DNA from: a virus
Length of the DNA stretch: 62,672 nucleotides
Strand: one strand, 5' to 3'
IMG/VR virus record: IMGVR_UViG_3300028590_000016
Location: 1 to 62,672 of that record
Made by a program: the position numbers and the translations under genes. The notes under the pieces are model-generated. The model saw nothing but the letters and a program-made list of their open reading frames with translations, was not told the origin of the DNA and ran no database searches. This document shows, piece by piece, positions 1-62,672 of the stretch. The first letter of the stretch is position 1, and every line of letters starts with the position of its first letter.

Positions 1-63
1 TTGCCGGGCAACTATTCGATCGCATCGGCAAAGGAGCTGATCGTTTGGGGCAAAGTGTGCTGA
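1..63 (+). CDS. 3' end of an unidentified upstream gene (partial)
   Basis: The first frame is open from base 1 and stops with TGA at 61-63, giving about 20 C-terminal residues that end in WGKVC. Its stop lies 19 bases inside the next gene, the kind of overlap seen all through this genome. By position it should be a head or head-tail gene, but too little is present to identify it. The frame of the next gene is also open back to the window edge, so this call is tentative. Confidence 0.35.
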   Translation: MPGNYSIASAKELIVWGKVC

Positions 64-761
64 CCGTGCTTTGTTGGCGTTGGAAAGCGCCCCCGCAGTA
101 CCGCTCGAAATTCGAGGCCGAGCACGTCAACGTGTTGCAGGCGATGGTGAAGCGGCACCTCCGGATTCCGCACCGATTCGTATGCATCACGGACGACGCT
201 GCGGGTATTGAGTGCGAAACGATCCCGCTTTGGTCTGATCCCGTGGTTCCGGGGATGGCGCCGGATCGGCCGAACTGCTATCGGCGGCTGAAGCTATTCG
301 CCGCTGACGCCGCATCGCTGGTCGGGCCGCGCTATCTGTCGCTTGATCTGGACACGGTGATTTGCGGTGACATCACGCCTCTCGTGGAACGGTCGGAAGA
401 CTTGGTGATGTGGGGCGACACCGCGCGCGGGACTCCCTACAACGGGTCTATAGTGCTGCACTCGCCCGGCACACGGTCTCAGGTGTGGGATGAGTTCGAT
501 CCCGTCAAAAGTCCGGCGAAGGGGCGAGCGCTTCGCTACATCGGGTCTGATCAGGCGTGGATTGGTGCCTGTCTCGGGCCGAACGAGGCGAAGTGGTCTA
601 CTGCCGATGGTGTCTACAGCTTCCGCAACCAGATTCAGGCGCCACGCGGCAACGGTTCGCTGCCGCCGAACGCGCGCATCGTTTTCTTCCACGGTCATTT
701 CGACCCATGGCAGGCATCCGTGCAGGACAAGTACCCGTGGATCAAGGATCATTGGCGCTAA
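45..761 (+). CDS. Glycosyltransferase-like protein
   Basis: 238 residues from a TTG start preceded by AAGGAG at 31-36, eight bases upstream. Residues 101-103 (DLD in SLDLDTVICGD) look like the metal and nucleotide-sugar binding DxD motif of GT-A fold transferases, and YIGSDQAWI further on resembles the acceptor-side region of this group. Aromatic residues near the C-terminus (FFHGHFDPW) fit the same fold. It sits just upstream of the tail genes, so it may modify a virion or host surface component. The target is unknown and the family call rests on motifs only. Confidence 0.65.
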   Translation: MGQSVLTVLCWRWKAPPQYRSKFEAEHVNVLQAMVKRHLRIPHRFVCITDDAAGIECETIPLWSDPVVPGMAPDRPNCYRRLKLFAADAASLVGPRYLSLDLDTVICGDITPLVERSEDLVMWGDTARGTPYNGSIVLHSPGTRSQVWDEFDPVKSPAKGRALRYIGSDQAWIGACLGPNEAKWSTADGVYSFRNQIQAPRGNGSLPPNARIVFFHGHFDPWQASVQDKYPWIKDHWR

Positions 762-859
762 GCATCCAGTTCAAAACCACGGCCTAGGCTGATCACCGAA
801 AAGCGTTGCGACCGCCTGCAGCGCCCGGCCGTGTCCTATCTCAGGCGAAGGAGTGCGGT

Positions 860-1432
860 ATGCAAAACATTGTGAGTCACATCGACTTCCAAGGCGCGGA
901 TGTTCCGATCCGAGTAGACGGATGGTTCAACGCAACGGCTATTGCGGCCAAGTACGACCGAGAGCCTATTCAATGGTTGCGCCAACTTGATGCCGCCGAA
1001 TATATATCGGCACTTGCCATGGCAAACGGCAATTCTGCCTCCAAGGCACAATTGAACGAAATCAAAGAGTTGCGAAGCAATTCCGGCGCTTTCCAAAAAC
1101 GCATAGTCGGTCTTGCAATCGCATCTGGCTACGTCAAGACCGCTCGCGGAAGCATGGCGAACGGCGGCGGTACGTGGCTGCACCCGAAACTGGCAATCGT
1201 GTTCGGCCGCTGGCCCAACGCAGACTTCGCCGTATGGCTGGACATGAAGATTGATGCAATCCTGCGAGGGCGGGGCAGCGAGTTTTTGGCAGTGTCAATG
1301 GAGTTTCGCCAAGAGAAAGGTAAGGCCAGCGACCACGGGCGCGGCTTGAATCGGTGGCGATGCATAAAGCCTATATTGGAACTGCGGCTTCAGGAAACGC
1401 ATCCGCAGCTTGGGTTCCAGTTCTATGGCTGA
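860..1432 (+). CDS. KilA-N domain protein
   Basis: 190 residues from ATG 860, chosen because AAGGAG at 848-853 lies six bases upstream. KilA-N domains are small DNA-binding modules found in phage and large DNA virus proteins. The N-terminal half has WFNATAIAAKYD, and residues of about 95-140 carry the family signature NGGGTWLHPKLAIVFGRW followed by a VWLDMKIDAIL helix. The last 50 residues are basic and of unknown role. The gene sits between the glycosyltransferase-like gene and the tail completion gene, an odd place for a regulator, and looks like a cargo insertion. It overlaps the next gene by 8 bases. Confidence 0.8.
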   Translation: MQNIVSHIDFQGADVPIRVDGWFNATAIAAKYDREPIQWLRQLDAAEYISALAMANGNSASKAQLNEIKELRSNSGAFQKRIVGLAIASGYVKTARGSMANGGGTWLHPKLAIVFGRWPNADFAVWLDMKIDAILRGRGSEFLAVSMEFRQEKGKASDHGRGLNRWRCIKPILELRLQETHPQLGFQFYG

Positions 1433-1931
1433 GTTCGTTAAGATCACGGGGCTGGACAAGACCGTTGCGGCCTTGCGCGCGTTGCCTCGCGAAATTAGCG
1501 GCAAGAATGGCGGCCCTATGCGTGGTGCGCTATTTGCTGCTGCGCGCGCGATGCGTGACGAGGCTATCCGTCTGGCTCCTGAAGATACCGGCAATCTGAA
1601 ACGCAACATATTCGCTTACCGTGATCGGAATCCAGCTATGGTCGGGGCGAATGAGCACTACATAGTTGCTGTGCGAACCGGCAGGTTAACGAAGCGGATC
1701 AAGCGGGCTTACCGTCTCGGGCGCATCTCGCCGCGCCTGCGCGCTGTCGGTGGTGGGGACGCTTGGTATGGTCTATTCGTGGAGTTCGGCACGGCGCGGA
1801 TGTCGGCGAAGCCCTATCTGCGGCCGGCGTTTGAATCCCGCAAGAATGATGTTGTCGGCATCTTCTCTCGCGAGTTGGCGAAAGGTGTCGACCGTGCTGT
1901 GGCGCGCGCGAAGACGAAAGGCGGGTTCTGA
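1425..1931 (+). CDS. HK97 gp10-like head-tail/tail completion protein
   Basis: 168 residues. The family marks are both present: RLAPEDTGNLKRNI (about residues 50-63), the AP-x-DTG-x-L motif, and YGLFVEFGTARMSAKPYLRPA near residues 118-138. HK97 gp10-like proteins act at the head-tail joining region. ATG 1425 is preferred to the upstream TTG 1410 because it gives a normal family N-terminus. The stop TGA shares its last base with the next ATG (TGATG at 1929-1933), so the two genes are probably translationally coupled. Confidence 0.85.
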   Translation: MAEFVKITGLDKTVAALRALPREISGKNGGPMRGALFAAARAMRDEAIRLAPEDTGNLKRNIFAYRDRNPAMVGANEHYIVAVRTGRLTKRIKRAYRLGRISPRLRAVGGGDAWYGLFVEFGTARMSAKPYLRPAFESRKNDVVGIFSRELAKGVDRAVARAKTKGGF

Positions 1932-2299
1932 TGGAATCGCCCATCTATCAATGGCTATCGAACGACTCGGCCATCACGGCCTTGGTGGGCGATCGAATCT
2001 ACAGTTCCGGGTTTGCTGACCAGCAGTCCGAGCCGCCGTGGGCGGATTACATTGCGATCCAGCTTGTTGCAACAGACTCGCCGATGTATCTGGGCCAATA
2101 TCAGGACGTCGACTATGAGCGAGCGCAGATCCACTGCTGGTCGCAGAGTGAGGCACGCGCGCAGCAGATCATGAAGCTTTGCCGGGCCGCTCTGGACCCT
2201 TATGGGAATCATGTGGGTGGCGCGATCGAGGACTATGACCCCGACGTCAAAATGTACCGGCGTGGTTTCGACTACGGCGGATGGGAAGACCGAACATAG
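1931..2299 (+). CDS. Tail terminator/completion protein (DUF3168-like)
   Basis: 122 residues, coupled to the gp10-like gene by TGATG. The pattern of a short N-terminal helix (IYQWLSND), GDRIYSSG, then a central strand-rich part and a helix (EARAQQIMKLCRAAL) matches DUF3168-type tail terminators, which cap the tail tube and join it to the connector. Its place between a gp10-like gene and a tail tube gene agrees. A Rho-independent terminator follows 46 bases after the stop. Confidence 0.7.
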   Translation: MESPIYQWLSNDSAITALVGDRIYSSGFADQQSEPPWADYIAIQLVATDSPMYLGQYQDVDYERAQIHCWSQSEARAQQIMKLCRAALDPYGNHVGGAIEDYDPDVKMYRRGFDYGGWEDRT

Positions 2300-2344
2300 A
2301 AAATCTGATGGAAGCGGAAGGCACGCCGCGACCGCAGACGATAG

Positions 2345-2365
2345 CCCGCCTCGGCGGGTTTTTTT
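2345..2365 (+). terminator. Rho-independent terminator between tail terminator and tail tube genes
   Basis: CCCGCC at 2345-2350 pairs with GGCGGG at 2353-2358, best drawn as five pairs with a CTCG tetraloop, and is followed by seven T at 2359-2365. This is a textbook intrinsic terminator. It would cut or reduce transcription before the highly expressed tail tube gene, so that gene may have its own promoter or the signal may be read through by an antitermination complex. Confidence 0.85.
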
Positions 2366-2392
2366 GTGCCTGAAAAACCTGTGAGGTGATCT

Positions 2393-2863
2393 ATGAAAAT
2401 GAGTGACAAGGGCACCGAGTTCTTCGGTGTTGACCCCGCGCAATCGCCGGCCGTATTCAAACTCGGCTGCATTACTGGTATCGACGGCCTCTCTGGCGCT
2501 CGCCAGCAGATCGACGTGACGTGCTTCAGCTCCGAGGAAATGGAGTATGAGGCCGGTCGCGCAAATCCGGGCCAGATCACGATTTCCGGTATCTACGACA
2601 CCGACGACTTGGTGTTCCCGCAACTGGTGGCGCTGAAGGACAACGGCACTACGATCGGCTGGTACATCGGCGGTAGCGATGGAACTGACCCGCCGACCGA
2701 AAACAGCATCGGTGAAGTGGAACCGCCGACGACTCGTACCGGTATCGACTTCCGGGGCTACGTCGCCGACATCACGTGGCAGATTCAGCCGAACAACAAG
2801 TGGCGCTACCAGCTCATTATCCAGCGAAGCGGCCCTTGGCATCTGACGCCGAAGACGCCGTAA
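2393..2863 (+). CDS. Major tail (tube) protein
   Basis: 156 residues from ATG 2393 behind GAGGTG. It has the length and position expected of a siphovirus tail tube protein, between the terminator protein and the tail chaperones. Visible features fit: a strand-rich N-terminus (VFKLGCITGIDGLSG), an acidic patch (CFSSEEMEYE) and a TISGIYDTDD segment similar to other tube proteins. It would polymerise around the tape measure protein. Family assignment is by context and general pattern. Confidence 0.75.
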   Translation: MKMSDKGTEFFGVDPAQSPAVFKLGCITGIDGLSGARQQIDVTCFSSEEMEYEAGRANPGQITISGIYDTDDLVFPQLVALKDNGTTIGWYIGGSDGTDPPTENSIGEVEPPTTRTGIDFRGYVADITWQIQPNNKWRYQLIIQRSGPWHLTPKTP

Positions 2864-2873
2864 GGTAACCTTT

Positions 2874-2897
2874 GCCGGCGCCAATCCGGGCGCCGGC
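2874..2897 (+). other. Strong hairpin after the tail tube gene
   Basis: A perfect nine-base inverted repeat (2874-2882 with 2889-2897, GCCGGCGCC and its complement) with a six-base loop begins 10 bases after the tail tube stop. No T run follows, so it is not a classical intrinsic terminator. It may shield the abundant tail tube mRNA from 3' exonucleases or lower expression of the chaperone genes. Confidence 0.6.
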
Positions 2898-2921
2898 ATT
2901 CAGAGAGAAACCGAGAAAACC

Positions 2922-3263
2922 ATGAGCGAAGACAAAGACTTCGATGCGTTGCAGACCGCAGAAGTAACGATCGAACGCAACGGCAAGAGCCGGACGTATC
3001 TCGTGACGGAGTTCACGAAGCTGGACGCGCAGCAGGCGTTCAACATCAATAAGGACAATGGTAAGCGCGACCCCGTGAAGGCGCGGCAAGTGGATTCCAG
3101 GCTGATCGCGCGAGCGGTGCAGGTCATGGACGGAAACGGCGGATTGACGCCGATCACATTCGCTCAGGCGGAAGTGTTGCCGCAGTCGGTATCGCGCAAG
3201 CTCGTCGCTGCTGTGCTCGAAATCAACGGCATCGGCGGCGAGGACGAAGACGAAAAAAACTAG
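2922..3263 (+). CDS. Tail assembly chaperone, short form (gpG-like)
   Basis: 113 residues, ending in GGEDEDEKN. In long-tailed phages this gene and the overlapping downstream frame encode a chaperone pair (G and GT in lambda) that binds the tape measure before tube assembly. Its position directly before the tape measure gene, its size, and the slippery A-AAA-AAC at its last codons all support this. The short form would be made by normal termination at TAG 3261-3263. Confidence 0.8.
   Translation: MSEDKDFDALQTAEVTIERNGKSRTYLVTEFTKLDAQQAFNINKDNGKRDPVKARQVDSRLIARAVQVMDGNGGLTPITFAQAEVLPQSVSRKLVAAVLEINGIGGEDEDEKN
3254..3260 (+). promoter_or_regulatory. Programmed -1 frameshift slippery site
   Basis: The heptamer A-AAA-AAC occupies 3254-3260 exactly in the zero-frame phasing required (GAA AAA AAC, then TAG). 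A -1 slip moves ribosomes past the stop into the open frame that runs to 3637. This is the known arrangement for lambda-type tail chaperones. No stimulatory structure was worked out. Confidence 0.85.
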
Positions 3264-3637
3264 CAGCGGGCGGCGAGGAATTCTTCGCGCATCTGCTTGC
3301 TTTGAAGATGCATGAGCCGAATGTTCGCCGATTGCTGGCGAGCATCAGTCATCGCCAGTTCCAGAAGTGGGTAATTTTCACAAAGCTGCATAGCATCGAT
3401 TCCGACGAGCGGGTAGATGCGGCGATTGCACGAGTTGGCGTAGCTGGGCTACGTGCGATGGGAGCGAAGAATGTGAGCGTTGATGACTTCGATCCCTTGC
3501 GGTTCAAACCGGTGCGCCCGAAGAAATCGCGGCCCGAGGACGGCAGTAAGAAAGGTAAGAAATCCATAGGTCTTGACCCCGCGATCTTTGCCGCCTTTGC
3601 GGCCAGTGATCCAGCAGTAGCGAAAAGGAAGAAGTAG
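3260..3637 (+). CDS. Tail chaperone frameshift extension (T part of GT-like protein)
   Basis: After the slip the -1 frame gives about 125 residues up to TAG 3635-3637, so the full fusion from 2922 would be about 238 residues. The part after the junction includes FFAHLLALKMHEPNVRRLL and a basic, lysine-rich tail (RPKKSRPEDGSKKGKK). The only independent starts are weak (TTG 3302, ATG 3308), and neither has a convincing ribosome site, which favours expression only as a fusion. The stop overlaps the GTG start of the tape measure gene by one base. Confidence 0.8.
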   Translation, partial: LAAGGEEFFAHLLALKMHEPNVRRLLASISHRQFQKWVIFTKLHSIDSDERVDAAIARVGVAGLRAMGAKNVSVDDFDPLRFKPVRPKKSRPEDGSKKGKKSIGLDPAIFAAFAASDPAVAKRKK

Positions 3638-6600
3638 TGGCGAATTCAGTCGGCTCCGTCCAAATTGATCTTGAGGCGAGGCTGGCTAAGTTTGAGTCGG
3701 ATATTGGCCGCGCCGCGCGCATCCTCGAAAGAGAAATGGCGCGTGGCGCGGCTCAGGCCGAGCGTGCGATGCAGCAGATGCAGCAGAAGGTCACGCGGGA
3801 GCTTGAGAAGATTCAGCAGGCAGGCGCACAGATCGGCCGCGCGTTCGTTGGCTGGTTCAGCGCGCAGGCTATTGCTGGATTCGCACAGGGGCTTGCAAGA
3901 GTAGCCGATAGCTACGCAAACATTCAGGCTAAGGTTCGGCTTGCTGCTGGTGAGCAAACGAACCTAGCCGAAGCGACGCAGAAGGTTTTCGCAGTCGCGC
4001 AGAACACGTTTAACTCGTTTGAATCGACGACGGCGCTTGTACAGCGTACCGCGCTAGCCCTGCGCAATGCAGGTAAGGACGCGTCGACAGCTTTCACTAC
4101 CGGCGTGCAGCTCGCCGAAGTCTTCAATAAATCGCTTGTCGTCTCCGGCGCGTCGGCCATAGAGGCCGCTTCATCCGCTATGCAGTTCTCGCAAGCGCTC
4201 GCGTCCGGAAAGTTCCAGGGCGATGAGTTCCGCTCCGTCATGGAGAACAATTCCCGATTCGCTCAACTGCTGGCTGACTCTCTTGGGGTTACCACGGCCA
4301 AGTTGCGCGAGATGTCGACCGCCGGGAAGCTCAACATTGAATCGATGCTTGGCGTTGTCCGCAATACGGAAAAGCTGGACGCCGAGTTCGCGAAGATGCC
4401 GGTGACGATTAGCCGTGCGACGACACAGCTTTCCAACGCGTGGACGAAGTTCATCGGTGAGACAGATCAGGCGGCAGGTTCATCGCGGGCAATCGCTGAG
4501 GCCATTCAACTGCTCGCCGGTCGGCTGCCAGCCCTAGTTGATTCCGTCCTGCGTCTTACCACGGTTTTCGTCACCTACTTCGCTGTCTTTCGAGTTGCGC
4601 CGGCACTATACGCTGCGAGCACCGCTGCATTAGCGGCTTACACCGCCGCACTGACATCTTCGTCAATCGCCGCTGAGCTTGGAATGACGGCGAACGCCAA
4701 GTTCTCTCTTTCCATGAACACGGCTGAGATTGCCGCAGCGTCGCTGACAGTCAAGCTTCAGGCTCTTTCGGTTCTATTGTTCTCGGGTTTCGTTGGTTGG
4801 GAAATCGGCAGCATTTTGCGCGAGCAGTTCGTGGAAGTTCGCGTCGCCGGTATCGCAATGGTGGAAGGCTTGCTGGTCGCATGGGAGCGCTTCAAGGAAG
4901 GCGCCAAGATTGCGGCAGCGACCATTCAAGCGGCTTTCGGGAATCTTGATGAGGTGCTTGGGCTTAGCTTGAAGTCGTTGGCCTTGGGCTGGGCGAAATT
5001 CTTTGACTTCGTTCCGGCTATCCCCGGTGGCGCGCAAATCGCAGAAGGCCTGCGCGGCATCGTCTCTGAGATGGGTCCAGCAATCAACACATCGGCTCTG
5101 CTGGCTGGTTCGGTCGCCAATATCCGACTTGAAACCGAGCTTGCCATCGGCGCCATTCGTGAAAGCACTGGCGCCCTTGCCGAGGCGGAGCTTGCGGGGG
5201 ACAAGGTTGCTACGGCGCATGCAAAAGTAGCGCAGAGCACGGCTGCTGCCGCGCAGCAGATGGATACGCTGACGGTCAAGGCACCAGAGCAAGCCAAGGC
5301 GGTGAATTCAGCCGAAAGCGCGCTCAACGGCTACAACGATGCGCTGGCTAGACTTGAGAATTTGGCCGATCGTTCGTCGAAGGCTCTTGGGCCGCTGGAA
5401 AAGGCCGAATCCGATCACGCGATGCGCGTGCGGGAAATTGATGCCGCGCTGCAGAAAGCGATCGACAAGTCGGAAGAATACTTTGCAGAGACGGCACGGC
5501 AGGTACCGCTAGCCGATCGAGTAGCGGCCAAACTGCGGATGGTGGCCGAGGCTAGAGCTAAGCATGCGGCGGCCATGGGCGTAGAGGATGACGCGAATAA
5601 AGAGCGCATCGCCTCCGCGCAAAAAGAAATCGACGTTCTTTCTCCGCTACTGCAGAAACTCAAGGATCGAACCGACAACATTGGCCTGAGCGATCGAGAC
5701 CTTGATATCGCAAATCAGGTCAGAGAATTGCGCCAAGAGTATTCTGAACTGACGGAAGCGGCGAAGGCTGCAAATCCGCCGCTTGAGGTCATGGAAGCGA
5801 CGCTGCGGAAACAGGCTGGTGCAACGTATGACGCCGAGAAGGCTGCCGAGTCTTGGCGCAATGCGTGGGAGAACGTAGTTGATGGCGTCTCGCGCGCGAT
5901 CGGTGATTTTGCTACAGGCCAGATTAGGACGTGGAAGGACTTCACCCGTTCGTTGGTGGATACGTTCAAGCGAGCAGTTGCGGACATCATTTCTGAGTGG
6001 GCGAAGACGGCGATTATGAAGTCGTTCGCTGGTGGTGGTGGAAGCATTTGGGGCGGCCTTATCTCTGCTGGCGCCGCGATGCTCGGTGGCAGCGGCAAGG
6101 GAACGGCTGGTGGCGAAACTGGCGGCTTCACGTACGGGCCACAGGCTTCTAGCAACCCATTCAGCGGCAACGGAATGCTACTGAACTACGCCACGAACTA
6201 TGCCGGCGGTGGTGGTTCCATGGGCAGCGGTTCGGTTCCAGGATTCGGTGGCAACGTCGGTTCTACGATGGCGTTCGGTGGCGCCTTGATGGGCGCGCAG
6301 TACGGCATGACGCGCGGTGATGGTGGCATGGGCACCTTGGGCAGCACTGCGGCTGGCGCCATTGCTGGCTATTGGGCTGGCACCGTGGCTGCTGGTGCGA
6401 TCCTTGGTGCGTCTGCTGGTGCTGCGGCGGGTGGCACTGCTGTGGCGGTGTCTGGTGCCGCTTCCGGCGCAATGGGCGCCGCAGCTGCGGTTCCTGTGAT
6501 CGGCTGGATCGCCCTTATCGCTCTGGTCGCCGACTACTTCAGCGATGGCAACGTGTTCGGCACGAAATGGCGTCCGTCCGAGCATCGTTCGGAACTGAGC

Positions 6601-8703
6601 TTCAGCGACGAGGGGGCAACGGCTACTTCGCAAATCGACGAATGGCGGAAACAGAGCCAGTGGAGCCAGGCGTGGGGCCGTGTCTTTACCGGTGGTGCGC
6701 TGCTGCCTTCGGATTGGGGTGACAAGGATCGTCGCACGCGCGATCTTGCGGTCGATCCCGAGGTGTTGGAAGCGATCAAGAAGATCCATACCGACCTTCA
6801 GAACACGTATGAGAAGGCTGCGCAGCAGTTGGGCATCGCGGTCATTCCGATGCTTGATGCGACGTTCGACACGATCACGACTTACACGGAAAAGGGGAAG
6901 GTCAAGACGACGAAGACGGTTGGGACGATCCTCGGGCAGATGTACGAGGAACCGCTGGATCAGTTCGTGAAGCGCATGCACGCGGAAGCGATCATCCAAT
7001 CTTTGGACTCGATCGTGAAGGGCGCATCGGCTGCTGCGGAGGCTTACCGCAAGAATGCTGACGACTTACTCGACGTCGCGGCGATGATGACGCAGGCGCA
7101 CCTCGATCAGAAGGAAGGCAACGTGTTGCTCGGTGCTGGCGACAGCATGGAGGACATCGTTGCTTGGGTCGAAAAGCTGCGCGTCGGCGAAGAAAAGCTG
7201 ACGGACACGTATTCGCGTCTGCAGCAGGCTTCACAGGCTTACTTCGGAATCTTGGAGCGCGCTAACGAAGCATTGACCGCGATCAAGACGCCGAACACGC
7301 CTTTGGCGCAGATGCGTACTGCCCTGGAACAGATCGACGAACAGTTGGCTGAAAACATCAAGGGGTTGAACGATGCGGCTATCGCGGCGGGTCTCACTGC
7401 GGCAAAGGAAGAAGACCTTGCGAGGATTCGGGAACTTGCGGCGGCGCAGATAGACAAAATTGCGAACGACTTCTTTGCTGGGATCGATCAGCAAATTGAA
7501 GCGATGAACACGGATCACACGCCGGCTGGCGATTTCGCTATGACGATGCGTGCGATTTCGCGGCAGATGTACGACAACATCGAGGCAGCGAACATGCTGG
7601 CTCGGGCGCAGGGTCGTACCGGGGCTAGCACGACGCAGTTGGCGCGCATCCACGAGCTTGCAGCCCGTCAGGCTGCGGCAGCGATTCGCCAGCTTGAAAC
7701 GATCGCGCAACAACAAGTGCGTAGTCTCTACGGCACCGCGTACACGCTTGCCGATGTTGATGCGGATATCGCGGAGTTGGAAGGCCGTGCGGGCGCAGCG
7801 GCGCAAGCGGTGCAGGACTTCGGTTCTGCGATGGGTGATGCGGCCTCGGCTGCGTCTGACGCCATCAATCTGTTGCTTGGTGACCTCAGCCCGCTGAACG
7901 ATCAGCAGAAGTTGCAGACCGCGTTGGGCGGACTGCAGGCTGGCACGGTGTCGCAGGAGCAAGTGCTTCAGATTGGCCGTCGTCTGTATGCGAGCACGGC
8001 GCAATACAACGCGTTGTTCTGGCAAGTCATGAACATGGGGTCGCGCGCTGCGAACGGTGGTGGCGGTTCCGCTGCTGGGCAGGCTGACCCGAATACAGCG
8101 AAGCCGCTGACGTCGGAAGAGCAGGAGCGGTTGGCGCAGCTCTATGAACGTCGCGATGTGCTCCGTGCGCAGGGCCGATTGGAAGAAGCGCGGCAGCTCG
8201 CAGACACTATCGCTTCGCTGGCTGCTGCGAAGGGTCTGACCTTCGAAGAAATCGCGAAAGAACTGAATTTCAACCTTGGCGATTTGGCGGCTGACCTCGG
8301 TCTTACGAACGATGGTTTGCTAGCATATCTGGCTGAGATTGACGTCAATGCGGATGCGGTCCCGGACTCGATCACCTCGAACACGGACAGGTTGCTGGCC
8401 CGTCTGGATCAGTATTTCGGCTCCGGCCAATGGACCGATACCGGCTCTGAATCGACTGGTGACGAGTCCGAAAAGCCAGGCGATATCTCGCCGAACAGTT
8501 CCAAGGAACAGCGCGAATCGCTGGAACCTGTCACGAAGGAAATCGAACTCGGCCGCAGAGCAAGCGCCGTTAACACAGACAGACAGGTGGATTCGACGGA
8601 TCGGACGACTGAGGCCATTGAAGGGCTGCGCGCTGATATCCGTCGACAAGACGCCGATAACCCACGCAGCACTCGATACATGGTTCTGAGGTACGAACGT
8701 TGA
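3637..8703 (+). CDS. Tail tape measure protein
   Basis: 1688 residues from a GTG start that overlaps the chaperone stop. Residues 1-300 form a tape-measure N-terminal domain, including an EFRSVMENNSRFAQLLA segment and conserved glycines. Coiled-coil stretches cover about 20-70, 530-740 and most of 1040-1500. Hydrophobic segments lie near 300-345 and 370-395, and a glycine/alanine-rich part (about 780-970) ends with a membrane-like segment GWIALIALVADYF. At the usual 1.5 angstrom per residue the tail would be roughly 250 nm long. It sets tail length and probably aids DNA passage. Confidence 0.92.
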   Translation: MANSVGSVQIDLEARLAKFESDIGRAARILEREMARGAAQAERAMQQMQQKVTRELEKIQQAGAQIGRAFVGWFSAQAIAGFAQGLARVADSYANIQAKVRLAAGEQTNLAEATQKVFAVAQNTFNSFESTTALVQRTALALRNAGKDASTAFTTGVQLAEVFNKSLVVSGASAIEAASSAMQFSQALASGKFQGDEFRSVMENNSRFAQLLADSLGVTTAKLREMSTAGKLNIESMLGVVRNTEKLDAEFAKMPVTISRATTQLSNAWTKFIGETDQAAGSSRAIAEAIQLLAGRLPALVDSVLRLTTVFVTYFAVFRVAPALYAASTAALAAYTAALTSSSIAAELGMTANAKFSLSMNTAEIAAASLTVKLQALSVLLFSGFVGWEIGSILREQFVEVRVAGIAMVEGLLVAWERFKEGAKIAAATIQAAFGNLDEVLGLSLKSLALGWAKFFDFVPAIPGGAQIAEGLRGIVSEMGPAINTSALLAGSVANIRLETELAIGAIRESTGALAEAELAGDKVATAHAKVAQSTAAAAQQMDTLTVKAPEQAKAVNSAESALNGYNDALARLENLADRSSKALGPLEKAESDHAMRVREIDAALQKAIDKSEEYFAETARQVPLADRVAAKLRMVAEARAKHAAAMGVEDDANKERIASAQKEIDVLSPLLQKLKDRTDNIGLSDRDLDIANQVRELRQEYSELTEAAKAANPPLEVMEATLRKQAGATYDAEKAAESWRNAWENVVDGVSRAIGDFATGQIRTWKDFTRSLVDTFKRAVADIISEWAKTAIMKSFAGGGGSIWGGLISAGAAMLGGSGKGTAGGETGGFTYGPQASSNPFSGNGMLLNYATNYAGGGGSMGSGSVPGFGGNVGSTMAFGGALMGAQYGMTRGDGGMGTLGSTAAGAIAGYWAGTVAAGAILGASAGAAAGGTAVAVSGAASGAMGAAAAVPVIGWIALIALVADYFSDGNVFGTKWRPSEHRSELSFSDEGATATSQIDEWRKQSQWSQAWGRVFTGGALLPSDWGDKDRRTRDLAVDPEVLEAIKKIHTDLQNTYEKAAQQLGIAVIPMLDATFDTITTYTEKGKVKTTKTVGTILGQMYEEPLDQFVKRMHAEAIIQSLDSIVKGASAAAEAYRKNADDLLDVAAMMTQAHLDQKEGNVLLGAGDSMEDIVAWVEKLRVGEEKLTDTYSRLQQASQAYFGILERANEALTAIKTPNTPLAQMRTALEQIDEQLAENIKGLNDAAIAAGLTAAKEEDLARIRELAAAQIDKIANDFFAGIDQQIEAMNTDHTPAGDFAMTMRAISRQMYDNIEAANMLARAQGRTGASTTQLARIHELAARQAAAAIRQLETIAQQQVRSLYGTAYTLADVDADIAELEGRAGAAAQAVQDFGSAMGDAASAASDAINLLLGDLSPLNDQQKLQTALGGLQAGTVSQEQVLQIGRRLYASTAQYNALFWQVMNMGSRAANGGGGSAAGQADPNTAKPLTSEEQERLAQLYERRDVLRAQGRLEEARQLADTIASLAAAKGLTFEEIAKELNFNLGDLAADLGLTNDGLLAYLAEIDVNADAVPDSITSNTDRLLARLDQYFGSGQWTDTGSESTGDESEKPGDISPNSSKEQRESLEPVTKEIELGRRASAVNTDRQVDSTDRTTEAIEGLRADIRRQDADNPRSTRYMVLRYER

Positions 8704-9857
8704 AAAACCCCATCCAGTTGATTGTGTCTATCGGCACGCCGACGACTGACAAACAGCTCGAACTCCACATGTCTGAAGAACTCTATGTCCGTGACGTGCC
8801 CCTTGAAGCATCGTATTTAATTGGCGAAGGCGGCACCCCGCCATATTCGTATTCGGTTTCTTCGGGTGCCGAACCTGCGGGTGTGCTGCTTGAATCCGAT
8901 GGGAAATTCACCGGCACGCCGACGACTCAGGGCTACTCCGAGGTATTCGTAGAAGTTTCTGACTCCGCTGCTAACACCTTCGAAACGTGGTTTACGTTTC
9001 AGGTCAAAGGTGGCATCGCGATTCAATCGATCCTGCCATACGCGTGCATCGAACAACCGTATAACGCATTGCTTGTCGCGAAAGGCGGTACGCTGCCGTA
9101 TTCCCTCTGGGAAGTATTCGACGGTGCTCTTCCAGATGGCCTTTCGATCGTAGAAACTGATGGTATCTGGACTATTGAGGGTACGCCCACAGGATCGTGG
9201 GGGACTGGCGCTGAGCTTTTTAGCTTTGGTCTGCGCGTTACTGACGATGCCGGAAATTTCGCCGAGGCTGCGTTCAGACTGCCGGTCTGGAACGAACTAA
9301 CCATCAATACATCTTTCGAGGAGTTCACCTACCTCTGGGCGAATACCGCTTTCAGCAAAACATACTTGCCTGGATGGGGAGTTTTGGGGGCAGACAACCC
9401 CATGCGGAATCTTAGGCAGCCGAGAGTGCAGTTCTCTCTTGATCCTGATTTGGCGACCGATGGTGTTCCTACGGGTATTTCTATCCAACCACTAACCGGC
9501 GTGGTTTCTGGGTTCCCCGCTGCTCCTGGCTTCAACCACGTGTTCGATGTAGTTGCAACCGATGAATTCGGAAATGTCGCCACTCAAACGCAGAACTATC
9601 GCGTGCAGGCTACGGCCACGCCGTATATGATCATCAGTGAACCGTTCGGAGATGGAAGTTCTACACATTTCGAATACGAGACAAGCTACAAGACCGCTTT
9701 CCAAGCAGAAACATTGCGTGAAACTGATGGGTCAGTCTTGGCGAGCACAATCACTCACCCATCGCCAGGAAGCCCGGGGGACAATCTGATTGTGGTTGCT
9801 GACTTCGTATCGCCGCCCAGCATGAATCAGTTCTATTTTTCATTGATCGGCCTCTGA
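8700..9857 (+). CDS. Tail protein with repeated Ig-like domains
   Basis: 385 residues from a TTG that overlaps the tape measure stop, with GAGG 8 to 12 bases upstream. Three He-PIG-type Ig-like units can be seen: GGTPPYSYSV...GTPTTQGYSEVFVEVSD (about 43-92), a second around 120-190 (KGGTLPYSLWEVF...GTPTGSWG), and a third around 225-300. Such domains decorate virions or bind cell-surface sugars. Its place after the tape measure gene suggests a tail-tip or side structure. The C-terminal 80 residues are unrecognised. Confidence 0.7.
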   Translation: MKNPIQLIVSIGTPTTDKQLELHMSEELYVRDVPLEASYLIGEGGTPPYSYSVSSGAEPAGVLLESDGKFTGTPTTQGYSEVFVEVSDSAANTFETWFTFQVKGGIAIQSILPYACIEQPYNALLVAKGGTLPYSLWEVFDGALPDGLSIVETDGIWTIEGTPTGSWGTGAELFSFGLRVTDDAGNFAEAAFRLPVWNELTINTSFEEFTYLWANTAFSKTYLPGWGVLGADNPMRNLRQPRVQFSLDPDLATDGVPTGISIQPLTGVVSGFPAAPGFNHVFDVVATDEFGNVATQTQNYRVQATATPYMIISEPFGDGSSTHFEYETSYKTAFQAETLRETDGSVLASTITHPSPGSPGDNLIVVADFVSPPSMNQFYFSLIGL

Positions 9858-9877
9858 TCTAGGAGTTCCGGATTCTG

Positions 9878-12562
9878 ATGCCCCTCATCTATGCTTCAAT
9901 GGCCCCAACGTCTCTCGGCCCCTCGCTGGCCTTGGAGCTTGGCGGCTTGGTCGTCGTTTCAGAATTTGACAACACCGATAGCAGCCGTACTGCGCGCGCT
10001 ACTATCCCGAGTCTGCAGGTTACCAACGCAGCGATGTCGGCGCGGTTCGAGTGCACTTTCTACGGTGACGGCGCGACCGAAGACTTGGCGTTTGTCGGTC
10101 TCTGTAAGACTGAGCATCCGCCGTCTGTGCAGATCGGCACAAACACATCTAGCGTGGCGCTGGACATCGGGTCTGGCGGCATCTATTTGGACTCGACGTT
10201 AGTCGAGGCTACGCCGCCGATCGCGAAAGAAGACACGGTGGGCGTCTACCTTGACCGCTCGGTGTCGCCTCCTGTTGCCTACTTCTTCGTCAACGGTTCT
10301 TTCTTGGCTTCGGCCGAACTGAGCACGGGCGCGTGGTATCCGGCCGTCTCGCTTGGCAATGCGAAGGCATTCGACCTCAAGGCGTATTTGAACTTCGGCC
10401 AGCGTGCTTTCGAGTACGCTTTGGCGACGGATAGCGGCATCGAGAAGCCTAGCCTTGGCTGGTATCGGACAACGGTACAGCCGGCTCCGGCCTACGTTTC
10501 GTCGATCGAGGGCGGCGGCTATACCACGACGTTCCCTGATTCGCCTGCTGGGCGAACCTTTAACCCGCATCTGCTGAATTCTGGCGGCTTCACGATTACG
10601 CGAAAGTGTCAGGTCTGGACGCAGGGCGGCTCCGCGAGCAACAGTACATTCGCTGAGTTGGAAATCGACAACAGAACGGGGCTGTATGACCGTCTCCTGC
10701 GCGAGGACTGGCGGAACCAGCCTGTGACCGTTGATGTCCACGAAGTCGGCACAGCGTTCAATACGCGGTCTCGTGTCGCTACTGGCATCATCGACAAGAT
10801 CAGGGCCGGCGGCGAAGACACGATTCGTATCGCTATGCGTGACCGCATGGCAGACCTTGAGCGCCCGGTGCAGTTGCGCCCGTTCCCGCCGTACGTCGAC
10901 GATGGTGCCGCGAACCGGCCGCGTCCGATCATTCTTGGCGCCTGTCGCAATGTGCCGCCGCTGCTGTTCGATCAAGAAAACCGCATCTACTCCCTGAGCG
11001 ATCAGGCCGTCACGAATATCACGGCCGTGAGAGACAAGGGCGCGTTGCTGGACCCGCACGGTTTGGAGCCACAGTATTTCCCACGCAACAATCTGATGGA
11101 TTTGGAGCTTCAGACGTTGCCCGAAGGTCTATTGACGGCTGACGTCAGTAGCGAAGGCGATCAAGTCCAGATTCCTGGCGCTGATGATGTGCTTGAAGGC
11201 AAAGGCTCGTTCTCGGATTGGAGCGGTGTCGGCGCCCCGGATGGCTGGACATTCGTGCTCGGCGGTACCGGCGAACTGCTTCGGGTTCCGTACCAGTCGC
11301 CGCAGAACTGGTCGCTCCGGATGCGGACGACGCATACATATAATCCGACGCTTGCCGGCGAAGTCGGTTCCTACATCCGCTACGACGACTATGACCTGAT
11401 CCCGGGCCGAACCTACCGCATTTCGTTCAAAGTCGCGCGCGTAGTCGGCAATCCACCCGAACTTATCGGCGGCATCACTGCTGGCCTGCACGTCAGAACC
11501 GATATCACGGGCGGCGAACTGGGTTCCGTGACGCCGTGGCCGTGGCCGGTCACCGGGCCGACAGGAGCAACACCAGCCGGTGCGCAAGCGAAAACCTTCG
11601 TCTACACCGTCCCGCCAGGTTCGCCGCGCAAGCTCTACTTCATCGCCTCATCGAGCCAGACGGCCGGAGGTGGCGGCAACGGTTCCGCTTTGGTGCAGAT
11701 CCATGCGATCAGTGTCGAGTTGCTGGGAGATGTCCTGCAGTATTTGCCGCTGCAAGGCATCGGTCTGACCGCGTATATGCGGAACATCTTCCAGAACCAC
11801 GGCGGTCTCACACAGGCCGATTGGGATGCCGATGATACCGATTTGATCGACGCCGAAACCGGCTACGCCTTCGGGGTCAACATCCGCGATCCTATGACGA
11901 TCAAAGATGCGGCGGCGATGCCACTGGACACCTACTGCGCGACGCAGTTCGTTGATGCGGCAGGCGCGATCCGGACCCGGCGCTGGCGCGATCCTGCGCT
12001 TGCCAAGGATTCGGAAGTCATCGCGACGTTTGATGTCAGCAACATCGAGTACGGCGTCACGTCCGATATCGACCTCGCGCCCGGACTGACAACTACGATC
12101 GGCGCGCGGAGGAACTGGCAGATCTTCGGTGATTCCGATTTCGTGACCGACTACGTGACCGTCCCAGCCGCGCTTCGGGTGCAGTTCAAGCGCTTGAGCC
12201 AGTTGCAGCTTCCGGCCGCTGGCAGCTTGCCGGCGACGTACCAGTTCGCGGAGCAAGCGCCGCCTCTTGATTCGCTGTTGGACGCACCGGAACAGGCGCA
12301 GACCGAGATTGATCGCGTCGTGCGGCCTTACACCGCTGCTAGGACCGACAGCACCGCCAGAGTCACGATCAACACGCTGCCGCGCTTCGTGACATTCACG
12401 CATCAATATGACGGCCCGCCGCCCACGTATCTGTTCGGAGACATCATCAAAGTGACCTACAACCGTTTCGGACTTGATGCAGGTCAGCAGATGATGGTCT
12501 GGGATACCGCTATGGAACCATACAACCGCCGCATCACGATTTCCGCTTGGGGGAGCAAGTAA
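9878..12562 (+). CDS. Large tail-tip protein with SPRY-like N-terminal domain
   Basis: 894 residues, ATG 9878 with AGGAG at 9861-9865. Residues of about 25-200 have the marks of a SPRY/concanavalin-type fold (TVGVYLDRS, VAYFFVNGSF, WYPAVSLGNA). The rest is strand-rich with DYVTVPAALRVQFKRL and QMMVWDTAMEP segments like those of tip or baseplate hub proteins. It follows the tape measure and Ig-like genes and precedes another tip gene. The SPRY-like part may bind a receptor. Family placement is inferred. Confidence 0.6.
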   Translation: MPLIYASMAPTSLGPSLALELGGLVVVSEFDNTDSSRTARATIPSLQVTNAAMSARFECTFYGDGATEDLAFVGLCKTEHPPSVQIGTNTSSVALDIGSGGIYLDSTLVEATPPIAKEDTVGVYLDRSVSPPVAYFFVNGSFLASAELSTGAWYPAVSLGNAKAFDLKAYLNFGQRAFEYALATDSGIEKPSLGWYRTTVQPAPAYVSSIEGGGYTTTFPDSPAGRTFNPHLLNSGGFTITRKCQVWTQGGSASNSTFAELEIDNRTGLYDRLLREDWRNQPVTVDVHEVGTAFNTRSRVATGIIDKIRAGGEDTIRIAMRDRMADLERPVQLRPFPPYVDDGAANRPRPIILGACRNVPPLLFDQENRIYSLSDQAVTNITAVRDKGALLDPHGLEPQYFPRNNLMDLELQTLPEGLLTADVSSEGDQVQIPGADDVLEGKGSFSDWSGVGAPDGWTFVLGGTGELLRVPYQSPQNWSLRMRTTHTYNPTLAGEVGSYIRYDDYDLIPGRTYRISFKVARVVGNPPELIGGITAGLHVRTDITGGELGSVTPWPWPVTGPTGATPAGAQAKTFVYTVPPGSPRKLYFIASSSQTAGGGGNGSALVQIHAISVELLGDVLQYLPLQGIGLTAYMRNIFQNHGGLTQADWDADDTDLIDAETGYAFGVNIRDPMTIKDAAAMPLDTYCATQFVDAAGAIRTRRWRDPALAKDSEVIATFDVSNIEYGVTSDIDLAPGLTTTIGARRNWQIFGDSDFVTDYVTVPAALRVQFKRLSQLQLPAAGSLPATYQFAEQAPPLDSLLDAPEQAQTEIDRVVRPYTAARTDSTARVTINTLPRFVTFTHQYDGPPPTYLFGDIIKVTYNRFGLDAGQQMMVWDTAMEPYNRRITISAWGSK

Positions 12563-13420
12563 ATGCTGATTTCTAGCGGGAAGGTCAACATGGTGATGGG
12601 GCCGCTGCGCTCATTCGACGGCGACGGCTTCTATATGGGATCGTCGACGCCTGCAACGGATGGACTCCGGGGCACGACAGCAACGGCAGTCTGGCCCGAG
12701 TTGACCTCGACCACGGCGCACTTCATCACGATCACTTTCCAGATCAATCCGGCCCCAACACTGGGGCATCCGCCGCGTCTGTTTGCGCTATTGAATCTGA
12801 CTGGTGCAATCAGGGTAGGCACCATCGTTGAACTTGTCGGGGGCACTAACAACAACCCGACGAACGTCATCGCAACGACAACCGTGCGAGCGCTCCCAGA
12901 CGGTCAGCTCGGCATCTGGCTCTATGTGCAGTCACAGACGCAGGTATGGGATTGGTGGGGCTGGAAGATCTACAACAACGATGGGGAAGGCGCCTACATC
13001 TTTGGCCCTGAAGCAACTACTTTCGGCGAAGTGTTCGGCGATACAATCGATACCTACTGCGCGACCACGATTTCCTCGCAGCTTGTGGACCCGACGCGCA
13101 TCAATCGATCGTCTTACAACCTCGCGCGGAGACTGATGCGGAAACCGTTCCGACAAGTGACCGTTTCCGTACAGCCCGTGGGGTACGACAAGGCATTCAT
13201 CGACCCCACAGGCAATCTGCAGGAATTGAGCTACCGCATGGCTCAAGCCGACTACGTGGCAGTGGTACAGCGTGAGTTCCCGGAAGCAACAGGGATCGCA
13301 AACGCCGACTACGTGCAGTCAACCGCTATGCTCGCCAGGGCAACGAACATCGGCGCAATCGCCAGCGAGGCGCGGAATGACCGCTGGCCGCTGTCGCTGT
13401 CGTTCGAAGAACTACTCTGA
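12563..13420 (+). CDS. Putative tail-tip/baseplate protein
   Basis: 285 residues; ATG 12563 directly follows the TAA of the preceding gene. Not recognised by name. The protein has a strand-rich, aromatic-rich centre (TQVWDWWGWKIYNNDGEG) and a helical C-terminus that includes YRMAQADYVAVVQREF. It is the last plus-strand structural gene and meets the minus-strand block tail to tail, with a nine-base overlap of stops. Function by position only. Confidence 0.6.
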   Translation: MLISSGKVNMVMGPLRSFDGDGFYMGSSTPATDGLRGTTATAVWPELTSTTAHFITITFQINPAPTLGHPPRLFALLNLTGAIRVGTIVELVGGTNNNPTNVIATTTVRALPDGQLGIWLYVQSQTQVWDWWGWKIYNNDGEGAYIFGPEATTFGEVFGDTIDTYCATTISSQLVDPTRINRSSYNLARRLMRKPFRQVTVSVQPVGYDKAFIDPTGNLQELSYRMAQADYVAVVQREFPEATGIANADYVQSTAMLARATNIGAIASEARNDRWPLSLSFEELL

Positions 13421-13708
13421 GTAGAGCGCCATGGGGCGTATGTAGAAGCTGCCCCATTCAGCGGAACCGAACTCATGTGCTGGATTGGTGGCACGCCATT
13501 CGGCCAGATCAGCGATGAAGGCCTCGCTTGCTTTGGCAAGGCCTTCTGCGCTGCGATAATCCAGCCGCATATGTGGTCTACTAAGAGTATGGGATGCGGC
13601 TGCGTCCGCGAACTTCTTGGCCGCCTCCTCGCTGCTGTAGGCGCGCATCACGCATTCCCCACCGTATGGGGCGGACGCAACAACGGCGTAGATAACGCTC
13701 TTCTTCAT
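13412..13708 (-). CDS. Conserved small phage protein, last gene of the minus block
   Basis: 98 residues starting MKKSVIYAVVAS and containing SSEEAAKKFADAAASH, an alpha/beta pattern common in small phage proteins. ATG 13708 overlaps the previous stop as ATGA. It is the most promoter-distal gene of the minus-strand block and converges with the tail operon. No function can be assigned. Confidence 0.65.
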   Translation of the reverse strand: MKKSVIYAVVASAPYGGECVMRAYSSEEAAKKFADAAASHTLSRPHMRLDYRSAEGLAKASEAFIADLAEWRATNPAHEFGSAEWGSFYIRPMALYSE

Positions 13709-13980
13709 CGAAACAGCATCCTATATTCGTAGTTCGGCAGCGAGTGCCCACCCGTCCCCATGGCGACGATGATCCTTTGCTGAGGCAGCGCCGGCTTCTT
13801 GCAGTTCGCCATCTTCTTCGCCAAGCCGGCCTCCCACAGCGCTGAAATATCCGCGACGGACACAGCTCCGTTGCGCACAGCCGTGGCAACGTACTTAGCC
13901 GACCATGCAGAGCATTGCGCGGTTATGGCTGCTGTCGACTGCATCTTCCCCTCGAATAACCAAAGCTTCGACTTGCTCAC
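13705..13980 (-). CDS. Hypothetical protein
   Basis: 91 residues from GTG 13980 (GTGA overlap with the preceding stop). The N-terminal half is alanine-rich and helical (ITAQCSAWSAKYVATAVR); the last 20 residues carry an IIVAMGTGGHSLPNYEYR strand-turn segment. No recognised domain. Retained because both ends are coupled to neighbours. Confidence 0.6.
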   Translation of the reverse strand: MSKSKLWLFEGKMQSTAAITAQCSAWSAKYVATAVRNGAVSVADISALWEAGLAKKMANCKKPALPQQRIIVAMGTGGHSLPNYEYRMLFR

Positions 13981-14501
13981 TTGGTGGCTTCCTGTAGCTC
14001 GATCATCGACGCCTTGGCATTCTTGTAGGCTTCGCAGAACTCAGTGTGCCAGCCAGACTCGCACCTTATCGGCTTCAGCTTGTGCTTGATCGTGCATTTG
14101 TGCGAAAAATTCGGTGAGCGACCACGCATACTGAACTCGAAGTCCCAATCGACGGATCGGTAGATTTCCATCTGCACGTTCAGGGTTCCAATCCACCGCC
14201 GCAGGTTGTCGATTCGTTCGACGACACTCATGGGGCTTGTGTGGCGGGGGCATTCGTCATCGAAGCACGTCACATCGATGCCCAAGTCTTTCTCTTTCGC
14301 TGCGCCAGCCCTATCCAAGGCAGCATGCGCCGAAGCCTCCAACTTCTTCATCCGATCGTAACCACCAGCCAGATCGTCGATACGCTGCGGCACATCCAAA
14401 TCGTCATAGCCGCCCCAATCGTTGAGTTCGGTTTCAGCTACACCCGCCTTCGTAAGTGCGGCATGTGCTCGGGCGCATTCTTCACATTCGTGTTCGGTCA
14501 T
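13977..14501 (-). CDS. Hypothetical cysteine-containing protein
   Basis: 174 residues, ATG 14501 in ATGA overlap. It begins with HECEECARAH, a CxxC that may bind zinc, followed by helical stretches (RMKKLEASAHAALDRAG). Further cysteines (TCFDDECPRH) in the middle could complete a metal site. Function unknown; it lies in the run of small accessory genes. Confidence 0.65.
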   Translation of the reverse strand: MTEHECEECARAHAALTKAGVAETELNDWGGYDDLDVPQRIDDLAGGYDRMKKLEASAHAALDRAGAAKEKDLGIDVTCFDDECPRHTSPMSVVERIDNLRRWIGTLNVQMEIYRSVDWDFEFSMRGRSPNFSHKCTIKHKLKPIRCESGWHTEFCEAYKNAKASMIELQEATK

Positions 14502-14911
14502 TTCGCAGTCCTCGGCCCATCAGGTAGCCGCATGAAGTGAGTGGGGTTGGGGCAGTCTCCCGGCTTTAAGGTGCCTGTGACGCCGAGCGGTATCCACGCC
14601 TGATGCACGAAGTTCCAGTAGCATCGCGGGATGCTGTGCGGTCGATCAGGCCCGGCGACCCAGATATCGACAAGCTCGGCCGTTTCTTTATCGTATTCCT
14701 TGATCGGGCGCCACGGTGACGTGCGTAAATTCCAAGATTCAATGGCCGCCGCCTCTGTCGCCTCGAATGGGCCTGCTGCGCCACATCCATGCAATTGACT
14801 GCCCGTGGACGCATCGCACAAGACTTGGTAGTGCCTTTCGTCTTCGTAAACTCTCGGCGCCTCTCGCGACCCGCAGTGCGGGCATCCCATAATTGGTTCG
14901 TGGTCAGTCAT
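14498..14911 (-). CDS. Lar-like zinc ribbon fused to a DUF551-like domain
   Basis: 137 residues. The N-terminus has GCPHCGSREAP, then CDASTGSQLHGCG and FEATEAAAIESWNLR, the arrangement of the Lar (restriction alleviation) family. The second half has SPWRPI...THFMRLPD, the frame of DUF551. Lar proteins modulate type I restriction; whether this copy does is unknown. A second protein of the same build lies at 19410-19829. Confidence 0.7.
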   Translation of the reverse strand: MTDHEPIMGCPHCGSREAPRVYEDERHYQVLCDASTGSQLHGCGAAGPFEATEAAAIESWNLRTSPWRPIKEYDKETAELVDIWVAGPDRPHSIPRCYWNFVHQAWIPLGVTGTLKPGDCPNPTHFMRLPDGPRTAK

Positions 14912-15272
14912 TGGAAGGCGCCTTTACGCCGATCAACTTGAACAGATTGAAGACGCCGCGCCCTTGCTTGTTAGTGCCGCGCTGGGTGTACTTGCCGGTG
15001 CCGGGCCAGAAGTCCACGATTGGCTTCGTATGCACGATCAGATGCGCGCCATCGTTCTTGGTGTCGAACTGAACTCCAGCACGGCGTAGCAGCTCGGCTG
15101 AGCTATCGCGGTTGCGCGCTCGGCGCTCTTTGCTCTCCTGTTGGCGATCGAACGACTGTTGCTCGCCCCCACAGTCGCCACAGCGAACCGGGTAGCCGCC
15201 GTCCTCACCGAGGAAGACGCCACAGCATTCGCATAGCGTACCGTCGAGCATCATTTCTGCGATTTCACCCAT
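14904..15272 (-). CDS. Hypothetical zinc-finger-like phage protein
   Basis: 122 residues from ATG 15272. The start GEIAEMMLDGTLCECCGVFLG with CGDCGG 18 residues later gives two cysteine pairs suited to a zinc site. The C-terminal half is a compact alpha/beta segment ending GVFNLFKLIGVKA. This type of protein recurs in proteobacterial phages, but no activity is known to me. Confidence 0.7.
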   Translation of the reverse strand: MGEIAEMMLDGTLCECCGVFLGEDGGYPVRCGDCGGEQQSFDRQQESKERRARNRDSSAELLRRAGVQFDTKNDGAHLIVHTKPIVDFWPGTGKYTQRGTNKQGRGVFNLFKLIGVKAPSND

Positions 15273-16011
15273 TGGTCAGTCCTCCCGCTTTCAACAACTG
15301 AGCGATGCGCGTTTCGATCCAAGATGAAACGGATTCTCCCGGCTCGTCGCCGAACATCAGCCCGTCAGCGTCTTTCACCGCTTGTTTGTACGCAGCGGCA
15401 GCACGTAGCCGAAGCCTCAGTTCTTCGGCAAACGGAACCTTCATGAAGTGCTCAGCGCGCTCGGCCATCTTGCCTTTAGCGTGCGATTCCACGTATTCCG
15501 CGAACTCAACGGCTTGGCAGATAGCGACCTCGCGATCTTCAAAGGCGGCATCAGCGGCAAGCGAGGCACCAACATGCGGGCACAGCATCGCATCATCGGC
15601 ACGTGGGCATCCCGGGAATCCCTCTCGGCACTTCGCCCATTCCTCCTTCGGCAGCGAGCAATACGCGCAGGGACCGCCGGAGTTCGCCAATGCAGCACGG
15701 AGCCTATCGTTCTCGGCACGCGATTCAGCAAGTGCGGTCTCTGATTTCCGAAGCTCGTCAACCTTAATGGCATAGTTTTGACGGAGACGCACATGGATGC
15801 TTTCGATGGCATCGCTTTGCCTTTTCCACTTGCGGGCAATTGAGAACGCGAAGTCTCTGCGGCGGCGCTCCTTTGCCAGTTTCTTGGCAAGTCGATCGCG
15901 TTCTTTCACAACCGGTTCGTACTCGGCGTAGAGCATGAAGTCGCCATCTGGCGTGATATCGTATTCCAGATCGTAGCCCCTGAATTCGTAGCGCTTCAAG
16001 TCGCTAGGCAC
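15265..16011 (-). CDS. Coiled-coil hypothetical protein
   Basis: 248 residues from GTG 16011, with GGAGG seven bases upstream. Residues of about 30-110 form a long charged coiled coil (ERDRLAKKLAKERRRRD), followed by a cysteine-bearing segment (GPCAYCSLPKEEWAKC) and a helical C-terminus. No known fold. It lies downstream of the small HTH gene and may be in its operon by chance. Confidence 0.65.
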   Translation of the reverse strand: MPSDLKRYEFRGYDLEYDITPDGDFMLYAEYEPVVKERDRLAKKLAKERRRRDFAFSIARKWKRQSDAIESIHVRLRQNYAIKVDELRKSETALAESRAENDRLRAALANSGGPCAYCSLPKEEWAKCREGFPGCPRADDAMLCPHVGASLAADAAFEDREVAICQAVEFAEYVESHAKGKMAERAEHFMKVPFAEELRLRLRAAAAYKQAVKDADGLMFGDEPGESVSSWIETRIAQLLKAGGLTNG

Positions 16012-16013
16012 TA

Positions 16014-16232
16014 TCAGTCCTCCTTGGGCGCGAATAGCACGAAGCCTACATACTTCGTGTAGCCAAGCTTTTCAGCCAGTGCCGCGCTTATCTCTCGACG
16101 CCGGTTCAGAACATCGCTTAGATACTGCGCGCTAACGCCGATGTGCTTGGCGGCAGCCTTCTGCGAACCTTCGTGGCGCACGATGATGCGGATGTCTTCG
16201 ATCAATACAGACGGAGGAACAAGGCTAGCCAT
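16014..16232 (-). CDS. Small helix-turn-helix (XRE/Cro-like) DNA-binding protein
   Basis: 72 residues from ATG 16232, chosen over the upstream GTG 16238 because GGAG lies seven bases before it. Residues of about 22-50 read GSQKAAAKHIGVSAQYLSDV, a clear helix-turn-helix with the recognition helix SAQYLSDVLNRR. It probably regulates transcription. It is one of two HTH proteins in the window and a candidate for the factor acting at the TAGG-N4-CCTA sites. Confidence 0.75.
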   Translation of the reverse strand: MASLVPPSVLIEDIRIIVRHEGSQKAAAKHIGVSAQYLSDVLNRRREISAALAEKLGYTKYVGFVLFAPKED

Positions 16233-16470
16233 TGCCACTCCCCCCTTTGTGCGCCTTCACCGCATCGGTAGCTGCGCGCTCGATGTTGTCGAGTTGCGTC
16301 CACGCGTCGCGCAGGATTTGCGCCACGTACGAACCAACCGATCTGCCGGCTGCATCAAGAGCATGCCACCCCGGCAAATCGAGCGAGGCAGCATTGTTCA
16401 CAGCCGCCTTGGCCGAAAGCTGCTTGTTCCGCAGCCGCGCGGCGAGGTCAGGCATCGAAAGATCACGCAT
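16225..16470 (-). CDS. Hypothetical helical protein
   Basis: 81 residues, nearly all helical, with MPDLAARLRNKQLSAKAA near the start and a glycine-rich end (KGGSGNG). It overlaps the HTH gene start by 8 bases and the previous gene stop by 8 bases. No recognised domain. Confidence 0.6.
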   Translation of the reverse strand: MRDLSMPDLAARLRNKQLSAKAAVNNAASLDLPGWHALDAAGRSVGSYVAQILRDAWTQLDNIERAATDAVKAHKGGSGNG

Positions 16471-17137
16471 GGGCGAGCTCCTTAGCAGCCTTGCTCACGT
16501 CGTACTGTTCGATGCCCCACACGATCGCGCGCAGGCACCAGATGAAGTCGAACCGGTATTCGTAAAAGTTGTGCTCGTAGAAGTCGACGAACTCGAATTT
16601 GTCGCCACTAAACAAAGCGCTATTGCGCGGCAACGGGAACGTGAAGGCTATGGCTGCGCGAATCGCCGCGTCTTCGCCATCACATGCCGCACCGAGCACT
16701 TCGTTCTGTACCGACTCCCAGCACTCGCGGCGTTGCTCGAAGTCATCCGCCGTGTTGCAGCGGCCACGCCAGCGCTGACGGAAGTCCGTCTTCACCGCTT
16801 GCCGGAACAACTCCTGCGAGAACTCCATGCCGCGATCCGCCTTCGTGCGGAACTGACCCTGTAGCTTCTCGGCCCAATAGCTCGGGTTGATGCGTCCGTC
16901 GCCATCGCGTCGAAAGAAGTCGAACATGTCAGCGATGCGGCTGAACACGTAGGTTCCCATATCGCCGTGAAGGACCAGCACGCCCGGCCATGTCACGATG
17001 TCGAACCAGTAGGCTCTATCGCCCGGCCGCTTGAACTGCAGATGCCGCTGCAGGCCCTCATCGCGCTCAACCGTGAGCACGTGGCCTTTCGTATCCTCTG
17101 CGAACCTTTCCGCAGTGCATGCGTATTTCTCAGTCAT
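16463..17137 (-). CDS. Conserved phage protein of unknown function
   Basis: 224 residues. Aromatic-rich with segments such as DRAYWFDIVTWPGVLVLHGD and MGTYVFSRIADMFDFFR, a pattern I have seen in other phage hypotheticals. The C-terminus (FDFIWCLRAIVWGIEQY) is helical. ATG 17137 lies eight bases inside the preceding gene. No enzymatic motif was recognised. Confidence 0.7.
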   Translation of the reverse strand: MTEKYACTAERFAEDTKGHVLTVERDEGLQRHLQFKRPGDRAYWFDIVTWPGVLVLHGDMGTYVFSRIADMFDFFRRDGDGRINPSYWAEKLQGQFRTKADRGMEFSQELFRQAVKTDFRQRWRGRCNTADDFEQRRECWESVQNEVLGAACDGEDAAIRAAIAFTFPLPRNSALFSGDKFEFVDFYEHNFYEYRFDFIWCLRAIVWGIEQYDVSKAAKELAHA

Positions 17138-17372
17138 CGTCTACTCCCCTTACCAGGATGCTTGATGTTTTGACGCAACTAAGGAATGACCGGAGTGACC
17201 AGATGCGTCTGTGGTGATGGCGCGCTTCTAGCCAATGGAAGCGCACAGCGTCACCCCACCCCTTTCGTGTTGTTCGCTCCAAAACCTCTAAAGTTTGCGT
17301 GCATCTCCTGATTCCGAAGCGATTGCAGAAGATGTCGCCGGGCCGTGGATCAATCCTGGGGTCGCGTTTCAT
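17130..17372 (-). CDS. Small phage protein (RDPRIDPRPGD type)
   Basis: 80 residues from ATG 17372, five bases after the stop of the preceding gene. The N-terminus KRDPRIDPRPGDIFCN and the later WSLRSFLSCVK are typical of a small family common in proteobacterial phages. The open frame extends further upstream, but only the part after ATG 17372 looks like protein; the rest is a shadow of the neighbour. Confidence 0.6.
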   Translation of the reverse strand: MKRDPRIDPRPGDIFCNRFGIRRCTQTLEVLERTTRKGWGDAVRFHWLEARHHHRRIWSLRSFLSCVKTSSILVRGVDDD

Positions 17373-17376
17373 TCGC

Positions 17377-17862
17377 TCACTCTCGCCGCAGAGCCGTGTC
17401 AGCCGCCATGTAGCAGCGCTGCAAGGCATTCTCGGCGTTTCGCAGGCGAATATGGGCCAGCCCGGTTGCTGGCGCCGTGCCGATAGTGCCTTTGACTTCC
17501 AGAAGCGCGGCCGAGAATCTTTCGGCTTGGTTCTGCGCCTTGACCCGATCGACAGTAGCCAGCATGCTAGCCCGCAGCGAGGACGCGATGTCCTTTTGCA
17601 GCGCGGAGATTTCGGCGTTGGCCGCATCCAATTCGGCGCGCAGCTTGCGAAGAAACGGCACGAACTCTTTGACGCTTATGGTCGCGGTTTCGACCTGTGG
17701 GCCATGGAATGCGCCGCCTGCCTTGACAAAATCGGCCAACAACACGGCATCGCTACTCAAGAGCGTCATCCCAGCACCATAGAGTGCTTGGTACGCGGCG
17801 TTGTATGCCCGCACTACCGCATCGTGCTTAGCCCGCGACGTCGCCCCGGTAATATCGGTCAT
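17377..17862 (-). CDS. Hypothetical coiled-coil protein
   Basis: 161 residues from ATG 17862, which overlaps the preceding stop as ATGA. A central coiled coil (RKLRAELDAANAEISALQKD) is flanked by alanine-rich helices. No metal or catalytic motif is visible. Confidence 0.6.
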   Translation of the reverse strand: MTDITGATSRAKHDAVVRAYNAAYQALYGAGMTLLSSDAVLLADFVKAGGAFHGPQVETATISVKEFVPFLRKLRAELDAANAEISALQKDIASSLRASMLATVDRVKAQNQAERFSAALLEVKGTIGTAPATGLAHIRLRNAENALQRCYMAADTALRRE

Positions 17863-18110
17863 GGCAGCCACCGATCGGTCCAGTGTCCATCTGGCAGAAC
17901 CTTGGTGCGATTGATTGAGAGGCGAACGATTCCATCGGCTTCCGGAAACGCCTGCACGAGAAAATCTCGCGAGCGCCAGACGCCAAGATGCGTTTCGCGT
18001 GGCACCTTTTCAGGCGGCAGCGCTTCCAACCGATGCCCATACTTTAGGTTTTCGGCATTGAGCGCTTTCCGCATCTCGTTGACCTGACGGAAGTCCATGG
18101 GCTTCATCAT
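17859..18110 (-). CDS. Conserved small protein (DUF7694-like)
   Basis: 83 residues from ATG 18110 (ATGATGA overlap with the previous stop). The sequence KYGHRLEALPPEKVP, then WRSRDFLVQAF and RLSINRTKV follows a pattern seen in small phage and prophage proteins that I associate with DUF7694. Function unknown. Confidence 0.6.
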   Translation of the reverse strand: MMKPMDFRQVNEMRKALNAENLKYGHRLEALPPEKVPRETHLGVWRSRDFLVQAFPEADGIVRLSINRTKVLPDGHWTDRWLP

Positions 18111-19183
18111 GCAGCCTCGGTTGGATACTCGTTGTGCTCGCGGCCGTCGAGAAGGCGGCCGGACATTTTCTTGCCGACGCGGACCATCCAAGCGCCGCCA
18201 GACTCCTTCCAGCCCTCATCGACCATACCGAAGTGCTTGTCACCGGCGGCGAAGAATTTTCCAACAGCGTTGAATATCCGGTCCTCTCGGGAAGCCTTGA
18301 GCAATGGTCCGCCCGGCGCCTCGTTTGTAGCATCAGCGAAGTCGCCCCACTGTTTCCAGAAAAATGCGACTTTGTGTTCCGCGCACTGGTCACGAATAGA
18401 GCGCGCCCAATCCGGGTGGAACGGTCGTGCACCACGACCAGACTCGCCGCCGGCAACAACCCAATCGATGCGACGTAGCGGCAGTTCATTGCCCATCGCA
18501 TCCCATCGCCCGGTCTGGTTCACATCATTGAACCGCATATCGATCGCGCTCAGCAACGGCTCTGCGGAAACCCAGCGGATCACGGCCGGCGTACTCCGCA
18601 AGTAGCCGACCCGCTCGTCATAGCGTTTCTGGTCTTCGGCGCTGATGCCGACCCAGATGCCGGGCGGCGGGTTCTGCGGGCTGAACTTTAGGTTCGGCGG
18701 CGATACTTCATCCCCGCGCCGGTTCTTGTGGAAGATGCGCAGGCATTCCGACGAGGCGTACACTTGCTCCCAGAACTGCGAATCGTTCAAGAGTTCGTGC
18801 ATCCGCTTCGCACGCTTCGTCAGCACTTGGAACGTGTGCCCGCGCAGATGGTGCGCAGCGATCATCACGGCGAAAATCTCGACGATCCACCAGCGCTCGG
18901 CGTTTTCGTGGAAAAGATCGCCATGGGCGCAGACGAAGATGCGGCGCGGTGTCGCCCAGCGCAGAGGTTGTTCAAGCCACTGTTCATTGAAGCGGAGGGC
19001 GCCATTCCAGACTGGCCCAGCTTTGGTCTGAGTCGTCAGGCCAATACGTGAAGGGTGATTGCGGAGCCTCGATCCTGCAAGCTTCATTGCATAACAATTC
19101 GTGCAGCCCGGCGACTCAAGGCTGCAGCCCGTAATCACGTTCCAACTAGAATCCGTCCATTCGATTTTCGTTTTCTCGCCCAA
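18107..19183 (-). CDS. Gp37/Gp68-like (DUF5131) protein
   Basis: 358 residues from TTG 19183 (AGGCG upstream). The N-terminus KTKIEWTDSSWNVITGC followed by SPGCTNCYAMKLAG is the hallmark of the phage Gp37/Gp68 family, with the CxxCYA cysteines. Later blocks GIWVGISAEDQKRYDERV, WVSAEPLL, VVAGGESGRGARPFHPDW and FFWKQWG also match. The family resembles radical SAM enzymes in layout, but its reaction is not established. The gene is divergent from the small plus-strand gene at 19250. Confidence 0.85.
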   Translation of the reverse strand: MGEKTKIEWTDSSWNVITGCSLESPGCTNCYAMKLAGSRLRNHPSRIGLTTQTKAGPVWNGALRFNEQWLEQPLRWATPRRIFVCAHGDLFHENAERWWIVEIFAVMIAAHHLRGHTFQVLTKRAKRMHELLNDSQFWEQVYASSECLRIFHKNRRGDEVSPPNLKFSPQNPPPGIWVGISAEDQKRYDERVGYLRSTPAVIRWVSAEPLLSAIDMRFNDVNQTGRWDAMGNELPLRRIDWVVAGGESGRGARPFHPDWARSIRDQCAEHKVAFFWKQWGDFADATNEAPGGPLLKASREDRIFNAVGKFFAAGDKHFGMVDEGWKESGGAWMVRVGKKMSGRLLDGREHNEYPTEAA

Positions 19184-19245
19184 CGTCGTTCGCCTATGTC
19201 TTGGTTGGCAAGCCGTGATATCGTAGAGACACCTTACAACAGCGA

Positions 19246-19257
19246 GCGTATGTACGC
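19246..19257. promoter_or_regulatory. 12-bp palindrome over a start codon (candidate operator)
   Basis: GCGTA-TG-TACGC is a perfect inverted repeat that covers the ATG of the lone plus-strand gene, in the 66-base gap between divergent genes. A nearly identical palindrome (GCGTACGTACGC) overlaps a promoter at 52578-52589. Such a site could serve autoregulation by the small protein encoded here. Confidence 0.35.
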
Positions 19258-19438
19258 AATGGCTCCACCGAAGAAACCTGTAGCGCAGTGCCGAACAGCG
19301 AGTCATCCCTTCCAGATCCGCGCCAACGCCGTGGAACTTGAAGCATGGAAGGGTGCGGCTGGTGCGATCCCTACAAGCACATGGGCGCGTGACGTACTGA
19401 ACAAGGCGGCTAAGGCGAAGCGTCCGACGAAGGGCTAG
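19250..19438 (+). CDS. Small ribbon-helix-helix-like protein on the opposite strand
   Basis: 62 residues from ATG 19250 (ATG 19259 is an alternative). The C-terminal half, FQIRANAVELEAWKGAAG then STWARDVLNKAAKA, looks like the MobC/Arc-type proteins in which a strand is followed by two helices that bind DNA. It is the only plus-strand gene inside the 30-kb minus block and is divergent from the Gp37/Gp68-like gene. It ends inside the 3' end of the convergent minus gene. A regulator or antitoxin-like role is inference. Confidence 0.6.
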   Translation: MYAMAPPKKPVAQCRTASHPFQIRANAVELEAWKGAAGAIPTSTWARDVLNKAAKAKRPTKG

Positions 19439-19829
19439 GCGGGTCGTCTGGCAGCGGTGCATAGTGCGTGACTGCTGTCGGGTCCAAGTAGTTCTTGAAC
19501 CCGATTGACCAGAGACCCATGCGCTGCCCGTTGATCGTCTCGCCGACTGTCGTATCCCAGCAGGCGTAGTACATCTTTGGGAGCCAGCCCCCGGTACCGG
19601 GCCAGTACAACAGAACTGGTGTCCCGTCTTTCGGCGCGGTGCAAATCGGCTTCCATGGCGAAGCTCGGCGATTCCAAGCCAATATTGCAGCATCGGTTGT
19701 TTCCGATGCTGGCCCTTCAACCGAACAAAGAGCACAGGCTACTGTGTTCCAGTAGACTGACGGCGAATTGATGTGGAGATGCGCGGTGGTCCCGCACCAT
19801 GGGCAATTTTTCAGCTCAACCGTAGTCAC
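19410..19829 (-). CDS. Lar-like zinc ribbon fused to a DUF551-like domain, second copy
   Basis: 139 residues from GTG 19829, with AGGGAG nine bases upstream and a GTGA overlap. NCPWCGTTAHLHI, CALC and TTDAAILAWNRR give the Lar pattern; SPWKPICTAPKDGTPVLLYW and THYAPLPDDPP give the DUF551 part. It parallels the protein at 14498-14911, so the fusion is a repeated theme in this phage. Possible role in countering host restriction is a family inference. Confidence 0.7.
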   Translation of the reverse strand: MTTVELKNCPWCGTTAHLHINSPSVYWNTVACALCSVEGPASETTDAAILAWNRRASPWKPICTAPKDGTPVLLYWPGTGGWLPKMYYACWDTTVGETINGQRMGLWSIGFKNYLDPTAVTHYAPLPDDPPSPSSDASP

Positions 19830-20224
19830 AGATACGCACTCCCTGGTTGGCCCGGTTCGTTGCTGCCCGTACATGCGTTCCGGTGATCATTCGCATGTGG
19901 GCATCGCTTGTTACCGCAGTTTGGACAGAGGAACATGCGGTCGCGCAATGCTGGTTGTCCGCGAGTCTGCCGAAGTTCAAGCCAGCATCGGTAACACAAG
20001 CAGTCATGTGGCGGACTCGGCCAATCATGAGGCTTGGGCAACCCAGCGGTCAGCGACTTCACAGCATCCACGATCATTTCCGGCATATCGTCGATCCAGA
20101 CGTCTGGTTTGAAGTGCCGGCACTTCGATTCGCCCTTGGTGTAGACCGCGCGTAAGCCAGTCTCGGCGATGAAAGCCTCAACGTCACGTGTCCGTGAGCG
20201 AGAACAGGAAGATGGCGATTTCAC
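19826..20224 (-). CDS. Zinc-binding phage protein with common CPxCGNKRCPHA tail
   Basis: 132 residues from GTG 20224, which overlaps the previous stop as GTGA. The last 40 residues (FLCPNCGNKRCPHANDH...ACTGSNEPGQPGS) are a very common small phage protein and may bind zinc. The first 60 residues (AVYTKGESKCRHFKPDVWID) look like part of another protein, perhaps a phosphatase-like fragment. A fusion or a partly decayed upstream gene is possible. Confidence 0.6.
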   Translation of the reverse strand: MKSPSSCSRSRTRDVEAFIAETGLRAVYTKGESKCRHFKPDVWIDDMPEMIVDAVKSLTAGLPKPHDWPSPPHDCLCYRCWLELRQTRGQPALRDRMFLCPNCGNKRCPHANDHRNACTGSNEPGQPGSAYL

Positions 20225-20688
20225 GCTCCATCGCCACCCTCCTTGACGAGCGCCGCGCATTCGATTCGTGCAGGATCACCGGGTACGCCGGTGGCGTTGC
20301 CTGCTCGCGCCATGGTCTGAGCCGACTCGTGAGCCGGTGCGACCGGCCCCTCTCCTTTGCCGGCGGCGCTACCATCGGCCCCGCATCTCGCGGCATGCTC
20401 GGGGAAAAGCTCGTGAATTTCTATGGCACCCCGAATCGCCATCAACTCTTCGCCGGCTGCGGCAGCACAGTTTCTTGTGTGCGCTCGCCGTGACGACTGG
20501 CCTTTCATCGATGTGGTTGCATCAATCGCGCGCAAGTGTGCCGCTGTCGATCTAGCCACGTCAGCGCACTTCCCAGGAAGTCGCGCCTCAAGCTCGCCTT
20601 TCGAATACTGAGCAGCGAGGCGCTTCATCCAATCTGAATAGAATGCGTCAAAATCCACATCCGACCGACCGTATTGACGAGTGCTCAA
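20221..20688 (-). CDS. Hypothetical phage protein
   Basis: 155 residues from TTG 20688, which has GGAGG seven bases upstream and a TTGA overlap with the previous stop. The N-terminus DVDFDAFYSDWMKRLAAQYS is reminiscent of the C-terminus of the protein at 52872-53234 (LDALYADWIGKSRAVLAKI). No catalytic motif was found. Confidence 0.6.
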   Translation of the reverse strand: MSTRQYGRSDVDFDAFYSDWMKRLAAQYSKGELEARLPGKCADVARSTAAHLRAIDATTSMKGQSSRRAHTRNCAAAAGEELMAIRGAIEIHELFPEHAARCGADGSAAGKGEGPVAPAHESAQTMARAGNATGVPGDPARIECAALVKEGGDGA

Positions 20689-21290
20689 GATGCCGCCCTC
20701 CTGTCGCACTCTTCCTTCAAGGCAACTAGCGCAGCCGTTGTTGCCCTGTCGGTTTCAGCCATTTCTTGCAGAATCCTTTGCGTTTCGCTTAACGCATTCT
20801 CCGCCGCCTCCGCCCGCGCGATGGCGGCGTCGCGTTCGCTGCGGAGGGATTCGAGTTCGGCGCAACGTTTTGCCGCGAGGTGTTCCGCTTCTTCACGCAG
20901 GCCCATGTTGTGCCAGAACTCGCCCTCGGCCGCGCTCAAGAGGCTGTAACCGATGTCGTTCGCCTTGAACAGCACATGCAACTTCTCGACGTCCCATGAC
21001 GACGACCAGTCACCTGAGGCGCCGCACGGCTCGCTGCGTATGTAGTCATCCAGGCCGGTTTCGGCTTCGACCTGGCTGACCAGAATTGCGACCGCTTCGG
21101 CGCGCCCCTGCGCGCGCGCTTCCATGATGTCAGTCGGCACCGGCACCGGCGCTGGACGATCGGCCAAACGACGCTCGGCCTCGTCCAGTGCGGTGCGCAG
21201 TTCGCGGAGTGTTTCCGCCGAAATGTCCCGTCCCATCGAGTCCAGGCTTTCGGCTAGGCGCTCTACCGCCTCTTGGGTGATGTCGGTCAT
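20685..21290 (-). CDS. Hypothetical coiled-coil protein
   Basis: 201 residues. Two coiled-coil parts (about 10-45 and 130-190, RCAELESLRSERDAAIARAE) flank a middle segment with DDYIRSEPCGASGDWSSSW. This modular build recurs in phage accessory genes. ATG 21290 overlaps the preceding stop. Function unknown. Confidence 0.65.
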   Translation of the reverse strand: MTDITQEAVERLAESLDSMGRDISAETLRELRTALDEAERRLADRPAPVPVPTDIMEARAQGRAEAVAILVSQVEAETGLDDYIRSEPCGASGDWSSSWDVEKLHVLFKANDIGYSLLSAAEGEFWHNMGLREEAEHLAAKRCAELESLRSERDAAIARAEAAENALSETQRILQEMAETDRATTAALVALKEECDRRAAS

Positions 21291-21502
21291 GGCCGCATGC
21301 CCTCCGTGATTGTCTCGATTTCGTAGTACGCCGCCGTTACCGCCTCGCGCACAAGCTTCTCGGCGCGCTCGACACGCGATGCAACTTTTCGGTTGGCGCT
21401 ACCGTTCTGCTCTACGTGCGCGAGCATGTCGGCGATGGCGTCTAGATTGTTCATCGACAAATACGCGCGCTCACGACGGCGCATCAATTCTTCGCTGCTC
21501 AC
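21287..21502 (-). CDS. Small helical protein
   Basis: 71 residues from GTG 21502, with GGGAGG nine bases upstream. It is a charged helical protein (RRRERAYLSMNNLDAIADML). The open frame runs much further upstream but reads there as a low-quality shadow of the DUF1643 gene, so the GTG was chosen. Confidence 0.6.
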   Translation of the reverse strand: MSSEELMRRRERAYLSMNNLDAIADMLAHVEQNGSANRKVASRVERAEKLVREAVTAAYYEIETITEGMRP

Positions 21503-21533
21503 GGCTTCGTACCTCCCACGGTGATGATGTTGG

Positions 21534-22040
21534 TCATGGCGACCATTCCACAAGTTCAGTTTTGTACGACAGCATGAGCGGATGTAGCGGGTCGCCGGAC
21601 TTCGACAGACCGAAAATCTTGATCGGCTTGCCGCACTCGCGGAGCATGCGACGGACGACGGACAGCCGATCGTGCAGCCGCTTCGGAATCTTGTCGCGAC
21701 TCCCCCAGCACGGCACGACGATATCGGCCTCGGCCATGATGTCGCGCAGATGCTTGTCGTTGTCCGGTCCAATCGGGTCTGCAGCCGAGCCGAGTTCGTG
21801 CACGTCGGTCGCGCGGTACGCGTACGGGTTGCCGTAGATGACACTGCGCGCGCCCATGCGTCGACCGAACTCGCGCCACTTGCGATCCGTCTGGTCAGGT
21901 ACCGTCTTTTCGGCCTTGGACGGGTTGGCACCGATGAACGCGACAACGATACCTTCGTGCGCCAGAAGGCGTTCCAGAAAGTATCGGAACCGCCCGCACT
22001 CGCTGATGATGCATCGACCGCCGGTCTCGACGATGCTCAC
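21534..22040 (-). CDS. DUF1643 family protein
   Basis: 168 residues from GTG 22040 (GGAGG upstream, GTGA overlap). Family blocks are clear: FIGANPSKAEKTVPDQT, IYGNPYAYRATDVHELG, ADPIGPDNDKHL, IVVPCWGSRDKI and FGLSKSGDPLHPLML. DUF1643 proteins occur in phages and bacteria; the fold hints at a nucleotide-processing or glycosylase-like pocket, but the activity is not known. Confidence 0.85.
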   Translation of the reverse strand: MSIVETGGRCIISECGRFRYFLERLLAHEGIVVAFIGANPSKAEKTVPDQTDRKWREFGRRMGARSVIYGNPYAYRATDVHELGSAADPIGPDNDKHLRDIMAEADIVVPCWGSRDKIPKRLHDRLSVVRRMLRECGKPIKIFGLSKSGDPLHPLMLSYKTELVEWSP

Positions 22041-22525
22041 GCCCCACCTCCGTTCGCGCCCATGGCGCTCGATATTTCCCACAGGGTTCGCGCTACGCCG
22101 CCATTTCCTGCTGGCGAACGTTTTTCGCGAAGCTTCACGCTCGACTCAGCCCACGACTTGCGCGCCGGCATGTCGCGCACCTTGCGGAATCCTGCTGCGC
22201 GTAGCGACGCGCCTGACTCGTCGTACTGTGTGTAGGTGATGCAGCGCACGTAGCCCATTGCGCGAGCAGCACGCCACACCGCGCCGTACAGCATAGAGTT
22301 CGCGTTGCGTGTGCCATCGGTGCAAGTGCGGTTCACTTCCAGCGTTACGCCATCGTCGAGGGCGCGAGCGATCGGGCGGCCAGCTGTCGCGACGCCGATC
22401 AGAGTTGTGCCATCCATGACGCCAACGCCGAATTTCCAGCCGGTCACGCCCTTGTTGTGCCGGTGCGCCGCCAGCACGAACGCGCGGGCGCACCGGAGAG
22501 TGATGGGCACGACGCGCAGGGCCAT
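22037..22525 (-). CDS. XF1762-like protein (GNAT-type fold)
   Basis: 162 residues from ATG 22525 (TGATG overlap). The segments HRHNKGVTGWKFGVGVMDG, GVATAGRPIARALDDG, NANSMLYGAVWRAARAMGY and QYDESGASLRAAGF match the XF1762 family, which resembles N-acyltransferases. The substrate is unknown. The last 20 residues (SPAGNGGVARTLWEIS) are also typical of the family. Confidence 0.8.
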   Translation of the reverse strand: MALRVVPITLRCARAFVLAAHRHNKGVTGWKFGVGVMDGTTLIGVATAGRPIARALDDGVTLEVNRTCTDGTRNANSMLYGAVWRAARAMGYVRCITYTQYDESGASLRAAGFRKVRDMPARKSWAESSVKLREKRSPAGNGGVARTLWEISSAMGANGGGA

Positions 22526-22698
22526 CACGCACCGTCCTTTGCGTCGGCAGCGCGGCTGAAGGCTGTCGAAAGGAGAGCACTGCAACGCCGGCAGATTTCC
22601 GGATCGCCGCCGCCGGCCGACTGATAGTCGACTATGCCGCGATGGCCGAACTTGCGGCATAGCCACGCGCGGAGCTGTTGAATCCATGTCTCGCTCAC
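22525..22698 (-). CDS. Small cysteine-containing protein
   Basis: 57 residues from GTG 22698 (GTGA overlap). A basic amphipathic start (SETWIQQLRAWLCRKFGHRG) is followed by DPEICRRCSALL with a CxxC. It may bind zinc. Coupled at both ends, which supports its reality despite the small size. Confidence 0.6.
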   Translation of the reverse strand: MSETWIQQLRAWLCRKFGHRGIVDYQSAGGGDPEICRRCSALLSTAFSRAADAKDGA

Positions 22699-24110
22699 GG
22701 CTGCCCGTCCTTTGCGCCCATGTCGGGGCTGATGAAGTGGTGGCAACGGCCGCAGTACGTAACGCCGTCGTCAACGTAAGGGGCGTCGTCGAACTCGGCA
22801 TGTAGGTAGCCGCCGCGACCGTCATGCGCCGCCTTCGGGCAGTTCACGCCGTGGCGAATCGCCTCGTCGGCCTTTGCTGCGCCCATGGCGCGGTCGATGG
22901 CGTCACGCAGGGTGTCTCCGCTGTACGCGTGCCCGTCGTAGCTCAAGCGCCACTGAGCCGCGCGGTAGTTGGTCTGCTGTGCATACTCGATTTGGGTGTA
23001 CCGAACCAAGTGCAGCGCTTCTTCAGGCGGCAGCGGTTTCGCAACCATCGCTGCAATAGCGTCGATCCGCCCCGCATCCCTCGCGTCGGGATGGGCGTCC
23101 GGAGGGTGGCGCCAGAGGCGGACAACAACGCCTCTACTGCCGCCCGCTACCGTGACCTGATATTTGGTCGGCTCGCCGTCGTACAGGTACGTGCGACCGG
23201 AGGCCGGATATTCCGCGAGCCAGAAATCGCACGGCCGCTCAACCGCCGAGGGTTCCTCGGTAGTTGCGGGCGGGGCGAGGTAGAGCGCGCGCACCACGAA
23301 TCCTTCCGGCACAGTGAAGCGCGGCCCGATGACCACGTTCGTCTCGTTGTGAAGGTTCGTGTACGCCCAGGCGTAAGGCTTGTCGCCAACCGTCAAGCAT
23401 TCCTTGGCGGGTGCGATAGGAACAGGCGAGCCATCGTTCTGGCCGCACGTCTTGAGTTCCGCGACACCGGTCGTAGCGACATCGGCAGGGCGCCACGTAT
23501 GGCCGCAGGCGTGGCACAGGTGCGTGCGGTGCGGTGGGTTGGGCCAGCCCACCACGTCGCGCTCACCAAGGCCGTCGAGGCCGACCAAGCACGGCACCGC
23601 ATAGACTTCCTCGCCATCGATGTGCTGCACCCGGCACTGCGGGCAGAACAGCAGCATCGGCACTGGCTCGGGTTCTCCCTCCTGCACCTTGGGCGCGGCG
23701 GCGAGCATGGCGAACATCTTGGCTCGGTGCGCGCGCACTTCGCGCTCCTGCGATGCGGTCAGCCCTTCGTCCTCGCCCCACGTCAGCATCTGCGCTGCGA
23801 GTTCGAACGCGTCGCGCCACTCGGCCGGCAACGTGTAAGGAACGCTTACACGTTCGGATGGTTGCATGCCATGGTGTTTCAACCGGTCCCGAATAATTTC
23901 CGCTCCGGCGTAATCGGGATTCGCCTGCGCCCAAGCAATTTCCCCCTGAGTAACCGCGAAAGGACTCGGCTCGGCTGATGCGCGGGCGGCTTGCCATGCG
24001 GCATAGGTCGTGGACTCGCCGCGCTCAGCAGCTTCCAAGATTGTCTGTTGCTGCGGCGCTGGCAGCGTGCGCACGAACGCCTCAAACTCCATCCGGCTCT
24101 GCTCGTTCAT
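22695..24110 (-). CDS. Large mosaic phage protein with zinc ribbon
   Basis: 471 residues. The N-terminus (MNEQSRMEFEAFVRTLP) is a common phage module. A middle block, LLFCPQCRVQHID then HLCHACGHTWRPADVATTGV, forms a four-cysteine zinc ribbon widespread in phages. The C-terminal third has EYAQQTNYRAAQWRLSYDG and ends in a second cysteine pair (GVTYCGRCHHFISP). It looks like several mobile modules joined in one frame. Function unknown. Confidence 0.7.
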   Translation of the reverse strand: MNEQSRMEFEAFVRTLPAPQQQTILEAAERGESTTYAAWQAARASAEPSPFAVTQGEIAWAQANPDYAGAEIIRDRLKHHGMQPSERVSVPYTLPAEWRDAFELAAQMLTWGEDEGLTASQEREVRAHRAKMFAMLAAAPKVQEGEPEPVPMLLFCPQCRVQHIDGEEVYAVPCLVGLDGLGERDVVGWPNPPHRTHLCHACGHTWRPADVATTGVAELKTCGQNDGSPVPIAPAKECLTVGDKPYAWAYTNLHNETNVVIGPRFTVPEGFVVRALYLAPPATTEEPSAVERPCDFWLAEYPASGRTYLYDGEPTKYQVTVAGGSRGVVVRLWRHPPDAHPDARDAGRIDAIAAMVAKPLPPEEALHLVRYTQIEYAQQTNYRAAQWRLSYDGHAYSGDTLRDAIDRAMGAAKADEAIRHGVNCPKAAHDGRGGYLHAEFDDAPYVDDGVTYCGRCHHFISPDMGAKDGQP

Positions 24111-24403
24111 TTCGGTTGCTCCGCGTAGAGTTTGGTGCCGATTGGGAGGCCGTCCAATTCGGTGGTTCCGAATCCGACCGGATCAGCGCGCGGTGGGTAA
24201 TGTCCGATAAGCGTCGCTACGTGAACCATATTCGGCCGCAAGGCTTCGGCGGACTGGCGTTCGTCTTCGTAAGCGCGAATCGCGCGATAGATCAGTCCAC
24301 GCTTGTCTTCCCAGATGCCGGGATACTTAGACTTGCAGTCGGCGACGTACTTCGAGCCATATGCCGCCACGCACGCCGCCTCAACCATTTCGTTGGTGAT
24401 CAT
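24107..24403 (-). CDS. Hypothetical phage protein
   Basis: 98 residues from ATG 24403 (ATGA overlap). The start ITNEMVEAACVAAYG and later YRAIRAYEDERQSAEAL recall a recurrent phage family of unknown role. The C-terminus carries GTTELDGLPIGTKLYAEQ, a likely strand-rich tail. Confidence 0.6.
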   Translation of the reverse strand: MITNEMVEAACVAAYGSKYVADCKSKYPGIWEDKRGLIYRAIRAYEDERQSAEALRPNMVHVATLIGHYPPRADPVGFGTTELDGLPIGTKLYAEQPK

Positions 24404-24588
24404 GGCTTTTTTACCGTCAGCAGCACTTGCGCATCGAAGTTGCGGCGCACGTCGTCCAGGCACCACGTCACATGCTTTACGACGAAGAACAGTCCGTCAT
24501 ACCTGAGGTGTTCGCCGACAGTCGGCGCCTGCGGAAGCTCGAACGAGGCGATCGAGTCGCCAACCGTTTCACACCATATCCGGCTCAT
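24400..24588 (-). CDS. Small protein with RIWC...RRNFDAQVL motif, copy 1
   Basis: 62 residues from ATG 24588, behind AAGGAATCGC. It reads SRIWCETVGDSIASFELPQA and ends DDVRRNFDAQVLLTVKKP. The same ends occur in the gene at 28595-28924, so the two are paralogues; this copy lacks the 45-residue C-terminal extension. Function unknown. Confidence 0.65.
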   Translation of the reverse strand: MSRIWCETVGDSIASFELPQAPTVGEHLRYDGLFFVVKHVTWCLDDVRRNFDAQVLLTVKKP

Positions 24589-24743
24589 TGCGATTCCTTG
24601 TTCAGTTCGTCGGCGCGGGCTTGGGCGGCTCCTGAGGATTCGAAATAGCAATCGTCGTCCTGGTACTTGTCGATCAGGAAGCGGACGACGCGGAAGCCTG
24701 GATGCGGGAATTCGGTTGGCGTAACGAACCATTCGCCGATCAC
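24585..24743 (-). CDS. Small protein with ELNKES C-terminus
   Basis: 52 residues from GTG 24743, coupled by GTGA to the upstream stop and by ATGA to the downstream start. It begins MIGEWFVTPTEFPHPGF and ends AAQARADELNKESQ. The same C-terminus (AAQTRANELNKES) closes the protein at 29112-29612, so this is a truncated or minimal paralogue. Unknown function. Confidence 0.6.
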   Translation of the reverse strand: MIGEWFVTPTEFPHPGFRVVRFLIDKYQDDDCYFESSGAAQARADELNKESQ

Positions 24744-24976
24744 CCCTTGTCCTCCGTGAGGGCGTGGAGAGCTTCAGCCAAATCTTGCTCCGCATAAACT
24801 GCACTAAGATGCTCAATCCAGCCATTGTCGGCAACGCTCGCGGCATCGCGTAACTTCGCGCATGCAACCACAAGCGCCTTAACCGCCACCCATTCTTCCG
24901 CCGTGACATACGCCCGCTCAACCGGCGTGTTGTTGCCGCTCTTTAACCTTAGGTTTATGCGGTCGATGGTGTTCAT
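24740..24976 (-). CDS. Hypothetical helical protein
   Basis: 78 residues from ATG 24976. Helical throughout (EEWVAVKALVVACAKLRDAA), with an acidic end. Coupled by overlaps on both sides. No domain recognised. Confidence 0.6.
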   Translation of the reverse strand: MNTIDRINLRLKSGNNTPVERAYVTAEEWVAVKALVVACAKLRDAASVADNGWIEHLSAVYAEQDLAEALHALTEDKG

Positions 24977-25200
24977 ACAGTTTCCTCATCAACGATCTGA
25001 CGCCACTTCTGTGGGTGCCAAGGATTTGTGGAGTACCAGTCGTATTGGCTATCAGTCGACTGATGCCATCCAGTCTCTCCCCAATAGTTCTGCCGCGTCT
25101 CCCAATACCCGCGAGACACGTAGCCGCCTTCCGATAGCTCAACTTCAGTACAATCTTTAGGGGCAGTCTCTATCGGGTGCCACAATCTTGGCTCGCTCAT
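24973..25200 (-). CDS. DUF551-like protein
   Basis: 75 residues from ATG 25200. The start PRLWHPIETAPKDCTEVEL and the tryptophan-rich end (NPWHPQKWRQIVDEE) follow the DUF551 layout, without the zinc ribbon present in the two larger fused copies. Function unknown. Confidence 0.65.
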   Translation of the reverse strand: MSEPRLWHPIETAPKDCTEVELSEGGYVSRGYWETRQNYWGETGWHQSTDSQYDWYSTNPWHPQKWRQIVDEETV

Positions 25201-25529
25201 GCCACCGTCGCTCCGAAGTCGTCGATGTGGGGATGTGTGTTCCGGCGCGTGAACTTTTCGAGCGCTGCGCGTTGGCGGGCGCGGGCCGACTCCAAGCGGT
25301 TCTCGCGGCGCACGCCTTCGGCCGGATCGTACTTTCCTTCGCCAACCACTTCGTGGTGATACCATTCCGACTCGGCGCGGCGCAGTTCTTCGTCGGCCTC
25401 GACAAGCTCTACGACATCGGCGCCGCGATCACGCACGAACTCGTAAGCAGTCGGGCAGTCGGCGTGCTTGTGGACGTGACTGGCTGTCGGTTCGCGTACG
25501 AGTTCCTTCAACTGGTCGAGTGCGTTCAC
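25197..25529 (-). CDS. Hypothetical protein
   Basis: 110 residues from GTG 25529. A charged helical protein, with YEFVRDRGADVVELVEADEE and a basic helix (RRENRLESARARQRAALEKF). GTGA overlap with the preceding gene. No domain recognised. Confidence 0.6.
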   Translation of the reverse strand: MNALDQLKELVREPTASHVHKHADCPTAYEFVRDRGADVVELVEADEELRRAESEWYHHEVVGEGKYDPAEGVRRENRLESARARQRAALEKFTRRNTHPHIDDFGATVA

Positions 25530-25795
25530 GGCTTGGCCTCCCGGCGCGCTGCAATTTCATCTGCGGGGCGGCGAACGAGTGCCTTGATATCCGGCTCGCC
25601 AACATGAATCTGATTCGTGTAGCCGCCATGCGGATGAATCGCGTAGATGTGGAACGCCTCTCCTGTGTGGCGGTAGTGCGTCTCCACGGATCGGATGTTA
25701 CCCTCGCGACGGTTCCCGCGATGATCGAAGAAGTCGACGATATCGGCCTTGCGGAACTCGGGCGGATGGATCGTGTAGAACGGCTTCGCGCTCAC
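25526..25795 (-). CDS. Hypothetical histidine-rich protein
   Basis: 89 residues from GTG 25795. It has FYTIHPPEFRKADIVDFFD and EAFHIYAIHPHGGYTNQIH, a strand-rich pattern that may bind metal. Length and spacing are typical of its neighbours. Unknown function. Confidence 0.6.
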   Translation of the reverse strand: MSAKPFYTIHPPEFRKADIVDFFDHRGNRREGNIRSVETHYRHTGEAFHIYAIHPHGGYTNQIHVGEPDIKALVRRPADEIAARREAKP

Positions 25796-26187
25796 GGTTT
25801 TTCCTTCTCAAGCTCGGCAAGGATCGCATCGGCCCATGCGGCAGGCCATTGCAAGTATCTGGCTTTGTCGCGGGCTATTGTCCATTCCGTAATCTCTTTC
25901 AACGAAGCCGTAGTGAAATCGCTATACGCGGCGGACTCCGTGCTAACGCTGGCCCTATCGATGTAGCCATGTTGCAGCCGGAATGCTTCGTGCTTTTGTT
26001 GGTCGCTGACTTCGGGGCCAACGAAAGGCCCGGGCTTCGGCTGGAATGCTGGCTCAAACCACCGCTGGGGCTTATGGGGTGCGTGCGCGATCAGATATTG
26101 CCGCAGCGTCAGCCCGAGATGCGAGTGATGATGCAAGCCGTCGCCGTTCTTTTCCGAAGACGGGAAGGCAGGTTTGTCGGCGAGCAT
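25792..26187 (-). CDS. Hypothetical phage protein
   Basis: 131 residues from ATG 26187, one base after the stop of the preceding frame. It starts LADKPAFPSSEKNGDGLHHH and has HLGLTLRQYLIAHAP, a motif common in small phage proteins, then a helical end (WAAAWADAILAEL-like). No known function. Confidence 0.65.
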   Translation of the reverse strand: MLADKPAFPSSEKNGDGLHHHSHLGLTLRQYLIAHAPHKPQRWFEPAFQPKPGPFVGPEVSDQQKHEAFRLQHGYIDRASVSTESAAYSDFTTASLKEITEWTIARDKARYLQWPAAWADAILAELEKEKP

Positions 26188-26188
26188 G

Positions 26189-26421
26189 TCAGTCCACCTT
26201 GTGAGCAGGAACGTCGGGCAACCCGGCATCCCAAGAGTCAAGTAGTTGGCGAAGCGCAGCAGCAACGTCGGCGCGCTCGGCAGTGCTGATGTAGTTCATG
26301 CGATCGGGCGTCCAGACCAGCAACGTGAAGGCGACGGGCTGGCCGGCTATGGCATCTAGGCGATCTTTGAGTTCGCTAGCAACCGTCTGAAGCTCGCGCG
26401 AAACTTTCGCGGCGGGCTCAT
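26189..26421 (-). pseudogene. Conserved phage protein with an apparent one-base frameshift near its start
   Basis: The frame ending at 26189 encodes SRELQTVASELKDRLDAIAG, then FTLLVWTPDRMNYIST and GLPDVPAHKV, a frequent small phage protein. It has no usable start. ATG 26421, which overlaps the upstream stop as expected here, is in another frame and ends after 21 residues. Adding one C to the CCC run (complement of 26414-26416) would join the two and give a normal protein beginning MSPAAKVSREL. This is either a real inactivation or a sequencing error. Confidence 0.6.
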
Positions 26422-26570
26422 GTCGGTTCCTTTGCCTTCTGCTGCTTAGCCTTGAGCCGATCCATGGCAGCCTTACGGCGCTTGGCCGCGTTCGATTCCG
26501 GCGATTCGGCTTGCGGCGTTTTGATGCGCTCAAGCTCGCGTTGCATCTCGTACCAGCTGCGACTCTCCAC
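26418..26570 (-). CDS. Small basic helical protein
   Basis: 50 residues from GTG 26570 with AAAGG upstream. It starts MESRSWYEMQRELERIK and ends in a lysine-rich helix (MDRLKAKQQKAKEPT). It is the first gene after the promoter at 26601-26629 and overlaps the next ATG as ATGA. No domain recognised. Confidence 0.6.
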   Translation of the reverse strand: MESRSWYEMQRELERIKTPQAESPESNAAKRRKAAMDRLKAKQQKAKEPT

Positions 26571-26600
26571 GGCCTTTTCCTATCTCGGTAGTCGAGATTG

Positions 26601-26629
26601 ATAGTAGGCGCACCTATTCTCTAAGTCAA
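26601..26629 (-). promoter_or_regulatory. Minus-strand promoter with TAGG-N4-CCTA operator
   Basis: Read on the minus strand: TTGACT (26629-26624), a 17-base spacer, TACTAT (26606-26601). The palindrome TAGG-N4-CCTA (26605-26616) overlaps the -10 box. It lies between ssb and the 50-residue gene and should drive the operon running down from 26570. It is one of five like sites. Confidence 0.75.
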
Positions 26630-26634
26630 GCGAT

Positions 26635-27069
26635 TTATCCGCGCCGACTTCCGTACCCGCCCTGGCGCTGTTGCTCGCCTTCGCTGCGGCCATGCTGGTC
26701 GCGGCCGTCGGGATCGCCCCGGCTGTCGCCATCCCTGCGACCACCAAGCATTTGCATTTCGTCGGCGATGACATCGGTGGAATAGCGCTTGACGCCATCC
26801 TTTTCCCATTCCTCGGTGCGCAGCTTGCCTTCGATATAGACCTGCGAACCTTTCTTGAGATATTCGCCGGCAATCTCGGCGAGTCGGCCGAAGAACTTGA
26901 CCCTGTGAAATTCAGTTTGCTTCTTTTGCTCGCCCGTTTGCTTGTCCTTCCATTCTTCGGAAGTGGCGACTCGAATGCTTGTGATCGCGGCACCGCCCGG
27001 CGTGTAGCGCGTTTCTGGATCAGCAGCGCACCGACCGACGAGTATGACCTTGTTGACCCCACGTCCCAT
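26635..27069 (-). CDS. ssb: Single-stranded DNA-binding protein
   Basis: 144 residues. The OB-fold sequence is clear: [60 protein letters not shown] and [12 protein letters not shown]. The tail after residue 110 is glycine/arginine-rich and ends GGYGSRRG. The acidic tip ending in PF, which bacterial SSB uses to recruit partners, is absent. It coats ssDNA during replication and recombination and is encoded next to the YqaJ exonuclease. Confidence 0.93.
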
Positions 27070-27078
27070 TTTGTACTC

Positions 27079-27840
27079 CTAGCTATTACGCAATTTGTGC
27101 TCGGTCTCGTCGACCAGTTTCTTGAATTCGACGAGTTCGGGTTCCATGGTTTCGATGTAGGCTTCGTCGCGTTCCCATCGTCGCCACCATAATTCCTTGC
27201 CGATCGATTCGAGCGCCGGGCAGAACAAGGCGAAGTGCCAAGCGCGTCGGCGCATGATCCACATGCAGCCCTGCACTTGGTCGGCGAACTCGGTCAGGTC
27301 GCCATCGATGAGCACGCTGCGCAAGCTATCCGGTGCAACGAGGCACTTGTACTCGCTGCCTTCGTCGGGGTCGATGAGGCCATCTGCGGAGCAACCGAAT
27401 GCGAGATCTTCCGTGAGCACGAAACCGCAGCGACGCACAACGACGCCGGCAGCAATCTCGTGAGCGGCGCGCGCTTCAGGCTCAAGCTCATGGCCCCTAC
27501 GCATTTGCCACGTCTCGAAACCCTCGTCCAACGGTTGCCCGCTGATGCGTTCGATCGCGAGGCGAAACGCGTAGTCCTTCGCCGCATTGCTGAAGTCGCC
27601 GACCTTCTCACCTCGCAGCGCGCGCTTGATCGTTTCAGAAGATGGTGCCGCCTTGTAGCCGGCAACCTCGCGCGCCACGGCGTCACTGTCGCCATTGAGC
27701 TTCGCGGCAACGTACTTCTGCTGACGCTCGTCCAGCCCTCCGACACGATCGCGGGCGACACAAAACATGCTCGCCGTGATCGCCCCCGCACGGGCCTGAT
27801 GCCACTCCGGCGAACCCTGATCGCATTCGACGATGATCAT
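27079..27840 (-). CDS. YqaJ/lambda-Exo-like recombination exonuclease
   Basis: 253 residues. It shows the PD-(D/E)XK family pattern: QGSPEWHQARAGAITASMF near the start, GHELEPEARAAHE in the middle, FGCSADGLIDPDEGSEYKCL with the catalytic D and E-x-K, and a following ADQVQGCMWIM helix. Such 5'-3' exonucleases make ssDNA tails for an annealing protein, here probably the ERF-like protein at 30144. It lies directly upstream of ssb. Confidence 0.88.
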   Translation of the reverse strand: MIIVECDQGSPEWHQARAGAITASMFCVARDRVGGLDERQQKYVAAKLNGDSDAVAREVAGYKAAPSSETIKRALRGEKVGDFSNAAKDYAFRLAIERISGQPLDEGFETWQMRRGHELEPEARAAHEIAAGVVVRRCGFVLTEDLAFGCSADGLIDPDEGSEYKCLVAPDSLRSVLIDGDLTEFADQVQGCMWIMRRRAWHFALFCPALESIGKELWWRRWERDEAYIETMEPELVEFKKLVDETEHKLRNS

Positions 27841-28598
27841 TCGGAAGCCTTGGCTTTCGCATCTGCGAACTTCAATGCGAAGACGCGAAGCTCCGTTTTG
27901 ATCAATGGGCGGTAGTTGTATGGTTGCCGTGTAGATAGAAGATCGAACCGGTCTAGCATGTCTGAAGCTTCTTCAAGGGCTTCAATCAGTCCAGATTCAG
28001 AAATTGAGGCGTGAGCTGCATTCCACGCAAGTATCGCGGCATGCATCCGTGGATCTTGGTAGACGAAATCTCCCGAGCTGTCCGGGCACCTAGCGAACTC
28101 GGCTCCATGGTAGCCGAGCCGTTCCATGGCTCCTTTGTCGGTGTTCGGATCAGAATAGACATCAGCGTAGAGCGCGGTGACGGTGTAGTCGTCTGGGTTA
28201 TCGCCGTTTTCATTAGACAACTCGGCGATTCTAGCCTCAGCGCAATCGGCCACAGAGACGAAGGCGTGAGCGCTCGGTCCATCGATCCAGTTCGCGACAT
28301 GGGTACGACCGGCTGGCGCGGGGAAATCGAGCGATGCAGCGAGCATCGCCGCGAACGTGCCGCGCTGATTCTTGATGCGATCGTAGTCGGCATTCATCTG
28401 CGTCGCTAGCTCGAAATCGGAGTGCTTCGGGGCATCTGTATCGCCTTGTGATGCGGCCATGTATGCTGAGATGGTGATGCGCATTTGATCGCGGAAGGCT
28501 TCACGTGTCGGCGCAGGCAACTGTGACCAGCCCGAATAGTGCGTGTTGCAGGCGCACTCAAGGGCATGGTCTCTGACGATGGCGGAGAGGATGGTCAT
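27837..28598 (-). CDS. Hypothetical protein
   Basis: 253 residues from ATG 28598. Mixed alpha/beta with several conserved-looking segments (RDQMRITISAYMAASQG, WIDGPSAHAFVSVADCAEAR). The C-terminus resembles small phage proteins that follow exonuclease genes. No catalytic motif recognised. Confidence 0.6.
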   Translation of the reverse strand: MTILSAIVRDHALECACNTHYSGWSQLPAPTREAFRDQMRITISAYMAASQGDTDAPKHSDFELATQMNADYDRIKNQRGTFAAMLAASLDFPAPAGRTHVANWIDGPSAHAFVSVADCAEARIAELSNENGDNPDDYTVTALYADVYSDPNTDKGAMERLGYHGAEFARCPDSSGDFVYQDPRMHAAILAWNAAHASISESGLIEALEEASDMLDRFDLLSTRQPYNYRPLIKTELRVFALKFADAKAKASE

Positions 28599-28924
28599 TG
28601 CCCGTCTCCCAAGCGAGCGGCGTCAAGAGCTTTTTTCGCTTTCTGGCGGTAGAATGCTCGTCGCATTTGCGGAAGCTCATCTAGGACGTACCCGTTGGCT
28701 TCGGCAAATATATCCGCAACATCAAGAATTTCCTTCATCGGGTATCCCACCTGGATCAGCACTTGGGCGTCAAAGTTTCGACGCACATTGTCACTTTTCC
28801 ATTTGACGGAGTGAACCACTACAGTGCGATCGCCGTACTGAATTTCGTCACCTTTCGCCGGGGCTTGCGGCAGTTCAAATTCAGCGCTGCCGGCGCCTTC
28901 AAGTACACACCAGATGCGGGTCAT
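28595..28924 (-). CDS. Protein with RIWC...RRNFDAQVL motif, copy 2
   Basis: 109 residues. The first 65 residues (TRIWCVLEGAGSAEFELPQA...NVRRNFDAQVLIQV) are a paralogue of the protein at 24400-24588. A further 45-residue helical part (ILDVADIFAEANGYVLDEL) is unique to this copy. Unknown function. Confidence 0.65.
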   Translation of the reverse strand: MTRIWCVLEGAGSAEFELPQAPAKGDEIQYGDRTVVVHSVKWKSDNVRRNFDAQVLIQVGYPMKEILDVADIFAEANGYVLDELPQMRRAFYRQKAKKALDAARLGDGQ

Positions 28925-29109
28925 TTCCGATTCCTCGCGCGCGCCATCTTCGCCGCCTTGTTCTTGGCCTTGCGAACGTCGGCCTTGAAGTCCGGCACCG
29001 CACGAGCCTTGCGGCTGCGATACTCGGATCGGCCCACGGATTCCATAGGCATGCCAGCTGCGCCGAAAGCCGCGACTGCCACATAAGAGTCAATTGAAAG
29101 CTTTCTCAT
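28921..29109 (-). CDS. Small basic protein
   Basis: 62 residues, strongly basic at the C-terminus (KADVRKAKNKAAKMARARNR), with a hydrophobic N-terminal part. Could bind nucleic acid. Coupled to the next gene by ATGA. Confidence 0.6.
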   Translation of the reverse strand: MRKLSIDSYVAVAAFGAAGMPMESVGRSEYRSRKARAVPDFKADVRKAKNKAAKMARARNRK

Positions 29110-29111
29110 GC

Positions 29112-29612
29112 TTACGATTCCTTGTTCAGTTCGTTGGCACGGGTTTGGGCGGCGGAACGGGTACTGAAATAGGCATTTTTCCCTACTGCATTCTTATCCG
29201 TCTTCGTCCAGAAATCGCCATCGTCGACCACTACCACAGCGAACCAGCCATCGGCCTCTCGCACAACCCATTGCGGGTTAGAATCAAGCAACAGCCGGCA
29301 CGAAAACACGCGATCACCGCTACGCGAAACCTGCGCGCCGAACTCGTCCATCGGGGCGGCTGCGGCGGGGATGAGGTCTTGGAGTGAACGCGCTTCGGGA
29401 TTGATCAGACTACTGCAAGAAACCTTCGGCTCGGCGATGATCGCGGCCAGCGCCACAAGAACGGCACTTTCACGGTCGAAAGCGACGGCCGCGTCATCGA
29501 TGTATGAGGCGTCGCACGTCCCCAACTGGCACGATATCGAGTTGACACCGGCATCAAATGCCGCTTGCGTCAGCGTGCGAGCCTGCTGTTCGGTGAACTG
29601 GTAGGTGTTCAT
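29112..29612 (-). CDS. Hypothetical protein with ELNKES C-terminus
   Basis: 166 residues from ATG 29612. Its last 15 residues (AAQTRANELNKES) repeat the end of the 52-residue protein at 24585-24743, and both lie just upstream of a RIWC-type gene, one gene further away here. The segment DGWFAVVVVDDGDFWTKTD precedes it. Probably related to that pair by duplication. Function unknown. Confidence 0.65.
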   Translation of the reverse strand: MNTYQFTEQQARTLTQAAFDAGVNSISCQLGTCDASYIDDAAVAFDRESAVLVALAAIIAEPKVSCSSLINPEARSLQDLIPAAAAPMDEFGAQVSRSGDRVFSCRLLLDSNPQWVVREADGWFAVVVVDDGDFWTKTDKNAVGKNAYFSTRSAAQTRANELNKES

Positions 29613-29815
29613 TCCTTGCTCCCATTGTGCGCAGTATGCTGGTGAACCGTCTGCCGCCAGCGCGGGTGGTCAGCGGAGTTGCAGCCGAGCCGCACTGCCT
29701 CGTCGGTCAACGCGTTCCGGAGCCGCAGCAACCCGCAGCGCGTGCAGCAGAGCCAGCTACAGATTCTCCAGCCCGTGAAGGAATGCTGTTCCAGCTTGTA
29801 GGCTGGCGATGTCAT
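29609..29815 (-). CDS. Small zinc-ribbon-like phage protein
   Basis: 68 residues. CCTRCGLLRLRNALTDEAVR and GCNSADHPRW match a widespread small phage protein with a likely zinc site. The function of that family is unknown to me. ATG 29815 overlaps the previous stop. Confidence 0.7.
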   Translation of the reverse strand: MTSPAYKLEQHSFTGWRICSWLCCTRCGLLRLRNALTDEAVRLGCNSADHPRWRQTVHQHTAHNGSKE

Positions 29816-30147
29816 TGTGTTGGCAGTCCGATTTCGTCGACGACCAGGAAGTCTGGGTTGTTCCCCAATAGCTTGGGTTTAGGCAAAAGCTTCGCCAGCG
29901 CTTCATCCATGCGGGCCAAATCAATGCCGGTCTGCGGTGGACGCCCGAGCATCCTGCATATCGTTGTGTTCCACGCACGAGTGGCCGCGCTCACGGATTG
30001 TGCAGCTTCGATAAGATCGGCAAGCGCAGCAGCATGGGATGTAAGGAAAATGTCCGCAGCCTCTAGCCGCAGTTCCATGTCAAGACGGCTGATGTCAGCA
30101 TTCTCGTGCTTGACCCGGTGCTTGAGTTGCCAAAGAGCGTCTTTCAC
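29812..30147 (-). CDS. Hypothetical protein of the recombination operon
   Basis: 111 residues from GTG 30147. Mostly helical (SRLDMELRLEAADIFLTSH), ending in a proline-rich strand (GNNPDFLVVDEIGLPTQ). It follows the ERF gene with a GTGA overlap. No domain recognised. Confidence 0.6.
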   Translation of the reverse strand: MKDALWQLKHRVKHENADISRLDMELRLEAADIFLTSHAAALADLIEAAQSVSAATRAWNTTICRMLGRPPQTGIDLARMDEALAKLLPKPKLLGNNPDFLVVDEIGLPTQ

Positions 30148-30974
30148 GGCTGCTGCCCCTTAGCCTTGTCCGCCGCCTCAGCGCGCGCCTTGATCTTGCG
30201 GAACTCGCCGCCGATGCTAGCGCGCTGTTGAGCGCTCATGGCTTTCCATGCCACAGAAAGCGCCTCCCACCCCTGATCGGCGAGGCTGTAGAGGTCCGTG
30301 ACCATGCGCGAAGCGGCCTGGTTTTCTTCGTCGCTGCGCTGCGGCTCCGCGTTGCGCTCGCGGCCTTTTTCCTGGCGCGGACGCCCAGCGCTGGCGCCGT
30401 CATCGTCCATGCCCTTCGCGGCCAGACCGACAGCGGCCAACAAAGTATATCTCTCTAAATAGCTCAGTGTAGACCCAACCGCTTGAATCGCATTCTTGCT
30501 GCCAGACGTATCAGGGCCGGCGGTCAGTGTAGTTTCCTCGCTATGGCCCTGCGCATGCCGGACAACGCAGGTAACCGTGATGCCCTTTTCAGTCTGAGTC
30601 GGGCGCCAGTTGTGGCTAAGCTGATGCTTCGCCATGGCTGGAATAACGGCGTCGGTCACGTCCGAAAGCTCGGCGTGCGAATAAGAGGTAGGATCAGCGC
30701 CGCGAGTCGGATAACTGACTCGCTTGCTCTTGATGATCTGGATCGCTTCAGTCTTGAACGCAGCCATCGCAGCCGTGAACGCGTTCAAAGCCTGCTTGGC
30801 TTCGTAGCGGTCCACCAAGTCCATGAACTTTGACAGCTCGTCCATGCTGGCGCCGCGCGCGGCAGCCACAGCTAGAAGCTCAAATGGCGTCTTCGCCAAT
30901 GGCTGCGCTGCCGTATTCGAAACGGTGACCGCCGTTCCTGTAGGTTCGATGGTACCTTCAATCGTGTCGTTCAT
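30144..30974 (-). CDS. erf: ERF-family single-strand annealing protein
   Basis: 276 residues. Residues of about 50-200 carry the ERF pattern: FMDLVDRYEAKQALNAFTAA, YSHAELSDVTDAVIPAMAKH, SHNWRPTQTEKGITVTC and GSKNAIQAVGSTLSYLERYT followed by AAVGLAAKGMDDDG. ERF proteins anneal complementary single strands in phage recombination. The C-terminal third is charged and helical. It works naturally with the exonuclease and SSB of the same block. Confidence 0.9.
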   Translation of the reverse strand: MNDTIEGTIEPTGTAVTVSNTAAQPLAKTPFELLAVAAARGASMDELSKFMDLVDRYEAKQALNAFTAAMAAFKTEAIQIIKSKRVSYPTRGADPTSYSHAELSDVTDAVIPAMAKHQLSHNWRPTQTEKGITVTCVVRHAQGHSEETTLTAGPDTSGSKNAIQAVGSTLSYLERYTLLAAVGLAAKGMDDDGASAGRPRQEKGRERNAEPQRSDEENQAASRMVTDLYSLADQGWEALSVAWKAMSAQQRASIGGEFRKIKARAEAADKAKGQQP

Positions 30975-30980
30975 GACATC

Positions 30981-32198
30981 CTATTCCGTTTCGCGGCGCA
31001 GCGTAGCGCCGAGCTTGAGAGTGACGATGTGGTCGGCGTAGCCGAGTTCGATCAGGAGGGTTTCGGCTTCCGACGCGGCTTCGACAAGCGTTGCTTCGCG
31101 AATCGCGCGTTCCCGTTCCGCTGCTGCAGCTTCCGCTTCGGCCTTCTCACGTGCTGCGACAGCTTCGCGTTCGGCCGCTTCTCGCGCCTCCCGCTCCGCA
31201 CGTTCTGCCGCTTCCTTAGCCTCTCTTTCGGCGCGTGCTCGTTCCTCTTGCTCGCGGGTCTGCTGCGCCAAGGCTTCCTGCTGTTCACGCAACTGGCGCT
31301 GTTTCTCAGCCATTTCCGCTTGCTGGCGGGCTTGCTCGGCCTTGAATGCCGCTTCCTGCGCCGCACGCGCGGCTACGGCGATTCGATCCGCTTCGGCCTG
31401 GGCTGCGGCCCTCTCGGCATCTTCGTGCTCCTGGCGGGCGCGGCGCTCGGCTTCCTCGGCATCTGCGGTGGCCTTGGCCTCCGCTGCCAGACGCGCCCGT
31501 TCCTCTGCCGCGATCCTGTCGGCTTCCGCGCGGGCTTCCGCAGCGATGCGGTCGCGCTCCGCTTGCTCCGCTGCCAAGCGTTCAAGTTCTGCCCGTTGCT
31601 CAGCTAGTCGCACGGCTTCAAGTTCCGATGCCACAGCGGCATCGTGCATCTGTTGCAGGCGTTCCAGCGCATCCGCAAGCGCCTTGTCGGCAACGATCCT
31701 CGCCGGACCTTCGATGTCCGAAAAGTCCACGCCCTTGGCGTCGTGAATCTTGCCCGCGATAGCCTCAGAGGTTGCCCCCAGCATCGACACCGGCAGGTTC
31801 CTAACCGCATCGATCCGCGCCACAATCGCAGCGGCGCGGTCAACCTCGGACTTTTCCTTCGCGGCCTTCTCTGCGGCAATGGCGTCATCCCACCTGTCCT
31901 GCACTGCCTGCAGTCGAGATTCCTCAGGCTCGATCAAGCCGATAAGCCGCGCTTCCTCCGCTATCACGGCCTTGGCAAACGCTGCCGCATCCTCGCGTGC
32001 CGACTTCCCGGCCTTGGCGATCAGGACTCGCGTGTTCTTCAGCTTTATCCGCGCCGCGTGACATTCCTTGCGGCCATCTGCGTTCGTAATCTCTACGATC
32101 GCCGCAGAGTCCTTGACCATTTCGGTAAGCAGTTCCGCTCGCATCGTGGATGCAAGAGCCGTTCTGGCACGGTCGATCGGTTGCAGTTCGGTGCTCAT
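30981..32198 (-). CDS. Long alanine/glutamate-rich coiled-coil protein
   Basis: 405 residues. Residues 1-180 are helical with a moderately varied sequence; residues of about 185-370 are an almost pure A/E/R coiled coil (RAEADRIAAEERARLAAEAK and similar). Such proteins often sit just upstream of ERF or Bet-type annealing proteins. A structural or partner role in recombination is inferred from position. Codon bias in the coil is extreme and the DNA there is repeat-like. Confidence 0.7.
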   Translation of the reverse strand: MSTELQPIDRARTALASTMRAELLTEMVKDSAAIVEITNADGRKECHAARIKLKNTRVLIAKAGKSAREDAAAFAKAVIAEEARLIGLIEPEESRLQAVQDRWDDAIAAEKAAKEKSEVDRAAAIVARIDAVRNLPVSMLGATSEAIAGKIHDAKGVDFSDIEGPARIVADKALADALERLQQMHDAAVASELEAVRLAEQRAELERLAAEQAERDRIAAEARAEADRIAAEERARLAAEAKATADAEEAERRARQEHEDAERAAAQAEADRIAVAARAAQEAAFKAEQARQQAEMAEKQRQLREQQEALAQQTREQEERARAEREAKEAAERAEREAREAAEREAVAAREKAEAEAAAAERERAIREATLVEAASEAETLLIELGYADHIVTLKLGATLRRETE

Positions 32199-32455
32199 GC
32201 TTGAAGTCCTTCAGGCCAAGGCGTTTTTATACCCTCAACCCATTCGTTTCGTTCATCGTTCCATGTCAGAAAATAGAACCCTTCCATGTCGCTACAGCGG
32301 ATCACTCTGCATCCTTGTGGCCGGCCTAGGTAGATAGCGGGCAGCGCCGCATCCTTTTCGCCCCCAGAGGCTTGTCCCGTAACGCTTTCCAGCCCCACCA
32401 TGTCAGCGTAAAATTTGCATGTGAATCGGCCCAACGATGGAGTCTCGGTGCTCAT
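32195..32455 (-). CDS. Hypothetical protein
   Basis: 86 residues from ATG 32455. It has RFTCKFYADMVGLESV and GFYFLTWNDERNEWVEG, a strand-rich pattern. ATG overlaps the upstream stop as ATGA. Unknown function. Confidence 0.6.
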   Translation of the reverse strand: MSTETPSLGRFTCKFYADMVGLESVTGQASGGEKDAALPAIYLGRPQGCRVIRCSDMEGFYFLTWNDERNEWVEGIKTPWPEGLQA

Positions 32456-33087
32456 ACCTTGGCTCCTTCGGCACACTGTGCAGCAAGCGCTTCCGTGGTC
32501 TGAATCCACTCTGCCCGCTCCGCGTCCGTTATGCTGTTGAACCTGGTCACGACTTCATCGCGCTCCGTCGAGGTCACGAACTTCAATCCCTTCTTTGTCG
32601 CCGCACCGCGCCAGTATTCCTCGGTCTTGCAGCCCGGCGCGAAATGCCTGTCGTAGTTGTAGCCGCTATGCATTTCGGCGAACCACTTCTGTTTCTGCCA
32701 CTGCAGGTAGACGCGAAACATCTCCGGCCGATAGATTCCGAGCGAATCGTCAGTCGGGACGAGCGAATAAATCGTCGGCTTCGGCTCACTGAACCAGCCG
32801 GACACGTCGTCTTCGCTGCCCCATTCCATGACCACGGTCCCATTCCGGTCTCCGGACTCGATCACGAATCCATACCATCGCGCCGCGTATCGGATGCGGC
32901 CGCCGTAGATATGGTTGCACGCGTTGATCTGGTGCCGCTGGCAGAACTGGATATCCTCGCGCTTCGTATCGTACGACCAAGCCGCGTCGGCGATCCGCTC
33001 CAGCACTTCGATACCAGCAGAGTTCCCGAACTCCGCGCAGAATGCTGCGAAATCCGGGTTCTCGTCGATCACGTCTTGCTTGCTCAT
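32452..33087 (-). CDS. Hypothetical protein, first gene after the 33.1-kb promoter
   Basis: 211 residues from ATG 33087, 30 bases below the -10 box of the promoter at 33117-33145. Aromatic-rich with RIRYAARWYGFVIESGD and MFRVYLQWQKQKWFAEMH. It leads the recombination operon that continues through the coiled-coil and ERF genes. Function unknown. Confidence 0.65.
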   Translation of the reverse strand: MSKQDVIDENPDFAAFCAEFGNSAGIEVLERIADAAWSYDTKREDIQFCQRHQINACNHIYGGRIRYAARWYGFVIESGDRNGTVVMEWGSEDDVSGWFSEPKPTIYSLVPTDDSLGIYRPEMFRVYLQWQKQKWFAEMHSGYNYDRHFAPGCKTEEYWRGAATKKGLKFVTSTERDEVVTRFNSITDAERAEWIQTTEALAAQCAEGAKV

Positions 33088-33116
33088 GTCGCTCGCTCAT
33101 CTGAACCCATGCAAGG

Positions 33117-33145
33117 ATAGTAGGCTCACCTATTCTTTCAGTCAA
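33117..33145 (-). promoter_or_regulatory. Minus-strand promoter with TAGG-N4-CCTA operator
   Basis: On the minus strand: TTGACT (33145-33140), 17-base spacer, TACTAT (33122-33117). TAGG-N4-CCTA spans 33121-33132 and overlaps the -10 box, as at 26.6 and 61.3 kb. It should drive the recombination operon from 33087. Confidence 0.78.
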
Positions 33146-33156
33146 CAGGAATTTCG

Positions 33157-33387
33157 CTACTTCTCGGCGAAGTCGATGACGCTTGTCGGGATGTTGCGCT
33201 TGCCCTGCGAGCAAATCTGCAACTGCACTTTGACGGTGCGCAGAATTTCTCTCGCCTGCGCAGCGATGGCATCGCCTTGAGCCGGAAGAATGCCGCCCTT
33301 AGGGTCTTCGTTGCCCGTCTTGAGCTTCTGCAGCGTGTCCCAGAGCGCTTCTTTAAGCGCCGTTGCGTTGAGTTCTTTCGTAGTCAC
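33157..33387 (-). CDS. Hypothetical protein
   Basis: 76 residues from GTG 33387 with GGAGG four bases upstream. It reads LNATALKEALWDTLQKLKTG and GDAIAAQAREILRTVKVQLQ, a helical pattern found in small phage proteins. The 5' end overlaps the preceding gene by 35 bases. Unknown function. Confidence 0.65.
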   Translation of the reverse strand: MTTKELNATALKEALWDTLQKLKTGNEDPKGGILPAQGDAIAAQAREILRTVKVQLQICSQGKRNIPTSVIDFAEK

Positions 33388-33874
33388 GTTTCCTCCGGTT
33401 GGTCTTGTTCAATGTGCCGTTGATCAGCATGATTTCGTACTTGGTCGCTTGCTTGGCTATCTCGGTGTCGAGCGCGGATAGCGCCAGAAACGCCTCCCAA
33501 AATTCGCCGAACTGTTGCTTGGCTCGGCGCACCTTGTCGTATTCCGACTTGGATTTTTTGTACTCCGGACGCCGGCAGTATGCGACGTGGCGGGGCATCG
33601 TTTTCTTGCGGTCGACCGCAGCTTTCACAGGGTCGTACGTGAGTTTGAACCGAGCGGCCTTTTTCACTTTCAGCATCGCTCGGTTCTTCACTCGGTACTC
33701 CGCATCGTACTGGCGTTTCTCGGCCTTCAACTGCGCTTCGGTCTTGTGCTGCCGCCTTCCGAAGCCCGCACATTCCCTGTCGCAGAACAGACGCGCGCCT
33801 GCAGCCTTGGCACGGTTAACGGCGCCCACTGGCTTCTCGGAAACCGCACCGCAGTAAGCGCACGCGATCTGCAT
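33353..33874 (-). CDS. Zinc-finger-like basic protein
   Basis: 173 residues. CAYCGAVSEKP and LFCDRECAGFG give a four-cysteine site; the remainder is strongly basic (RFKLTYDPVKAAVDRKKTMP). The pattern is like HNH-associated phage proteins, but the histidine core of an HNH site is not seen. It may bind nucleic acid. Confidence 0.6.
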   Translation of the reverse strand: MQIACAYCGAVSEKPVGAVNRAKAAGARLFCDRECAGFGRRQHKTEAQLKAEKRQYDAEYRVKNRAMLKVKKAARFKLTYDPVKAAVDRKKTMPRHVAYCRRPEYKKSKSEYDKVRRAKQQFGEFWEAFLALSALDTEIAKQATKYEIMLINGTLNKTNRRKRDYERTQRNGA

Positions 33875-33882
33875 ATCAGGCT

Positions 33883-34308
33883 TCAGTCGTGCTCGTACTC
33901 ATCGACGGTCACGCCTTCGCGGGTGACGATGACCACGACGTGATCACCGAAGGCCGACTCCATCGCGTCCCCCGCAGAGGAGATGATGTCCTGAAGTTCC
34001 TTCAGCGCGTCCCAAGCCTCTTGGGTGAAACCTTCCTTGGCCTCGCCGTAGAACTCTTCCCAGCCCTCGCCGTAGATGTCATCGTCACGCTCATCGGCAG
34101 ACGATGCGTGAACGTCGTTCACCCTGAATTCGCATGGCGCACCATCGTTGAAATATGGCGTGTACTGCGTCCAGCCGAACGCCTTTATGCAGGGGTGCGC
34201 GTCGAGCACCGACAGGAACGCCGGCTTCAATTGTTCCTTGGTGCGCTCGATGAAATCCGCACGCGCTTTCGCGGCTTCGGCCGCTACGTTTTTCAGTTCT
34301 TCCAACAT
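33883..34308 (-). CDS. Hypothetical acidic protein
   Basis: 141 residues, with net negative charge (SADERDDDIYGEGWEEFYGE). The N-terminus is helical; the C-terminus has HVVVIVTREGVTVDEYEH. Acidic phage proteins of this sort may mimic DNA, but nothing else supports that here. Confidence 0.6.
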   Translation of the reverse strand: MLEELKNVAAEAAKARADFIERTKEQLKPAFLSVLDAHPCIKAFGWTQYTPYFNDGAPCEFRVNDVHASSADERDDDIYGEGWEEFYGEAKEGFTQEAWDALKELQDIISSAGDAMESAFGDHVVVIVTREGVTVDEYEHD

Positions 34309-34310
34309 GA

Positions 34311-34667
34311 TCAGTCCTCGTTGTGGAATTGCATTACTTGGCGGCGCTTACGCGTGCCTGACATCCATCCTTCGATGGGCATAGTTCCCAGCCACTTCTC
34401 AAGCGTCGGGATGAACCCGAGGTCTTGCAGGATGTGTTCCTCGGCAACGTCCCTGGTGCTGTAGGTCTTTCCATCGCTGTTCTGGCGCAGCGGGCCGAAT
34501 ACTGTAGCGACGAGGTAGATGCCCCACGAACTGTGCAGCATCGCGCGATGTCTCACATCCGGCACCGCGACTTTCGAGGAATCGATGAACTCGTGGATGT
34601 CCATATAGTCCTCGATCCGTCCGCCGAACTTTCGCGCGCTGAGCTTGGCATGCAGATGCGGTTTCAT
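34311..34667 (-). CDS. DUF6915-like conserved phage protein
   Basis: 118 residues from ATG 34667 (ATGA overlap). KPHLHAKLSARKFGGRIEDY followed by HEFIDSSKVAVPDVRHRAML is the pattern I associate with DUF6915, common in phages. LGWIPTLEKW-like text near the end also agrees. Function unknown. Confidence 0.65.
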   Translation of the reverse strand: MKPHLHAKLSARKFGGRIEDYMDIHEFIDSSKVAVPDVRHRAMLHSSWGIYLVATVFGPLRQNSDGKTYSTRDVAEEHILQDLGFIPTLEKWLGTMPIEGWMSGTRKRRQVMQFHNED

Positions 34668-35104
34668 CCTGGCTTGAACCGGTGATCGCAGTTCGGGCAC
34701 TGCACGATGCCGACGACGACCATCTTTTCGCGGCTAGCGACCCCCTCGTCGTTGATCACGAGTTGCCAGACATCGCCAGCTTCTTCGCCCGTTGCCATCA
34801 GTGCACCGCTCAACCGGAACTCCGGATTGACCTTGCGCAACAGAATCGTGACGAGGTTGACGATGCGCTCAAGTTCATATGTCTTTTCGGAGCCATCCCA
34901 TTTCAGCCCGGAATAGTCCTTGGTAAGCTCAAGGTCAACGTGGTACAGATAGCGCGCAGCCGGTCCCCATTCCGGATGATCGCGGCAGTCCTCGCCGAGA
35001 ATCCCGGCTAAGGCTTGTAGCTCCGAAACCGTCACCGCATGCGCGAACTTCAACTCACCTTCAAACTCTGTGGAGTAGCCCACGTCGAATCTCCTGCGCG
35101 CCAT
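34664..35104 (-). CDS. Hypothetical protein
   Basis: 146 residues. Strand-rich, with GYSTEFEGELKFAHAVTVSE, WDGSEKTYELERIVNLVTIL and a C-terminal CPNCDHRFKPG zinc half-site. ATG 35104 has no good ribosome site, and the 120 bases upstream (35105-35224) contain no gene that I can see. Unknown function. Confidence 0.65.
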   Translation of the reverse strand: MARRRFDVGYSTEFEGELKFAHAVTVSELQALAGILGEDCRDHPEWGPAARYLYHVDLELTKDYSGLKWDGSEKTYELERIVNLVTILLRKVNPEFRLSGALMATGEEAGDVWQLVINDEGVASREKMVVVGIVQCPNCDHRFKPG

Positions 35105-35224
35105 CGCACGCGTTTGGGTAAGCGTTCAAGTCAGCGCCCTACGGGCTAGCACGCCTTGGCGTCGTCGATGTTAGTTCCGCGAGGACATGCCAGTTTACCG
35201 GCGGGCGCTGAGGTCAACGCTTGA

Positions 35225-36139
35225 TCATCGATCTTCCGGGCGTGGCAGCCCGAACCATTCGTCGAGCTTGTTCAAGAGGCGTTCGACCTCCAAGGTCATC
35301 AGCGCCATGCGGGCGTCGAGTTTTGCGGAAGCCGAGTCGGTTTCGGAATTGCCGAGTTCGTCGAGCACGACATCCAAGAAGCGTAGCTTGCGGACGGCAA
35401 GGTCTTCACCCAGAACGAAGCTGATGCGATCATCGAAGGTGAGGCCGAGCTTGAAGACTTGTTTTCCGGTCTTCAGGTGTTCGCGCACTTCGTCGGTTTC
35501 GAGGTCTTGGCGCCGGCAGCGGACGATGCCGCCACCTTCGGCTGGATCGCGAAGTTCGACTTCTTCGCCGAGTGCGAGGCCAGCAGGCAGCTTGCCGTGC
35601 ATCGCCCAATCGGTCAGCAGAGTGCGCGGGGATTCCTCGGGACACGCCGGTTCCACAGGGAACGTCCCCACGGCGTCACGCAGTTCAGAGATGATCTTCT
35701 CGGCCCCAGCAGCAGTCGCGGTATCGCAGACCAGCCAGCCGCCGCGCAGATCGAGATACGCGAACGTTCGCTTGTAGTCGACGAAGGCGCGCGGCAACAG
35801 TTCGGTAAGCACGTCTTCCTTGATCTGCTTGCGTTCCTTCGCGCCAACCTGACGGTCTTCGGTCTCGGCGATCTTGCGCAGCCGTTCCGCCAGTGCTTCC
35901 TTCAACACGCCAGACGGGAGAATCTTGCGTTCCTCGCCGATAGCGACAAGCAAGAAGTTGCCGACGCGGTGCGTCAACGCTTCTTCATGCCGCCCATGCG
36001 GCGACACGAAGCCTGTGGTCGAAAGATCCAGCGGTCCGCATGGGCGAAGCCGTTTCTCGGCCAGATGCGTTTCGAGTTCGGCCAAGCTCTCGGCGACTGC
36101 CTCGCTGAATCGCACGAACGTCAAACTGCGGAAGAACAT
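35225..36139 (-). CDS. rdgC: Recombination-associated protein RdgC
   Basis: 304 residues, close to the 303 of Escherichia coli RdgC. Family blocks are clear: WFRSLTFVRF-like start (MFFRSLTFVR), RPCGPLDLSTTGFVSPHGRH, ILPSGVLKEALAERL, VDYKRTFAYLDLRGGWLVCD, LTDWAMHGKLPAGLALGEEV and LGLTFDDRISFVLGEDLAVR. RdgC is a ring-shaped DNA-binding protein that restrains RecA. A phage copy may protect replicating phage DNA or favour the phage annealing pathway. The gene overlaps its upstream neighbour by 19 bases. Confidence 0.93.
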   Translation of the reverse strand: MFFRSLTFVRFSEAVAESLAELETHLAEKRLRPCGPLDLSTTGFVSPHGRHEEALTHRVGNFLLVAIGEERKILPSGVLKEALAERLRKIAETEDRQVGAKERKQIKEDVLTELLPRAFVDYKRTFAYLDLRGGWLVCDTATAAGAEKIISELRDAVGTFPVEPACPEESPRTLLTDWAMHGKLPAGLALGEEVELRDPAEGGGIVRCRRQDLETDEVREHLKTGKQVFKLGLTFDDRISFVLGEDLAVRKLRFLDVVLDELGNSETDSASAKLDARMALMTLEVERLLNKLDEWFGLPRPEDR

Positions 36140-36396
36140 TTTGCTTCCTCTCGTAATCGGTCGATGGCGTGCTGTGGGACGTGGTAACCGAGCGCACGTA
36201 GTGCCTCAAGGCCATTGGCACATTCGCCAGCAGTTTTGTAGACTCGGCTCTCGCCATCATGCGGCAGCCCTATCGGCGTGCGTTCGGCACCATTGATGCG
36301 GACTTCCGCGATAACGACCATAAAGGTGTCATCAACGGTTTCGCAACAATAGATATCCGACTTCCAATCGTCGCTGCTGAAACGGCAGTACGACAT
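36121..36396 (-). CDS. Conserved small phage protein (SYCRFSSDDWKSD type)
   Basis: 91 residues from ATG 36396, with GAGGGAA upstream. SYCRFSSDDWKSDIYCCETV is a widely recurring phage N-terminus; two later segments (GLPHDGESRVYKT, GLEALRALGYHVPQHAI) also recur. Function unknown. It lies directly before rdgC. Confidence 0.75.
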   Translation of the reverse strand: MSYCRFSSDDWKSDIYCCETVDDTFMVVIAEVRINGAERTPIGLPHDGESRVYKTAGECANGLEALRALGYHVPQHAIDRLREEAKCSSAV

Positions 36397-36644
36397 AGCG
36401 ATTCCCTCGTTGCTTGAGTGACTTGAGGTCTGGACAGTCGGGCCGGACGCTACTCCGGCTTTGAGACCCATACCGCAGCGACCGATGTCGCGCCACTGCA
36501 TATTGGTTATTACGGCCTGCTACCGCAGACGGCCTTTCAGCCCTGTTGGCATATGCCAGTACTTAGGCAGTACCGATCGGTCTCTACAACCACTTGATTT
36601 CGAAATAGCGGGGGCTTCCCGCCGCCGACTGCCCAGAATTCACT
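36397..36644 (-). other. Intergenic region with no gene seen
   Basis: 248 bases between two minus-strand genes. On the minus strand it has a GCGGG-N5-CCCGC hairpin with a short T-rich tail (near 36605-36625), a possible weak terminator for the gene ending at 36645, and a palindrome CCGATCGG further down. A promoter for the rdgC operon probably lies here, but no convincing boxes were found. Confidence 0.4.
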
Positions 36645-36983
36645 TCACTCGGTGTTTCGGTTAGAGGCGCGGCCCACGTTGACTTGGGCCATGGTGAACT
36701 GTCCCATGATGTCGCTAACTTGGGCGCTGCCTTTGTTCGTCCTCAGCATGAACGCGATCACGTCAGCGAGCTTATGCGGGTTCTCGAAATCGTCGGCGTC
36801 GAGAAAGAACGCGTAGAACTTGCCTTCGACGTTGACCTGCGCGGTAAGGCGGTCTTCCCATCCGATTACTTCGTCACCATATTGGCTCCGAAGAATCGCA
36901 TGGTGGCAACCGGCCGGAGGCGGCACAATCTGTTCCAGTTCGGTCAGGAAATCCAGCAGAAATTCCAAGATTGCTGTGCTCAC
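36645..36983 (-). CDS. Hypothetical protein
   Basis: 112 residues from GTG 36983, chosen because GAGGG lies seven bases upstream. It reads TAILEFLLDFLTELEQIVPP and GKFYAFFLDADDFENPHKLA, a compact alpha/beta pattern. It ends in a QFTMAQVNVGRASNR tail. Unknown function. Confidence 0.6.
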   Translation of the reverse strand: MSTAILEFLLDFLTELEQIVPPPAGCHHAILRSQYGDEVIGWEDRLTAQVNVEGKFYAFFLDADDFENPHKLADVIAFMLRTNKGSAQVSDIMGQFTMAQVNVGRASNRNTE

Positions 36984-36993
36984 GTTGCGACCC

Positions 36994-37245
36994 TCATTCA
37001 GCGCCGGATTCAAACCGGGCTTTGTTGCGGCGGACCCACCTCAACTGGCTCAACGGGCCATATGCCCCCGCCAAGGCACAAACAGCGCTGGCTACTGTCG
37101 CCCAACCAAAACGCCAAGGGGCAAACAGAACAACCCAAGTGTCTATCAGCAGAGTAACCAAGCACAAGAAAACCAGGAACCGGAAGAAAGGCACCATCTC
37201 ATTCTTGGCGATCCACTGCATTCTCTGGTAATAGAAATCCGACAT
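36994..37245 (-). CDS. Small two-segment membrane protein
   Basis: 83 residues from ATG 37245. Two membrane segments: about 17-40 (FFRFLVFLCLVTLLIDTWVV) and 48-66 (FGWATVASAVCALAGAYGPL), with a basic C-terminus, so both ends would be in the cytoplasm. Function unknown; superinfection exclusion or holin-like roles cannot be told apart. Confidence 0.65.
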   Translation of the reverse strand: MSDFYYQRMQWIAKNEMVPFFRFLVFLCLVTLLIDTWVVLFAPWRFGWATVASAVCALAGAYGPLSQLRWVRRNKARFESGAE

Positions 37246-37339
37246 TGAAAAATCTCGACGATTTAGTTGGCAACGCGCCACACGGGACCGCGCACGGGGG
37301 AGGGGAGGTGCCCTGATGCGGCGCGCCGCCGTGAACTTG

Positions 37340-37576
37340 TTAGCAGGCCGGACGGTTGAAATGGTCGGTCGCGTTGAGCGCCCACATGCGGGCGCGGTTG
37401 ACGGCCTCATCGATATGGACTCCGGCGCGAACGCTGCGAGCCGCACGGGCCTGAGCTTGCGCGATCTTGGCGCCATCGGCTTTCCCCTTGAGCACGTTGA
37501 GAACGCGCTTGTAGGCGAGCTGAGAAGGCGTCGGCTTCGGGCCGAAGAAACGTTTCAGTGCTGCGGTAATGCTCAT
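37340..37576 (-). CDS. Hypothetical basic protein
   Basis: 78 residues from ATG 37576 with AGGAGG just upstream. Basic and helical (AYKRVLNVLKGKADGAKIAQ). The gap to the next minus gene (37246-37339) holds no gene. Unknown function. Confidence 0.6.
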   Translation of the reverse strand: MSITAALKRFFGPKPTPSQLAYKRVLNVLKGKADGAKIAQAQARAARSVRAGVHIDEAVNRARMWALNATDHFNRPAC

Positions 37577-37584
37577 GACGCCTC

Positions 37585-37659
37585 CTATTTGATCCTGGTG
37601 AGTGGGCGGAACGGCAGTTTTGAACTCTTGCGGAACAGCTTTCGGAACCAGCGCAACAT
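37585..37659 (-). CDS. Possible 24-residue basic peptide
   Basis: ATG 37659 with GGAG seven bases upstream opens a 24-residue frame, MLRWFRKLFRKSSK and so on, ending just before the ribosome site of the next gene. It is amphipathic and very basic. The site and spacing favour translation, but the size makes the call uncertain. Confidence 0.4.
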   Translation of the reverse strand: MLRWFRKLFRKSSKLPFRPLTRIK

Positions 37660-37710
37660 ACCTTGTCTCCATGCTGGGGCCGCGCACACGGCCCCAGACT
37701 TGTCCCTATG

Positions 37711-38013
37711 TCACCGACGCTCACCGATCCCCGGAACCGGCGCTTTCGGGCCGCTCTCGGCGGCATTTCGCTTCGACTTCGACGGACTCAACGTCAAGGC
37801 GCCAGGGGAAGCGCGCTGCGGAGCATCGAAGCCGTTCGCGAACATTCGATCCGTCACGACCGTGACCGTCAGGCCCGGCGTGATGTTGAGCACGACAACC
37901 GTGCTTTCGTAGCGGTCGGCGCCGTTGACGATGACAAGCTTTGCCGTCTGGGAGGTAGCGGCAGAACTTGCCAGACACAGGAACATGGCGGAGATAGCGG
38001 CGGCGAATTTCAT
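37711..38013 (-). CDS. Exported small protein
   Basis: 100 residues from ATG 38013 behind GAGGGAA. The first 24 residues (KFAAAISAMFLCLASSAAT) are a signal peptide with a likely cut after an alanine. The mature part has QTAKLVIVNGADRYESTVVV and TPGLTVTVVTDRMFANGFD, probably all strand, and a basic disordered tail. It is the first gene after the 38.1-kb promoter. A periplasmic role is inferred. Confidence 0.65.
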   Translation of the reverse strand: MKFAAAISAMFLCLASSAATSQTAKLVIVNGADRYESTVVVLNITPGLTVTVVTDRMFANGFDAPQRASPGALTLSPSKSKRNAAESGPKAPVPGIGERR

Positions 38014-38047
38014 TGTTCCCTCTCTAGTTGACCGTTCCTGCAAGCTC

Positions 38048-38088
38048 AGACTAGTCCGTACTTACGCGCCTGTCAATAGGCAATCCTA
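38048..38088 (-). promoter_or_regulatory. Minus-strand promoter with upstream TAGG-N4-CCTA site
   Basis: On the minus strand: TTGACA (38076-38071), 17-base spacer, TAGTCT (38053-38048). TAGG-N4-CCTA (38077-38088) abuts the -35 box instead of covering the -10 box. This different placement could mean activation or weaker repression at this promoter, which faces the exported-protein gene. Confidence 0.65.
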
Positions 38089-38349
38089 CTATTTTTCGAC
38101 TTTCTTTTCTTGCCATTCCTCGCAGCCTTTCGGCAGGCTATCGCTGTGGCCTTCGGCGCAACCAGCAGCCTCGTATTCCTCGCCGTGGCCGCTGGCTTTG
38201 CAGTAGTGCTCGCACGTCCTACAGGCGTGTACAGCGGCATTCGCGAAGCATCTGGCGATGTGGCTCTCCGCTGAAGCACGCTTTGAATGCCCGCGATGGC
38301 AATACGGGCAGACGAAACGTATTACGCGAATCTCGATCGGCACCCTCAT
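38089..38349 (-). CDS. Small zinc-finger protein
   Basis: 86 residues from ATG 38349 (TGATG overlap). RFVCPYCHRGHSKRASAESH has a C2H2-like set, followed by HIARCFANAAVHACRTCEHY with more cysteines and histidines. Two zinc sites are likely. It may bind DNA or RNA. Unknown family. Confidence 0.65.
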   Translation of the reverse strand: MRVPIEIRVIRFVCPYCHRGHSKRASAESHIARCFANAAVHACRTCEHYCKASGHGEEYEAAGCAEGHSDSLPKGCEEWQEKKVEK

Positions 38350-39242
38350 CAAACCCTCGCGAAAGTCAGCGCCCAAACCCAAGGGTTCGCAGCCCATGCG
38401 CAGGATTCGTCCCAGCCGTCGCGAACCATGCGATGCGGGTAGCCGTGTTCGCCTAAGCGAGCCGGGCGATAGTTCGGCTTTCTGCCGTTGATAGAGTCCC
38501 ACAACGCGCTAAATGCTTCTTTCGCCGAGCGATCCAAGTGCTTGGTTTCCGCACCTTTCTTCGGCTCTATCATCCACGCTGGCGCGTGCTCGCCAATCGC
38601 CTGTTGGTGGATTAGTCGGCCATCGCCGAAATCTCGGTACCCCTGCCACCACGGCCCAGGGAATGAACTTGCCTTACACCCCTCTGCAGCCGAGTCTTCC
38701 TCGCTGATATCCTGCACGTGCTGCAATCGCACGTCGGTGATTTCGAGCGTGATGCGGGACGCCCAGCGCGGCATGAACAGCGGCGACACATTGCCACGCT
38801 CCGCTGCTTTCGGCATCGTCCATTCTTCTGGTAAATCGACGTCTTCCCAGTCCTCGCTATGGCCGTCTGCCGCGTACTTGATCGACACCGCGTCGCAGTC
38901 GCAAGCGTTCATTCCATGCGAATGTATGATGTTCGGGCGCCAAGTCTCTTTCACCCATAGCCTCGTTCCGATTCGGCCGTATGGGCAGAAGTCCTGAGCG
39001 ACAATCCGATTCGCTTCCTCAATTGAGAAAGGACCGCCGCTGTGGCTGGCGTGAACCCCACGGATCGGTTTCGTGAAGCTGACGCTCCATCCAACCAAGC
39101 CGTCATGCTCACGAAATTCCAGATTTTCGATAGGGGCACAGCGGCGCGTTTGCACCTTTTGGCCGGCGATAATCGCGCGCACCATCGGCGCGCTGAAAAG
39201 GATTGGACGCTCACGCGGCGCCTCGATATCGGCCTTGATCAT
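38349..39242 (-). CDS. ASCH/PUA-like phage protein
   Basis: 297 residues from ATG 39242. RPILFSAPMVRAIIAGQKVQTRR is a typical start for this phage family, followed by FCPYGRIGTRLWVKETW, MPRWASRITLEITDVRLQHV and ISEEDSAAEGC, blocks shared with ASCH-domain proteins. ASCH folds bind RNA or modified nucleotides. The exact substrate is unknown. Confidence 0.75.
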   Translation of the reverse strand: MIKADIEAPRERPILFSAPMVRAIIAGQKVQTRRCAPIENLEFREHDGLVGWSVSFTKPIRGVHASHSGGPFSIEEANRIVAQDFCPYGRIGTRLWVKETWRPNIIHSHGMNACDCDAVSIKYAADGHSEDWEDVDLPEEWTMPKAAERGNVSPLFMPRWASRITLEITDVRLQHVQDISEEDSAAEGCKASSFPGPWWQGYRDFGDGRLIHQQAIGEHAPAWMIEPKKGAETKHLDRSAKEAFSALWDSINGRKPNYRPARLGEHGYPHRMVRDGWDESCAWAANPWVWALTFARV

Positions 39243-39427
39243 TTCGCGGCCTCGCGCTTCGGCGCATAGACGTGGCGGTGATCGCGCTGGAACTCCACGA
39301 CAGGGATTCGGCGCAACGGCCCCAGATGCCCGCGCAGTTGCGACCTCACGTAGACGTGTGACGCATCGGACTCGACCACAATGCAGCGGCCACGCTCGCA
39401 TGTCCAGCAGGAGCCTTTGGCGATCAT
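39239..39427 (-). CDS. Small CxxC protein
   Basis: 62 residues from ATG 39427. KGSCWTCERGRCIVVESDAS has a cysteine triplet; the rest is basic with VVEFQRDHRHVYAPKREAA. Coupled by ATGA on both sides. Unknown function. Confidence 0.6.
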   Translation of the reverse strand: MIAKGSCWTCERGRCIVVESDASHVYVRSQLRGHLGPLRRIPVVEFQRDHRHVYAPKREAAK

Positions 39428-39744
39428 GGCGCATCCTCCGGTAGTGAGGCTATCGCGCGGTCGTAGAGCGCCAGAATGTCGGCATGCGTAGTTTCTGGGT
39501 AGTCGTTATACGTGGAGATTCCCCCCTTGGTAGGAACAAACCAAGATAAGCGAATTAGGGTCCGCTCAGCATCCGAAGGGTATGCTGCGTGCACAGCACC
39601 TATCGCGCACCAGCAAACTGCGCTGCGGCTGTTCGGTGTGACACTTTCTCCGTCCTTGTCGCGGGCATACTTGCCCTTCGTCCAGCACTCCGGCCGCTCA
39701 ATCTTCGCCCGAGCCGCAATCAGGATTTCGCGGGTGGTGGTCAT
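39424..39744 (-). CDS. DUF6197-like protein, minus-strand copy
   Basis: 106 residues. TTTREILIAARAKIERPECW then CWCAIGAVHAAY and a C-terminal DILALYDRAIAS helix define the family. Three more members lie in tandem at 53798-54736 on the plus strand. The family is frequent in phages and actinobacteria; its function is unknown. Confidence 0.75.
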   Translation of the reverse strand: MTTTREILIAARAKIERPECWTKGKYARDKDGESVTPNSRSAVCWCAIGAVHAAYPSDAERTLIRLSWFVPTKGGISTYNDYPETTHADILALYDRAIASLPEDAP

Positions 39745-40022
39745 GTGTTTCTCCGGAACAATGCAACTACGAAGGTCTTAACCCAGATCAACGCGAGTCG
39801 CAGAGGGCCTTTCAGTCTCTGCAACCTATGGCGGTCAGACTCCGCGCCCGAATCAGTTCGAGCCTCGAAATATCTTGCGTCCCGACCGCAATCACTGATT
39901 CTGCACACCGATGTGAAAGGATAGGTGCCATCGGGGCGACGAACGCTGGGGTGGTAACACCTCGCATATTGTGGTTCCCGCCTTTCGGAATGCCGACAGT
40001 CAGGGCAAAACTTGAGGCTCAC
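39741..40022 (-). CDS. Zinc-site protein with C-terminal membrane segment
   Basis: 93 residues from GTG 40022. KFCPDCRHSER with later CYHPSVRRP and SVCRISDCGRDARYFEAR suggests a zinc site; the C-terminus LRLALIWVKTFVVALFRR is a possible membrane anchor. Unknown function. Confidence 0.6.
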   Translation of the reverse strand: MSLKFCPDCRHSERREPQYARCYHPSVRRPDGTYPFTSVCRISDCGRDARYFEARTDSGAESDRHRLQRLKGPLRLALIWVKTFVVALFRRNT

Positions 40023-40315
40023 GTCGAGTCTCCACGAGCGCGAGCAAGCGCCGCGCGTGCCGTTTTAGTCCAGCAGTTGTCGACTGCTTCGCCATCGTCG
40101 ATCGCCTGAACCAGTTCCGCCAATTCGCGGTAAAGTATGGGAGCCTCTACGATGAGTGCGGCGTCTTCCGGTTTGATCTGGATATCCGCACCACCATCGC
40201 GCAGCGCGTACGCATACACCACATCCCCGGCTTTGCCTGTGACGTCCGACGACAGACGGCGAACTGAATTGCTCGTCCACCATCGCCATGGGCCGGGCGT
40301 GAAATTCTCGGTCAT
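40019..40315 (-). CDS. FTPGPWRW-type phage protein
   Basis: 98 residues from ATG 40315 (GTG 40318 is also possible; AAGGAG suits the ATG at seven bases). TENFTPGPWRWWTSNSVRRL and EDAALIVEAPILYRELAELV follow a common phage family. Unknown function. Confidence 0.7.
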   Translation of the reverse strand: MTENFTPGPWRWWTSNSVRRLSSDVTGKAGDVVYAYALRDGGADIQIKPEDAALIVEAPILYRELAELVQAIDDGEAVDNCWTKTARAALARARGDST

Positions 40316-40599
40316 CACGTGTCTCCTTCTAGGGTTTGCAATGCCGCACGGACGCGCTCAAACAATGCCTCCTTGCGCTGCTCCGACCATGCCTGCCAAA
40401 GCTTGTGTTCGGCACGGCGTTCGTCCTCACTGAGCATTGCTACAGCACTCGGATCTTTGCCCGGCCGCAGCCGCCCCGTTTCCGCGTAGTATTCGTCCGC
40501 CAGATGTTCCCACTGTTCGACCGAGTTACGCGCGAAATCGCGTCCCAAGCCGAACCAGTCGGCGACGTCCTGCAGAACTGTTTGTGCATCGGTTGCCAC
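40315..40599 (-). CDS. Hypothetical protein
   Basis: 94 residues from GTG 40599 with GGGGAA upstream. Longer frames would run through the hairpin at 40629-40652, so the GTG was preferred. It has DVADWFGLGRDFARNSVEQW and a helical C-terminus (HKLWQAWSEQRKEALFERV). Unknown function. Confidence 0.65.
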   Translation of the reverse strand: MATDAQTVLQDVADWFGLGRDFARNSVEQWEHLADEYYAETGRLRPGKDPSAVAMLSEDERRAEHKLWQAWSEQRKEALFERVRAALQTLEGDT

Positions 40600-40628
40600 A
40601 TTCTTCCCCTCTCTGTAGTGACTCCAAT

Positions 40629-40652
40629 CCTGCCGCCTCGAAAAGCGGCAGG
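40629..40652. other. Hairpin without T run between minus-strand genes
   Basis: CCTGCCGC (40629-40636) pairs perfectly with GCGGCAGG (40645-40652) around an eight-base loop. It lies seven bases after the stop of the gene ending at 40659. No T run follows on the transcribed strand, so it is more likely an mRNA stabiliser or processing site than a strong terminator. Similar hairpins occur at 42450 and 43057. Confidence 0.6.
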
Positions 40653-40658
40653 CATAGG

Positions 40659-41267
40659 TCACTTCTGATTTTCTATGTCAGTCAGCCCATCCACAGCGTT
40701 GACCAAATTCCCGCCGACTGAAACTGCACTGCATGCATACCCGCCGCGCGCAACTCGCAGCCATCCCTCGTATGTAGCCGTCTCGCCGCCGAACGCGCTC
40801 GCCTTGTTGTCGACTAGCCATTGCGCGAGTTTTTCCGGCGTCTCGAATGCGGGGCTGATTGGCGTGCCTTCGGATGTGTCCTCGTACATCATGAAGTGCG
40901 TGCGTTCCGCTTCCGGCCAATCCGGCATGTAGTGCTCCGGTTTTGGCTGATCTGGACATTCGCCCGCCCACCACGTGTATGGCGGCCTACCGCGAGGCGC
41001 ACGGCCATTGCGCGCGGCATCCGCTATCGCTTCTTCGATAGTCCATGTCTCGTCGCTGTGTCTGCGCACCTTCTTTTCCTTGCGCCACAACTGCAATCCA
41101 GCCATCCATTTCGGCAGATGTTCGGTGCGCCATTCGTGCAAGGCCACTGCGTGGCTCTTGTCGAGCATCGGGATATAGCGGCCAACCGCCGTGGGGAACG
41201 GGGCATTGTCTGCGGTATACTTTGGGTGCTGCCAGTTCGCCGGCACCTTACGCACTTCTCTGCCCAC
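40659..41267 (-). CDS. Conserved phage protein (MGREVRKVPANWQHP type)
   Basis: 202 residues from GTG 41267 with AGGAGAACGAA upstream. The start GREVRKVPANWQHPKY, WTIEEAIADAARNGRAPRGR, PDWPEAERTHFMMYEDTSEG and SPAFETPEKLAQWLVDN recur in proteobacterial phages. Function unknown. A hairpin follows directly after it. Confidence 0.75.
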   Translation of the reverse strand: MGREVRKVPANWQHPKYTADNAPFPTAVGRYIPMLDKSHAVALHEWRTEHLPKWMAGLQLWRKEKKVRRHSDETWTIEEAIADAARNGRAPRGRPPYTWWAGECPDQPKPEHYMPDWPEAERTHFMMYEDTSEGTPISPAFETPEKLAQWLVDNKASAFGGETATYEGWLRVARGGYACSAVSVGGNLVNAVDGLTDIENQK

Positions 41268-41276
41268 TTCGTTCTC

Positions 41277-41447
41277 CTAGCCTGGGTAGTTGTTGTGGCG
41301 GTATGCGACCCGCTCGATGCGTTCCAGAATCTTGGCCGCAACTTCTACTGCTTGATCGGCAATCGCATCCGGGCCTGAGTTCCATGCCACCGCAGGGCAG
41401 CGCAGAACTGCCGCCGACAGGTGCACAAGTTGATCTTCGCGGGTCAT
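41277..41447 (-). CDS. Small helical protein
   Basis: 56 residues from ATG 41447: MTREDQLVHLSAAVLRC, then IADQAVEVAAKILERIERV and the end YRHNNYPG. It fills the gap between two real genes with normal spacing. Unknown function. Confidence 0.65.
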   Translation of the reverse strand: MTREDQLVHLSAAVLRCPAVAWNSGPDAIADQAVEVAAKILERIERVAYRHNNYPG

Positions 41448-41449
41448 GG

Positions 41450-41785
41450 CTAACGTATCCCGTGATCAATGATCACCGGCCCGTCTTCCGTCTCGCCGTA
41501 GTTCAGGTGCAGCCATTCATAGCAGCCATCGGCTGAGTTTCGCGTCGCCGGGCTGACGCGCAACCAGTGCTTGAGTTGTTTGATACGCTCCTTATGATCC
41601 TCGGCTGGTTCCCACCCCTCTTTTGAGCCGCTTGTTGGTATCAGAACAGAGCGAGTGCCATTGATGCCCCACTCCGGCTGATCCATGACTTCCAGTCCGA
41701 GGCGCATGGCCTCGCCGACGACTTCGGCAAAGACGCCTTCGCCATCCGTCGTGATCAGCAGTGCGTTATGGATGATCGTTCCCAT
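41450..41785 (-). CDS. Hypothetical protein
   Basis: 111 residues from ATG 41785 (GGAGAG upstream). HNALLITTDGEGVFAEVVG, INGTRSVLIPTSGSKEGWE and RNSADGCYEWLHLNYGE look strand-rich. I believe this type recurs in phages. Unknown function. Confidence 0.65.
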   Translation of the reverse strand: MGTIIHNALLITTDGEGVFAEVVGEAMRLGLEVMDQPEWGINGTRSVLIPTSGSKEGWEPAEDHKERIKQLKHWLRVSPATRNSADGCYEWLHLNYGETEDGPVIIDHGIR

Positions 41786-41787
41786 CG

Positions 41788-42045
41788 TTACTCTCCTTTG
41801 GCCGCAGTCATGAAATCGCGCGCATCGTCGAGGTAATGCATCGCCGCATCGATTGAGCTAACTACGTTGGCATGACCCCACGCCAGTTCGTGCATGACGT
41901 GCTGCGTGGCAAGGAGGGCACTTCCGACTTCTACCGCCCGCTTCGCTTCATACAACGCGTTGCGCATCGTCTCGATCGCGGCTTTCAGGTTGCGGCGCGC
42001 GTTGGCTTCAAGACGCTCAACGGCCACCTTCTCAGCTTCGTTCAC
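41788..42045 (-). CDS. Helical hypothetical protein
   Basis: 85 residues from GTG 42045 (GTGA overlap). Nearly all helix: EKVAVERLEANARRNLKAAI and VSSIDAAMHYLDDARDFMTA. Unknown function. Confidence 0.6.
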   Translation of the reverse strand: MNEAEKVAVERLEANARRNLKAAIETMRNALYEAKRAVEVGSALLATQHVMHELAWGHANVVSSIDAAMHYLDDARDFMTAAKGE

Positions 42046-42416
42046 GGGACGTCGCCTCCCGAAAGCTCGCGAATCTTGTCATCAATAACCGCAAGCTCGT
42101 GAGCAAAGCGCAGTTCCATCGCGGCCCGCATGCCCTTGTAGGCCAGCAGTTCGGTAGAATAGAGCGCGATGCCGTTTTGTGACCCGCTGCCGTCACGAGT
42201 CTTCTTGCGTAGGCCGTGAGACACACATGTACTCCATGCAGGATCGACGCACCGCGAATAGGCGTTGAACACATAGCCGCTGGTTTCTCTGGATGTGCCT
42301 CCGGCCGGCTTCGGAACATCCGGAGCAACCGGCGCCGTCCACCGCAGCGCGCGATAGATACGCAATTCATTGCGAACGTCTTCGAATTCCTTGCGCTCGG
42401 CTTTCGTCATTGCCAT
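42042..42416 (-). CDS. Hypothetical protein
   Basis: 124 residues from ATG 42416 with AGAGGATTCGAA upstream. Residues of about 45-80 include GGTSRETSGYVFNAYSRCVD and a GSGSQNGIALYSTELLA segment; the end is helical (MELRFAHELAVIDDKIREL). Unknown function. Confidence 0.65.
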   Translation of the reverse strand: MAMTKAERKEFEDVRNELRIYRALRWTAPVAPDVPKPAGGTSRETSGYVFNAYSRCVDPAWSTCVSHGLRKKTRDGSGSQNGIALYSTELLAYKGMRAAMELRFAHELAVIDDKIRELSGGDVP

Positions 42417-42449
42417 TTCGAATCCTCTTGATGGTCAACACGACCGATC

Positions 42450-42473
42450 TAGCGCACTCCGGGGAATGCGCTA
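42450..42473. other. Hairpin over the stop codon of the gene at 42471
   Basis: TAGCGCA (42450-42456) pairs with TGCGCTA (42467-42473) around a ten-base loop. The second arm includes the TAG stop of the gene at 42471-42758. There is no T run. It resembles the hairpins at 40629 and 43057 in place and size. Confidence 0.55.
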
Positions 42474-42758
42474 GGGCGGGGTGCTGGGCTTCACCCACAA
42501 CTCGTACACGAACGCCCCATGCAGGTCTTTCAGGTAGCTGGTGTTCCGAAGAATCTCGTAGTCGGCGATCCCGTGCGCGGCGCACCACGCCTTGATCTTG
42601 CGCCGCAGCTCCCATCCATTCTCGCGGCCGGTGTAGCCGAGGTCGCCGGGAATGTGCCCGTAGCTCGCCATGCATGCGAACTCAAGCACGTAGCCGCGCG
42701 CTCGAAGGCTAGCTTCGACGCGATCCCACCTCAGGCTGCCGTCGTAATGGCGCATCAT
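42471..42758 (-). CDS. Hypothetical protein
   Basis: 95 residues from ATG 42758 (ATGATGA overlap). SLRWDRVEASLRARGYVLEF and ENGWELRRKIKAWCAAHGI are regular amphipathic helices; it ends LHGAFVYELWVKPS. Unknown function. Confidence 0.65.
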   Translation of the reverse strand: MMRHYDGSLRWDRVEASLRARGYVLEFACMASYGHIPGDLGYTGRENGWELRRKIKAWCAAHGIADYEILRNTSYLKDLHGAFVYELWVKPSTPP

Positions 42759-43027
42759 TTCGCCCCGCGAAGTGCAGCCGCGAGCGCCATGCCGCGAAGC
42801 CCGCGAACAACTTCGTTTATGCCGCTCAGGCGCCCGAGTTCCGCGCGGTCGTCTGGATGGACGAATGCCCGCTTGTAGCCGGCGTGTTGCTCGATCCGGA
42901 GCCGAATGCCTTGGCGCCTCAGTTCAGCCGCTTCTCTCTCCTGCGCTTCGTCGCACAAGTCGCCCCAACACGGCCAGCGAACGCCGCCGATCGTCCGATA
43001 CGAGTCTGTCTGATGCTTAGTCGGCAT
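42755..43027 (-). CDS. Hypothetical protein
   Basis: 90 residues from ATG 43027 with AGAGG upstream. It has DSYRTIGGVRWPCWGDLCDE and RAFVHPDDRAELGRLSGI, then an alanine-rich end. Unknown function. Confidence 0.6.
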   Translation of the reverse strand: MPTKHQTDSYRTIGGVRWPCWGDLCDEAQEREAAELRRQGIRLRIEQHAGYKRAFVHPDDRAELGRLSGINEVVRGLRGMALAAALRGAK

Positions 43028-43056
43028 GATCCTCTGTCCATCCAATAAGACCGATG

Positions 43057-43078
43057 CAGCGCCCTCTCGAAGGCGCTG
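43057..43078. other. Hairpin between minus-strand genes
   Basis: CAGCGCC (43057-43063) pairs with GGCGCTG (43072-43078) around an eight-base loop, in the 69-base gap between the genes at 43097 and 43027. There is no T run. Third member of a set of similar intergenic hairpins in this block. Confidence 0.55.
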
Positions 43079-43096
43079 TGGCGGGTTACTACGCGA

Positions 43097-43276
43097 TCAG
43101 TTGTCGTAGCGGCCAACAACTTCATGTCCGCATTCCGGGCAATTGCAATAGCGGTGCAGTGTTGCTCGGTTTCTCCACCCCTCGGCGTCTTTTGCGAAGA
43201 ACCTGCACCCGCAGCCATTGCACAGGTATTCGTACTCAGTCGCCGGAAATTCTGCGCCGTGTTCTACAACCCTCAT
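43097..43276 (-). CDS. Small zinc-ribbon protein
   Basis: 59 residues from ATG 43276: MRVVEHGAEFPATEYEYLC, CNGCGCRFFAKDAEGW, then HRYCNCPECGHEVVGRY. Two CxxC/CxC pairs form a clear zinc ribbon. Start and stop fit the spaces left by the neighbours. Function unknown. Confidence 0.7.
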   Translation of the reverse strand: MRVVEHGAEFPATEYEYLCNGCGCRFFAKDAEGWRNRATLHRYCNCPECGHEVVGRYDN

Positions 43277-43277
43277 T

Positions 43278-43499
43278 TCATTTCTCCTTCAGGAACTTCG
43301 CGATGGCCGAAAGCATGGCCGAATCGACGATGTTGCCGGGATCAAGCGGCCTGTGGTTACTGATGACGGTCCCATCCTTCATCAAATGGCAGGATCGCTG
43401 CGATAGGTCCAGATACGCCTTCTCGCGACCCTGCGCCAGAAAAGAAACATCGAAGTATCCGGCGTAGCTGTCTGGGCGCTCCGTGATGATGACTTGCAT
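43278..43499 (-). CDS. Hypothetical protein
   Basis: 73 residues from ATG 43499, chosen over ATG 43523 because AAGGA lies six bases before it. Strand-rich first half (MQVIITERPDSYAGYFDVSF), then MLSAIAKFLKEK. Unknown function. Confidence 0.6.
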   Translation of the reverse strand: MQVIITERPDSYAGYFDVSFLAQGREKAYLDLSQRSCHLMKDGTVISNHRPLDPGNIVDSAMLSAIAKFLKEK

Positions 43500-43540
43500 G
43501 TGGTGTTCCTTGATTGCGGCCATCCTTGGCCGGGTGGTGG

Positions 43541-43711
43541 TTACTGCGGCTGTCGAGCTTTGTTCGCCTTGGCGACCCGCGCATCGGCTTCATCTGATTT
43601 CTTTCTTAGCCAAGCGGCCACCCGAAGGCAGGCTTCTGCGTCTTCCGCATCCTGGCTGATTTCCAGCCATTGAGCGGCAAGAAACATGTCGTTTGAGCTT
43701 GGGGTTTTCAT
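43541..43711 (-). CDS. Small helical protein
   Basis: 56 residues from ATG 43711, preceded by GAGGGAAGCGAAG. It reads KTPSSNDMFLAAQWLEISQ and ends DARVAKANKARQPQ. The ribosome site and even spacing support it. Unknown function. Confidence 0.65.
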   Translation of the reverse strand: MKTPSSNDMFLAAQWLEISQDAEDAEACLRVAAWLRKKSDEADARVAKANKARQPQ

Positions 43712-43755
43712 CTTCGCTTCCCTCGCAAGAGCCGTCCGTGGCGCGGTTGGATTGA

Positions 43756-44112
43756 TTACTTCAGGCCGGCGATAGCTTCATGCGCCATGCGAATGGCCGT
43801 GTCGCGATCGGTTGGATGCAGCGTGTGGAAGACCGGCAGGACTTCAGTCAGGTACTTGAGCGCTTCGGCCATGCCCTGAGCAGCGAGAACGAGGCGCACA
43901 TTGGCGCTGGCTTCGTCGATCCAGTTGTCGCGCTCATCGAGACGCATCGTCTGCGACGAAAACTCGCCGATGTAAATCGATTCCGGCGCCATCACCAGAT
44001 GGCCTTTCTCGTCGAGCGTAGGTTCGGCGTCGCCCGTATAGATCACGAACGGCGCGGCCGTGAAACCGGTATGCCAAGCGCGCCATTGACCTTGCGTGTG
44101 CTGACCCTTCAT
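43756..44112 (-). CDS. First gene of the minus block; hypothetical protein
   Basis: 118 residues from ATG 44112 behind AAAAGGGG. It begins KGQHTQGQWRAWHTGFTAAP and has IYIGEFSSQTMRLDERDNWI, a pattern close to the FTPGPWRW-type phage proteins, with a helical C-terminus (YLTEVLPVFHTLHPTD). It lies 40 bases below the promoter at 44153-44181. Unknown function. Confidence 0.7.
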   Translation of the reverse strand: MKGQHTQGQWRAWHTGFTAAPFVIYTGDAEPTLDEKGHLVMAPESIYIGEFSSQTMRLDERDNWIDEASANVRLVLAAQGMAEALKYLTEVLPVFHTLHPTDRDTAIRMAHEAIAGLK

Positions 44113-44152
44113 GTCGGTCCCCTTTTGACGGTCGTTCGGTGACCGTGGGTGA

Positions 44153-44181
44153 ACATTAGGTCAACCTACGCTGCGTGTCAA
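44153..44181 (-). promoter_or_regulatory. Leftward early promoter with TAGG-N4-CCTA operator
   Basis: On the minus strand: TTGACA (44181-44176), 17-base spacer, TAATGT (44158-44153). TAGG-N4-CCTA spans 44157-44168 and overlaps the -10 box. It faces the whole minus block and is a natural candidate for the main leftward promoter, back to back with the rightward promoter at 44224. Confidence 0.8.
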
Positions 44182-44223
44182 CAACTATTTTCGAGTTCGG
44201 CGAAATTGAACTGGCTTGACCAG

Positions 44224-44252
44224 TTGACAGTCTACTGAGGCGGGCCTAGCAT
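44224..44252 (+). promoter_or_regulatory. Rightward promoter for a probably leaderless regulator mRNA
   Basis: TTGACA (44224-44229), 17-base spacer, TAGCAT (44247-44252). The spacer end holds AGG-CGGG-CCT (44238-44247), a shortened form of the TAGG-N4-CCTA site. The predicted transcription start, about seven bases after the -10 box, coincides with ATG 44259, so the mRNA would be leaderless. Confidence 0.7.
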
Positions 44253-44258
44253 CGCGGC

Positions 44259-44486
44259 ATGACCAATCGAAAACCGAAGATTCCACCGCCCGGAATGCGG
44301 GAACCAACCGATGGCGAAGTCATTGATGCGATTGGCGGAACGTTCGCCACTGCAAGGCTTTGTCGATGCCAACCGCCGTCTGTGAGCGAGTGGCGTATCC
44401 GAGGCATACCGGACGCGCGACGCATGTTCTTGCGGTTAGCCCGGCCTAAAGCATTCGCGTTCGTCCCGATCCGCGGTGACGCATGA
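44259..44486 (+). CDS. Cro/YdaS-like helix-turn-helix regulator
   Basis: 75 residues. DAIGGTFATARLCRCQPPSV followed by SEWRIRGIPDARRMFLRLAR matches the small Cro/YdaS-type helix-turn-helix, in which an N-terminal helix is followed by an xxVSxWxxxGIP recognition part. It is the first rightward gene, on a probably leaderless mRNA, beside divergent promoters with related palindromes. It is the best candidate for the factor acting on the TAGG-N4-CCTA sites. Confidence 0.75.
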   Translation: MTNRKPKIPPPGMREPTDGEVIDAIGGTFATARLCRCQPPSVSEWRIRGIPDARRMFLRLARPKAFAFVPIRGDA

Positions 44487-44674
44487 TGCCGTTCCCAATG
44501 CCGCCCGGACCTCCGCCCGCTAACGCTCAGCGATGGGCTGCATGTCGCCGTGAGGACAAGCGCAAAGTCCAGAGGAATGCGCAGGCAATCCGCGACTGCT
44601 GGCTCTTAGCTATGGGCGCGATATGTGGTTGCGCCATCACCATGTTCAGCATAGTGGCCGTCATCGCACGCTGA
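44483..44674 (+). CDS. Small membrane protein
   Basis: 63 residues from ATG 44483 (ATGATG, overlapping the previous stop). A proline-rich N-terminus and basic centre are followed by one membrane segment near the C-terminus (WLLAMGAICGCAITMFSIVA). Unknown function. The 121 bases after it contain only a weak GTG frame that I do not call. Confidence 0.6.
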   Translation: MMPFPMPPGPPPANAQRWAACRREDKRKVQRNAQAIRDCWLLAMGAICGCAITMFSIVAVIAR

Positions 44675-44795
44675 ACCGTGCGAAACGCCCGAACAACTTC
44701 ACAGCGCACCGCTAACGCCGGAGTAGCTACCGGTGGACAACCCGAGTCCTACGGGCTGCGTGCGCAACTTCCAAGGACCATAGGAAGCCTGCCAC

Positions 44796-45047
44796 ATGAA
44801 CAAAATCCCTTCGCCCCCCGGTGAAATGCCCGAAGCTAGACGACTTCGGCAGCTTGAGCACATCCGCGCTGCAATAGCCGAGTGCGACCGTGAGCACACG
44901 CCCGAGCAAATCGCGGCGGCTGAAGCTCACCTAGAGCCATGGCGAACGCGTGTGAAAGCACGCGTCATGAGCGCATACCATCGCCGCCGTATTCCCGCTT
45001 GCCTCGTCAAGATCGCCTTCCGTGTCCTTGGGCTGAGGTCTGCCTGA
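44796..45047 (+). CDS. Hypothetical basic protein of the replication operon
   Basis: 83 residues from ATG 44796 with TAGGAAG eight bases upstream. LRQLEHIRAAIAECDREHTP is helical; the C-terminus is basic (SAYHRRRIPACLVKIAFRV). It ends in TGATG overlap with the replisome organiser gene, so it belongs to that operon. Unknown function. Confidence 0.6.
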   Translation: MNKIPSPPGEMPEARRLRQLEHIRAAIAECDREHTPEQIAAAEAHLEPWRTRVKARVMSAYHRRRIPACLVKIAFRVLGLRSA

Positions 45048-45931
45048 TGGCCTGCGATTGGATCAAGATGCGGACTGACCTCTATCGTGATCCGAAGGTA
45101 TGTCTGATCGCTGAAATTTTGGACTCCGGCGATGGGCAGCTTGCGCGTTACGTGAACCAAAACACAGGGTGTGACATGAGTGTAACGCGTAACGTAACGC
45201 GTAACGCGACCGTTGGTGCGCTCGTAACGGTATGGGGTGTTATGAGGTTGCGCGGAAAGCGCAACGGTGACGATCTTGTGTGCCAAATGGCGACGATTGA
45301 AGTGCTTGATGACATCGCCGACCTGCCTGGTTTCGGTTCCGCCATGGCCTCTGTAGGGTGGGTTGTTGAGACTGAAACGGGGGTAACTTTCCCGCGCTTT
45401 TTCGAGGACTACAACGTTGATCCCGCTGAAAAAACCCCATCTTCCGCTGCTGAGCGCCAGCGCCGATATCGGGACCGCCTGAAGCAAGCTTTGGCGGCGT
45501 CACAAGGTGGCGTAACGCGTGACGATTCAGTGGACTGCGTTAGTAACGTAACGCGTGACGTAACGTTACGCTCTAGAGAAGAGAAGAGAAGAGAAGAGAA
45601 AGAAGATAAAAAGACTTCCTCATCGGCTTCGCCGAATCGGCGCCAAAACCGGTTGGAAGACCCTCCTGGATTCGTCGAGTTCTGGTCTGCGTATCCACGC
45701 AGCAGCGGACGCAAGGATGCCGCGAAAGCTTGGGCGAAGCTCGCACCAGATGCGGCTATGCAGAAAATCATCATGGCCGCTGTGGCGAAGCAAACGCAGT
45801 CAGATGACTGGCGCAGCGATGGGGGCAAGTACATCCCGCATGCGTCGACTTGGATCAATGGCGAGCGCTGGAACGATGGCCTGTTCCGACAACAACCCCA
45901 CGAACTCCCCGAACACTTGCAGGGCATCTGA
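45047..45931 (+). CDS. Replication initiation/replisome organiser protein (lambda O/DnaT-like)
   Basis: 294 residues from ATG 45047. The N-terminal part (DWIKMRTDLYRDPKVCLIAE and AMASVGWVVETETGVTFPRF) is a winged-helix type found in phage replication proteins. The linker is charged (REEKRREEKEDKK), and the C-terminal part FVEFWSAYPRSSGRKDAAKA is the usual phage O/DnaT module. It should bind the origin and load the downstream helicase. The gene itself carries iteron-like repeats, as in lambda O. Confidence 0.8.
   Translation: MACDWIKMRTDLYRDPKVCLIAEILDSGDGQLARYVNQNTGCDMSVTRNVTRNATVGALVTVWGVMRLRGKRNGDDLVCQMATIEVLDDIADLPGFGSAMASVGWVVETETGVTFPRFFEDYNVDPAEKTPSSAAERQRRYRDRLKQALAASQGGVTRDDSVDCVSNVTRDVTLRSREEKRREEKEDKKTSSSASPNRRQNRLEDPPGFVEFWSAYPRSSGRKDAAKAWAKLAPDAAMQKIIMAAVAKQTQSDDWRSDGGKYIPHASTWINGERWNDGLFRQQPHELPEHLQGI
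45143..45571. repeat. Iteron-like repeats GTAACGCGT(A/G)ACG: candidate replication origin
   Basis: Direct copies of GTAACGCGTAACG lie at 45182-45194 and 45194-45206, copies of GTAACGCGTGACG at 45512-45524 and 45548-45560, an inverted core at 45143-45152 and a palindrome GTAACGTTAC at 45560-45569. A purine-rich tract of repeated GAGAA units follows at 45575-45610. They lie inside the replisome organiser gene. The layout (iterons, then an easily melted purine tract) is the same as in lambda ori, which lies within gene O. Confidence 0.65.
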
Positions 45932-48849
45932 TGCGCGCGACCGAGATAGCAAAGCTGCTGGCGAGACAGGCCGAGGATGTAGCGCGGAAACTTCTGCCGA
46001 ACGGGAAGCGCCACGGGCGGGAATGGAAAGTGGGCAGCGTCGGGGGCGAGGCTGGGGAATCTCTTGGCGTTTGCCTCAGTGGCGATCGTGCCGGAGCATG
46101 GGCTGATTTCAGTACTGGCGATACCGGCGACCTTATCGGGCTATGGATGGCTGTAGCGAATCTGGACTTGCGGGAGGCATGCGAGGAAGCGATTGCGTAT
46201 CTTGGCGTCGCTGAACATCGCGTCGAGAATCCGAAACCAGCCTACAAACGCCCGACGAAGGAGAACGTCAGCAAGCTCAGCGACGAGCACTATGCATGGC
46301 TGACCGAAGTACGATTGATCGCGCCGGCAACGATTGCGGCGTACAAGCTCGCGACGAAGGCCACCGGGCGCGGTGTCGCGCTGATGTTCCCATACCTGCG
46401 TGATGGCGAATTGCTCGCGGCGAAATATCGCGGAGCGCCTGAGAAAACCTTTTGGACCGACTCAGAGTGCGAGCCGTGCTTGTTCGGCTGGCAGGCTATC
46501 CCGGCAGCGCAGCGCGAATTGGTGCTCTGTGAGGGAGAGCTAGACGCACTGGCATGGCACACATTCGGTCATGCCGCGCTATCGGTTCCGTTCGGAGGCG
46601 GCGGTGGCAACAAGCAGCAGTGGGTGCCAAATGAGTTCGACAGGCTTGCGCGCTATGACGTGCTGTACCTGTCCATGGACATGGACAAGTCTGGACAGGA
46701 GGCGGTTGCTGAACTGGTCAGTCGTCTCGGCCGTGAGCGCTGCCGTATAGTCGAACTGCCACGCAAGGACGCGAACCAATGCCTGATCGATGGCTTCACC
46801 GTCGAGGACATGGCGGCAGCAAAGAAGCGCGCTCGCACGCTGGACCCCGCCGAACTTCGCAATGCTGGCGAGTTCGAGGATGCGGTGTGGGCCGAGTTCA
46901 ACCGCACTGACGAAGGCCTGAGACTCCCTTGGCGGAAAACACACGATTCGCTTTTGCTCAGGGCCGGCGAGACGTCTTTTTGGGCGGGTGTGAACGGGCA
47001 CGGGAAAGCGCTCAGTTTGGACACAAGAATCCCGACGCCCTCTGGCTGGTCGACGATGGGTGACTTGAAACCGGGGGATTGGGTTTTTGACGAAAACGGG
47101 ATGCCGTGCGAGGTCGTTGCGCAAACAGCGGTGATGCTAGAACGGCCGGTCTTCAAAATCACATTCTCTGACGGCTCGGAAATTGTGGCCGACGCTGAAC
47201 ACGAATGGCTTACTTTCACAGCAAAAGCCAGGCAAAGCTTTCGCAATGCCAAGATGAACAGCCGTCTCGAAGGGGGCGCCACAAAAAGATTTGGGAGCGA
47301 CCAAAGCCACAAGAGAACCAAGCCATCCATTGTCACGACAGCTCAAATCGCCAGCGGCGTATTCGTAACTGGCGGCTGCTGGGAAGGGCTTTCGGAGCAT
47401 AGCATTCAAGTTTCTGGCCCCCTTCAGTGCGAACTAGTCGAATTGCCAGTCGACCCTTACTTGCTTGGTGTTTGGCTTGGCGATGGGACGACAGCCAGTT
47501 CAGCGATAACCACCGCTGACACCGAGATAGTTCAGAGGTTCACAAGGGCTGGGCACATTGTTACGAAACTTTCATCTCCGTACGGATACGGAATCACGGG
47601 AGGCCACTTTGTCCGAGGACTAAAGACGGCGAGAGTCTTAGGCAACAAGCATATCCCTGCGATTTATTTGAGAGCCAGTTTCGAGCAGCGACTAGCGCTT
47701 CTGCAGGGGCTGATGGACACTGATGGACACGTCACTGCATACGGAAGATGCGAGTTCACAAACACAAACAAGCGACTTGCCGATGCAGTTCTTGAGCTTG
47801 TCCTGTCGCTCGGCATTCAGGCCAAGATGATCGGCGGACGGGCTATGCTGTATGGGAAGGATTGTGGCCCCAAGTACCGGATCACGTTCACGCCGGATTT
47901 GCCTGTCGCGACTCTACCTCGCAAAGCGGCACGGCTTCGCAAAGTAATTTCAGATCGAGTCAAGCACCGATTCATAGTTGGATGTCAGCCGGTAGAATCA
48001 GTGCCAGTCAAATGTATCCAAGTGAATTCTAAGAGCCATATGTACTTGGCTGGCGAAACAATGATCCCCACGCACAACAGCGCCGTGGTCAGCCACATCG
48101 TCGGATCATTGGCTTGTGATGGGGTGCTTTGTTGCGTCGCCTCGATGGAGTTTCGAACGTCGAAATGGCTCATGCGAATGGCTCGACAGATCGCTGCGCG
48201 CAGCGATCCAACTGAAGTGTACGTGCGGCATATCGTTCAATGTTTGGCTGAATCGCTTTGGACTTTTGACGTAGCAGGGCGCGCAAAGGCAGATAGAATT
48301 CTTGAGGTCTTTGAATACGCTCGTAGGCGATATGGGATCGAGCTTTTTGTTCTCGACAACCTCACGAAGTGCGGTTTCGCCGACGATGATTTTCCGGGGC
48401 AGAAAGCTTTCGTTGAGACGTTGACCGACTTCGCGCGGGATACACGGACACATGTAGCGGTGGTCGCTCATATGCGCAAAGGTGAATCAGAAGACAAGCC
48501 GTCAGGCAAGTTCGGTGTCAAGGGTTCGGGCGGCATCATCGACATGTGCGATACGCTCGTCGAGGTCTGGCGCAACAAGAAGCGCGAGGCGGCAATTCGT
48601 ATCGCGAAAGAGACTGGCAATCCAATTGATCCGGACTACGCTGATCAGGCAGACACGATGCTGTATGTCCGCAAGCAGCGCGAGACCGGCATTGAACCAG
48701 CGATCAAGCTTTGGTTCGATCCTGACTCGACGCAGTTCCTTGGGAAGGCCGATCACAGGGCGCTGCCGCTGTTGAATCGGACGTGCGTCCCGGTGCAGGA
48801 CGATGGCGGGGCGAATGGCGCTCACGGATATGAGGCAAACGTGCAATGA
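45931..48849 (+). CDS. Replicative primase-helicase with an in-frame class 3 intein
   Basis: 972 residues from ATG 45931 (TGATG overlap), or 615 after splicing. The N-terminal part lacks zinc-finger cysteines. A Toprim domain has the catalytic Glu in LCEGELDAL (E201) and the DxD-like MDMDKSG (250-255). The RecA-like helicase follows, with Walker A GVNGHGKS split by the intein between K359 and S717, and later ELFVLDNLTKCG and HVAVVAHMRKGE. It unwinds and primes at the fork. It is directly downstream of the organiser gene. Confidence 0.92.
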   Translation: MRATEIAKLLARQAEDVARKLLPNGKRHGREWKVGSVGGEAGESLGVCLSGDRAGAWADFSTGDTGDLIGLWMAVANLDLREACEEAIAYLGVAEHRVENPKPAYKRPTKENVSKLSDEHYAWLTEVRLIAPATIAAYKLATKATGRGVALMFPYLRDGELLAAKYRGAPEKTFWTDSECEPCLFGWQAIPAAQRELVLCEGELDALAWHTFGHAALSVPFGGGGGNKQQWVPNEFDRLARYDVLYLSMDMDKSGQEAVAELVSRLGRERCRIVELPRKDANQCLIDGFTVEDMAAAKKRARTLDPAELRNAGEFEDAVWAEFNRTDEGLRLPWRKTHDSLLLRAGETSFWAGVNGHGKALSLDTRIPTPSGWSTMGDLKPGDWVFDENGMPCEVVAQTAVMLERPVFKITFSDGSEIVADAEHEWLTFTAKARQSFRNAKMNSRLEGGATKRFGSDQSHKRTKPSIVTTAQIASGVFVTGGCWEGLSEHSIQVSGPLQCELVELPVDPYLLGVWLGDGTTASSAITTADTEIVQRFTRAGHIVTKLSSPYGYGITGGHFVRGLKTARVLGNKHIPAIYLRASFEQRLALLQGLMDTDGHVTAYGRCEFTNTNKRLADAVLELVLSLGIQAKMIGGRAMLYGKDCGPKYRITFTPDLPVATLPRKAARLRKVISDRVKHRFIVGCQPVESVPVKCIQVNSKSHMYLAGETMIPTHNSAVVSHIVGSLACDGVLCCVASMEFRTSKWLMRMARQIAARSDPTEVYVRHIVQCLAESLWTFDVAGRAKADRILEVFEYARRRYGIELFVLDNLTKCGFADDDFPGQKAFVETLTDFARDTRTHVAVVAHMRKGESEDKPSGKFGVKGSGGIIDMCDTLVEVWRNKKREAAIRIAKETGNPIDPDYADQADTMLYVRKQRETGIEPAIKLWFDPDSTQFLGKADHRALPLLNRTCVPVQDDGGANGAHGYEANVQ
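47008..48078 (+). other. Class 3 intein with LAGLIDADG homing endonuclease
   Basis: 357 residues, numbered here from the intein start. Residue 1 is Ala, not Cys or Ser. The class 3 set is present: Trp67 two residues after the block B His65 (AEHEWLTF), Cys336 in block F (PVKCIQVNS), Thr355 in the terminal PTHN. The +1 residue is Ser. Two LAGLIDADG blocks, LLGVWLGDG and LLQGLMDTDG, mark a homing endonuclease. It interrupts the Walker A motif after GHGK, so splicing is needed for helicase activity. Confidence 0.9.
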
Positions 48850-49535
48850 ACCTAGTTCAAAAGTTTCAACGCAACACGATTGGCCGCGACTTCATCGTGG
48901 GCGATATTCACGGGCGGTTCGATCTGCTGGATACGCTGATGGCACAAGTCGGGTTCGATTGCGAGACCGACCGCATGTTCAGCGTCGGCGATTTGGTGGA
49001 TCGCGGCGTGCTGAGCCATCAAGCGGTGGACTACCTGCGGCATCCGTGGTTCCACGCCCTGCGCGGCAACCATGAGCAGATGGCAATCGACTTTGCTACG
49101 ACGCAGAGTGGCGCAAACTTTCTGACGAGCAACGGCGGCGCATGGTTTGTCATGCGCTCGCTGGAAGAACAGTTGCGAATCGCAGAGGCTTTCGAGGAAT
49201 TGCCGTTCGCCTTCGAGATTGAGTGCGACATCGGCGCGCCCTGCGGGCTTGTAGGAGTCGTGCACGCCTGCTGCTGCTACGAGAGTTGGGCCGAGTTCAA
49301 GGAACGGCTTGTTTCGCAGCACGTGCGTGACGGCGCGATTTGGGCGCGGTCTAAGGCTGTGCACGTTGCTGGTGTCGACAAGGTGTTCATCGGCCACACG
49401 ATCGTGCAGCAACCGCACGCGAGCGAAAACGTGATCAATCTGGATACGGGCGCGTACCGAACTGGCGTGCTGACATGCGCTGAGTTGTCGAACCCGCTCA
49501 CGATCCATTGGACTAGCCCGGAGTCACCGAAGTGA
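48846..49535 (+). CDS. Serine/threonine metallophosphatase (NinI/lambda PP-like)
   Basis: 229 residues from ATG 48846 (ATGA overlap). All family motifs are seen: GDIHGRFD, GDLVDRG, GNHEQM, a histidine in VVHACC, and IGHTIVQQPH. It resembles lambda phosphatase (NinI). It would use two metal ions to remove phosphate from serine/threonine residues. It sits downstream of the helicase in a nin-like cluster. Target unknown. Confidence 0.9.
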   Translation: MNLVQKFQRNTIGRDFIVGDIHGRFDLLDTLMAQVGFDCETDRMFSVGDLVDRGVLSHQAVDYLRHPWFHALRGNHEQMAIDFATTQSGANFLTSNGGAWFVMRSLEEQLRIAEAFEELPFAFEIECDIGAPCGLVGVVHACCCYESWAEFKERLVSQHVRDGAIWARSKAVHVAGVDKVFIGHTIVQQPHASENVINLDTGAYRTGVLTCAELSNPLTIHWTSPESPK

Positions 49536-50002
49536 GCGCGCCGCGCTACATCCTCCGTGCGGGCGACATCAACCGCCTCAACGTGGCGCGCAATGCGATT
49601 GCGGCTATCGAGAGGTTGGACACGAAGCGAACCTTCGTCGTCGAAATCAAGCAGTACCAGAAGCCACGCAGCGACGTCCAGAACAAAGCCTTGTGGGGAT
49701 GCGCATACAAGGCGCTGCTAGACCAGACCGGCAACGACCCCGAGGACTTGCACGAGTTTTTCTGCGGCGAGTTCTTCGGATGGAACGAAACCGAGGTCAT
49801 GGGGCGGATCAAGAAGCGACCGCGCCGAACGACGACGACTGACGAGGACGGGAAGCGCGACCTGATGTCGACGCTGTGGTTCTACGACTTCTACGAGTAC
49901 ATCCAACGCAAGAGCGCTGAGAACGGATTCGAGGTGCCGGACCCTGATCCGTTCTGGAAGGATCACAAGGACGCGGCGCGCAGCACAAAGGGGGCAGTCT
50001 AG
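49532..50002 (+). CDS. ninB: NinB-like recombination protein
   Basis: 156 residues from GTG 49532. KQYQKPRSDVQNKALWGCAY matches the conserved part of lambda NinB (Orf), an ssDNA-binding helper that replaces RecFOR. Position beside the phosphatase and RuvC-like genes is as in the lambda nin region. The C-terminus diverges (STLWFYDFYEYIQRKSAENG). Confidence 0.7.
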   Translation: MSAPRYILRAGDINRLNVARNAIAAIERLDTKRTFVVEIKQYQKPRSDVQNKALWGCAYKALLDQTGNDPEDLHEFFCGEFFGWNETEVMGRIKKRPRRTTTTDEDGKRDLMSTLWFYDFYEYIQRKSAENGFEVPDPDPFWKDHKDAARSTKGAV

Positions 50003-50325
50003 TGGCAGCGTTGCCGAAAAAGATGCCCCGCAAGCGCACTACGCGAAAGACAAAGCTACGCAGCGAGGCGATAGATCGGGTCTGTCAGATTCGATTGGAG
50101 GGCTGCCACAACGTGCCTACGTGTTTGTGCCATTGGCGGCAAATCGACATCAGCGGGATGGGGCTGAAGTCGTTCGATATCTTCGGCGCGTGGGGCTGTG
50201 CGTACTGCCATGAAATCGTTGACCGTATTGGTCGAGGCGATCTTCAGGTGCAGTTGGACTTCGCGAGGGCCGTGTTCAGGACTCAGGCCATACTCGTATC
50301 AGAAGGAAAGATTTCCTATGGCTAG
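50002..50325 (+). CDS. DUF1364 (NinG-region nuclease-like) protein
   Basis: 107 residues from GTG 50002 (overlaps the previous TAG). CQIRLEGCHNVPTCLCHWRQ, GMGLKSFDIFGAWGCAYCHE and IVDRIGRGD match DUF1364, a family of putative HNH-like nucleases near phage recombination genes. Cys and His residues form a likely metal site. Confidence 0.75.
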   Translation: MAALPKKMPRKRTTRKTKLRSEAIDRVCQIRLEGCHNVPTCLCHWRQIDISGMGLKSFDIFGAWGCAYCHEIVDRIGRGDLQVQLDFARAVFRTQAILVSEGKISYG

Positions 50326-50581
50326 AAATGCTAGGTTGTTCGATCATCAGATCAGGGCTGCATACGCAGAATTGACGTCGACTGCGCGAGACATGTGGAT
50401 CGTAGATTTGAACTTCGGCGGGCTACAGATCCATTTTCGTAGACCTCGATCATTCGTGACACAGGTGTATGTTGGGCGCTTCTGCCGTATCGGCAATGGC
50501 GCCTTGGACATTTCGCAAGAGGACTTTACGAAAGAGGTCCGCTACGCTGAGGATGTTTTGCAGGGACGGAGAGCGGCATGA
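50318..50581 (+). CDS. Hypothetical protein
   Basis: 87 residues from ATG 50318 with AAGGAAAG upstream. It has YAELTSTARDMWIVDLNFGG and HFRRPRSFVTQVYVGRF, an alpha/beta pattern, and an acidic helix (ISQEDFTKEVRYAEDVL). Overlaps both neighbours. Unknown function. Confidence 0.65.
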   Translation: MARNARLFDHQIRAAYAELTSTARDMWIVDLNFGGLQIHFRRPRSFVTQVYVGRFCRIGNGALDISQEDFTKEVRYAEDVLQGRRAA

Positions 50582-51084
50582 CGCTTCGGGTGACATTGGG
50601 TGTCGATCCGGGGCAGACTGGCGCTATCGCGATTCTGGCTGATGAGGTGTTCAGCAAGTTCATCGACATGCCGGTGCTGAAACGGTCGGCTGGGGGCATG
50701 CATGTCGACGCTGTGACGCTGGCTGCCGCGCTACGTGGCATCTTCAGTTCGTACCCTGGCGCAAACGTATTGGCGGTGCTTGAGGAAGTCGCAGCGAGGC
50801 CGGGGCAAGGCGTATCGGCGATGTTCCGGTTCGGCGAGTCCTACGGTGTTGTGCGTGGTGTTCTCGGCGCGCTTGGCATCCCCTTCCTTCAAGTCTCGCC
50901 AGCAGTCTGGAAGCGCAACATGCAGTTGCTTGGGAAGGACAAGGATTGCGCGCGGACGTGCGCTATCAACAGGCATCCGAGCGCTGCGCCAGAACTGATC
51001 CGCAAGAAAGACGTTGGTCGCGCCGATGCGCTACTGATCGCAACATGGGCGCACAATACCGAGCAAGCGGCGAGGCTGAAATGA
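50578..51084 (+). CDS. RuvC-like Holliday junction resolvase
   Basis: 168 residues. GVDPGQTGAIAIL has the first catalytic Asp; LAVLEEVAARPGQGVSAMFR carries the Glu; FLQVSPAVWKRNMQLLGKDK and RKKDVGRADALLIATW close the RuvC pattern. It would resolve four-way junctions formed in replication and recombination. GTGA/ATGA overlaps link it to its neighbours. Confidence 0.9.
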   Translation: MTLRVTLGVDPGQTGAIAILADEVFSKFIDMPVLKRSAGGMHVDAVTLAAALRGIFSSYPGANVLAVLEEVAARPGQGVSAMFRFGESYGVVRGVLGALGIPFLQVSPAVWKRNMQLLGKDKDCARTCAINRHPSAAPELIRKKDVGRADALLIATWAHNTEQAARLK

Positions 51085-51314
51085 GGGGCCGCATGTATGA
51101 ATTCGAGGGCCAGATGCGCACGATATCGCAGATCCGGCGGATGATTCCGGCGCTTGGTGAGAGCGCGATTCAGATGCGGGTGGATCGTGGTATGACGACG
51201 AGAAGTGCGATGCTGTCGTTCGACTCCCGCGCAGCGATGAGGACAGGCGGGCGAAAAAGTCGTAGCAGCTTCGGCGACACGTTTTCGTTCGGCGAAAAAA
51301 CGAAACCTCTGTGA
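51081..51314 (+). CDS. Small basic protein
   Basis: 77 residues from ATG 51081 (ATGA overlap). It reads YEFEGQMRTISQIRRMIPAL and GMTTRSAMLSFDSRAAM, with a basic serine-rich tail. The part SQIRRMIPALGESAIQMRVD might be a helix-turn-helix. Unknown function. Confidence 0.6.
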   Translation: MRGRMYEFEGQMRTISQIRRMIPALGESAIQMRVDRGMTTRSAMLSFDSRAAMRTGGRKSRSSFGDTFSFGEKTKPL

Positions 51315-51562
51315 ACGCAGACGAATACACAGGTCCGGAGCGGAACTGCGAGGTGGCGGCGGCGAAGCGGTTGCGATCGGCGATGTTGAAGAAAGGCCCG
51401 TGTTTTTTCTGCATGCATCTTATTGAGGGATTCGAGCTTGCGGCGTGTTCGACGTTTGGGCGTTCGTTCCCGCTGTGTTCTGCTGACGGGCTTAGGCCGG
51501 CGTTCGAACTTGACGATGCCGCGATGCAGAAAAGCGAAGACGAAGGAGTGAGCCATGGGTGA
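51311..51562 (+). CDS. Small cysteine-rich protein
   Basis: 83 residues from GTG 51311. GPCFFCMHLIEGFELAACST with a later Cys (FPLCSADG) suggests a zinc site. GTGA overlap upstream and 8-base overlap downstream. Unknown function. Confidence 0.6.
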   Translation: MNADEYTGPERNCEVAAAKRLRSAMLKKGPCFFCMHLIEGFELAACSTFGRSFPLCSADGLRPAFELDDAAMQKSEDEGVSHG

Positions 51563-52115
51563 AACTGCGATCGTTCGGGATGGGGCAGCGCTACCGCCAG
51601 AGGTCGCACGGCTGCTGCGCAAATGGGGCCGAGTCTTCGGGCCGTCGCGCATTGCGGAGTGGGACGAGGACTCAAGCATGGGGTTGGGCGGACGGTCGGA
51701 TGCGTTGGTGCAGTTGCTACGCGTCGGCAAGGGCGCCCAATCACTGATGCAGGGTAGGTCGCCGGTCTGGACGAGAGACGGCGACGGCAAGCGAGTGCTT
51801 GACCGTGCCGCGATGGCACCGCACCAATGCTTCGGCGTCGAGAGTCGAGTGAGTGGCGAGCGGCCATGGATCGTCGATCCGGAAGCCGAGTATGTCGATA
51901 GGCTTTGGTGCCAGCTACACCGCGAGAACGAAGTTCCGGCGATCGTGCTTCGAATGGAATACTGCGTCTACGGGCCGCGTAGGATGAAGGTCGGATGGGT
52001 CAACAACTGCGAAGGCATCGAACGCGTGTCCATTCGTCGCTACGCCTCGCACCTTGAGACGGCACGTGACTGGATGGCCGACGCGATCACAGGCAAGAGG
52101 CGCCGCGCAGCGTGA
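51555..52115 (+). CDS. Hypothetical protein (DUF1133-like; candidate late regulator)
   Basis: 186 residues. LPPEVARLLRKWGRVFGP and PEAEYVDRLWCQLHRENE are typical of DUF1133-like phage proteins. In other phages this region, at the end of the nin-like cluster and before tRNA/lysis genes, often holds a late antiterminator (Q-like). A regulatory role here is inferred by position only. The C-terminus is basic. Confidence 0.55.
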   Translation: MGETAIVRDGAALPPEVARLLRKWGRVFGPSRIAEWDEDSSMGLGGRSDALVQLLRVGKGAQSLMQGRSPVWTRDGDGKRVLDRAAMAPHQCFGVESRVSGERPWIVDPEAEYVDRLWCQLHRENEVPAIVLRMEYCVYGPRRMKVGWVNNCEGIERVSIRRYASHLETARDWMADAITGKRRRAA

Positions 52116-52543
52116 ACGAATGTCTTGGGGGGCGATACGCCCGGCACGGGGTCACGTACACAGATGCATGGTTCCTCTACGCGGTACTGGCGGATACGAG
52201 GCGTCCCATATTCGTTGCAAAAGTCGGGATCAGTACAACGCCGCTCCGGCGCATCGCGGCAGTGCATGAAGCGTCACCATTCCCCATCGTCGCCGGCATA
52301 TGGGCAATGGTCGGTGGTCGCAGCGCAGCAGCATCCGCAGAAGCGCGAATCCGAAAGGCGTTCTCTGATCGCCGCACGCAAGCGGATTGGTACGAGTTCG
52401 ACCAGACGAGCCACGACGATCGGTCACGGTTCAACCTGACGATTCGTTCGCTCGCTGCCGCAGCAGCACATCGCCCGCTCGAATGGCATCGGCTGCAACA
52501 GGGCGAAATCCAGCGCTACTTAGCCGCTGCGAAGCTGGTTTGA
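52112..52543 (+). CDS. T5orf172/GIY-YIG-like nuclease-domain protein
   Basis: 143 residues from GTG 52112. IFVAKVGISTTPLRRIAAVH and AEARIRKAFSDRRTQADWYE follow the T5orf172-type (GIY-YIG-like) layout, in which a KVGIS strand is followed by an arginine and a later acidic residue. Probably a homing or DNA-cutting enzyme domain, or a degenerate one. GTGA overlap with the preceding gene. Confidence 0.6.
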   Translation: MNECLGGRYARHGVTYTDAWFLYAVLADTRRPIFVAKVGISTTPLRRIAAVHEASPFPIVAGIWAMVGGRSAAASAEARIRKAFSDRRTQADWYEFDQTSHDDRSRFNLTIRSLAAAAAHRPLEWHRLQQGEIQRYLAAAKLV

Positions 52544-52561
52544 AATAGTTCCAGAAAATGC

Positions 52562-52590
52562 TTGACATCTGTTCTTGGCGTACGTACGCT
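52562..52590 (+). promoter_or_regulatory. Candidate promoter with a 12-bp palindrome
   Basis: TTGACA (52562-52567), 17-base spacer, TACGCT (52585-52590). The palindrome GCGTACGTACGC (52578-52589) covers most of the -10 box, so a bound repressor would block it. The -10 match is weak. It would drive the small genes from 52621. Confidence 0.45.
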
Positions 52591-52620
52591 GAAACTACAC
52601 AAACGGCGAGACTTCAGTGC

Positions 52621-52875
52621 ATGGACACGCTTGATCGCATATGGGAAATCTGCCAACTCGGCGAGGAAGATGCCTTGAGCAAGATCGCTGACGTGATCGG
52701 AATGACGGATGTCGAGAAGGAGCGTGACGAGCTTGCGCGTGAACTCAAGATTTGGCAGGAGGCGGTTGAAGGGCTTTCGATCTTGGATGATGCAGGGTAT
52801 TTCTATGACCGGGGGGAATGCGTCAAGACTCGTGTCGAGACCATCAAGGCCCAACATCAGGGGGAGAAAGCGTGA
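52621..52875 (+). CDS. Hypothetical acidic helical protein
   Basis: 84 residues from ATG 52621, about 24 bases below the candidate transcription start. DTLDRIWEICQLGEEDALSK and RDELARELKIWQEAVEGLS are helices. ATG 52558 would include the promoter, so it was not chosen. Unknown function. Confidence 0.6.
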   Translation: MDTLDRIWEICQLGEEDALSKIADVIGMTDVEKERDELARELKIWQEAVEGLSILDDAGYFYDRGECVKTRVETIKAQHQGEKA

Positions 52876-53234
52876 TCCCGCCGGCCAACACTCCAATGTT
52901 CATTCCTTGCGCTGATCAGCAGAGGGCAGCCGAGAATAGCTTTTGGAATCCAGCGATTGGTTTGTGGGTTGAGCCGAACCCCGAATACGTAGTCGGCTAC
53001 GGCCTTGCAGCCATGTACCAGCAAGTTGCGGCCGCTATGTGCAACGCATCCGGTTTTATCGCGGCTGCCGAAGCCGCAATCCGCTACGACGAGGCGATCC
53101 AGTCCTGTGTAGGCGACCCGGATCGAATGAGTTCGTACTGTACCGCTGAGGGCGATGACCTAGATGCTCTGTACGCCGACTGGATCGGCAAGTCTCGCGC
53201 AGTATTGGCGAAGATCAAAGGAGATATTAAGTGA
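52872..53234 (+). CDS. Hypothetical protein
   Basis: 120 residues from GTG 52872 (GGGGAGAAAGC upstream, GTGA overlap). Helical with YQQVAAAMCNASGFIAAAEA and LDALYADWIGKSRAVLAKIK. The last part resembles the N-terminus of the protein at 20221-20688. Unknown function. Confidence 0.65.
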   Translation: MIPPANTPMFIPCADQQRAAENSFWNPAIGLWVEPNPEYVVGYGLAAMYQQVAAAMCNASGFIAAAEAAIRYDEAIQSCVGDPDRMSSYCTAEGDDLDALYADWIGKSRAVLAKIKGDIK

Positions 53235-53371
53235 CAAACTTCCTAATTCTGCTAGCCACTGTCCTGGCGTTCGTTTCTCTGATCGTATGGGCGAGTGGGT
53301 CGAATTCTGGCTGGCCTGACTCGGACGACGACGGTGACGGTGACGGTGACTATTCGGGGAAGTGGAAATGA
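53231..53371 (+). CDS. 46-residue membrane peptide with acidic repeat tail
   Basis: GTG 53231 in GTGA overlap. TNFLILLATVLAFVSLIVW is a membrane segment; the tail DSDDDGDGDGD is encoded by a GGTGAC triple repeat, a spot prone to slippage. It ends in ATGA overlap with the next gene. Unknown function. Confidence 0.6.
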   Translation: MTNFLILLATVLAFVSLIVWASGSNSGWPDSDDDGDGDGDYSGKWK

Positions 53372-53565
53372 GCCAACCTATTCCGAAGATTAGCTTACCA
53401 ATGAAGATCGTCGGCGGTTTCGTGGTGATCGTTTCGGCGCTGACTTTGGCGCCTGTGGCGGTTCTTTGTCGCGGCATAGGCTTCATTTGTCGGCTCATGC
53501 AGTTCCATTTCACGAAGGGCATGGACGACTACGACACGCTTGCAGACAAGGTGAGAACGCCGTGA
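53368..53565 (+). CDS. Small membrane protein
   Basis: 65 residues from ATG 53368. One membrane segment (PMKIVGGFVVIVSALTLAPV, about 11-32), followed by a basic C-terminus. Paired with the previous membrane peptide. Unknown function. Confidence 0.65.
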   Translation: MSQPIPKISLPMKIVGGFVVIVSALTLAPVAVLCRGIGFICRLMQFHFTKGMDDYDTLADKVRTP

Positions 53566-53801
53566 CCGCCGAGAAAGAACCGAAGGCAAGCCGATATCCG
53601 TGGGCTGAGGCGCCGGATTGGGCCGAGTACGCGGCGACGGATCGTGACGGTGAAGCGGTGTGGTATGAGCGGCAGCCACGGCTTAGCCAGCAATTCGGCT
53701 GGTGGCATGTAAGCTATGGCGGGCGCCAGCAATCGGTTCGCTCTGAGTGGCCCGTGCCGGGCGTAGAAGACTACAAAACCAGCCTTGAGGTCCGCCCATG
53801 A
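53562..53801 (+). CDS. Hypothetical tryptophan-rich protein
   Basis: 79 residues from GTG 53562. RYPWAEAPDWAEYAATDRDG and QFGWWHVSYGGRQQSVR, strand-rich. This pattern recurs in phage small proteins. ATGA/GTGA overlaps on both sides. Unknown function. Confidence 0.65.
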   Translation: MTAEKEPKASRYPWAEAPDWAEYAATDRDGEAVWYERQPRLSQQFGWWHVSYGGRQQSVRSEWPVPGVEDYKTSLEVRP

Positions 53802-54136
53802 CCACAGTCCGCGAAGTCCTGATCGCCGCTCGCGCGAAGATCGCGGGGCCGGATGCGATTACTTTTGCCGGGCTGGCCGTGAATGACATGAACATCGTAT
53901 GCGATCCGCGAAGCGAGGGCGCTGTTGCCTGGAACGGCGAGGGCGCAGTGTTCTCCATGACTGGCGACGATCCGTACAAGATCGGATACGGCGAGGCGAT
54001 GGGAACACTCGCCGCACTCCATGCATTAGACGATCAGGTCGGCGGCATCCGCGTTGGCAAGGTTGCCGCTGGCATGACGCAAGACGGGATTCTGGCTATT
54101 TTCGATCGCGCCATAGCCGCTCAAGGTGCCGCATGA
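53798..54136 (+). CDS. DUF6197-like protein, tandem copy 1
   Basis: 112 residues. TTVREVLIAARAKIAGPDAI at the start and GILAIFDRAIAAQG at the end match the family; the middle is more like a strand-rich insert. First of three tandem members. Function unknown. Confidence 0.7.
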   Translation: MTTVREVLIAARAKIAGPDAITFAGLAVNDMNIVCDPRSEGAVAWNGEGAVFSMTGDDPYKIGYGEAMGTLAALHALDDQVGGIRVGKVAAGMTQDGILAIFDRAIAAQGAA

Positions 54137-54459
54137 AGACGACACTGCAAATCCTGATCGATGCACGGGCACTGTTGAAGGGTGGCGGTAAATGGTGTAA
54201 GGGTGCCAATGCCCGTGGGATGCGAGGAACCCGAGTTGACCCGAACGGTAAGTATGCGGTTTGTTTCTGCGCTCAAGGTGCGCTATTCCGCGTTGCTGGG
54301 CGTCAGGGGATCTTTGGAGCAACGACGGCGCTTCAGAATTTCACGCTGCCTATGACGCTGCTGGAGTTCAACGACCAAAGCCACCGCACGAAGCGCGAGG
54401 TCATCGCCCTTTTCACGCAGGCTATCAAGGCGGAGAGGAAGCATGAACTCCACGCGTGA
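54133..54459 (+). CDS. DUF6197-like protein, tandem copy 2
   Basis: 108 residues from ATG 54133 (ATGA overlap). TTLQILIDARALLKGGGKW, KYAVCFCAQGALFRV and REVIALFTQAIKAERKHEL match the family, including the CxC of the minus-strand copy (CWCAIGAVH). Function unknown. Confidence 0.7.
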   Translation: MKTTLQILIDARALLKGGGKWCKGANARGMRGTRVDPNGKYAVCFCAQGALFRVAGRQGIFGATTALQNFTLPMTLLEFNDQSHRTKREVIALFTQAIKAERKHELHA

Positions 54460-54736
54460 AGTCCTAGTCGCGGCACGGAAGCGGATAGAGCGCGTGATCA
54501 ACAGCTATACGGCTTTCACGGCTACTTTGAAGCTACAGGATGCTTGCCATCAATGTGGGCAGCCGGGCTTGTACAGAGATGCGTATCGCGCTCTGCTGGG
54601 CGAAGCAACTGCTTCAAATCTTAGTGGCGGACCGGCTGAAATTGGTAGTCTCGCAGATATCGCCAGAGCCATTGGCAAGGAAGCCACGCTAGCCCTGTTC
54701 GATCGCGCCATCGCGGCGCAAAAGGAAGTGCCATGA
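54443..54736 (+). CDS. DUF6197-like protein, tandem copy 3
   Basis: 97 residues from ATG 54443 (GAGAGGA upstream), overlapping copy 2 by 17 bases. NSTREVLVAARKRIERVINS and ATLALFDRAIAAQKEV match copies 1 and 2; CHQCGQPG replaces the usual CxC block. It is the last gene before the tRNA region. Confidence 0.7.
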   Translation: MNSTREVLVAARKRIERVINSYTAFTATLKLQDACHQCGQPGLYRDAYRALLGEATASNLSGGPAEIGSLADIARAIGKEATLALFDRAIAAQKEVP

Positions 54737-55206
54737 TGCTGGAATTAGCTGGTCTGGCCGAGTCGAATTCGTGAAATTCGACCGAAACTCAGACAGGCTA
54801 ATTTCAGACAACAGAAGACATAAAGGATCTTTGGGACACCCTATGGGAGCTAAGCTCGTACCTTCATGCTGGTATCGCTCTGGAACTGTCCGGATCGGTT
54901 TCCCATCCATAGGACTCCGACAAGTCACCCACGTGTCCGCTAACCCGGTTTTGAAGGCGCCGATCCTCAAAGCGCCCGAAAGCGATAGCCTATTCTGACG
55001 TGCAGGCGGCCGACCCCATGACTACGCGCGTCTTGGCGCTGGGGTGGCAAGGGGATGGAAGGGTAGGTTAGACTTACGAAACAGTTTGGTGTCTGCGGCC
55101 CTTGCAACACCAGATTGGGCCGGTCGAGCGTCTAACTCGACCGGCCACCTGATCATACACCGCTGGAATGGAAGCCAGTGGTGTGAAGTTCGCAATAGAT
55201 AGTTTT
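54737..55206 (+). other. 470-base noncoding region with three strong hairpins
   Basis: No convincing gene. Hairpins: an eight-base perfect stem GTCGAATT/AATTCGAC (54762-54769 with 54775-54782), an eleven-base perfect stem GGCCGGTCGAG/CTCGACCGGCC (55118-55128 with 55136-55146), and a nine-pair stem (55158-55166 with 55175-55183). A seven-base inverted repeat (54840-54846, 54907-54913) spans a larger loop. The last two hairpins stand directly before the first tRNA. A GTG frame at 54771 runs 75 codons but looks noncoding. Confidence 0.6.
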
Positions 55207-55293
55207 GGTGCGTTCCGCTAGGTGGCTAGCAGCCGGTCTTGAAAACCGGAGGTGACCGCAAGGTTAAGGGTTCGACTCCTTAGCGCACCGCCA
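55207..55293 (+). tRNA. tRNA-Ser(UGA)
   Basis: Acceptor GGTGCGT pairs with GCGCACC (one G-U pair), discriminator G, encoded CCA at 55291-55293. The anticodon loop CTTGAAA gives UGA. A long variable arm (GGTGACCGCAAGGTTA region) and a T loop GTTCGAC-type confirm a class II serine tRNA. First of the cluster. Confidence 0.9.
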
Positions 55294-55297
55294 AATT

Positions 55298-55386
55298 GGA
55301 AGGTTAAGCGGGAAGGTTCCCGCACTGGTTTGCTAAACCAAGTGCTCCGGCAGCGGAGTGTGGATCAAGACCACAGCCTTCCTCCA
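55298..55386 (+). tRNA. tRNA-Ser(GCU)
   Basis: Acceptor GGAAGGT pairs with GCCTTCC, discriminator T, CCA at 55384-55386. Anticodon loop TTTGCTAAA gives GCU; the variable arm is long, as in serine tRNAs. The T loop reads ATCAAGA, lacking the usual TTC start, which is atypical. Discriminator is U where serine tRNA usually has G. Confidence 0.85.
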
Positions 55387-55394
55387 AGTTGTAC

Positions 55395-55471
55395 GGAGGC
55401 GTAGCTTAGCGGTTTAAAGCATCGGCCTGTCGAGCCGACGACCATGGGTTCGAATCCCATCGTCTCCGCCA
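55395..55471 (+). tRNA. tRNA-Asp(GUC)
   Basis: Acceptor GGAGGCG pairs with CGTCTCC (one G-U), discriminator G, CCA at 55469-55471. Anticodon loop CTGTCGA gives GUC. D and T arms are normal (T loop TTCGAAT). The hammerhead element starts seven bases after it. Confidence 0.92.
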
Positions 55472-55477
55472 GTTGTT

Positions 55478-55537
55478 GTTAGCCTGATGAGGCCGTGAGG
55501 CCGAAACATGCGCGCAAGGAAGCGCCATGTAGCTAGC
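55478..55537 (+). ncRNA. Type I hammerhead ribozyme
   Basis: Stem I GTTAGC (55478-55483) with GCTAGC (55532-55537); CUGAUGA core 55484-55490; stem II GGCC/GGCC (55491-55494, 55499-55502) with a GUGA tetraloop; GAAA 55503-55506; stem III ACATG/CATGT (55506-55510, 55526-55530) plus GCGC/GCGC around C55511 and an AAGGAA loop. The cleavage triplet is GUA, so it would cut after A55531, leaving a 5'-OH on G55532. All invariant core bases are present. Confidence 0.88.
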
Positions 55538-55679
55538 TGGCGGCAGCGAATGCCGGCGGGTCTACATCTCAAGCGTGAGGTCGCAGGTTCAAATCCTGCC
55601 GTGGGTGAAAGCCCACGTAGCTCAGTGGTTAGAGCGCATGAAACGACTCGCCAAACCCTTGTCGCTGCTGTCCAGCTAG
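55533..55679 (+). ncRNA. Complementary flanks enclosing the permuted tRNA
   Basis: CTAGCTGG-CGGCAGCG (55533-55548) pairs with CGCTGCTG-T-CCAGCTAG (55663-55679): 16 pairs, one G-U, one bulged T. Inside, GGCGGGTC (55555-55562) pairs with GACTCGCC (55645-55652). These helices hold together the two outer segments that would be removed if the tRNA halves are joined. The outer helix starts one base after the hammerhead cut and shares bases 55533-55537 with hammerhead stem I, so the two structures exclude each other. Confidence 0.7.
55565..55640 (+). tRNA. Circularly permuted tRNA, probable anticodon CUC
   Basis: The 3' half (55565-55606) comes first: C31, loop ATCTCAA (anticodon CUC, U33 present), anticodon stem 3' side GCGTG, variable AGGTC, T arm GCAGG-TTCAAAT-CCTGC, acceptor CGTGGGT. 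A GAAA linker (55607-55610) leads to the 5' half (55611-55640): acceptor GCCCACG, TA, D arm GCTC-AGTGGTTA-GAGC, G26 and CATG. All seven acceptor pairs form (one G-U), and joining G30 to C31 gives a five-pair anticodon stem CATGC/GCGTG. No CCA is encoded. Confidence 0.8.
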
Positions 55680-55682
55680 AAC

Positions 55683-55761
55683 ATGCCCGCATAGCTCAGT
55701 CTGGTAGAGCAGCGTATTTGTAATTCGTTTGCCGGTGGTTCGAATCCACCCGGGCGTGCCA
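55683..55761 (+). tRNA. tRNA-Thr(UGU)
   Basis: Acceptor ATGCCCG pairs with CGGGCGT, discriminator G, CCA at 55759-55761. The anticodon loop TTTGTAA gives UGU; T arm GGTGG-TTCGAAT-CCACC is normal. Two oddities: four bases (CATA) instead of two link acceptor and D stem, and the anticodon stem has a U-U mismatch. Start could be two bases later if another pairing is used. Confidence 0.75.
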
Positions 55762-55762
55762 A

Positions 55763-55836
55763 GCGGGTATGGGATAGTGGCTGTTCCTTGGTCTTCCAAG
55801 CCAATGACGCGCGTTCGATTCGCGCTATCCGCTCCA
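55763..55836 (+). tRNA. tRNA-Gly(UCC)
   Basis: Acceptor GCGGGTA pairs with TATCCGC, discriminator T, CCA at 55834-55836. The anticodon loop CTTCCAA gives UCC. T arm GCGCG-TTCGATT-CGCGC is normal. It ends the cluster; only one base separates it from tRNA-Thr. Confidence 0.88.
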
Positions 55837-55854
55837 ATATTTGACTTACTGTGC

Positions 55855-55883
55855 TTGAAATCCCGAGAACCGGGGGCTAAACT
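55855..55883 (+). promoter_or_regulatory. Candidate late promoter
   Basis: TTGAAA (55855-55860), 17-base spacer, TAAACT (55878-55883). It lies 19 bases after the last tRNA and about 100 bases before the first late gene, with a terminator between. The layout is that of lambda pR'-tR'. Confidence 0.55.
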
Positions 55884-55940
55884 GGTCAAAGTCGATAGCT
55901 GCGCCAGATTGATTTGCGAGTGAAATTCGACCATTGAGAG

Positions 55941-55957
55941 GCCCGCCAAGTGCGGGC
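55941..55957 (+). terminator. Leader terminator before the late genes
   Basis: GCCCGC (55941-55946) pairs with GCGGGC (55952-55957) around CAAGT, followed by TTCCGTCGTTTC. The tail is only moderately T-rich, so termination may be partial. Placed about 50 bases after the expected start of the late transcript. Confidence 0.55.
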
Positions 55958-55986
55958 TTCCGTCGTTTCTAGGCTTGGAGAAACCC

Positions 55987-56508
55987 ATGGTTCTGACGAA
56001 AGACGATCTGGCCGCAGTGAAGGCGGCGGCGCGCAAGGGTGCGCTTGAGGGCGCGGCGGAAGCGCTGAAGGCTCATTTCGGCGACAAGGCCGATACTGGC
56101 ACGGCGACGGACAACACCGCCCTGGCGCTGGACGAGTGGGGTTCGATCGCTCTGCCGCAGTATCCGGGTTGGCGTTTCTTCGCCCCGTTCCTGGTTGCAT
56201 CCGCGATGACGCGGCAGCAAGTCGGGAACATAATGGTGCAATGCGGCGTCGACCAGACCGGCGCGCTTGTGCCCGCTGGTCCGCAGCCTTTCGGTTGGTG
56301 GGACGGGCAGAAGATCCATTCGCTGTACTTGCCGCTTCAGCGCGATACCGGTGATGTGCCGATTTTCGGCGGCGTCAAATGGGAGGCAGCGGACGGTTTC
56401 GAGGACCAGGAGCCGAAGTACCTGTTTCTGCGGTTGCGCACGCGCTGCACGTCGATGGCCGACCTCGAATCCTCGCTCAAGGGCCACGTTCCCGGCTTCT
56501 CGGAATAG
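55987..56508 (+). CDS. Hypothetical late protein
   Basis: 173 residues from ATG 55987 (GGAG seven bases upstream; TTG 55975 is less likely). An N-terminal helix (DDLAAVKAAARKGALEGAAE) precedes a strand-rich part with GWRFFAPFLVASAMTRQQVG and VPAGPQPFGWWDGQKIHSLY. It may be a virion or lysis-associated protein; no family recognised. Confidence 0.6.
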   Translation: MVLTKDDLAAVKAAARKGALEGAAEALKAHFGDKADTGTATDNTALALDEWGSIALPQYPGWRFFAPFLVASAMTRQQVGNIMVQCGVDQTGALVPAGPQPFGWWDGQKIHSLYLPLQRDTGDVPIFGGVKWEAADGFEDQEPKYLFLRLRTRCTSMADLESSLKGHVPGFSE

Positions 56509-56510
56509 CC

Positions 56511-56705
56511 ATGGGCGAGCACAGCCCCGCTTTCGTGGCATTTTTTGCTGCTGGCATCGCCGGGTTCATGCATGCCACGGTTGAGTCGTATCCGGGCTGG
56601 TATGTTTGGGTTGGTGTCGTTGCGGTTGGCGCCGCTCTGCTGTACTGGATCGGCAGCGTCATCGCTCGCGCCATGGCAGGAAATGCCCGTCGGTCGCCGC
56701 GCTGA
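56511..56705 (+). CDS. Small membrane protein, holin candidate
   Basis: 64 residues from ATG 56511. Two membrane segments, FVAFFAAGIAGFMHATV (about 8-24) and YVWVGVVAVGAALLYWIGSV (about 30-49), and a basic tail (AGNARRSPR), a class II holin layout. It overlaps the endolysin start by one base. Holins fix the timing of lysis. Confidence 0.65.
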   Translation: MGEHSPAFVAFFAAGIAGFMHATVESYPGWYVWVGVVAVGAALLYWIGSVIARAMAGNARRSPR

Positions 56706-57334
56706 TGGACGCCAAGCTTTTGGCCGCCGCCTGTGGGCTTGAGATGCGCCTTGCCGAGTTATGGGCGCCGCATATCACGGCTGCGATGACAAATTGGGGC
56801 ATCGACTCGCCGGCACGGCGCGCGATGTTTCTAGCGCAGTGCGCGCATGAATCAGACGGCTTCGAAGAACTCGAAGAAAACCTCAACTATTCCGCCGAAG
56901 GATTGGCGCGGACATGGCCGAACCGGTATGCCGAAGGCGGGGAGCCGAATGCGCTAGCATTGCGAATCGCTCGTAAGCCTGAGCTGATTGCGAACTACAC
57001 ATACGCGAACCGTATGGGGAACGGCCCCCCTGAGTCTGGTGACGGTTGGAAATACCGGGGTCGTAGCCTGATCGGCATCACCGGACGCGATATGTACCGC
57101 CGCGCTGGTTCTGCGGTTGGCCTCGATCTGATCAAATCTCCCGAACTCGCAACCGTTCCATCGAACGCCGCGCAGATCGCAGGCTGGCTATGGTCGATCG
57201 AGAAGGGCTGCAATGTTTTCGCTGATCGTGGAGATATTGAGGGGAGTACTCGCGCCATTAATGGTGGGCTGATCGGGCTGCCTGATCGTATGAAGCGGTG
57301 GCATGTCGCCAAGCGCGTGCTGGGAGTGAACTAG
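56705..57334 (+). CDS. Endolysin, GH19 chitinase-like muramidase
   Basis: 209 residues from ATG 56705 (TGATG). The GH19 pattern is clear: AMFLAQCAHESDGFEELEEN with the catalytic Glu, NYSAEGLARTWPNRY, ANRMGNGPPESGDGWKYRGR and SLIGITGRDMYRRAG. It degrades peptidoglycan at the end of infection. No signal peptide or binding domain. It follows the holin candidate. Confidence 0.9.
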   Translation: MDAKLLAAACGLEMRLAELWAPHITAAMTNWGIDSPARRAMFLAQCAHESDGFEELEENLNYSAEGLARTWPNRYAEGGEPNALALRIARKPELIANYTYANRMGNGPPESGDGWKYRGRSLIGITGRDMYRRAGSAVGLDLIKSPELATVPSNAAQIAGWLWSIEKGCNVFADRGDIEGSTRAINGGLIGLPDRMKRWHVAKRVLGVN

Positions 57335-57678
57335 TGACGCTGGAAGGGATGGCGCCAATCATTGCACTGATCGCAATGCTGATACTGCACTTCGCGCGCG
57401 GGCCGAATAAGCAGTACGAAGATCTGCGGGCGGATATGGTTGCGTCAGAGGCTTTGCTGCGCTCGGAAATCACCAAACTTACGGAAGAAAACAAAGGGTT
57501 GCAGCGCGACTTGAACGCGTTGGACCGAAAGCTTGCCGGTGAATATATGGGCAAGCCGGAACTGAAAGAACTGATCCGGGACATGCGCGATGAAGTCGGA
57601 CACATCCGCAAAGCCGTAAACGAGATGATCGCCGTTGTGGCGAAACTCAACAATGGAGAGCGCGGTGTCCGAGCCTGA
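57334..57678 (+). CDS. Membrane-anchored coiled-coil protein (DUF2730-like)
   Basis: 114 residues from GTG 57334 (overlaps TAG). One membrane segment (APIIALIAMLILHFARG), then coiled coil (ITKLTEENKGLQRDLNALDR). This build is common beside phage lysis genes. Function unknown. Confidence 0.65.
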   Translation: MTLEGMAPIIALIAMLILHFARGPNKQYEDLRADMVASEALLRSEITKLTEENKGLQRDLNALDRKLAGEYMGKPELKELIRDMRDEVGHIRKAVNEMIAVVAKLNNGERGVRA

Positions 57679-58006
57679 AGCAATTGACCTCTTGTCCTTA
57701 CAGCAGATCACAACTGACCTCGCGACATCGGCGCGGGAGTTGAACGATGCTGCCCGAAACATCGCTGAGGCGACGCGGACGCAGAGCAACACGTCGACGA
57801 TCACGGTCAATGCTGGCGGGCTATCGGCTGGCTTGGCTTTGTCCGGCGTTGGAACGTGCCTTATGGTCATCTTGCTGTTGGGTATGTGGTTGATCTGGTC
57901 GGAATCCGGCCGGCGATCCGAACAAAACGCATGGGTCAACGTCTGGCAATCCAAGATGGCCGCCTACGACGCAAAAATCGCTGAACTGAAAGAGAAGGAA
58001 AAGTAG
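57665..58006 (+). CDS. Membrane protein with central anchor
   Basis: 113 residues from GTG 57665 (GGAG six bases upstream). Helical start (QITTDLATSARELNDAARNI), a membrane segment in the middle (GVGTCLMVILLLGMWLIW) and a charged end (DAKIAELKEKEK). Unknown function; in the lysis region. Confidence 0.65.
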   Translation: MSEPEAIDLLSLQQITTDLATSARELNDAARNIAEATRTQSNTSTITVNAGGLSAGLALSGVGTCLMVILLLGMWLIWSESGRRSEQNAWVNVWQSKMAAYDAKIAELKEKEK

Positions 58007-58008
58007 CC

Positions 58009-58266
58009 ATGTCTGGTGCACCCATTGTGATTGTTGCTGGAACTGGTGGTGGCGGTACGCGCATCAACAAGGTCAACGGCGCCGATGTGCCCGGTGACAC
58101 GCTCGGCCCCTACACCAGCGCAATCGGTTTCGACGTCGACAACACGAACGGCGACGTCGAGGCGCAGACGACACACATCGCCGACAACATCGAGGAAATC
58201 TCGTCTGTGCAGGTCGGCCATACTGCCCACTACGGTCCAGGCCAGATCACGGTCACTATGTCGTGA
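58009..58266 (+). CDS. Hypothetical protein
   Basis: 85 residues. Strand-rich with GAPIVIVAGTGGGGTRINKV and SSVQVGHTAHYGPGQITVTM. The glycine-rich start and small size suggest a decoration or structural protein, but I do not recognise the family. GTGA overlap with the next gene. Confidence 0.6.
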   Translation: MSGAPIVIVAGTGGGGTRINKVNGADVPGDTLGPYTSAIGFDVDNTNGDVEAQTTHIADNIEEISSVQVGHTAHYGPGQITVTMS

Positions 58267-58622
58267 TCCAACTGATTCGCGACTCGTGGGATGCAGTTCT
58301 CTACGTCTGCACCACGAGTCCGGCAGCGCTGTGGCCGCTGCTCCTGGCGTTGGCGGGATCAATCGTATTCACGCAGGCCGTGAAGCAGTGGATTCCTGAG
58401 CGTTGGACGTATCGGCAGCGTCGCTTCACTGCGCAGTTCGTAGCGTTCCTGAGCGCCGTCCTAATCGTTCTGTTCACGATGCCGACGCGGTTGGTGATCA
58501 TCGCAGGGGCAATCATCGGCGTCGCATCGCCCGTGATCTATTTCGTTGCTGTCCGGCTCATTGGGATGAAATGGCCGTTTGTGCGCGAATGGCTTTCGCA
58601 GGATGCTGTATCGGAGCGTTGA
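58263..58622 (+). CDS. Three-segment membrane protein, second holin candidate
   Basis: 119 residues from GTG 58263. Membrane segments at about 21-41 (ALWPLLLALAGSIVFTQAV), 55-75 (FVAFLSAVLIVLFTMPT) and 77-98 (LVIIAGAIIGVASPVIYFVA). Three segments and position beside the spanins suggest a holin or antiholin. The 64-residue protein upstream is the other candidate. Confidence 0.65.
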   Translation: MIQLIRDSWDAVLYVCTTSPAALWPLLLALAGSIVFTQAVKQWIPERWTYRQRRFTAQFVAFLSAVLIVLFTMPTRLVIIAGAIIGVASPVIYFVAVRLIGMKWPFVREWLSQDAVSER

Positions 58623-58624
58623 GC

Positions 58625-59137
58625 ATGCGGCTGACGGCAGCGTGGGCGTTGCTGAAAGGTTTCTTCGGCGGGCTGATCCCGAAAGCTATGGCGGTGGCCG
58701 CAAAGGTGCCGTGGCAGGCATGGGCCGCAATCGCTGGCCTCGGTATCGCGTGGTGGCTTCATGCCGGCGCAATCGAGCGTGCCAGAGCTGAGGTCCATGC
58801 CGAATACGCGGAGCGGGACCGAAAGGCCGCTGAATCCGCGATGGTCGAATGGGTGAAGCTGGCAAAGGAAGCTGCGGCATCGGCGCAGGTAGTTGCGAAC
58901 GCAGTCGGTCTTGCAAGGACGCTCGTTGCGACAACGAAAGAGCGGACGGTGGTCCGCATCAAAGAGGTGATACATGCGGTTGAACAGAACCCTGATCTTG
59001 CTGCTGTGCGCCAGCCTGATGACGTCGTGCGCATCCACGCCGAAGCGGTCGCCGAGTCCGCCGTTGCCGCCGATCGCGCTCGGCGAAGTTTCGATCGAGG
59101 ACTTGAAGCCGTGCGACAAACTCGCGCCGGACGGTAA
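58625..59137 (+). CDS. Rz: Inner-membrane spanin (Rz-like)
   Basis: 170 residues from ATG 58625. One N-terminal membrane segment (QAWAAIAGLGIAWWLHAGAI), then a long helical periplasmic part (ERARAEVHAEYAERDRKAAE). The o-spanin gene starts inside it in another frame, the usual lambda Rz/Rz1 layout. It spans the envelope with its partner and fuses the two membranes at lysis. Confidence 0.85.
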   Translation: MRLTAAWALLKGFFGGLIPKAMAVAAKVPWQAWAAIAGLGIAWWLHAGAIERARAEVHAEYAERDRKAAESAMVEWVKLAKEAAASAQVVANAVGLARTLVATTKERTVVRIKEVIHAVEQNPDLAAVRQPDDVVRIHAEAVAESAVAADRARRSFDRGLEAVRQTRAGR

Positions 59138-59276
59138 CGATCAAGCTGGTGGCGCATACGTCGCCAGAGCGCAGAACGATGGCGTCTATGTGGCCTGCCA
59201 GGATCGCCATACAGGGCTGGCAAGCATCGTGTGGGAAGCAATCGCGCGCGGGCTTCTGAAGCTGCGCGAGAAGTAG
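58974..59276 (+). CDS. Rz1: Outer-membrane spanin lipoprotein (Rz1-like)
   Basis: 100 residues. The signal sequence ends in LMTSC, a lipobox with Cys19 as the likely acylation site; a proline-rich stretch follows (SPSPPLPPI). It overlaps the Rz-like gene over 164 bases in another frame and continues past it. It is longer than most Rz1 proteins. Confidence 0.85.
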   Translation: MRLNRTLILLLCASLMTSCASTPKRSPSPPLPPIALGEVSIEDLKPCDKLAPDGNDQAGGAYVARAQNDGVYVACQDRHTGLASIVWEAIARGLLKLREK

Positions 59277-59298
59277 TTCAACGAACTGAGGGCAGGCG

Positions 59299-59655
59299 AT
59301 GAGCGACAACGAAGTTGAGGCGATGATTCAAGCGAAGGGCTTGAATGCGCCGCGAGTAACGCCGGCTGATATCGAGGTCGAAATCACGTCGGAGTTCTAT
59401 TTCACGGCAAGTGACGGCGTATTCGGCGCCAGTGGTCATCGGCCGAACAGTTTCCGCGCAGGAACCGCACTCGGTCTTCTGACGTTCTGCGTGGTCGTGC
59501 TCAAGAACGGCTTCACGGTGACAGGTGAATCAGCCTGCGCCAGCCCGGAAAACTTCGATGCCGAACTCGGCCGCAAGATCGCACGACAGAACGCAGTGGC
59601 AAAGTGCTGGCCCTTGTTCGGGTTTCGATTGAGGGACAAACTAGCCGCGCAGTAA
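59299..59655 (+). CDS. Phage Gp49-like protein
   Basis: 118 residues. GLLTFCVVVLKNGFTVTGES, ACASPENFDAELGRKIARQN and AVAKCWPLFGFRLRD are the standard blocks of the Gp49/Gp66 phage family. Function unknown despite wide occurrence. Confidence 0.85.
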   Translation: MSDNEVEAMIQAKGLNAPRVTPADIEVEITSEFYFTASDGVFGASGHRPNSFRAGTALGLLTFCVVVLKNGFTVTGESACASPENFDAELGRKIARQNAVAKCWPLFGFRLRDKLAAQ

Positions 59656-59694
59656 TCGCACGAGAGTGCAGAACACAGACAGAGAGGCAGTGAG

Positions 59695-59979
59695 ATGTTC
59701 ATAAAGGTAGTCCCCCGCAATTCGGGGCTCGGCGAGCACATGTTTGAGTGTGCTCACTTTAACGTGCGACCGTGGCCCATCGATCGGTTCGACGAATACA
59801 CGGAAGGTTCGTTGCTTAGGCTCGAAAACGACATCGGAGAACAGTCCGGCATCGTGCCGCGCTATGTCGAAATTCAGATCCACGAAAAGAGCCATCGCGA
59901 CTTCATGCGGGTGGTCACGTCAGCGCCGGTCTACGCCATGAATGGGGCCGGGCAGACGGTCGACCGATGGAATCAGTAA
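59695..59979 (+). CDS. Hypothetical protein
   Basis: 94 residues. FIKVVPRNSGLGEHMFECAH, then DEYTEGSLLRLENDIGEQ, mixed strand and helix. TAATG overlap with the next gene. Unknown function. Confidence 0.6.
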   Translation: MFIKVVPRNSGLGEHMFECAHFNVRPWPIDRFDEYTEGSLLRLENDIGEQSGIVPRYVEIQIHEKSHRDFMRVVTSAPVYAMNGAGQTVDRWNQ

Positions 59980-60209
59980 TGGACGAGATGAAAATCTGCG
60001 GTTGCATTGGCCCGCAGAACGGCGAACCGAAATGCCCATGCGCGATGCGCGGCGTCTTCCAGCGTGATGGCCGCTGGATTCAGGCAGAGGTTGACCTTGG
60101 CCCCGTTTCGCCTGGGCGCGACAGTCGGCAACAAATCCCGAGCCGCTTCCCAGGCTTTGACGAAAGTCTGCAGCAGTACTGGAAGAAGGGAGCCAAGGCC
60201 AGTGGCTAA
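59979..60209 (+). CDS. Small cysteine-rich protein
   Basis: 76 residues from ATG 59979. KICGCIGPQNGEPKCPCAMR carries four closely spaced cysteines suited to a zinc site; RWIQAEVDLGPVSPGRDS follows. Unknown function. Confidence 0.6.
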   Translation: MDEMKICGCIGPQNGEPKCPCAMRGVFQRDGRWIQAEVDLGPVSPGRDSRQQIPSRFPGFDESLQQYWKKGAKASG

Positions 60210-60447
60210 GTTCCATCTTCCAGCAGCAACGCATGAAGGCTGGTACGGTATCTGCCCCGGGTACGCATCAGGGGTCGACACTGAGGCGCCGTGCGTTTGG
60301 GCGCGTTGGTGGTTCCTCGACCCATTGTTCTGGGTAGCGGACAAACTGGAAGCGGTACGGGTCTGGTGGGAAACCATGTTGGACCCGACGATGGAGCCGA
60401 TGTTTCGGTTCAGGCTTAAGCCAATAGCGAAGGAAACGGAAGGCTGA
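60202..60447 (+). CDS. Hypothetical tryptophan-rich protein
   Basis: 81 residues from GTG 60202 (AAGG five bases upstream). EGWYGICPGYASGVDTEAP and VWARWWFLDPLFWVADKLEA; the aromatic region may associate with membrane. Unknown function. Confidence 0.6.
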   Translation: MAKFHLPAATHEGWYGICPGYASGVDTEAPCVWARWWFLDPLFWVADKLEAVRVWWETMLDPTMEPMFRFRLKPIAKETEG

Positions 60448-60448
60448 A

Positions 60449-60559
60449 ATGGGCGGCGCATTGCCGATGTGGGCTATCGCGCTGGTATGCGCTGGGATTG
60501 GCGGCATCCTCGCTGCAGTCATCATCTGGCATGCGGTGCGTAAGACCAAGAAACGCTAG
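60449..60559 (+). CDS. 36-residue membrane peptide
   Basis: ATG 60449 with GGAAGG upstream. One membrane segment (PMWAIALVCAGIGGILAAVI) and a basic end (RKTKKR). Its stop meets the 3' end of the minus gene that ends at 60556. Unknown function. Confidence 0.6.
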   Translation: MGGALPMWAIALVCAGIGGILAAVIIWHAVRKTKKR

Positions 60560-60777
60560 GATGCATTGTTGGTTAGTCGTACAGGTACATCAGCCCGGCG
60601 ACGACGAACGCGAGAAACCACGCCATTTCGGCATTGTGATAATGCCGGCAACCATAGCGCGGTTAGGAGACCGGCGGCGCTGATCGCAACCGTGGCGAGC
60701 ATCACGGCTAGTGGTGGCTTCTGGCGCGCCTCATGCAGGGCAGCAATGGCGAGGCGCGTAAGTTGCTGAAGACTCAT
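60556..60777 (-). CDS. Small membrane protein
   Basis: 73 residues from ATG 60777 (ATGA overlap). Helical start (LQQLTRLAIAALHEARQ), membrane segment (LAVMLATVAISAAGLLTALW), basic tail (VSRVRRRRADVPVR). Last gene of a three-gene minus operon. Unknown function. Confidence 0.65.
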   Translation of the reverse strand: MSLQQLTRLAIAALHEARQKPPLAVMLATVAISAAGLLTALWLPALSQCRNGVVSRVRRRRADVPVRLTNNAS

Positions 60778-60917
60778 TGCTGGGAGCGCCACGTCTGGTA
60801 GTCGTTAATCGATTCGAAGACCATGTAGCCGCCATCGACCTTGACGATCTTTGTGGACCACGGGCATTCTGCTTCGGCGGTGCGTCGGCTGCTGGTTTGG
60901 GCGAATTGGGTACGCAT
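60774..60917 (-). CDS. 47-residue protein
   Basis: ATG 60917; it reads RTQFAQTSSRRTAEAECPW, then DGGYMVFESINDYQTWRSQQ. ATGA overlap with the next gene supports translation. The sequence looks strand-rich after a flexible start. Unknown function. Confidence 0.6.
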   Translation of the reverse strand: MRTQFAQTSSRRTAEAECPWSTKIVKVDGGYMVFESINDYQTWRSQQ

Positions 60918-60944
60918 GGCAGGACTCACTCTGTTGGCGGTACG

Positions 60945-61223
60945 TTACATGCCGAGCGTGGCGCGCAGTTCGGCGATGCGGCGCTGCATGATTTCGCGGC
61001 CGAACGCATCGCACTTTTCAAGGCGCACTTCGTCGGCGGCCAGCGTGGCGATCCACTCGGCGCGCGTCTTGACGTGGCCCTTGAACGCAACCTTGGCTTC
61101 GGTGGTCTGGCGAACGAGAGGGGCCGAAGCGCGAGCAACCTTGGTTTCACCGCGATACGGGTTGTAGCCCTCGCCGCCTTCGTTGTAGAGGCTGTCGAAG
61201 TTCTGTTCGCGGGTGGTGGTCAT
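60945..61223 (-). CDS. First gene of the 61-kb minus operon
   Basis: 92 residues from ATG 61223 with AGGCAG upstream, 32 bases below the promoter. FDSLYNEGGEGYNPYRGETK, then basic helices (KTRAEWIATLAADEVRLEKC). The opening residues TTTREQNF recall the DUF6197 starts but the rest differs. Unknown function. Confidence 0.7.
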   Translation of the reverse strand: MTTTREQNFDSLYNEGGEGYNPYRGETKVARASAPLVRQTTEAKVAFKGHVKTRAEWIATLAADEVRLEKCDAFGREIMQRRIAELRATLGM

Positions 61224-61254
61224 TTCGATCTGCCTAGTTCGTTGCCGTTGAGTA

Positions 61255-61283
61255 ATAGTAGGCGGTCCTACTATTGGTGTCAA
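61255..61283 (-). promoter_or_regulatory. Minus-strand promoter with the longest TAGG-N4-CCTA palindrome
   Basis: On the minus strand: TTGACA (61283-61278), 17-base spacer, TACTAT (61260-61255). The palindrome ATAGTAGG-N4-CCTACTAT (61255-61274) is perfect over eight bases per arm and covers the -10 box. The bases beyond the -35 box (TGTCAACAACTATTT) also match the control region at 44.2 kb. Confidence 0.85.
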
Positions 61284-61347
61284 CAACTATTTGAGGTTTT
61301 CGCAAACTATTTCGCCGGCTTATGCCAAGCGGCTACCGAGGTGATCA

Positions 61348-61680
61348 GTGGTACAGCGTAGATATCAGGAATGCTGGACATGTAAGCGGCAGACGTTCGA
61401 CAAGCGGACGAACCGGTGCAGTAGTTGCGAGGCTGATGCGGTTGGTGGTGAGCGCAGCACACGGTATATCGATGTGACAGCTCTTGACTCGGCTTCGGCA
61501 GGACAATCCTTGCTGTCGGACCAGCAGGAGGATGTAGCGGCAGAACCCAAGATGCTGGTCACGAACCTGCCATTGGGCCAGTTGATCGCGGTGTTGGCTC
61601 TCGGGAGTTTCATCGGGGGTGGTTCTAGTCTGGTGCTCACGCTCGCGGTATTGTCCTTCATCGGCCGGATGACGCAGTGA
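61348..61680 (+). CDS. Zinc-ribbon protein with C-terminal membrane segment
   Basis: 110 residues from GTG 61348 (GAGGTG upstream). CWTCKRQTFDKRTNRCSSCE is a four-Cys zinc site; the C-terminus (QLIAVLALGSFIGGGSSLVL and following) is one or two membrane segments. Unknown function. Confidence 0.65.
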   Translation: MVQRRYQECWTCKRQTFDKRTNRCSSCEADAVGGERSTRYIDVTALDSASAGQSLLSDQQEDVAAEPKMLVTNLPLGQLIAVLALGSFIGGGSSLVLTLAVLSFIGRMTQ

Positions 61681-62030
61681 TGCAAGCCCTTGAAGAACTG
61701 GCTACTGCATGGGAAGCCAAGGCCAAACATTGGAAGCGGGTGGCTGCCCAGCAGCGTGGTTCCAGGTGCCACGACGACAAGGCCCGGTTGATCATGAAGT
61801 CTGAGCTGGCAGCAGGCCACGCCAGGGAACTGCGTGTAGCCATGGGCTTGGTGCAGGCCGCTGAGGCTGAGAGTCAGAGGGCGAGCGCTGCACTGGTTGC
61901 CGCCGTTGACGCTGATGCAAAGCGGCGTGCGCCCCGCTCAGCGCGCTACAAGGCTGCGGCCATGGATAGCGAAGGCGTGCAGGCAGAGAGCGACGTAGCT
62001 CCGGCCGCTCAGTCTGACGCCAGCACATAA
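61680..62030 (+). CDS. Hypothetical helical protein
   Basis: 116 residues from ATG 61680 (TGATG overlap). Alanine-rich helix (QALEELATAWEAKAKHWKRV) and a flexible end (DSEGVQAESDVAPAAQSD). Unknown function. Confidence 0.6.
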   Translation: MQALEELATAWEAKAKHWKRVAAQQRGSRCHDDKARLIMKSELAAGHARELRVAMGLVQAAEAESQRASAALVAAVDADAKRRAPRSARYKAAAMDSEGVQAESDVAPAAQSDAST

Positions 62031-62041
62031 GGCTCGGAGCC

Positions 62042-62266
62042 ATGAGCGAACCCGACAAGATTGACACCCTGACTGCGAACATCGACCGTCTCATCGTGGC
62101 CTTGGCCGAGTACGCAGCAACGAATGCCATGCTGGCAGAGTCCAACCTGCAGCTCGCGGCTGGCGTCAATCAGTTGGCCGACGCAATCGCAGCTCCCGTC
62201 GAGGATGTCGATACCGATCAAGCCGGCGACGGTATCGAGCGCGACTTCAACGGGAATCCGGTCTGA
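62042..62266 (+). CDS. Small helical protein
   Basis: 74 residues from ATG 62042. LTANIDRLIVALAEYAATNA and LQLAAGVNQLADAIAAPVED form two helices, then an acidic tail. Unknown function. It precedes the HNH gene. Confidence 0.6.
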   Translation: MSEPDKIDTLTANIDRLIVALAEYAATNAMLAESNLQLAAGVNQLADAIAAPVEDVDTDQAGDGIERDFNGNPV

Positions 62267-62267
62267 C

Positions 62268-62576
62268 ATGGGCAAGCTTACGAACATCCAGCCACGACTG
62301 AAGACGATCGACCCGCGCAGGAAAACGCTACAGCCCGCCGCAGCGCACCGCAGAACCGGGGCGTGGCTTCAGGAGCGGAATCATCGCATCAAGCTCAGGG
62401 ACCAGTGGACGTGCAAGGCATGCGGAAGGGTCACATCTGACTTAGAGGTCGATCACATCGTGCCGCTGCACCTCGGCGGCAGCGACGATGATTGCAACCT
62501 GCAATGTCTCTGCGCCGGTCCCGGCCTCTGCCATGCCATCAAGACGCGGCAGGAGTCGAAAGGGCGCGCTTTGTGA
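62268..62576 (+). CDS. HNH endonuclease
   Basis: 102 residues from ATG 62268. The site is complete: WTCKACGRVTSDLEVDHIVP with the CxxC and the His, HLGGSDDDCNLQCLCAGP with Asn, then CHAIKTRQE. Phage HNH proteins next to terminase genes are needed for DNA packaging in some systems. This position fits; the terminase genes should follow just outside the window. Confidence 0.9.
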   Translation: MGKLTNIQPRLKTIDPRRKTLQPAAAHRRTGAWLQERNHRIKLRDQWTCKACGRVTSDLEVDHIVPLHLGGSDDDCNLQCLCAGPGLCHAIKTRQESKGRAL

Positions 62577-62586
62577 TGCAATTTGC

Positions 62587-62672
62587 ATGATTTTTGCTAG
62601 AAAACAACGAATCGTGCGGGATGCAATTGCCCCGGAGTCTGGTAGACCGGGGGGGGTGGGGCCGCGCAAATC
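62587..62672 (+). CDS. Possible start of terminase small subunit (partial)
   Basis: From ATG 62587 the frame reads IFARKQRIVRDAIAPESGRP and stays open to the window edge; GTG 62614 or ATG 62621 in another frame are alternatives. A terminase small subunit is expected after an HNH gene. An eight-G run at the end could shift frames in sequencing. Identity is unproven. Confidence 0.35.
   Translation, partial: MIFARKQRIVRDAIAPESGRPGGVGPRK

What the first reader, a model, noticed from the sequence alone, without database searches (positions are those of the whole stretch)
55565..55640. A circularly permuted tRNA gene in a phage
A complete tRNA can be folded from this stretch only if its 3' half, which comes first, is joined to its 5' half, which comes second. 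Seven acceptor pairs, the D and T arms, and, after joining G55640 to C55565, a five-pair anticodon stem with U33 and anticodon CUC all form. The halves are linked by GAAA, which closes the acceptor stem as a tetraloop. Neither half has a partner in the normal order nearby. Permuted tRNA genes are known from some algae and archaea; I do not know of an established phage example.
Basis: partly seen in the sequence, partly recalled or inferred. Interest (0 to 1): 0.95.

Follow-up and report, generated by a model that had tools for sequence, protein, structure and literature searches.

The report
Phage Y RNA mimicking permuted tRNA
The stretch is not a scrambled tRNA gene that makes a working tRNA but a phage copy of a known bacterial RNA, the Y RNA (YrlA), whose far end copies a whole tRNA in swapped order, and just before it sits a self-cutting hammerhead ribozyme placed to trim its front end.

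Summary
But 55543-55671 matches Rfam YrlA, the bacterial Y RNA, above its cut-off (69.7 vs 69 bits). T arm - acceptor hairpin - D arm is the known YrlA order. Evidence against a decoding tRNA: no CCA, a GAAA tetraloop, no RNA ligase found in the record, a local hairpin outcompeting the anticodon arm, and a non-Glu body (C11-G24, seen in 0 of 104 Glu tRNAs). Two things go beyond the published description. (1) The anticodon arm is not a one-off: perfect arms across the permuted break occur in 57/142 bacterial and 12/42 phage Y RNAs, against 11 and 2 in shuffled halves; related phage units cluster with Ro60 genes (38/49 records vs 6/50 controls). (2) A hammerhead ribozyme lies directly 5', predicted cut 55531^55532, the Y RNA's 5' end; the same occurs in an unrelated phage and at phage tRNA-Tyr and tRNA-His 5' ends.

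The parts
55466..55543 (+). Type I hammerhead ribozyme: core CUGAUGAG 55484-55491, stem II GGCC-GUGA-GGCC, GAAAC 55503-55507, stem III ACAUG.../...CAUGU, cleavage triplet GUA, predicted cut 55531^55532. Inner stem I GUUAGC 55478-55483 / GCUAGC 55532-55537; outer stem I CCGCCAG/CUGGCGG overlaps the tRNA-Asp 3' end
   Evidence: Sequence; core pattern found once in the window, expected 0.01. Full descriptor 0 times in 20 shuffled windows. Fold consistent with the three stems, z=-2.9. Rfam Hammerhead_3 24.6 bits, E=0.016, below the gathering score
55532..55682 (+). Y RNA (YrlA type), inferred mature ends: 5' end from hammerhead cleavage, 3' end from RNase P processing of the following tRNA-Thr (A55683)
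   Evidence: Rfam RF02553 69.7 bits over 55543-55671; MFE -74.4 kcal/mol for 55533-55682, z=-5.97. Ends are inferred
55533..55549 (+). Outer (Ro60-type) stem, 5' strand; pairs with 55662-55679
   Evidence: MFE fold; outer stem in 42 phage relatives 6.52/7 pairs vs 4.50 with shuffled partners
55662..55679 (+). Outer stem, 3' strand; overlaps the conserved CUUGUCG element
55555..55562 (+). Inner stem 5' strand; pairs with 55645-55652; followed by the conserved CUACAUC (55562-55568)
   Evidence: inner stem 6.02/7 vs 5.08 shuffled in relatives
55645..55652 (+). Inner stem 3' strand
55565..55577 (+). 3' part of the permuted anticodon arm: C31, loop AUCUCAA (55566-55572), 39-43 GCGUG (55573-55577); its 5' side is also the conserved CUACAUC motif
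   Evidence: Sequence; perfect-arm test; competing local hairpin
55583..55599 (+). T arm GCAGG-UUCAAAU-CCUGC
55600..55617 (+). Acceptor hairpin CGUGGGU-GAAA-GCCCACG, no CCA
   Evidence: sequence
55620..55635 (+). D arm GCUC-AGUGGUUA-GAGC
55637..55640 (+). 5' part of the permuted anticodon arm, CAUG (27-30)
   Evidence: Sequence
55395..55471 (+). tRNA-Asp(GUC) just upstream; its CCGCCA end overlaps hammerhead stem I
   Evidence: ARAGORN, Rfam
55683..55761 (+). tRNA-Thr(UGU) just downstream, whose 5' processing would set the Y RNA 3' end
   Evidence: ARAGORN

Best explanation
A YrlA-type Y RNA sits inside a phage tRNA array. The hammerhead ribozyme just upstream cuts the array transcript at 55531^55532, and the freed 5' strand re-pairs with CCAGCUAG at the 3' side. 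RNase P cutting at tRNA-Thr gives the 3' end, yielding a roughly 151-nt RNA with fully paired ends. Its long stem is the Ro60-binding module. Because no Ro60 is found in this record, it would use a host Ro60, or act alone. Its distal half mimics a tRNA in permuted order, including a relict anticodon arm. By analogy with YrlA it would be modified by tRNA enzymes, and would tether PNPase or act as a tRNA decoy. It is not a precursor of a decoding tRNA. Shown here: family membership by covariance model, conserved stems, permuted cloverleaf, hammerhead motif and its recurrence. Inferred: cleavage, ends, Ro60 binding, function.
For: Rfam YrlA above gathering over the full model length. Outer and inner stems recur with changed sequence in 42 phage Y RNAs. 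Fold z=-5.97 with exactly the Y RNA plan. The conserved motifs CGAAUGC, CUACAUC and CUUGUCG are shared with bacterial Y RNAs. Related phage units co-occur with TROVE/Ro60 genes in 38 of 49 records, vs 6 of 50 records with ordinary tandem tRNAs. The hammerhead lies directly 5' here and directly 5' of a class Y RNA in L234, a phage locus with no detectable protein similarity to the window. Hammerhead cuts also fall exactly at tRNA-Tyr 5' ends (L252, L718, L722) and at G-1 of tRNA-His (L646). Literature: YrlA has D, T and acceptor arms plus a basal Rsr/Ro60 stem, and tethers PNPase (PMC8394870).
Against: The score is barely over the gathering threshold. There is no TROVE gene or DxSGSM ORF in the record, so a Ro60 partner is only assumed. 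Rfam scores the hammerhead below its own threshold. Phages related by their primase lack the locus, so there is no direct ortholog to compare.
Confidence: 0.88

Rival explanations
1. A true circularly permuted tRNA-Glu(CUC) gene: the termini are joined at G55640/C55565 and the acceptor loop is opened, giving a decoding tRNA as in red algae and some archaea.
For: The joined sequence is a perfect cloverleaf called tRNA-Glu by ARAGORN. Perfect anticodon arms across the break are enriched in phage and bacterial Y RNAs. Some relatives encode CCA in the acceptor loop (11/100 class T, 26/142 bacterial). Some relatives' records encode RtcB (8/49).
Against: No CCA, and a GAAA tetraloop. RtcB and RNA_ligase not found in the record. 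Body C11-G24 occurs in 0 of 104 Glu tRNAs and A32 in 2 of 104. The start of the 3' half relative to CUACAU varies between units, so there is no fixed cut site. In bacterial Y RNAs the anticodons have drifted: 14 of 57 carry A34 other than ACG, vs 0 of 143 ordinary tRNAs. A local hairpin is favoured over the arm.
Confidence: 0.04
2. A phage Y RNA acting as a decoy for host tRNA-cleaving defence (anticodon nucleases), with the anticodon arm retained as bait. This is a functional version of the best explanation, so its probability overlaps with it.
For: Competitive inhibition of the anticodon nuclease by the YrlA tRNA-like domain has been proposed for Salmonella, where YrlA is not itself cut (PMC7790460). 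The RNA sits in a phage tRNA array. The anticodon arm is retained in many relatives.
Against: No defence target is known, and the arm is not the predicted fold here.
Confidence: 0.3
3. A decayed permuted tRNA-like remnant without function.
For: The locus is not conserved in primase-related phages. No Ro60 in the record.
Against: Acceptor, T, D, inner and 17-bp outer stems are all intact, z=-5.97, and a complete hammerhead is joined to it. Decay would be expected to break long helices.
Confidence: 0.05

Closest known systems
YrlA / bacterial Y RNA (Rfam RF02553; Salmonella YrlA, PDB 6CU1)
   Same: Basal stem with conserved CGAAUGC ... CUUGUCG, CUAC junction, then T arm, acceptor hairpin and D arm in permuted order
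   Different: Carries a possible complete anticodon arm; sits in a phage tRNA array without a Ro60 gene in the record; has a hammerhead ribozyme at its 5' end
Circularly permuted tRNA genes of red algae, green algae and archaea
   Same: 3' half precedes 5' half; the joined sequence is a cloverleaf
   Different: The flanks form a Y RNA stem, not a bulge-helix-bulge; no CCA or processing spacer; no ligase found in the record; anticodon does not match the body
Hammerhead ribozymes of prophages (PMC3088659)
   Same: Hammerhead core in phage DNA
   Different: Placed so that the cut makes the 5' end of a Y RNA, and elsewhere of tRNAs, instead of flanking protein genes
Ro-linked permuted units of named phages (Streptomyces BRock and Satis, Xanthomonas Olaya, Caulobacter CcrColossus)
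   Same: Permuted tRNA-like unit with leader-trailer stem
   Different: They lie just 5' of a Ro gene and mostly have UUACUUC-type leaders; the window has the bacterial CUACAUC type

Membership tests
YrlA / bacterial Y RNA | Score above the curated covariance-model cut-off | tested here: met
   69.7 bits vs 69, whole model matched
YrlA / bacterial Y RNA | 5'-3' paired basal stem with conserved Ro60-binding elements | tested here: met
   17-bp and 8-bp helices; motif and helix shared with 42 phage Y RNAs
YrlA / bacterial Y RNA | tRNA-like module of T arm, acceptor hairpin, D arm in that order | tested here: met
YrlA / bacterial Y RNA | Usual association, not a feature of the RNA itself: Ro60/Rsr (TROVE) gene nearby | tested here: inconclusive
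   No TROVE match in the record; the record may be a fragment and a host Ro60 could serve
YrlA / bacterial Y RNA | Binds Ro60 and accumulates as an RNA | not testable with these tools
   Needs an experiment
Circularly permuted tRNA gene | Reversed halves that give a cloverleaf when joined | tested here: met
   ARAGORN and RNAfold on the joined sequence
Circularly permuted tRNA gene | Splice motif and ligase to join the halves | tested here: inconclusive
   No fixed junction motif; no RtcB or RNA_ligase in the record; the Rnl1 search rang nowhere, so it is uninformative; a host ligase is possible
Circularly permuted tRNA gene | Acceptor end fit for aminoacylation (CCA, processing spacer) | tested here: not met
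   GAAA tetraloop, no CCA; CCA could be added only after an unexplained cut
Circularly permuted tRNA gene | Body fits the anticodon | tested here: not met
   C11-G24 in 0 of 104 Glu tRNAs, A32 in 2 of 104
Hammerhead ribozyme type I | CUGAUGA ... GAAA core, three stems, NUH cleavage site | tested here: met
Hammerhead ribozyme type I | Score above Rfam cut-off | tested here: not met
   Best Rfam hit Hammerhead_3 at 24.6 bits, cut-off 48.5; the type III model does not fit a type I order
Hammerhead ribozyme type I | Self-cleavage | not testable with these tools
   Needs in vitro transcription

The most novel reading that the evidence does not exclude
The Y RNA family is at root a family of permuted tRNAs, and in Ro60-encoding phages some units with authentic anticodons (1 of 33 with A34 other than ACG) and encoded CCA are still cut and joined into working tRNAs on a Ro60 scaffold. 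The window's RNA would be a late, decoy-like descendant whose 5' end is made by a ribozyme.
Probability: 0.07. Interest if true: 0.92.

Novelty: new variant of a known kind. Interest (0 to 1): 0.5.

Why it matters
It turns an apparent one-off oddity into a testable statement about Y RNAs. The tRNA mimic is often a whole tRNA opened in the anticodon stem, whereas the held literature describes only D, T and acceptor arms (PMC8394870). This bears on where Y RNAs came from, on their link to the RtcB repair operon, and on the idea that they are decoys for anticodon nucleases. Separately, hammerhead ribozymes placed at the exact 5' ends of phage tRNAs and Y RNAs suggest a natural job for phage hammerheads: maturing structured RNAs without RNase P.

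Tried and rejected
Group I, group II or other self-splicing flanks for the permuted halves: Rfam found none in 20 loci holding units. Twister-sister hit at 55549-55634: 18 bits, E=0.9, below cut-off. Direct orthologs: no DNA match among phages or plasmids, and primase relatives lack any tRNA array. Divergent Ro60 in the window: no DxSGSM motif in an ORF of useful length, no TROVE. RNA ligases: none found; the Rnl1 profile rang nowhere, so one search is uninformative. I first thought the anticodon loop was a coincidence of the conserved CUACAUC motif. The shuffled-halves test made me withdraw that at family level, though for the window it remains a minority fold. A further hammerhead-plus-Y scan returned mostly chance matches; only L234 survived.

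Full report
Acceptor strands 55600-55606 and 55611-55617 pair around a GAAA tetraloop, and T and D arms follow the tRNA plan. Joining G55640 to C55565 makes a five-pair anticodon stem with loop AUCUCAA. ARAGORN calls the joined sequence tRNA-Glu(ctc), and its minimum-energy fold is the cloverleaf. The permuted pattern does not occur in shuffled windows, and no normal-order partner lies nearby.

What it is. In an Rfam scan the stretch 55543-55671 is YrlA, the bacterial Y RNA, over its full model length at 69.7 bits (cut-off 69, E 6e-14). A 17-bp outer stem (55533-55549 with 55662-55679), an internal loop, and an 8-bp inner stem (55555-55562 with 55645-55652) lead into T arm, acceptor hairpin and D arm (-74.4 kcal/mol, z -5.97, no shuffle as good). 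In 42 phage Y RNAs found by the motifs CGAAUGC...CUACAU and their variants, the outer stem has 6.52 of 7 pairs (4.50 with partners shuffled between units, never above 4.98) and the inner stem 6.02 (5.08 shuffled, never above 5.45). Class Y units of four other phage loci give significant but lower YrlA scores (37.6-57.7 bits). YrlA is known to carry D, T and acceptor arms on a basal stem that holds Rsr/Ro60 and to tether PNPase (PMC8394870). The permuted order is therefore a known property of this family, not a new kind of tRNA gene.

Relatives. A scan of IMG/VR for permuted T-loop-to-D-arm order, with a complementarity filter, gave 224 candidate units in 157 loci. Class Y has CUACAUC leaders and CUUGUCG trailers, like the window. 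Class T has UUACUUC leaders and full 7-nt anticodon loops: 33 of 87 have all five anticodon-stem pairs across the break vs 9.4 in shuffles. TROVE (Ro60) is encoded in 38 of 49 records holding such units, against 6 of 50 records with ordinary tandem tRNAs, one of which is also in the first set. RtcB is in 8 of 49. Four named phages have unannotated units just 5' of their Ro gene: Streptomyces phages BRock and Satis, Xanthomonas phage Olaya, and Caulobacter phage CcrColossus; none was found around the Ro gene of Gordonia phage Neville. One Olaya unit has the same loop, AUCUCAA, on a Glu-like body.

Is the anticodon arm real? At family level yes: perfect arms (5/5 pairs, U33, purine 37) occur in 57 of 142 bacterial Y RNAs (shuffled 11.2, max 19) and 12 of 42 phage Y RNAs (shuffled 1.9, max 6), the window being one of the 12. 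It does not look like a decoding arm. In bacterial Y RNAs 14 of 57 anticodons start with A other than ACG, against 0 of 143 ordinary tRNAs from the same loci; class T units are cleaner (1 of 33). Encoded CCA is the exception (26 of 142 bacterial, 11 of 100 class T). In the window the body is not Glu-like: C11-G24 is found in 0 of 104 Glu tRNAs and A32 in 2 of 104. In the full-length RNA a local hairpin, AUCUCA-AGCG-UGAGGU, displaces the arm (pair probabilities 0.75-0.99; forcing the arm costs about 5.5 kcal/mol; these energies ignore tertiary contacts). The start of the 3' half relative to CUACAU varies among units, so no fixed splice site exists in this class. The record has no RtcB or RNA_ligase match.

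Hammerhead. Between tRNA-Asp and the Y RNA lies a complete type I hammerhead (core 55484-55507, expected 0.01 in the window; descriptor absent from 20 shuffled windows). Its predicted cut, GUA^G at 55531^55532, makes the first nucleotide of the Y RNA. The strand after the cut (CUAGCUGG) can then pair with CCAGCUAG at 55672-55679, and three nucleotides further the 3' side is bounded by tRNA-Thr at 55683. An unrelated phage locus (L234, no protein similar to the window by tblastn) has a hammerhead directly 5' of its class Y RNA. Hammerhead cuts coincide with the 5' ends of tRNA-Tyr in L252, L718 and L722 and with G-1 of tRNA-His in L646. The large hammerhead survey of 2011 reports hammerheads flanking genes in prophages (PMC3088659); in the passages I searched I found no mention of tRNA or Y RNA 5' ends. 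Cleavage itself is inferred.

Mechanism. Shown: family membership, helices, motif conservation, hammerhead motif and its recurrence. Inferred: cleavage by the ribozyme gives a 5'-OH end, RNase P at tRNA-Thr gives the 3' end, the RNA binds a host Ro60 (none in this record), and its tRNA-like half acts as an effector or decoy. The decoy idea has been proposed for Salmonella YrlA (PMC7790460). The alternative, a spliced decoding tRNA-Glu, I rate at 4%.

Limits. The key Y RNA papers of 2014, 2018 and 2020 were not held (for the 2014 paper), so whether anticodon arms in Y RNAs have been described there is unknown to me.

Noticed in passing
L252 around 6877-6930 (+), L718 (+) cut at 8442, L722 (+) cut at 6673, L646 (-) cut at 1244 counted on the reverse strand: Hammerhead ribozymes whose predicted cut falls exactly at the mature 5' end of phage tRNA-Tyr (three) and at G-1 of tRNA-His (one); they could replace RNase P there.
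   Followed up: partly
L029:3273-3424 and 5134-5329: Rfam matches tRNAs with long inserts that themselves look like a second tRNA (T arm, CCA) nested in the anticodon region of the outer tRNA.
   Followed up: no
L031:1418-1490 and L402:15103-15183: Short tmRNA matches (73-81 nt spanning the whole 374-position model): a tmRNA tRNA-like domain without the tag part, in phages.
   Followed up: no
window 55298-55386: A tRNA-Ser(GCU)-like gene with CCA missed by ARAGORN; its T loop reads AUCAAGA instead of UUCRA.
   Followed up: no
window 45850-48849 +: DNA primase/helicase ORF of 999 aa with a LAGLIDADG domain in its middle, probably an intein.
   Followed up: no
L039, L073, L104, L293, L313: A third group of permuted units with leader UUUUAGG[stem]CUACAGCA and trailer [stem]CCUGUU, several in tandem; no TROVE found in the one record searched (L104).
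   Followed up: partly
L104:7545-8034 and L029:9181-9694: GOLLD RNAs lie in the same contigs as permuted units and large tRNA arrays.
   Followed up: no
window 22037-22825 - and 18107-19735 -: Mom-like DNA modification protein and a DUF5131 protein in the phage.
   Followed up: no
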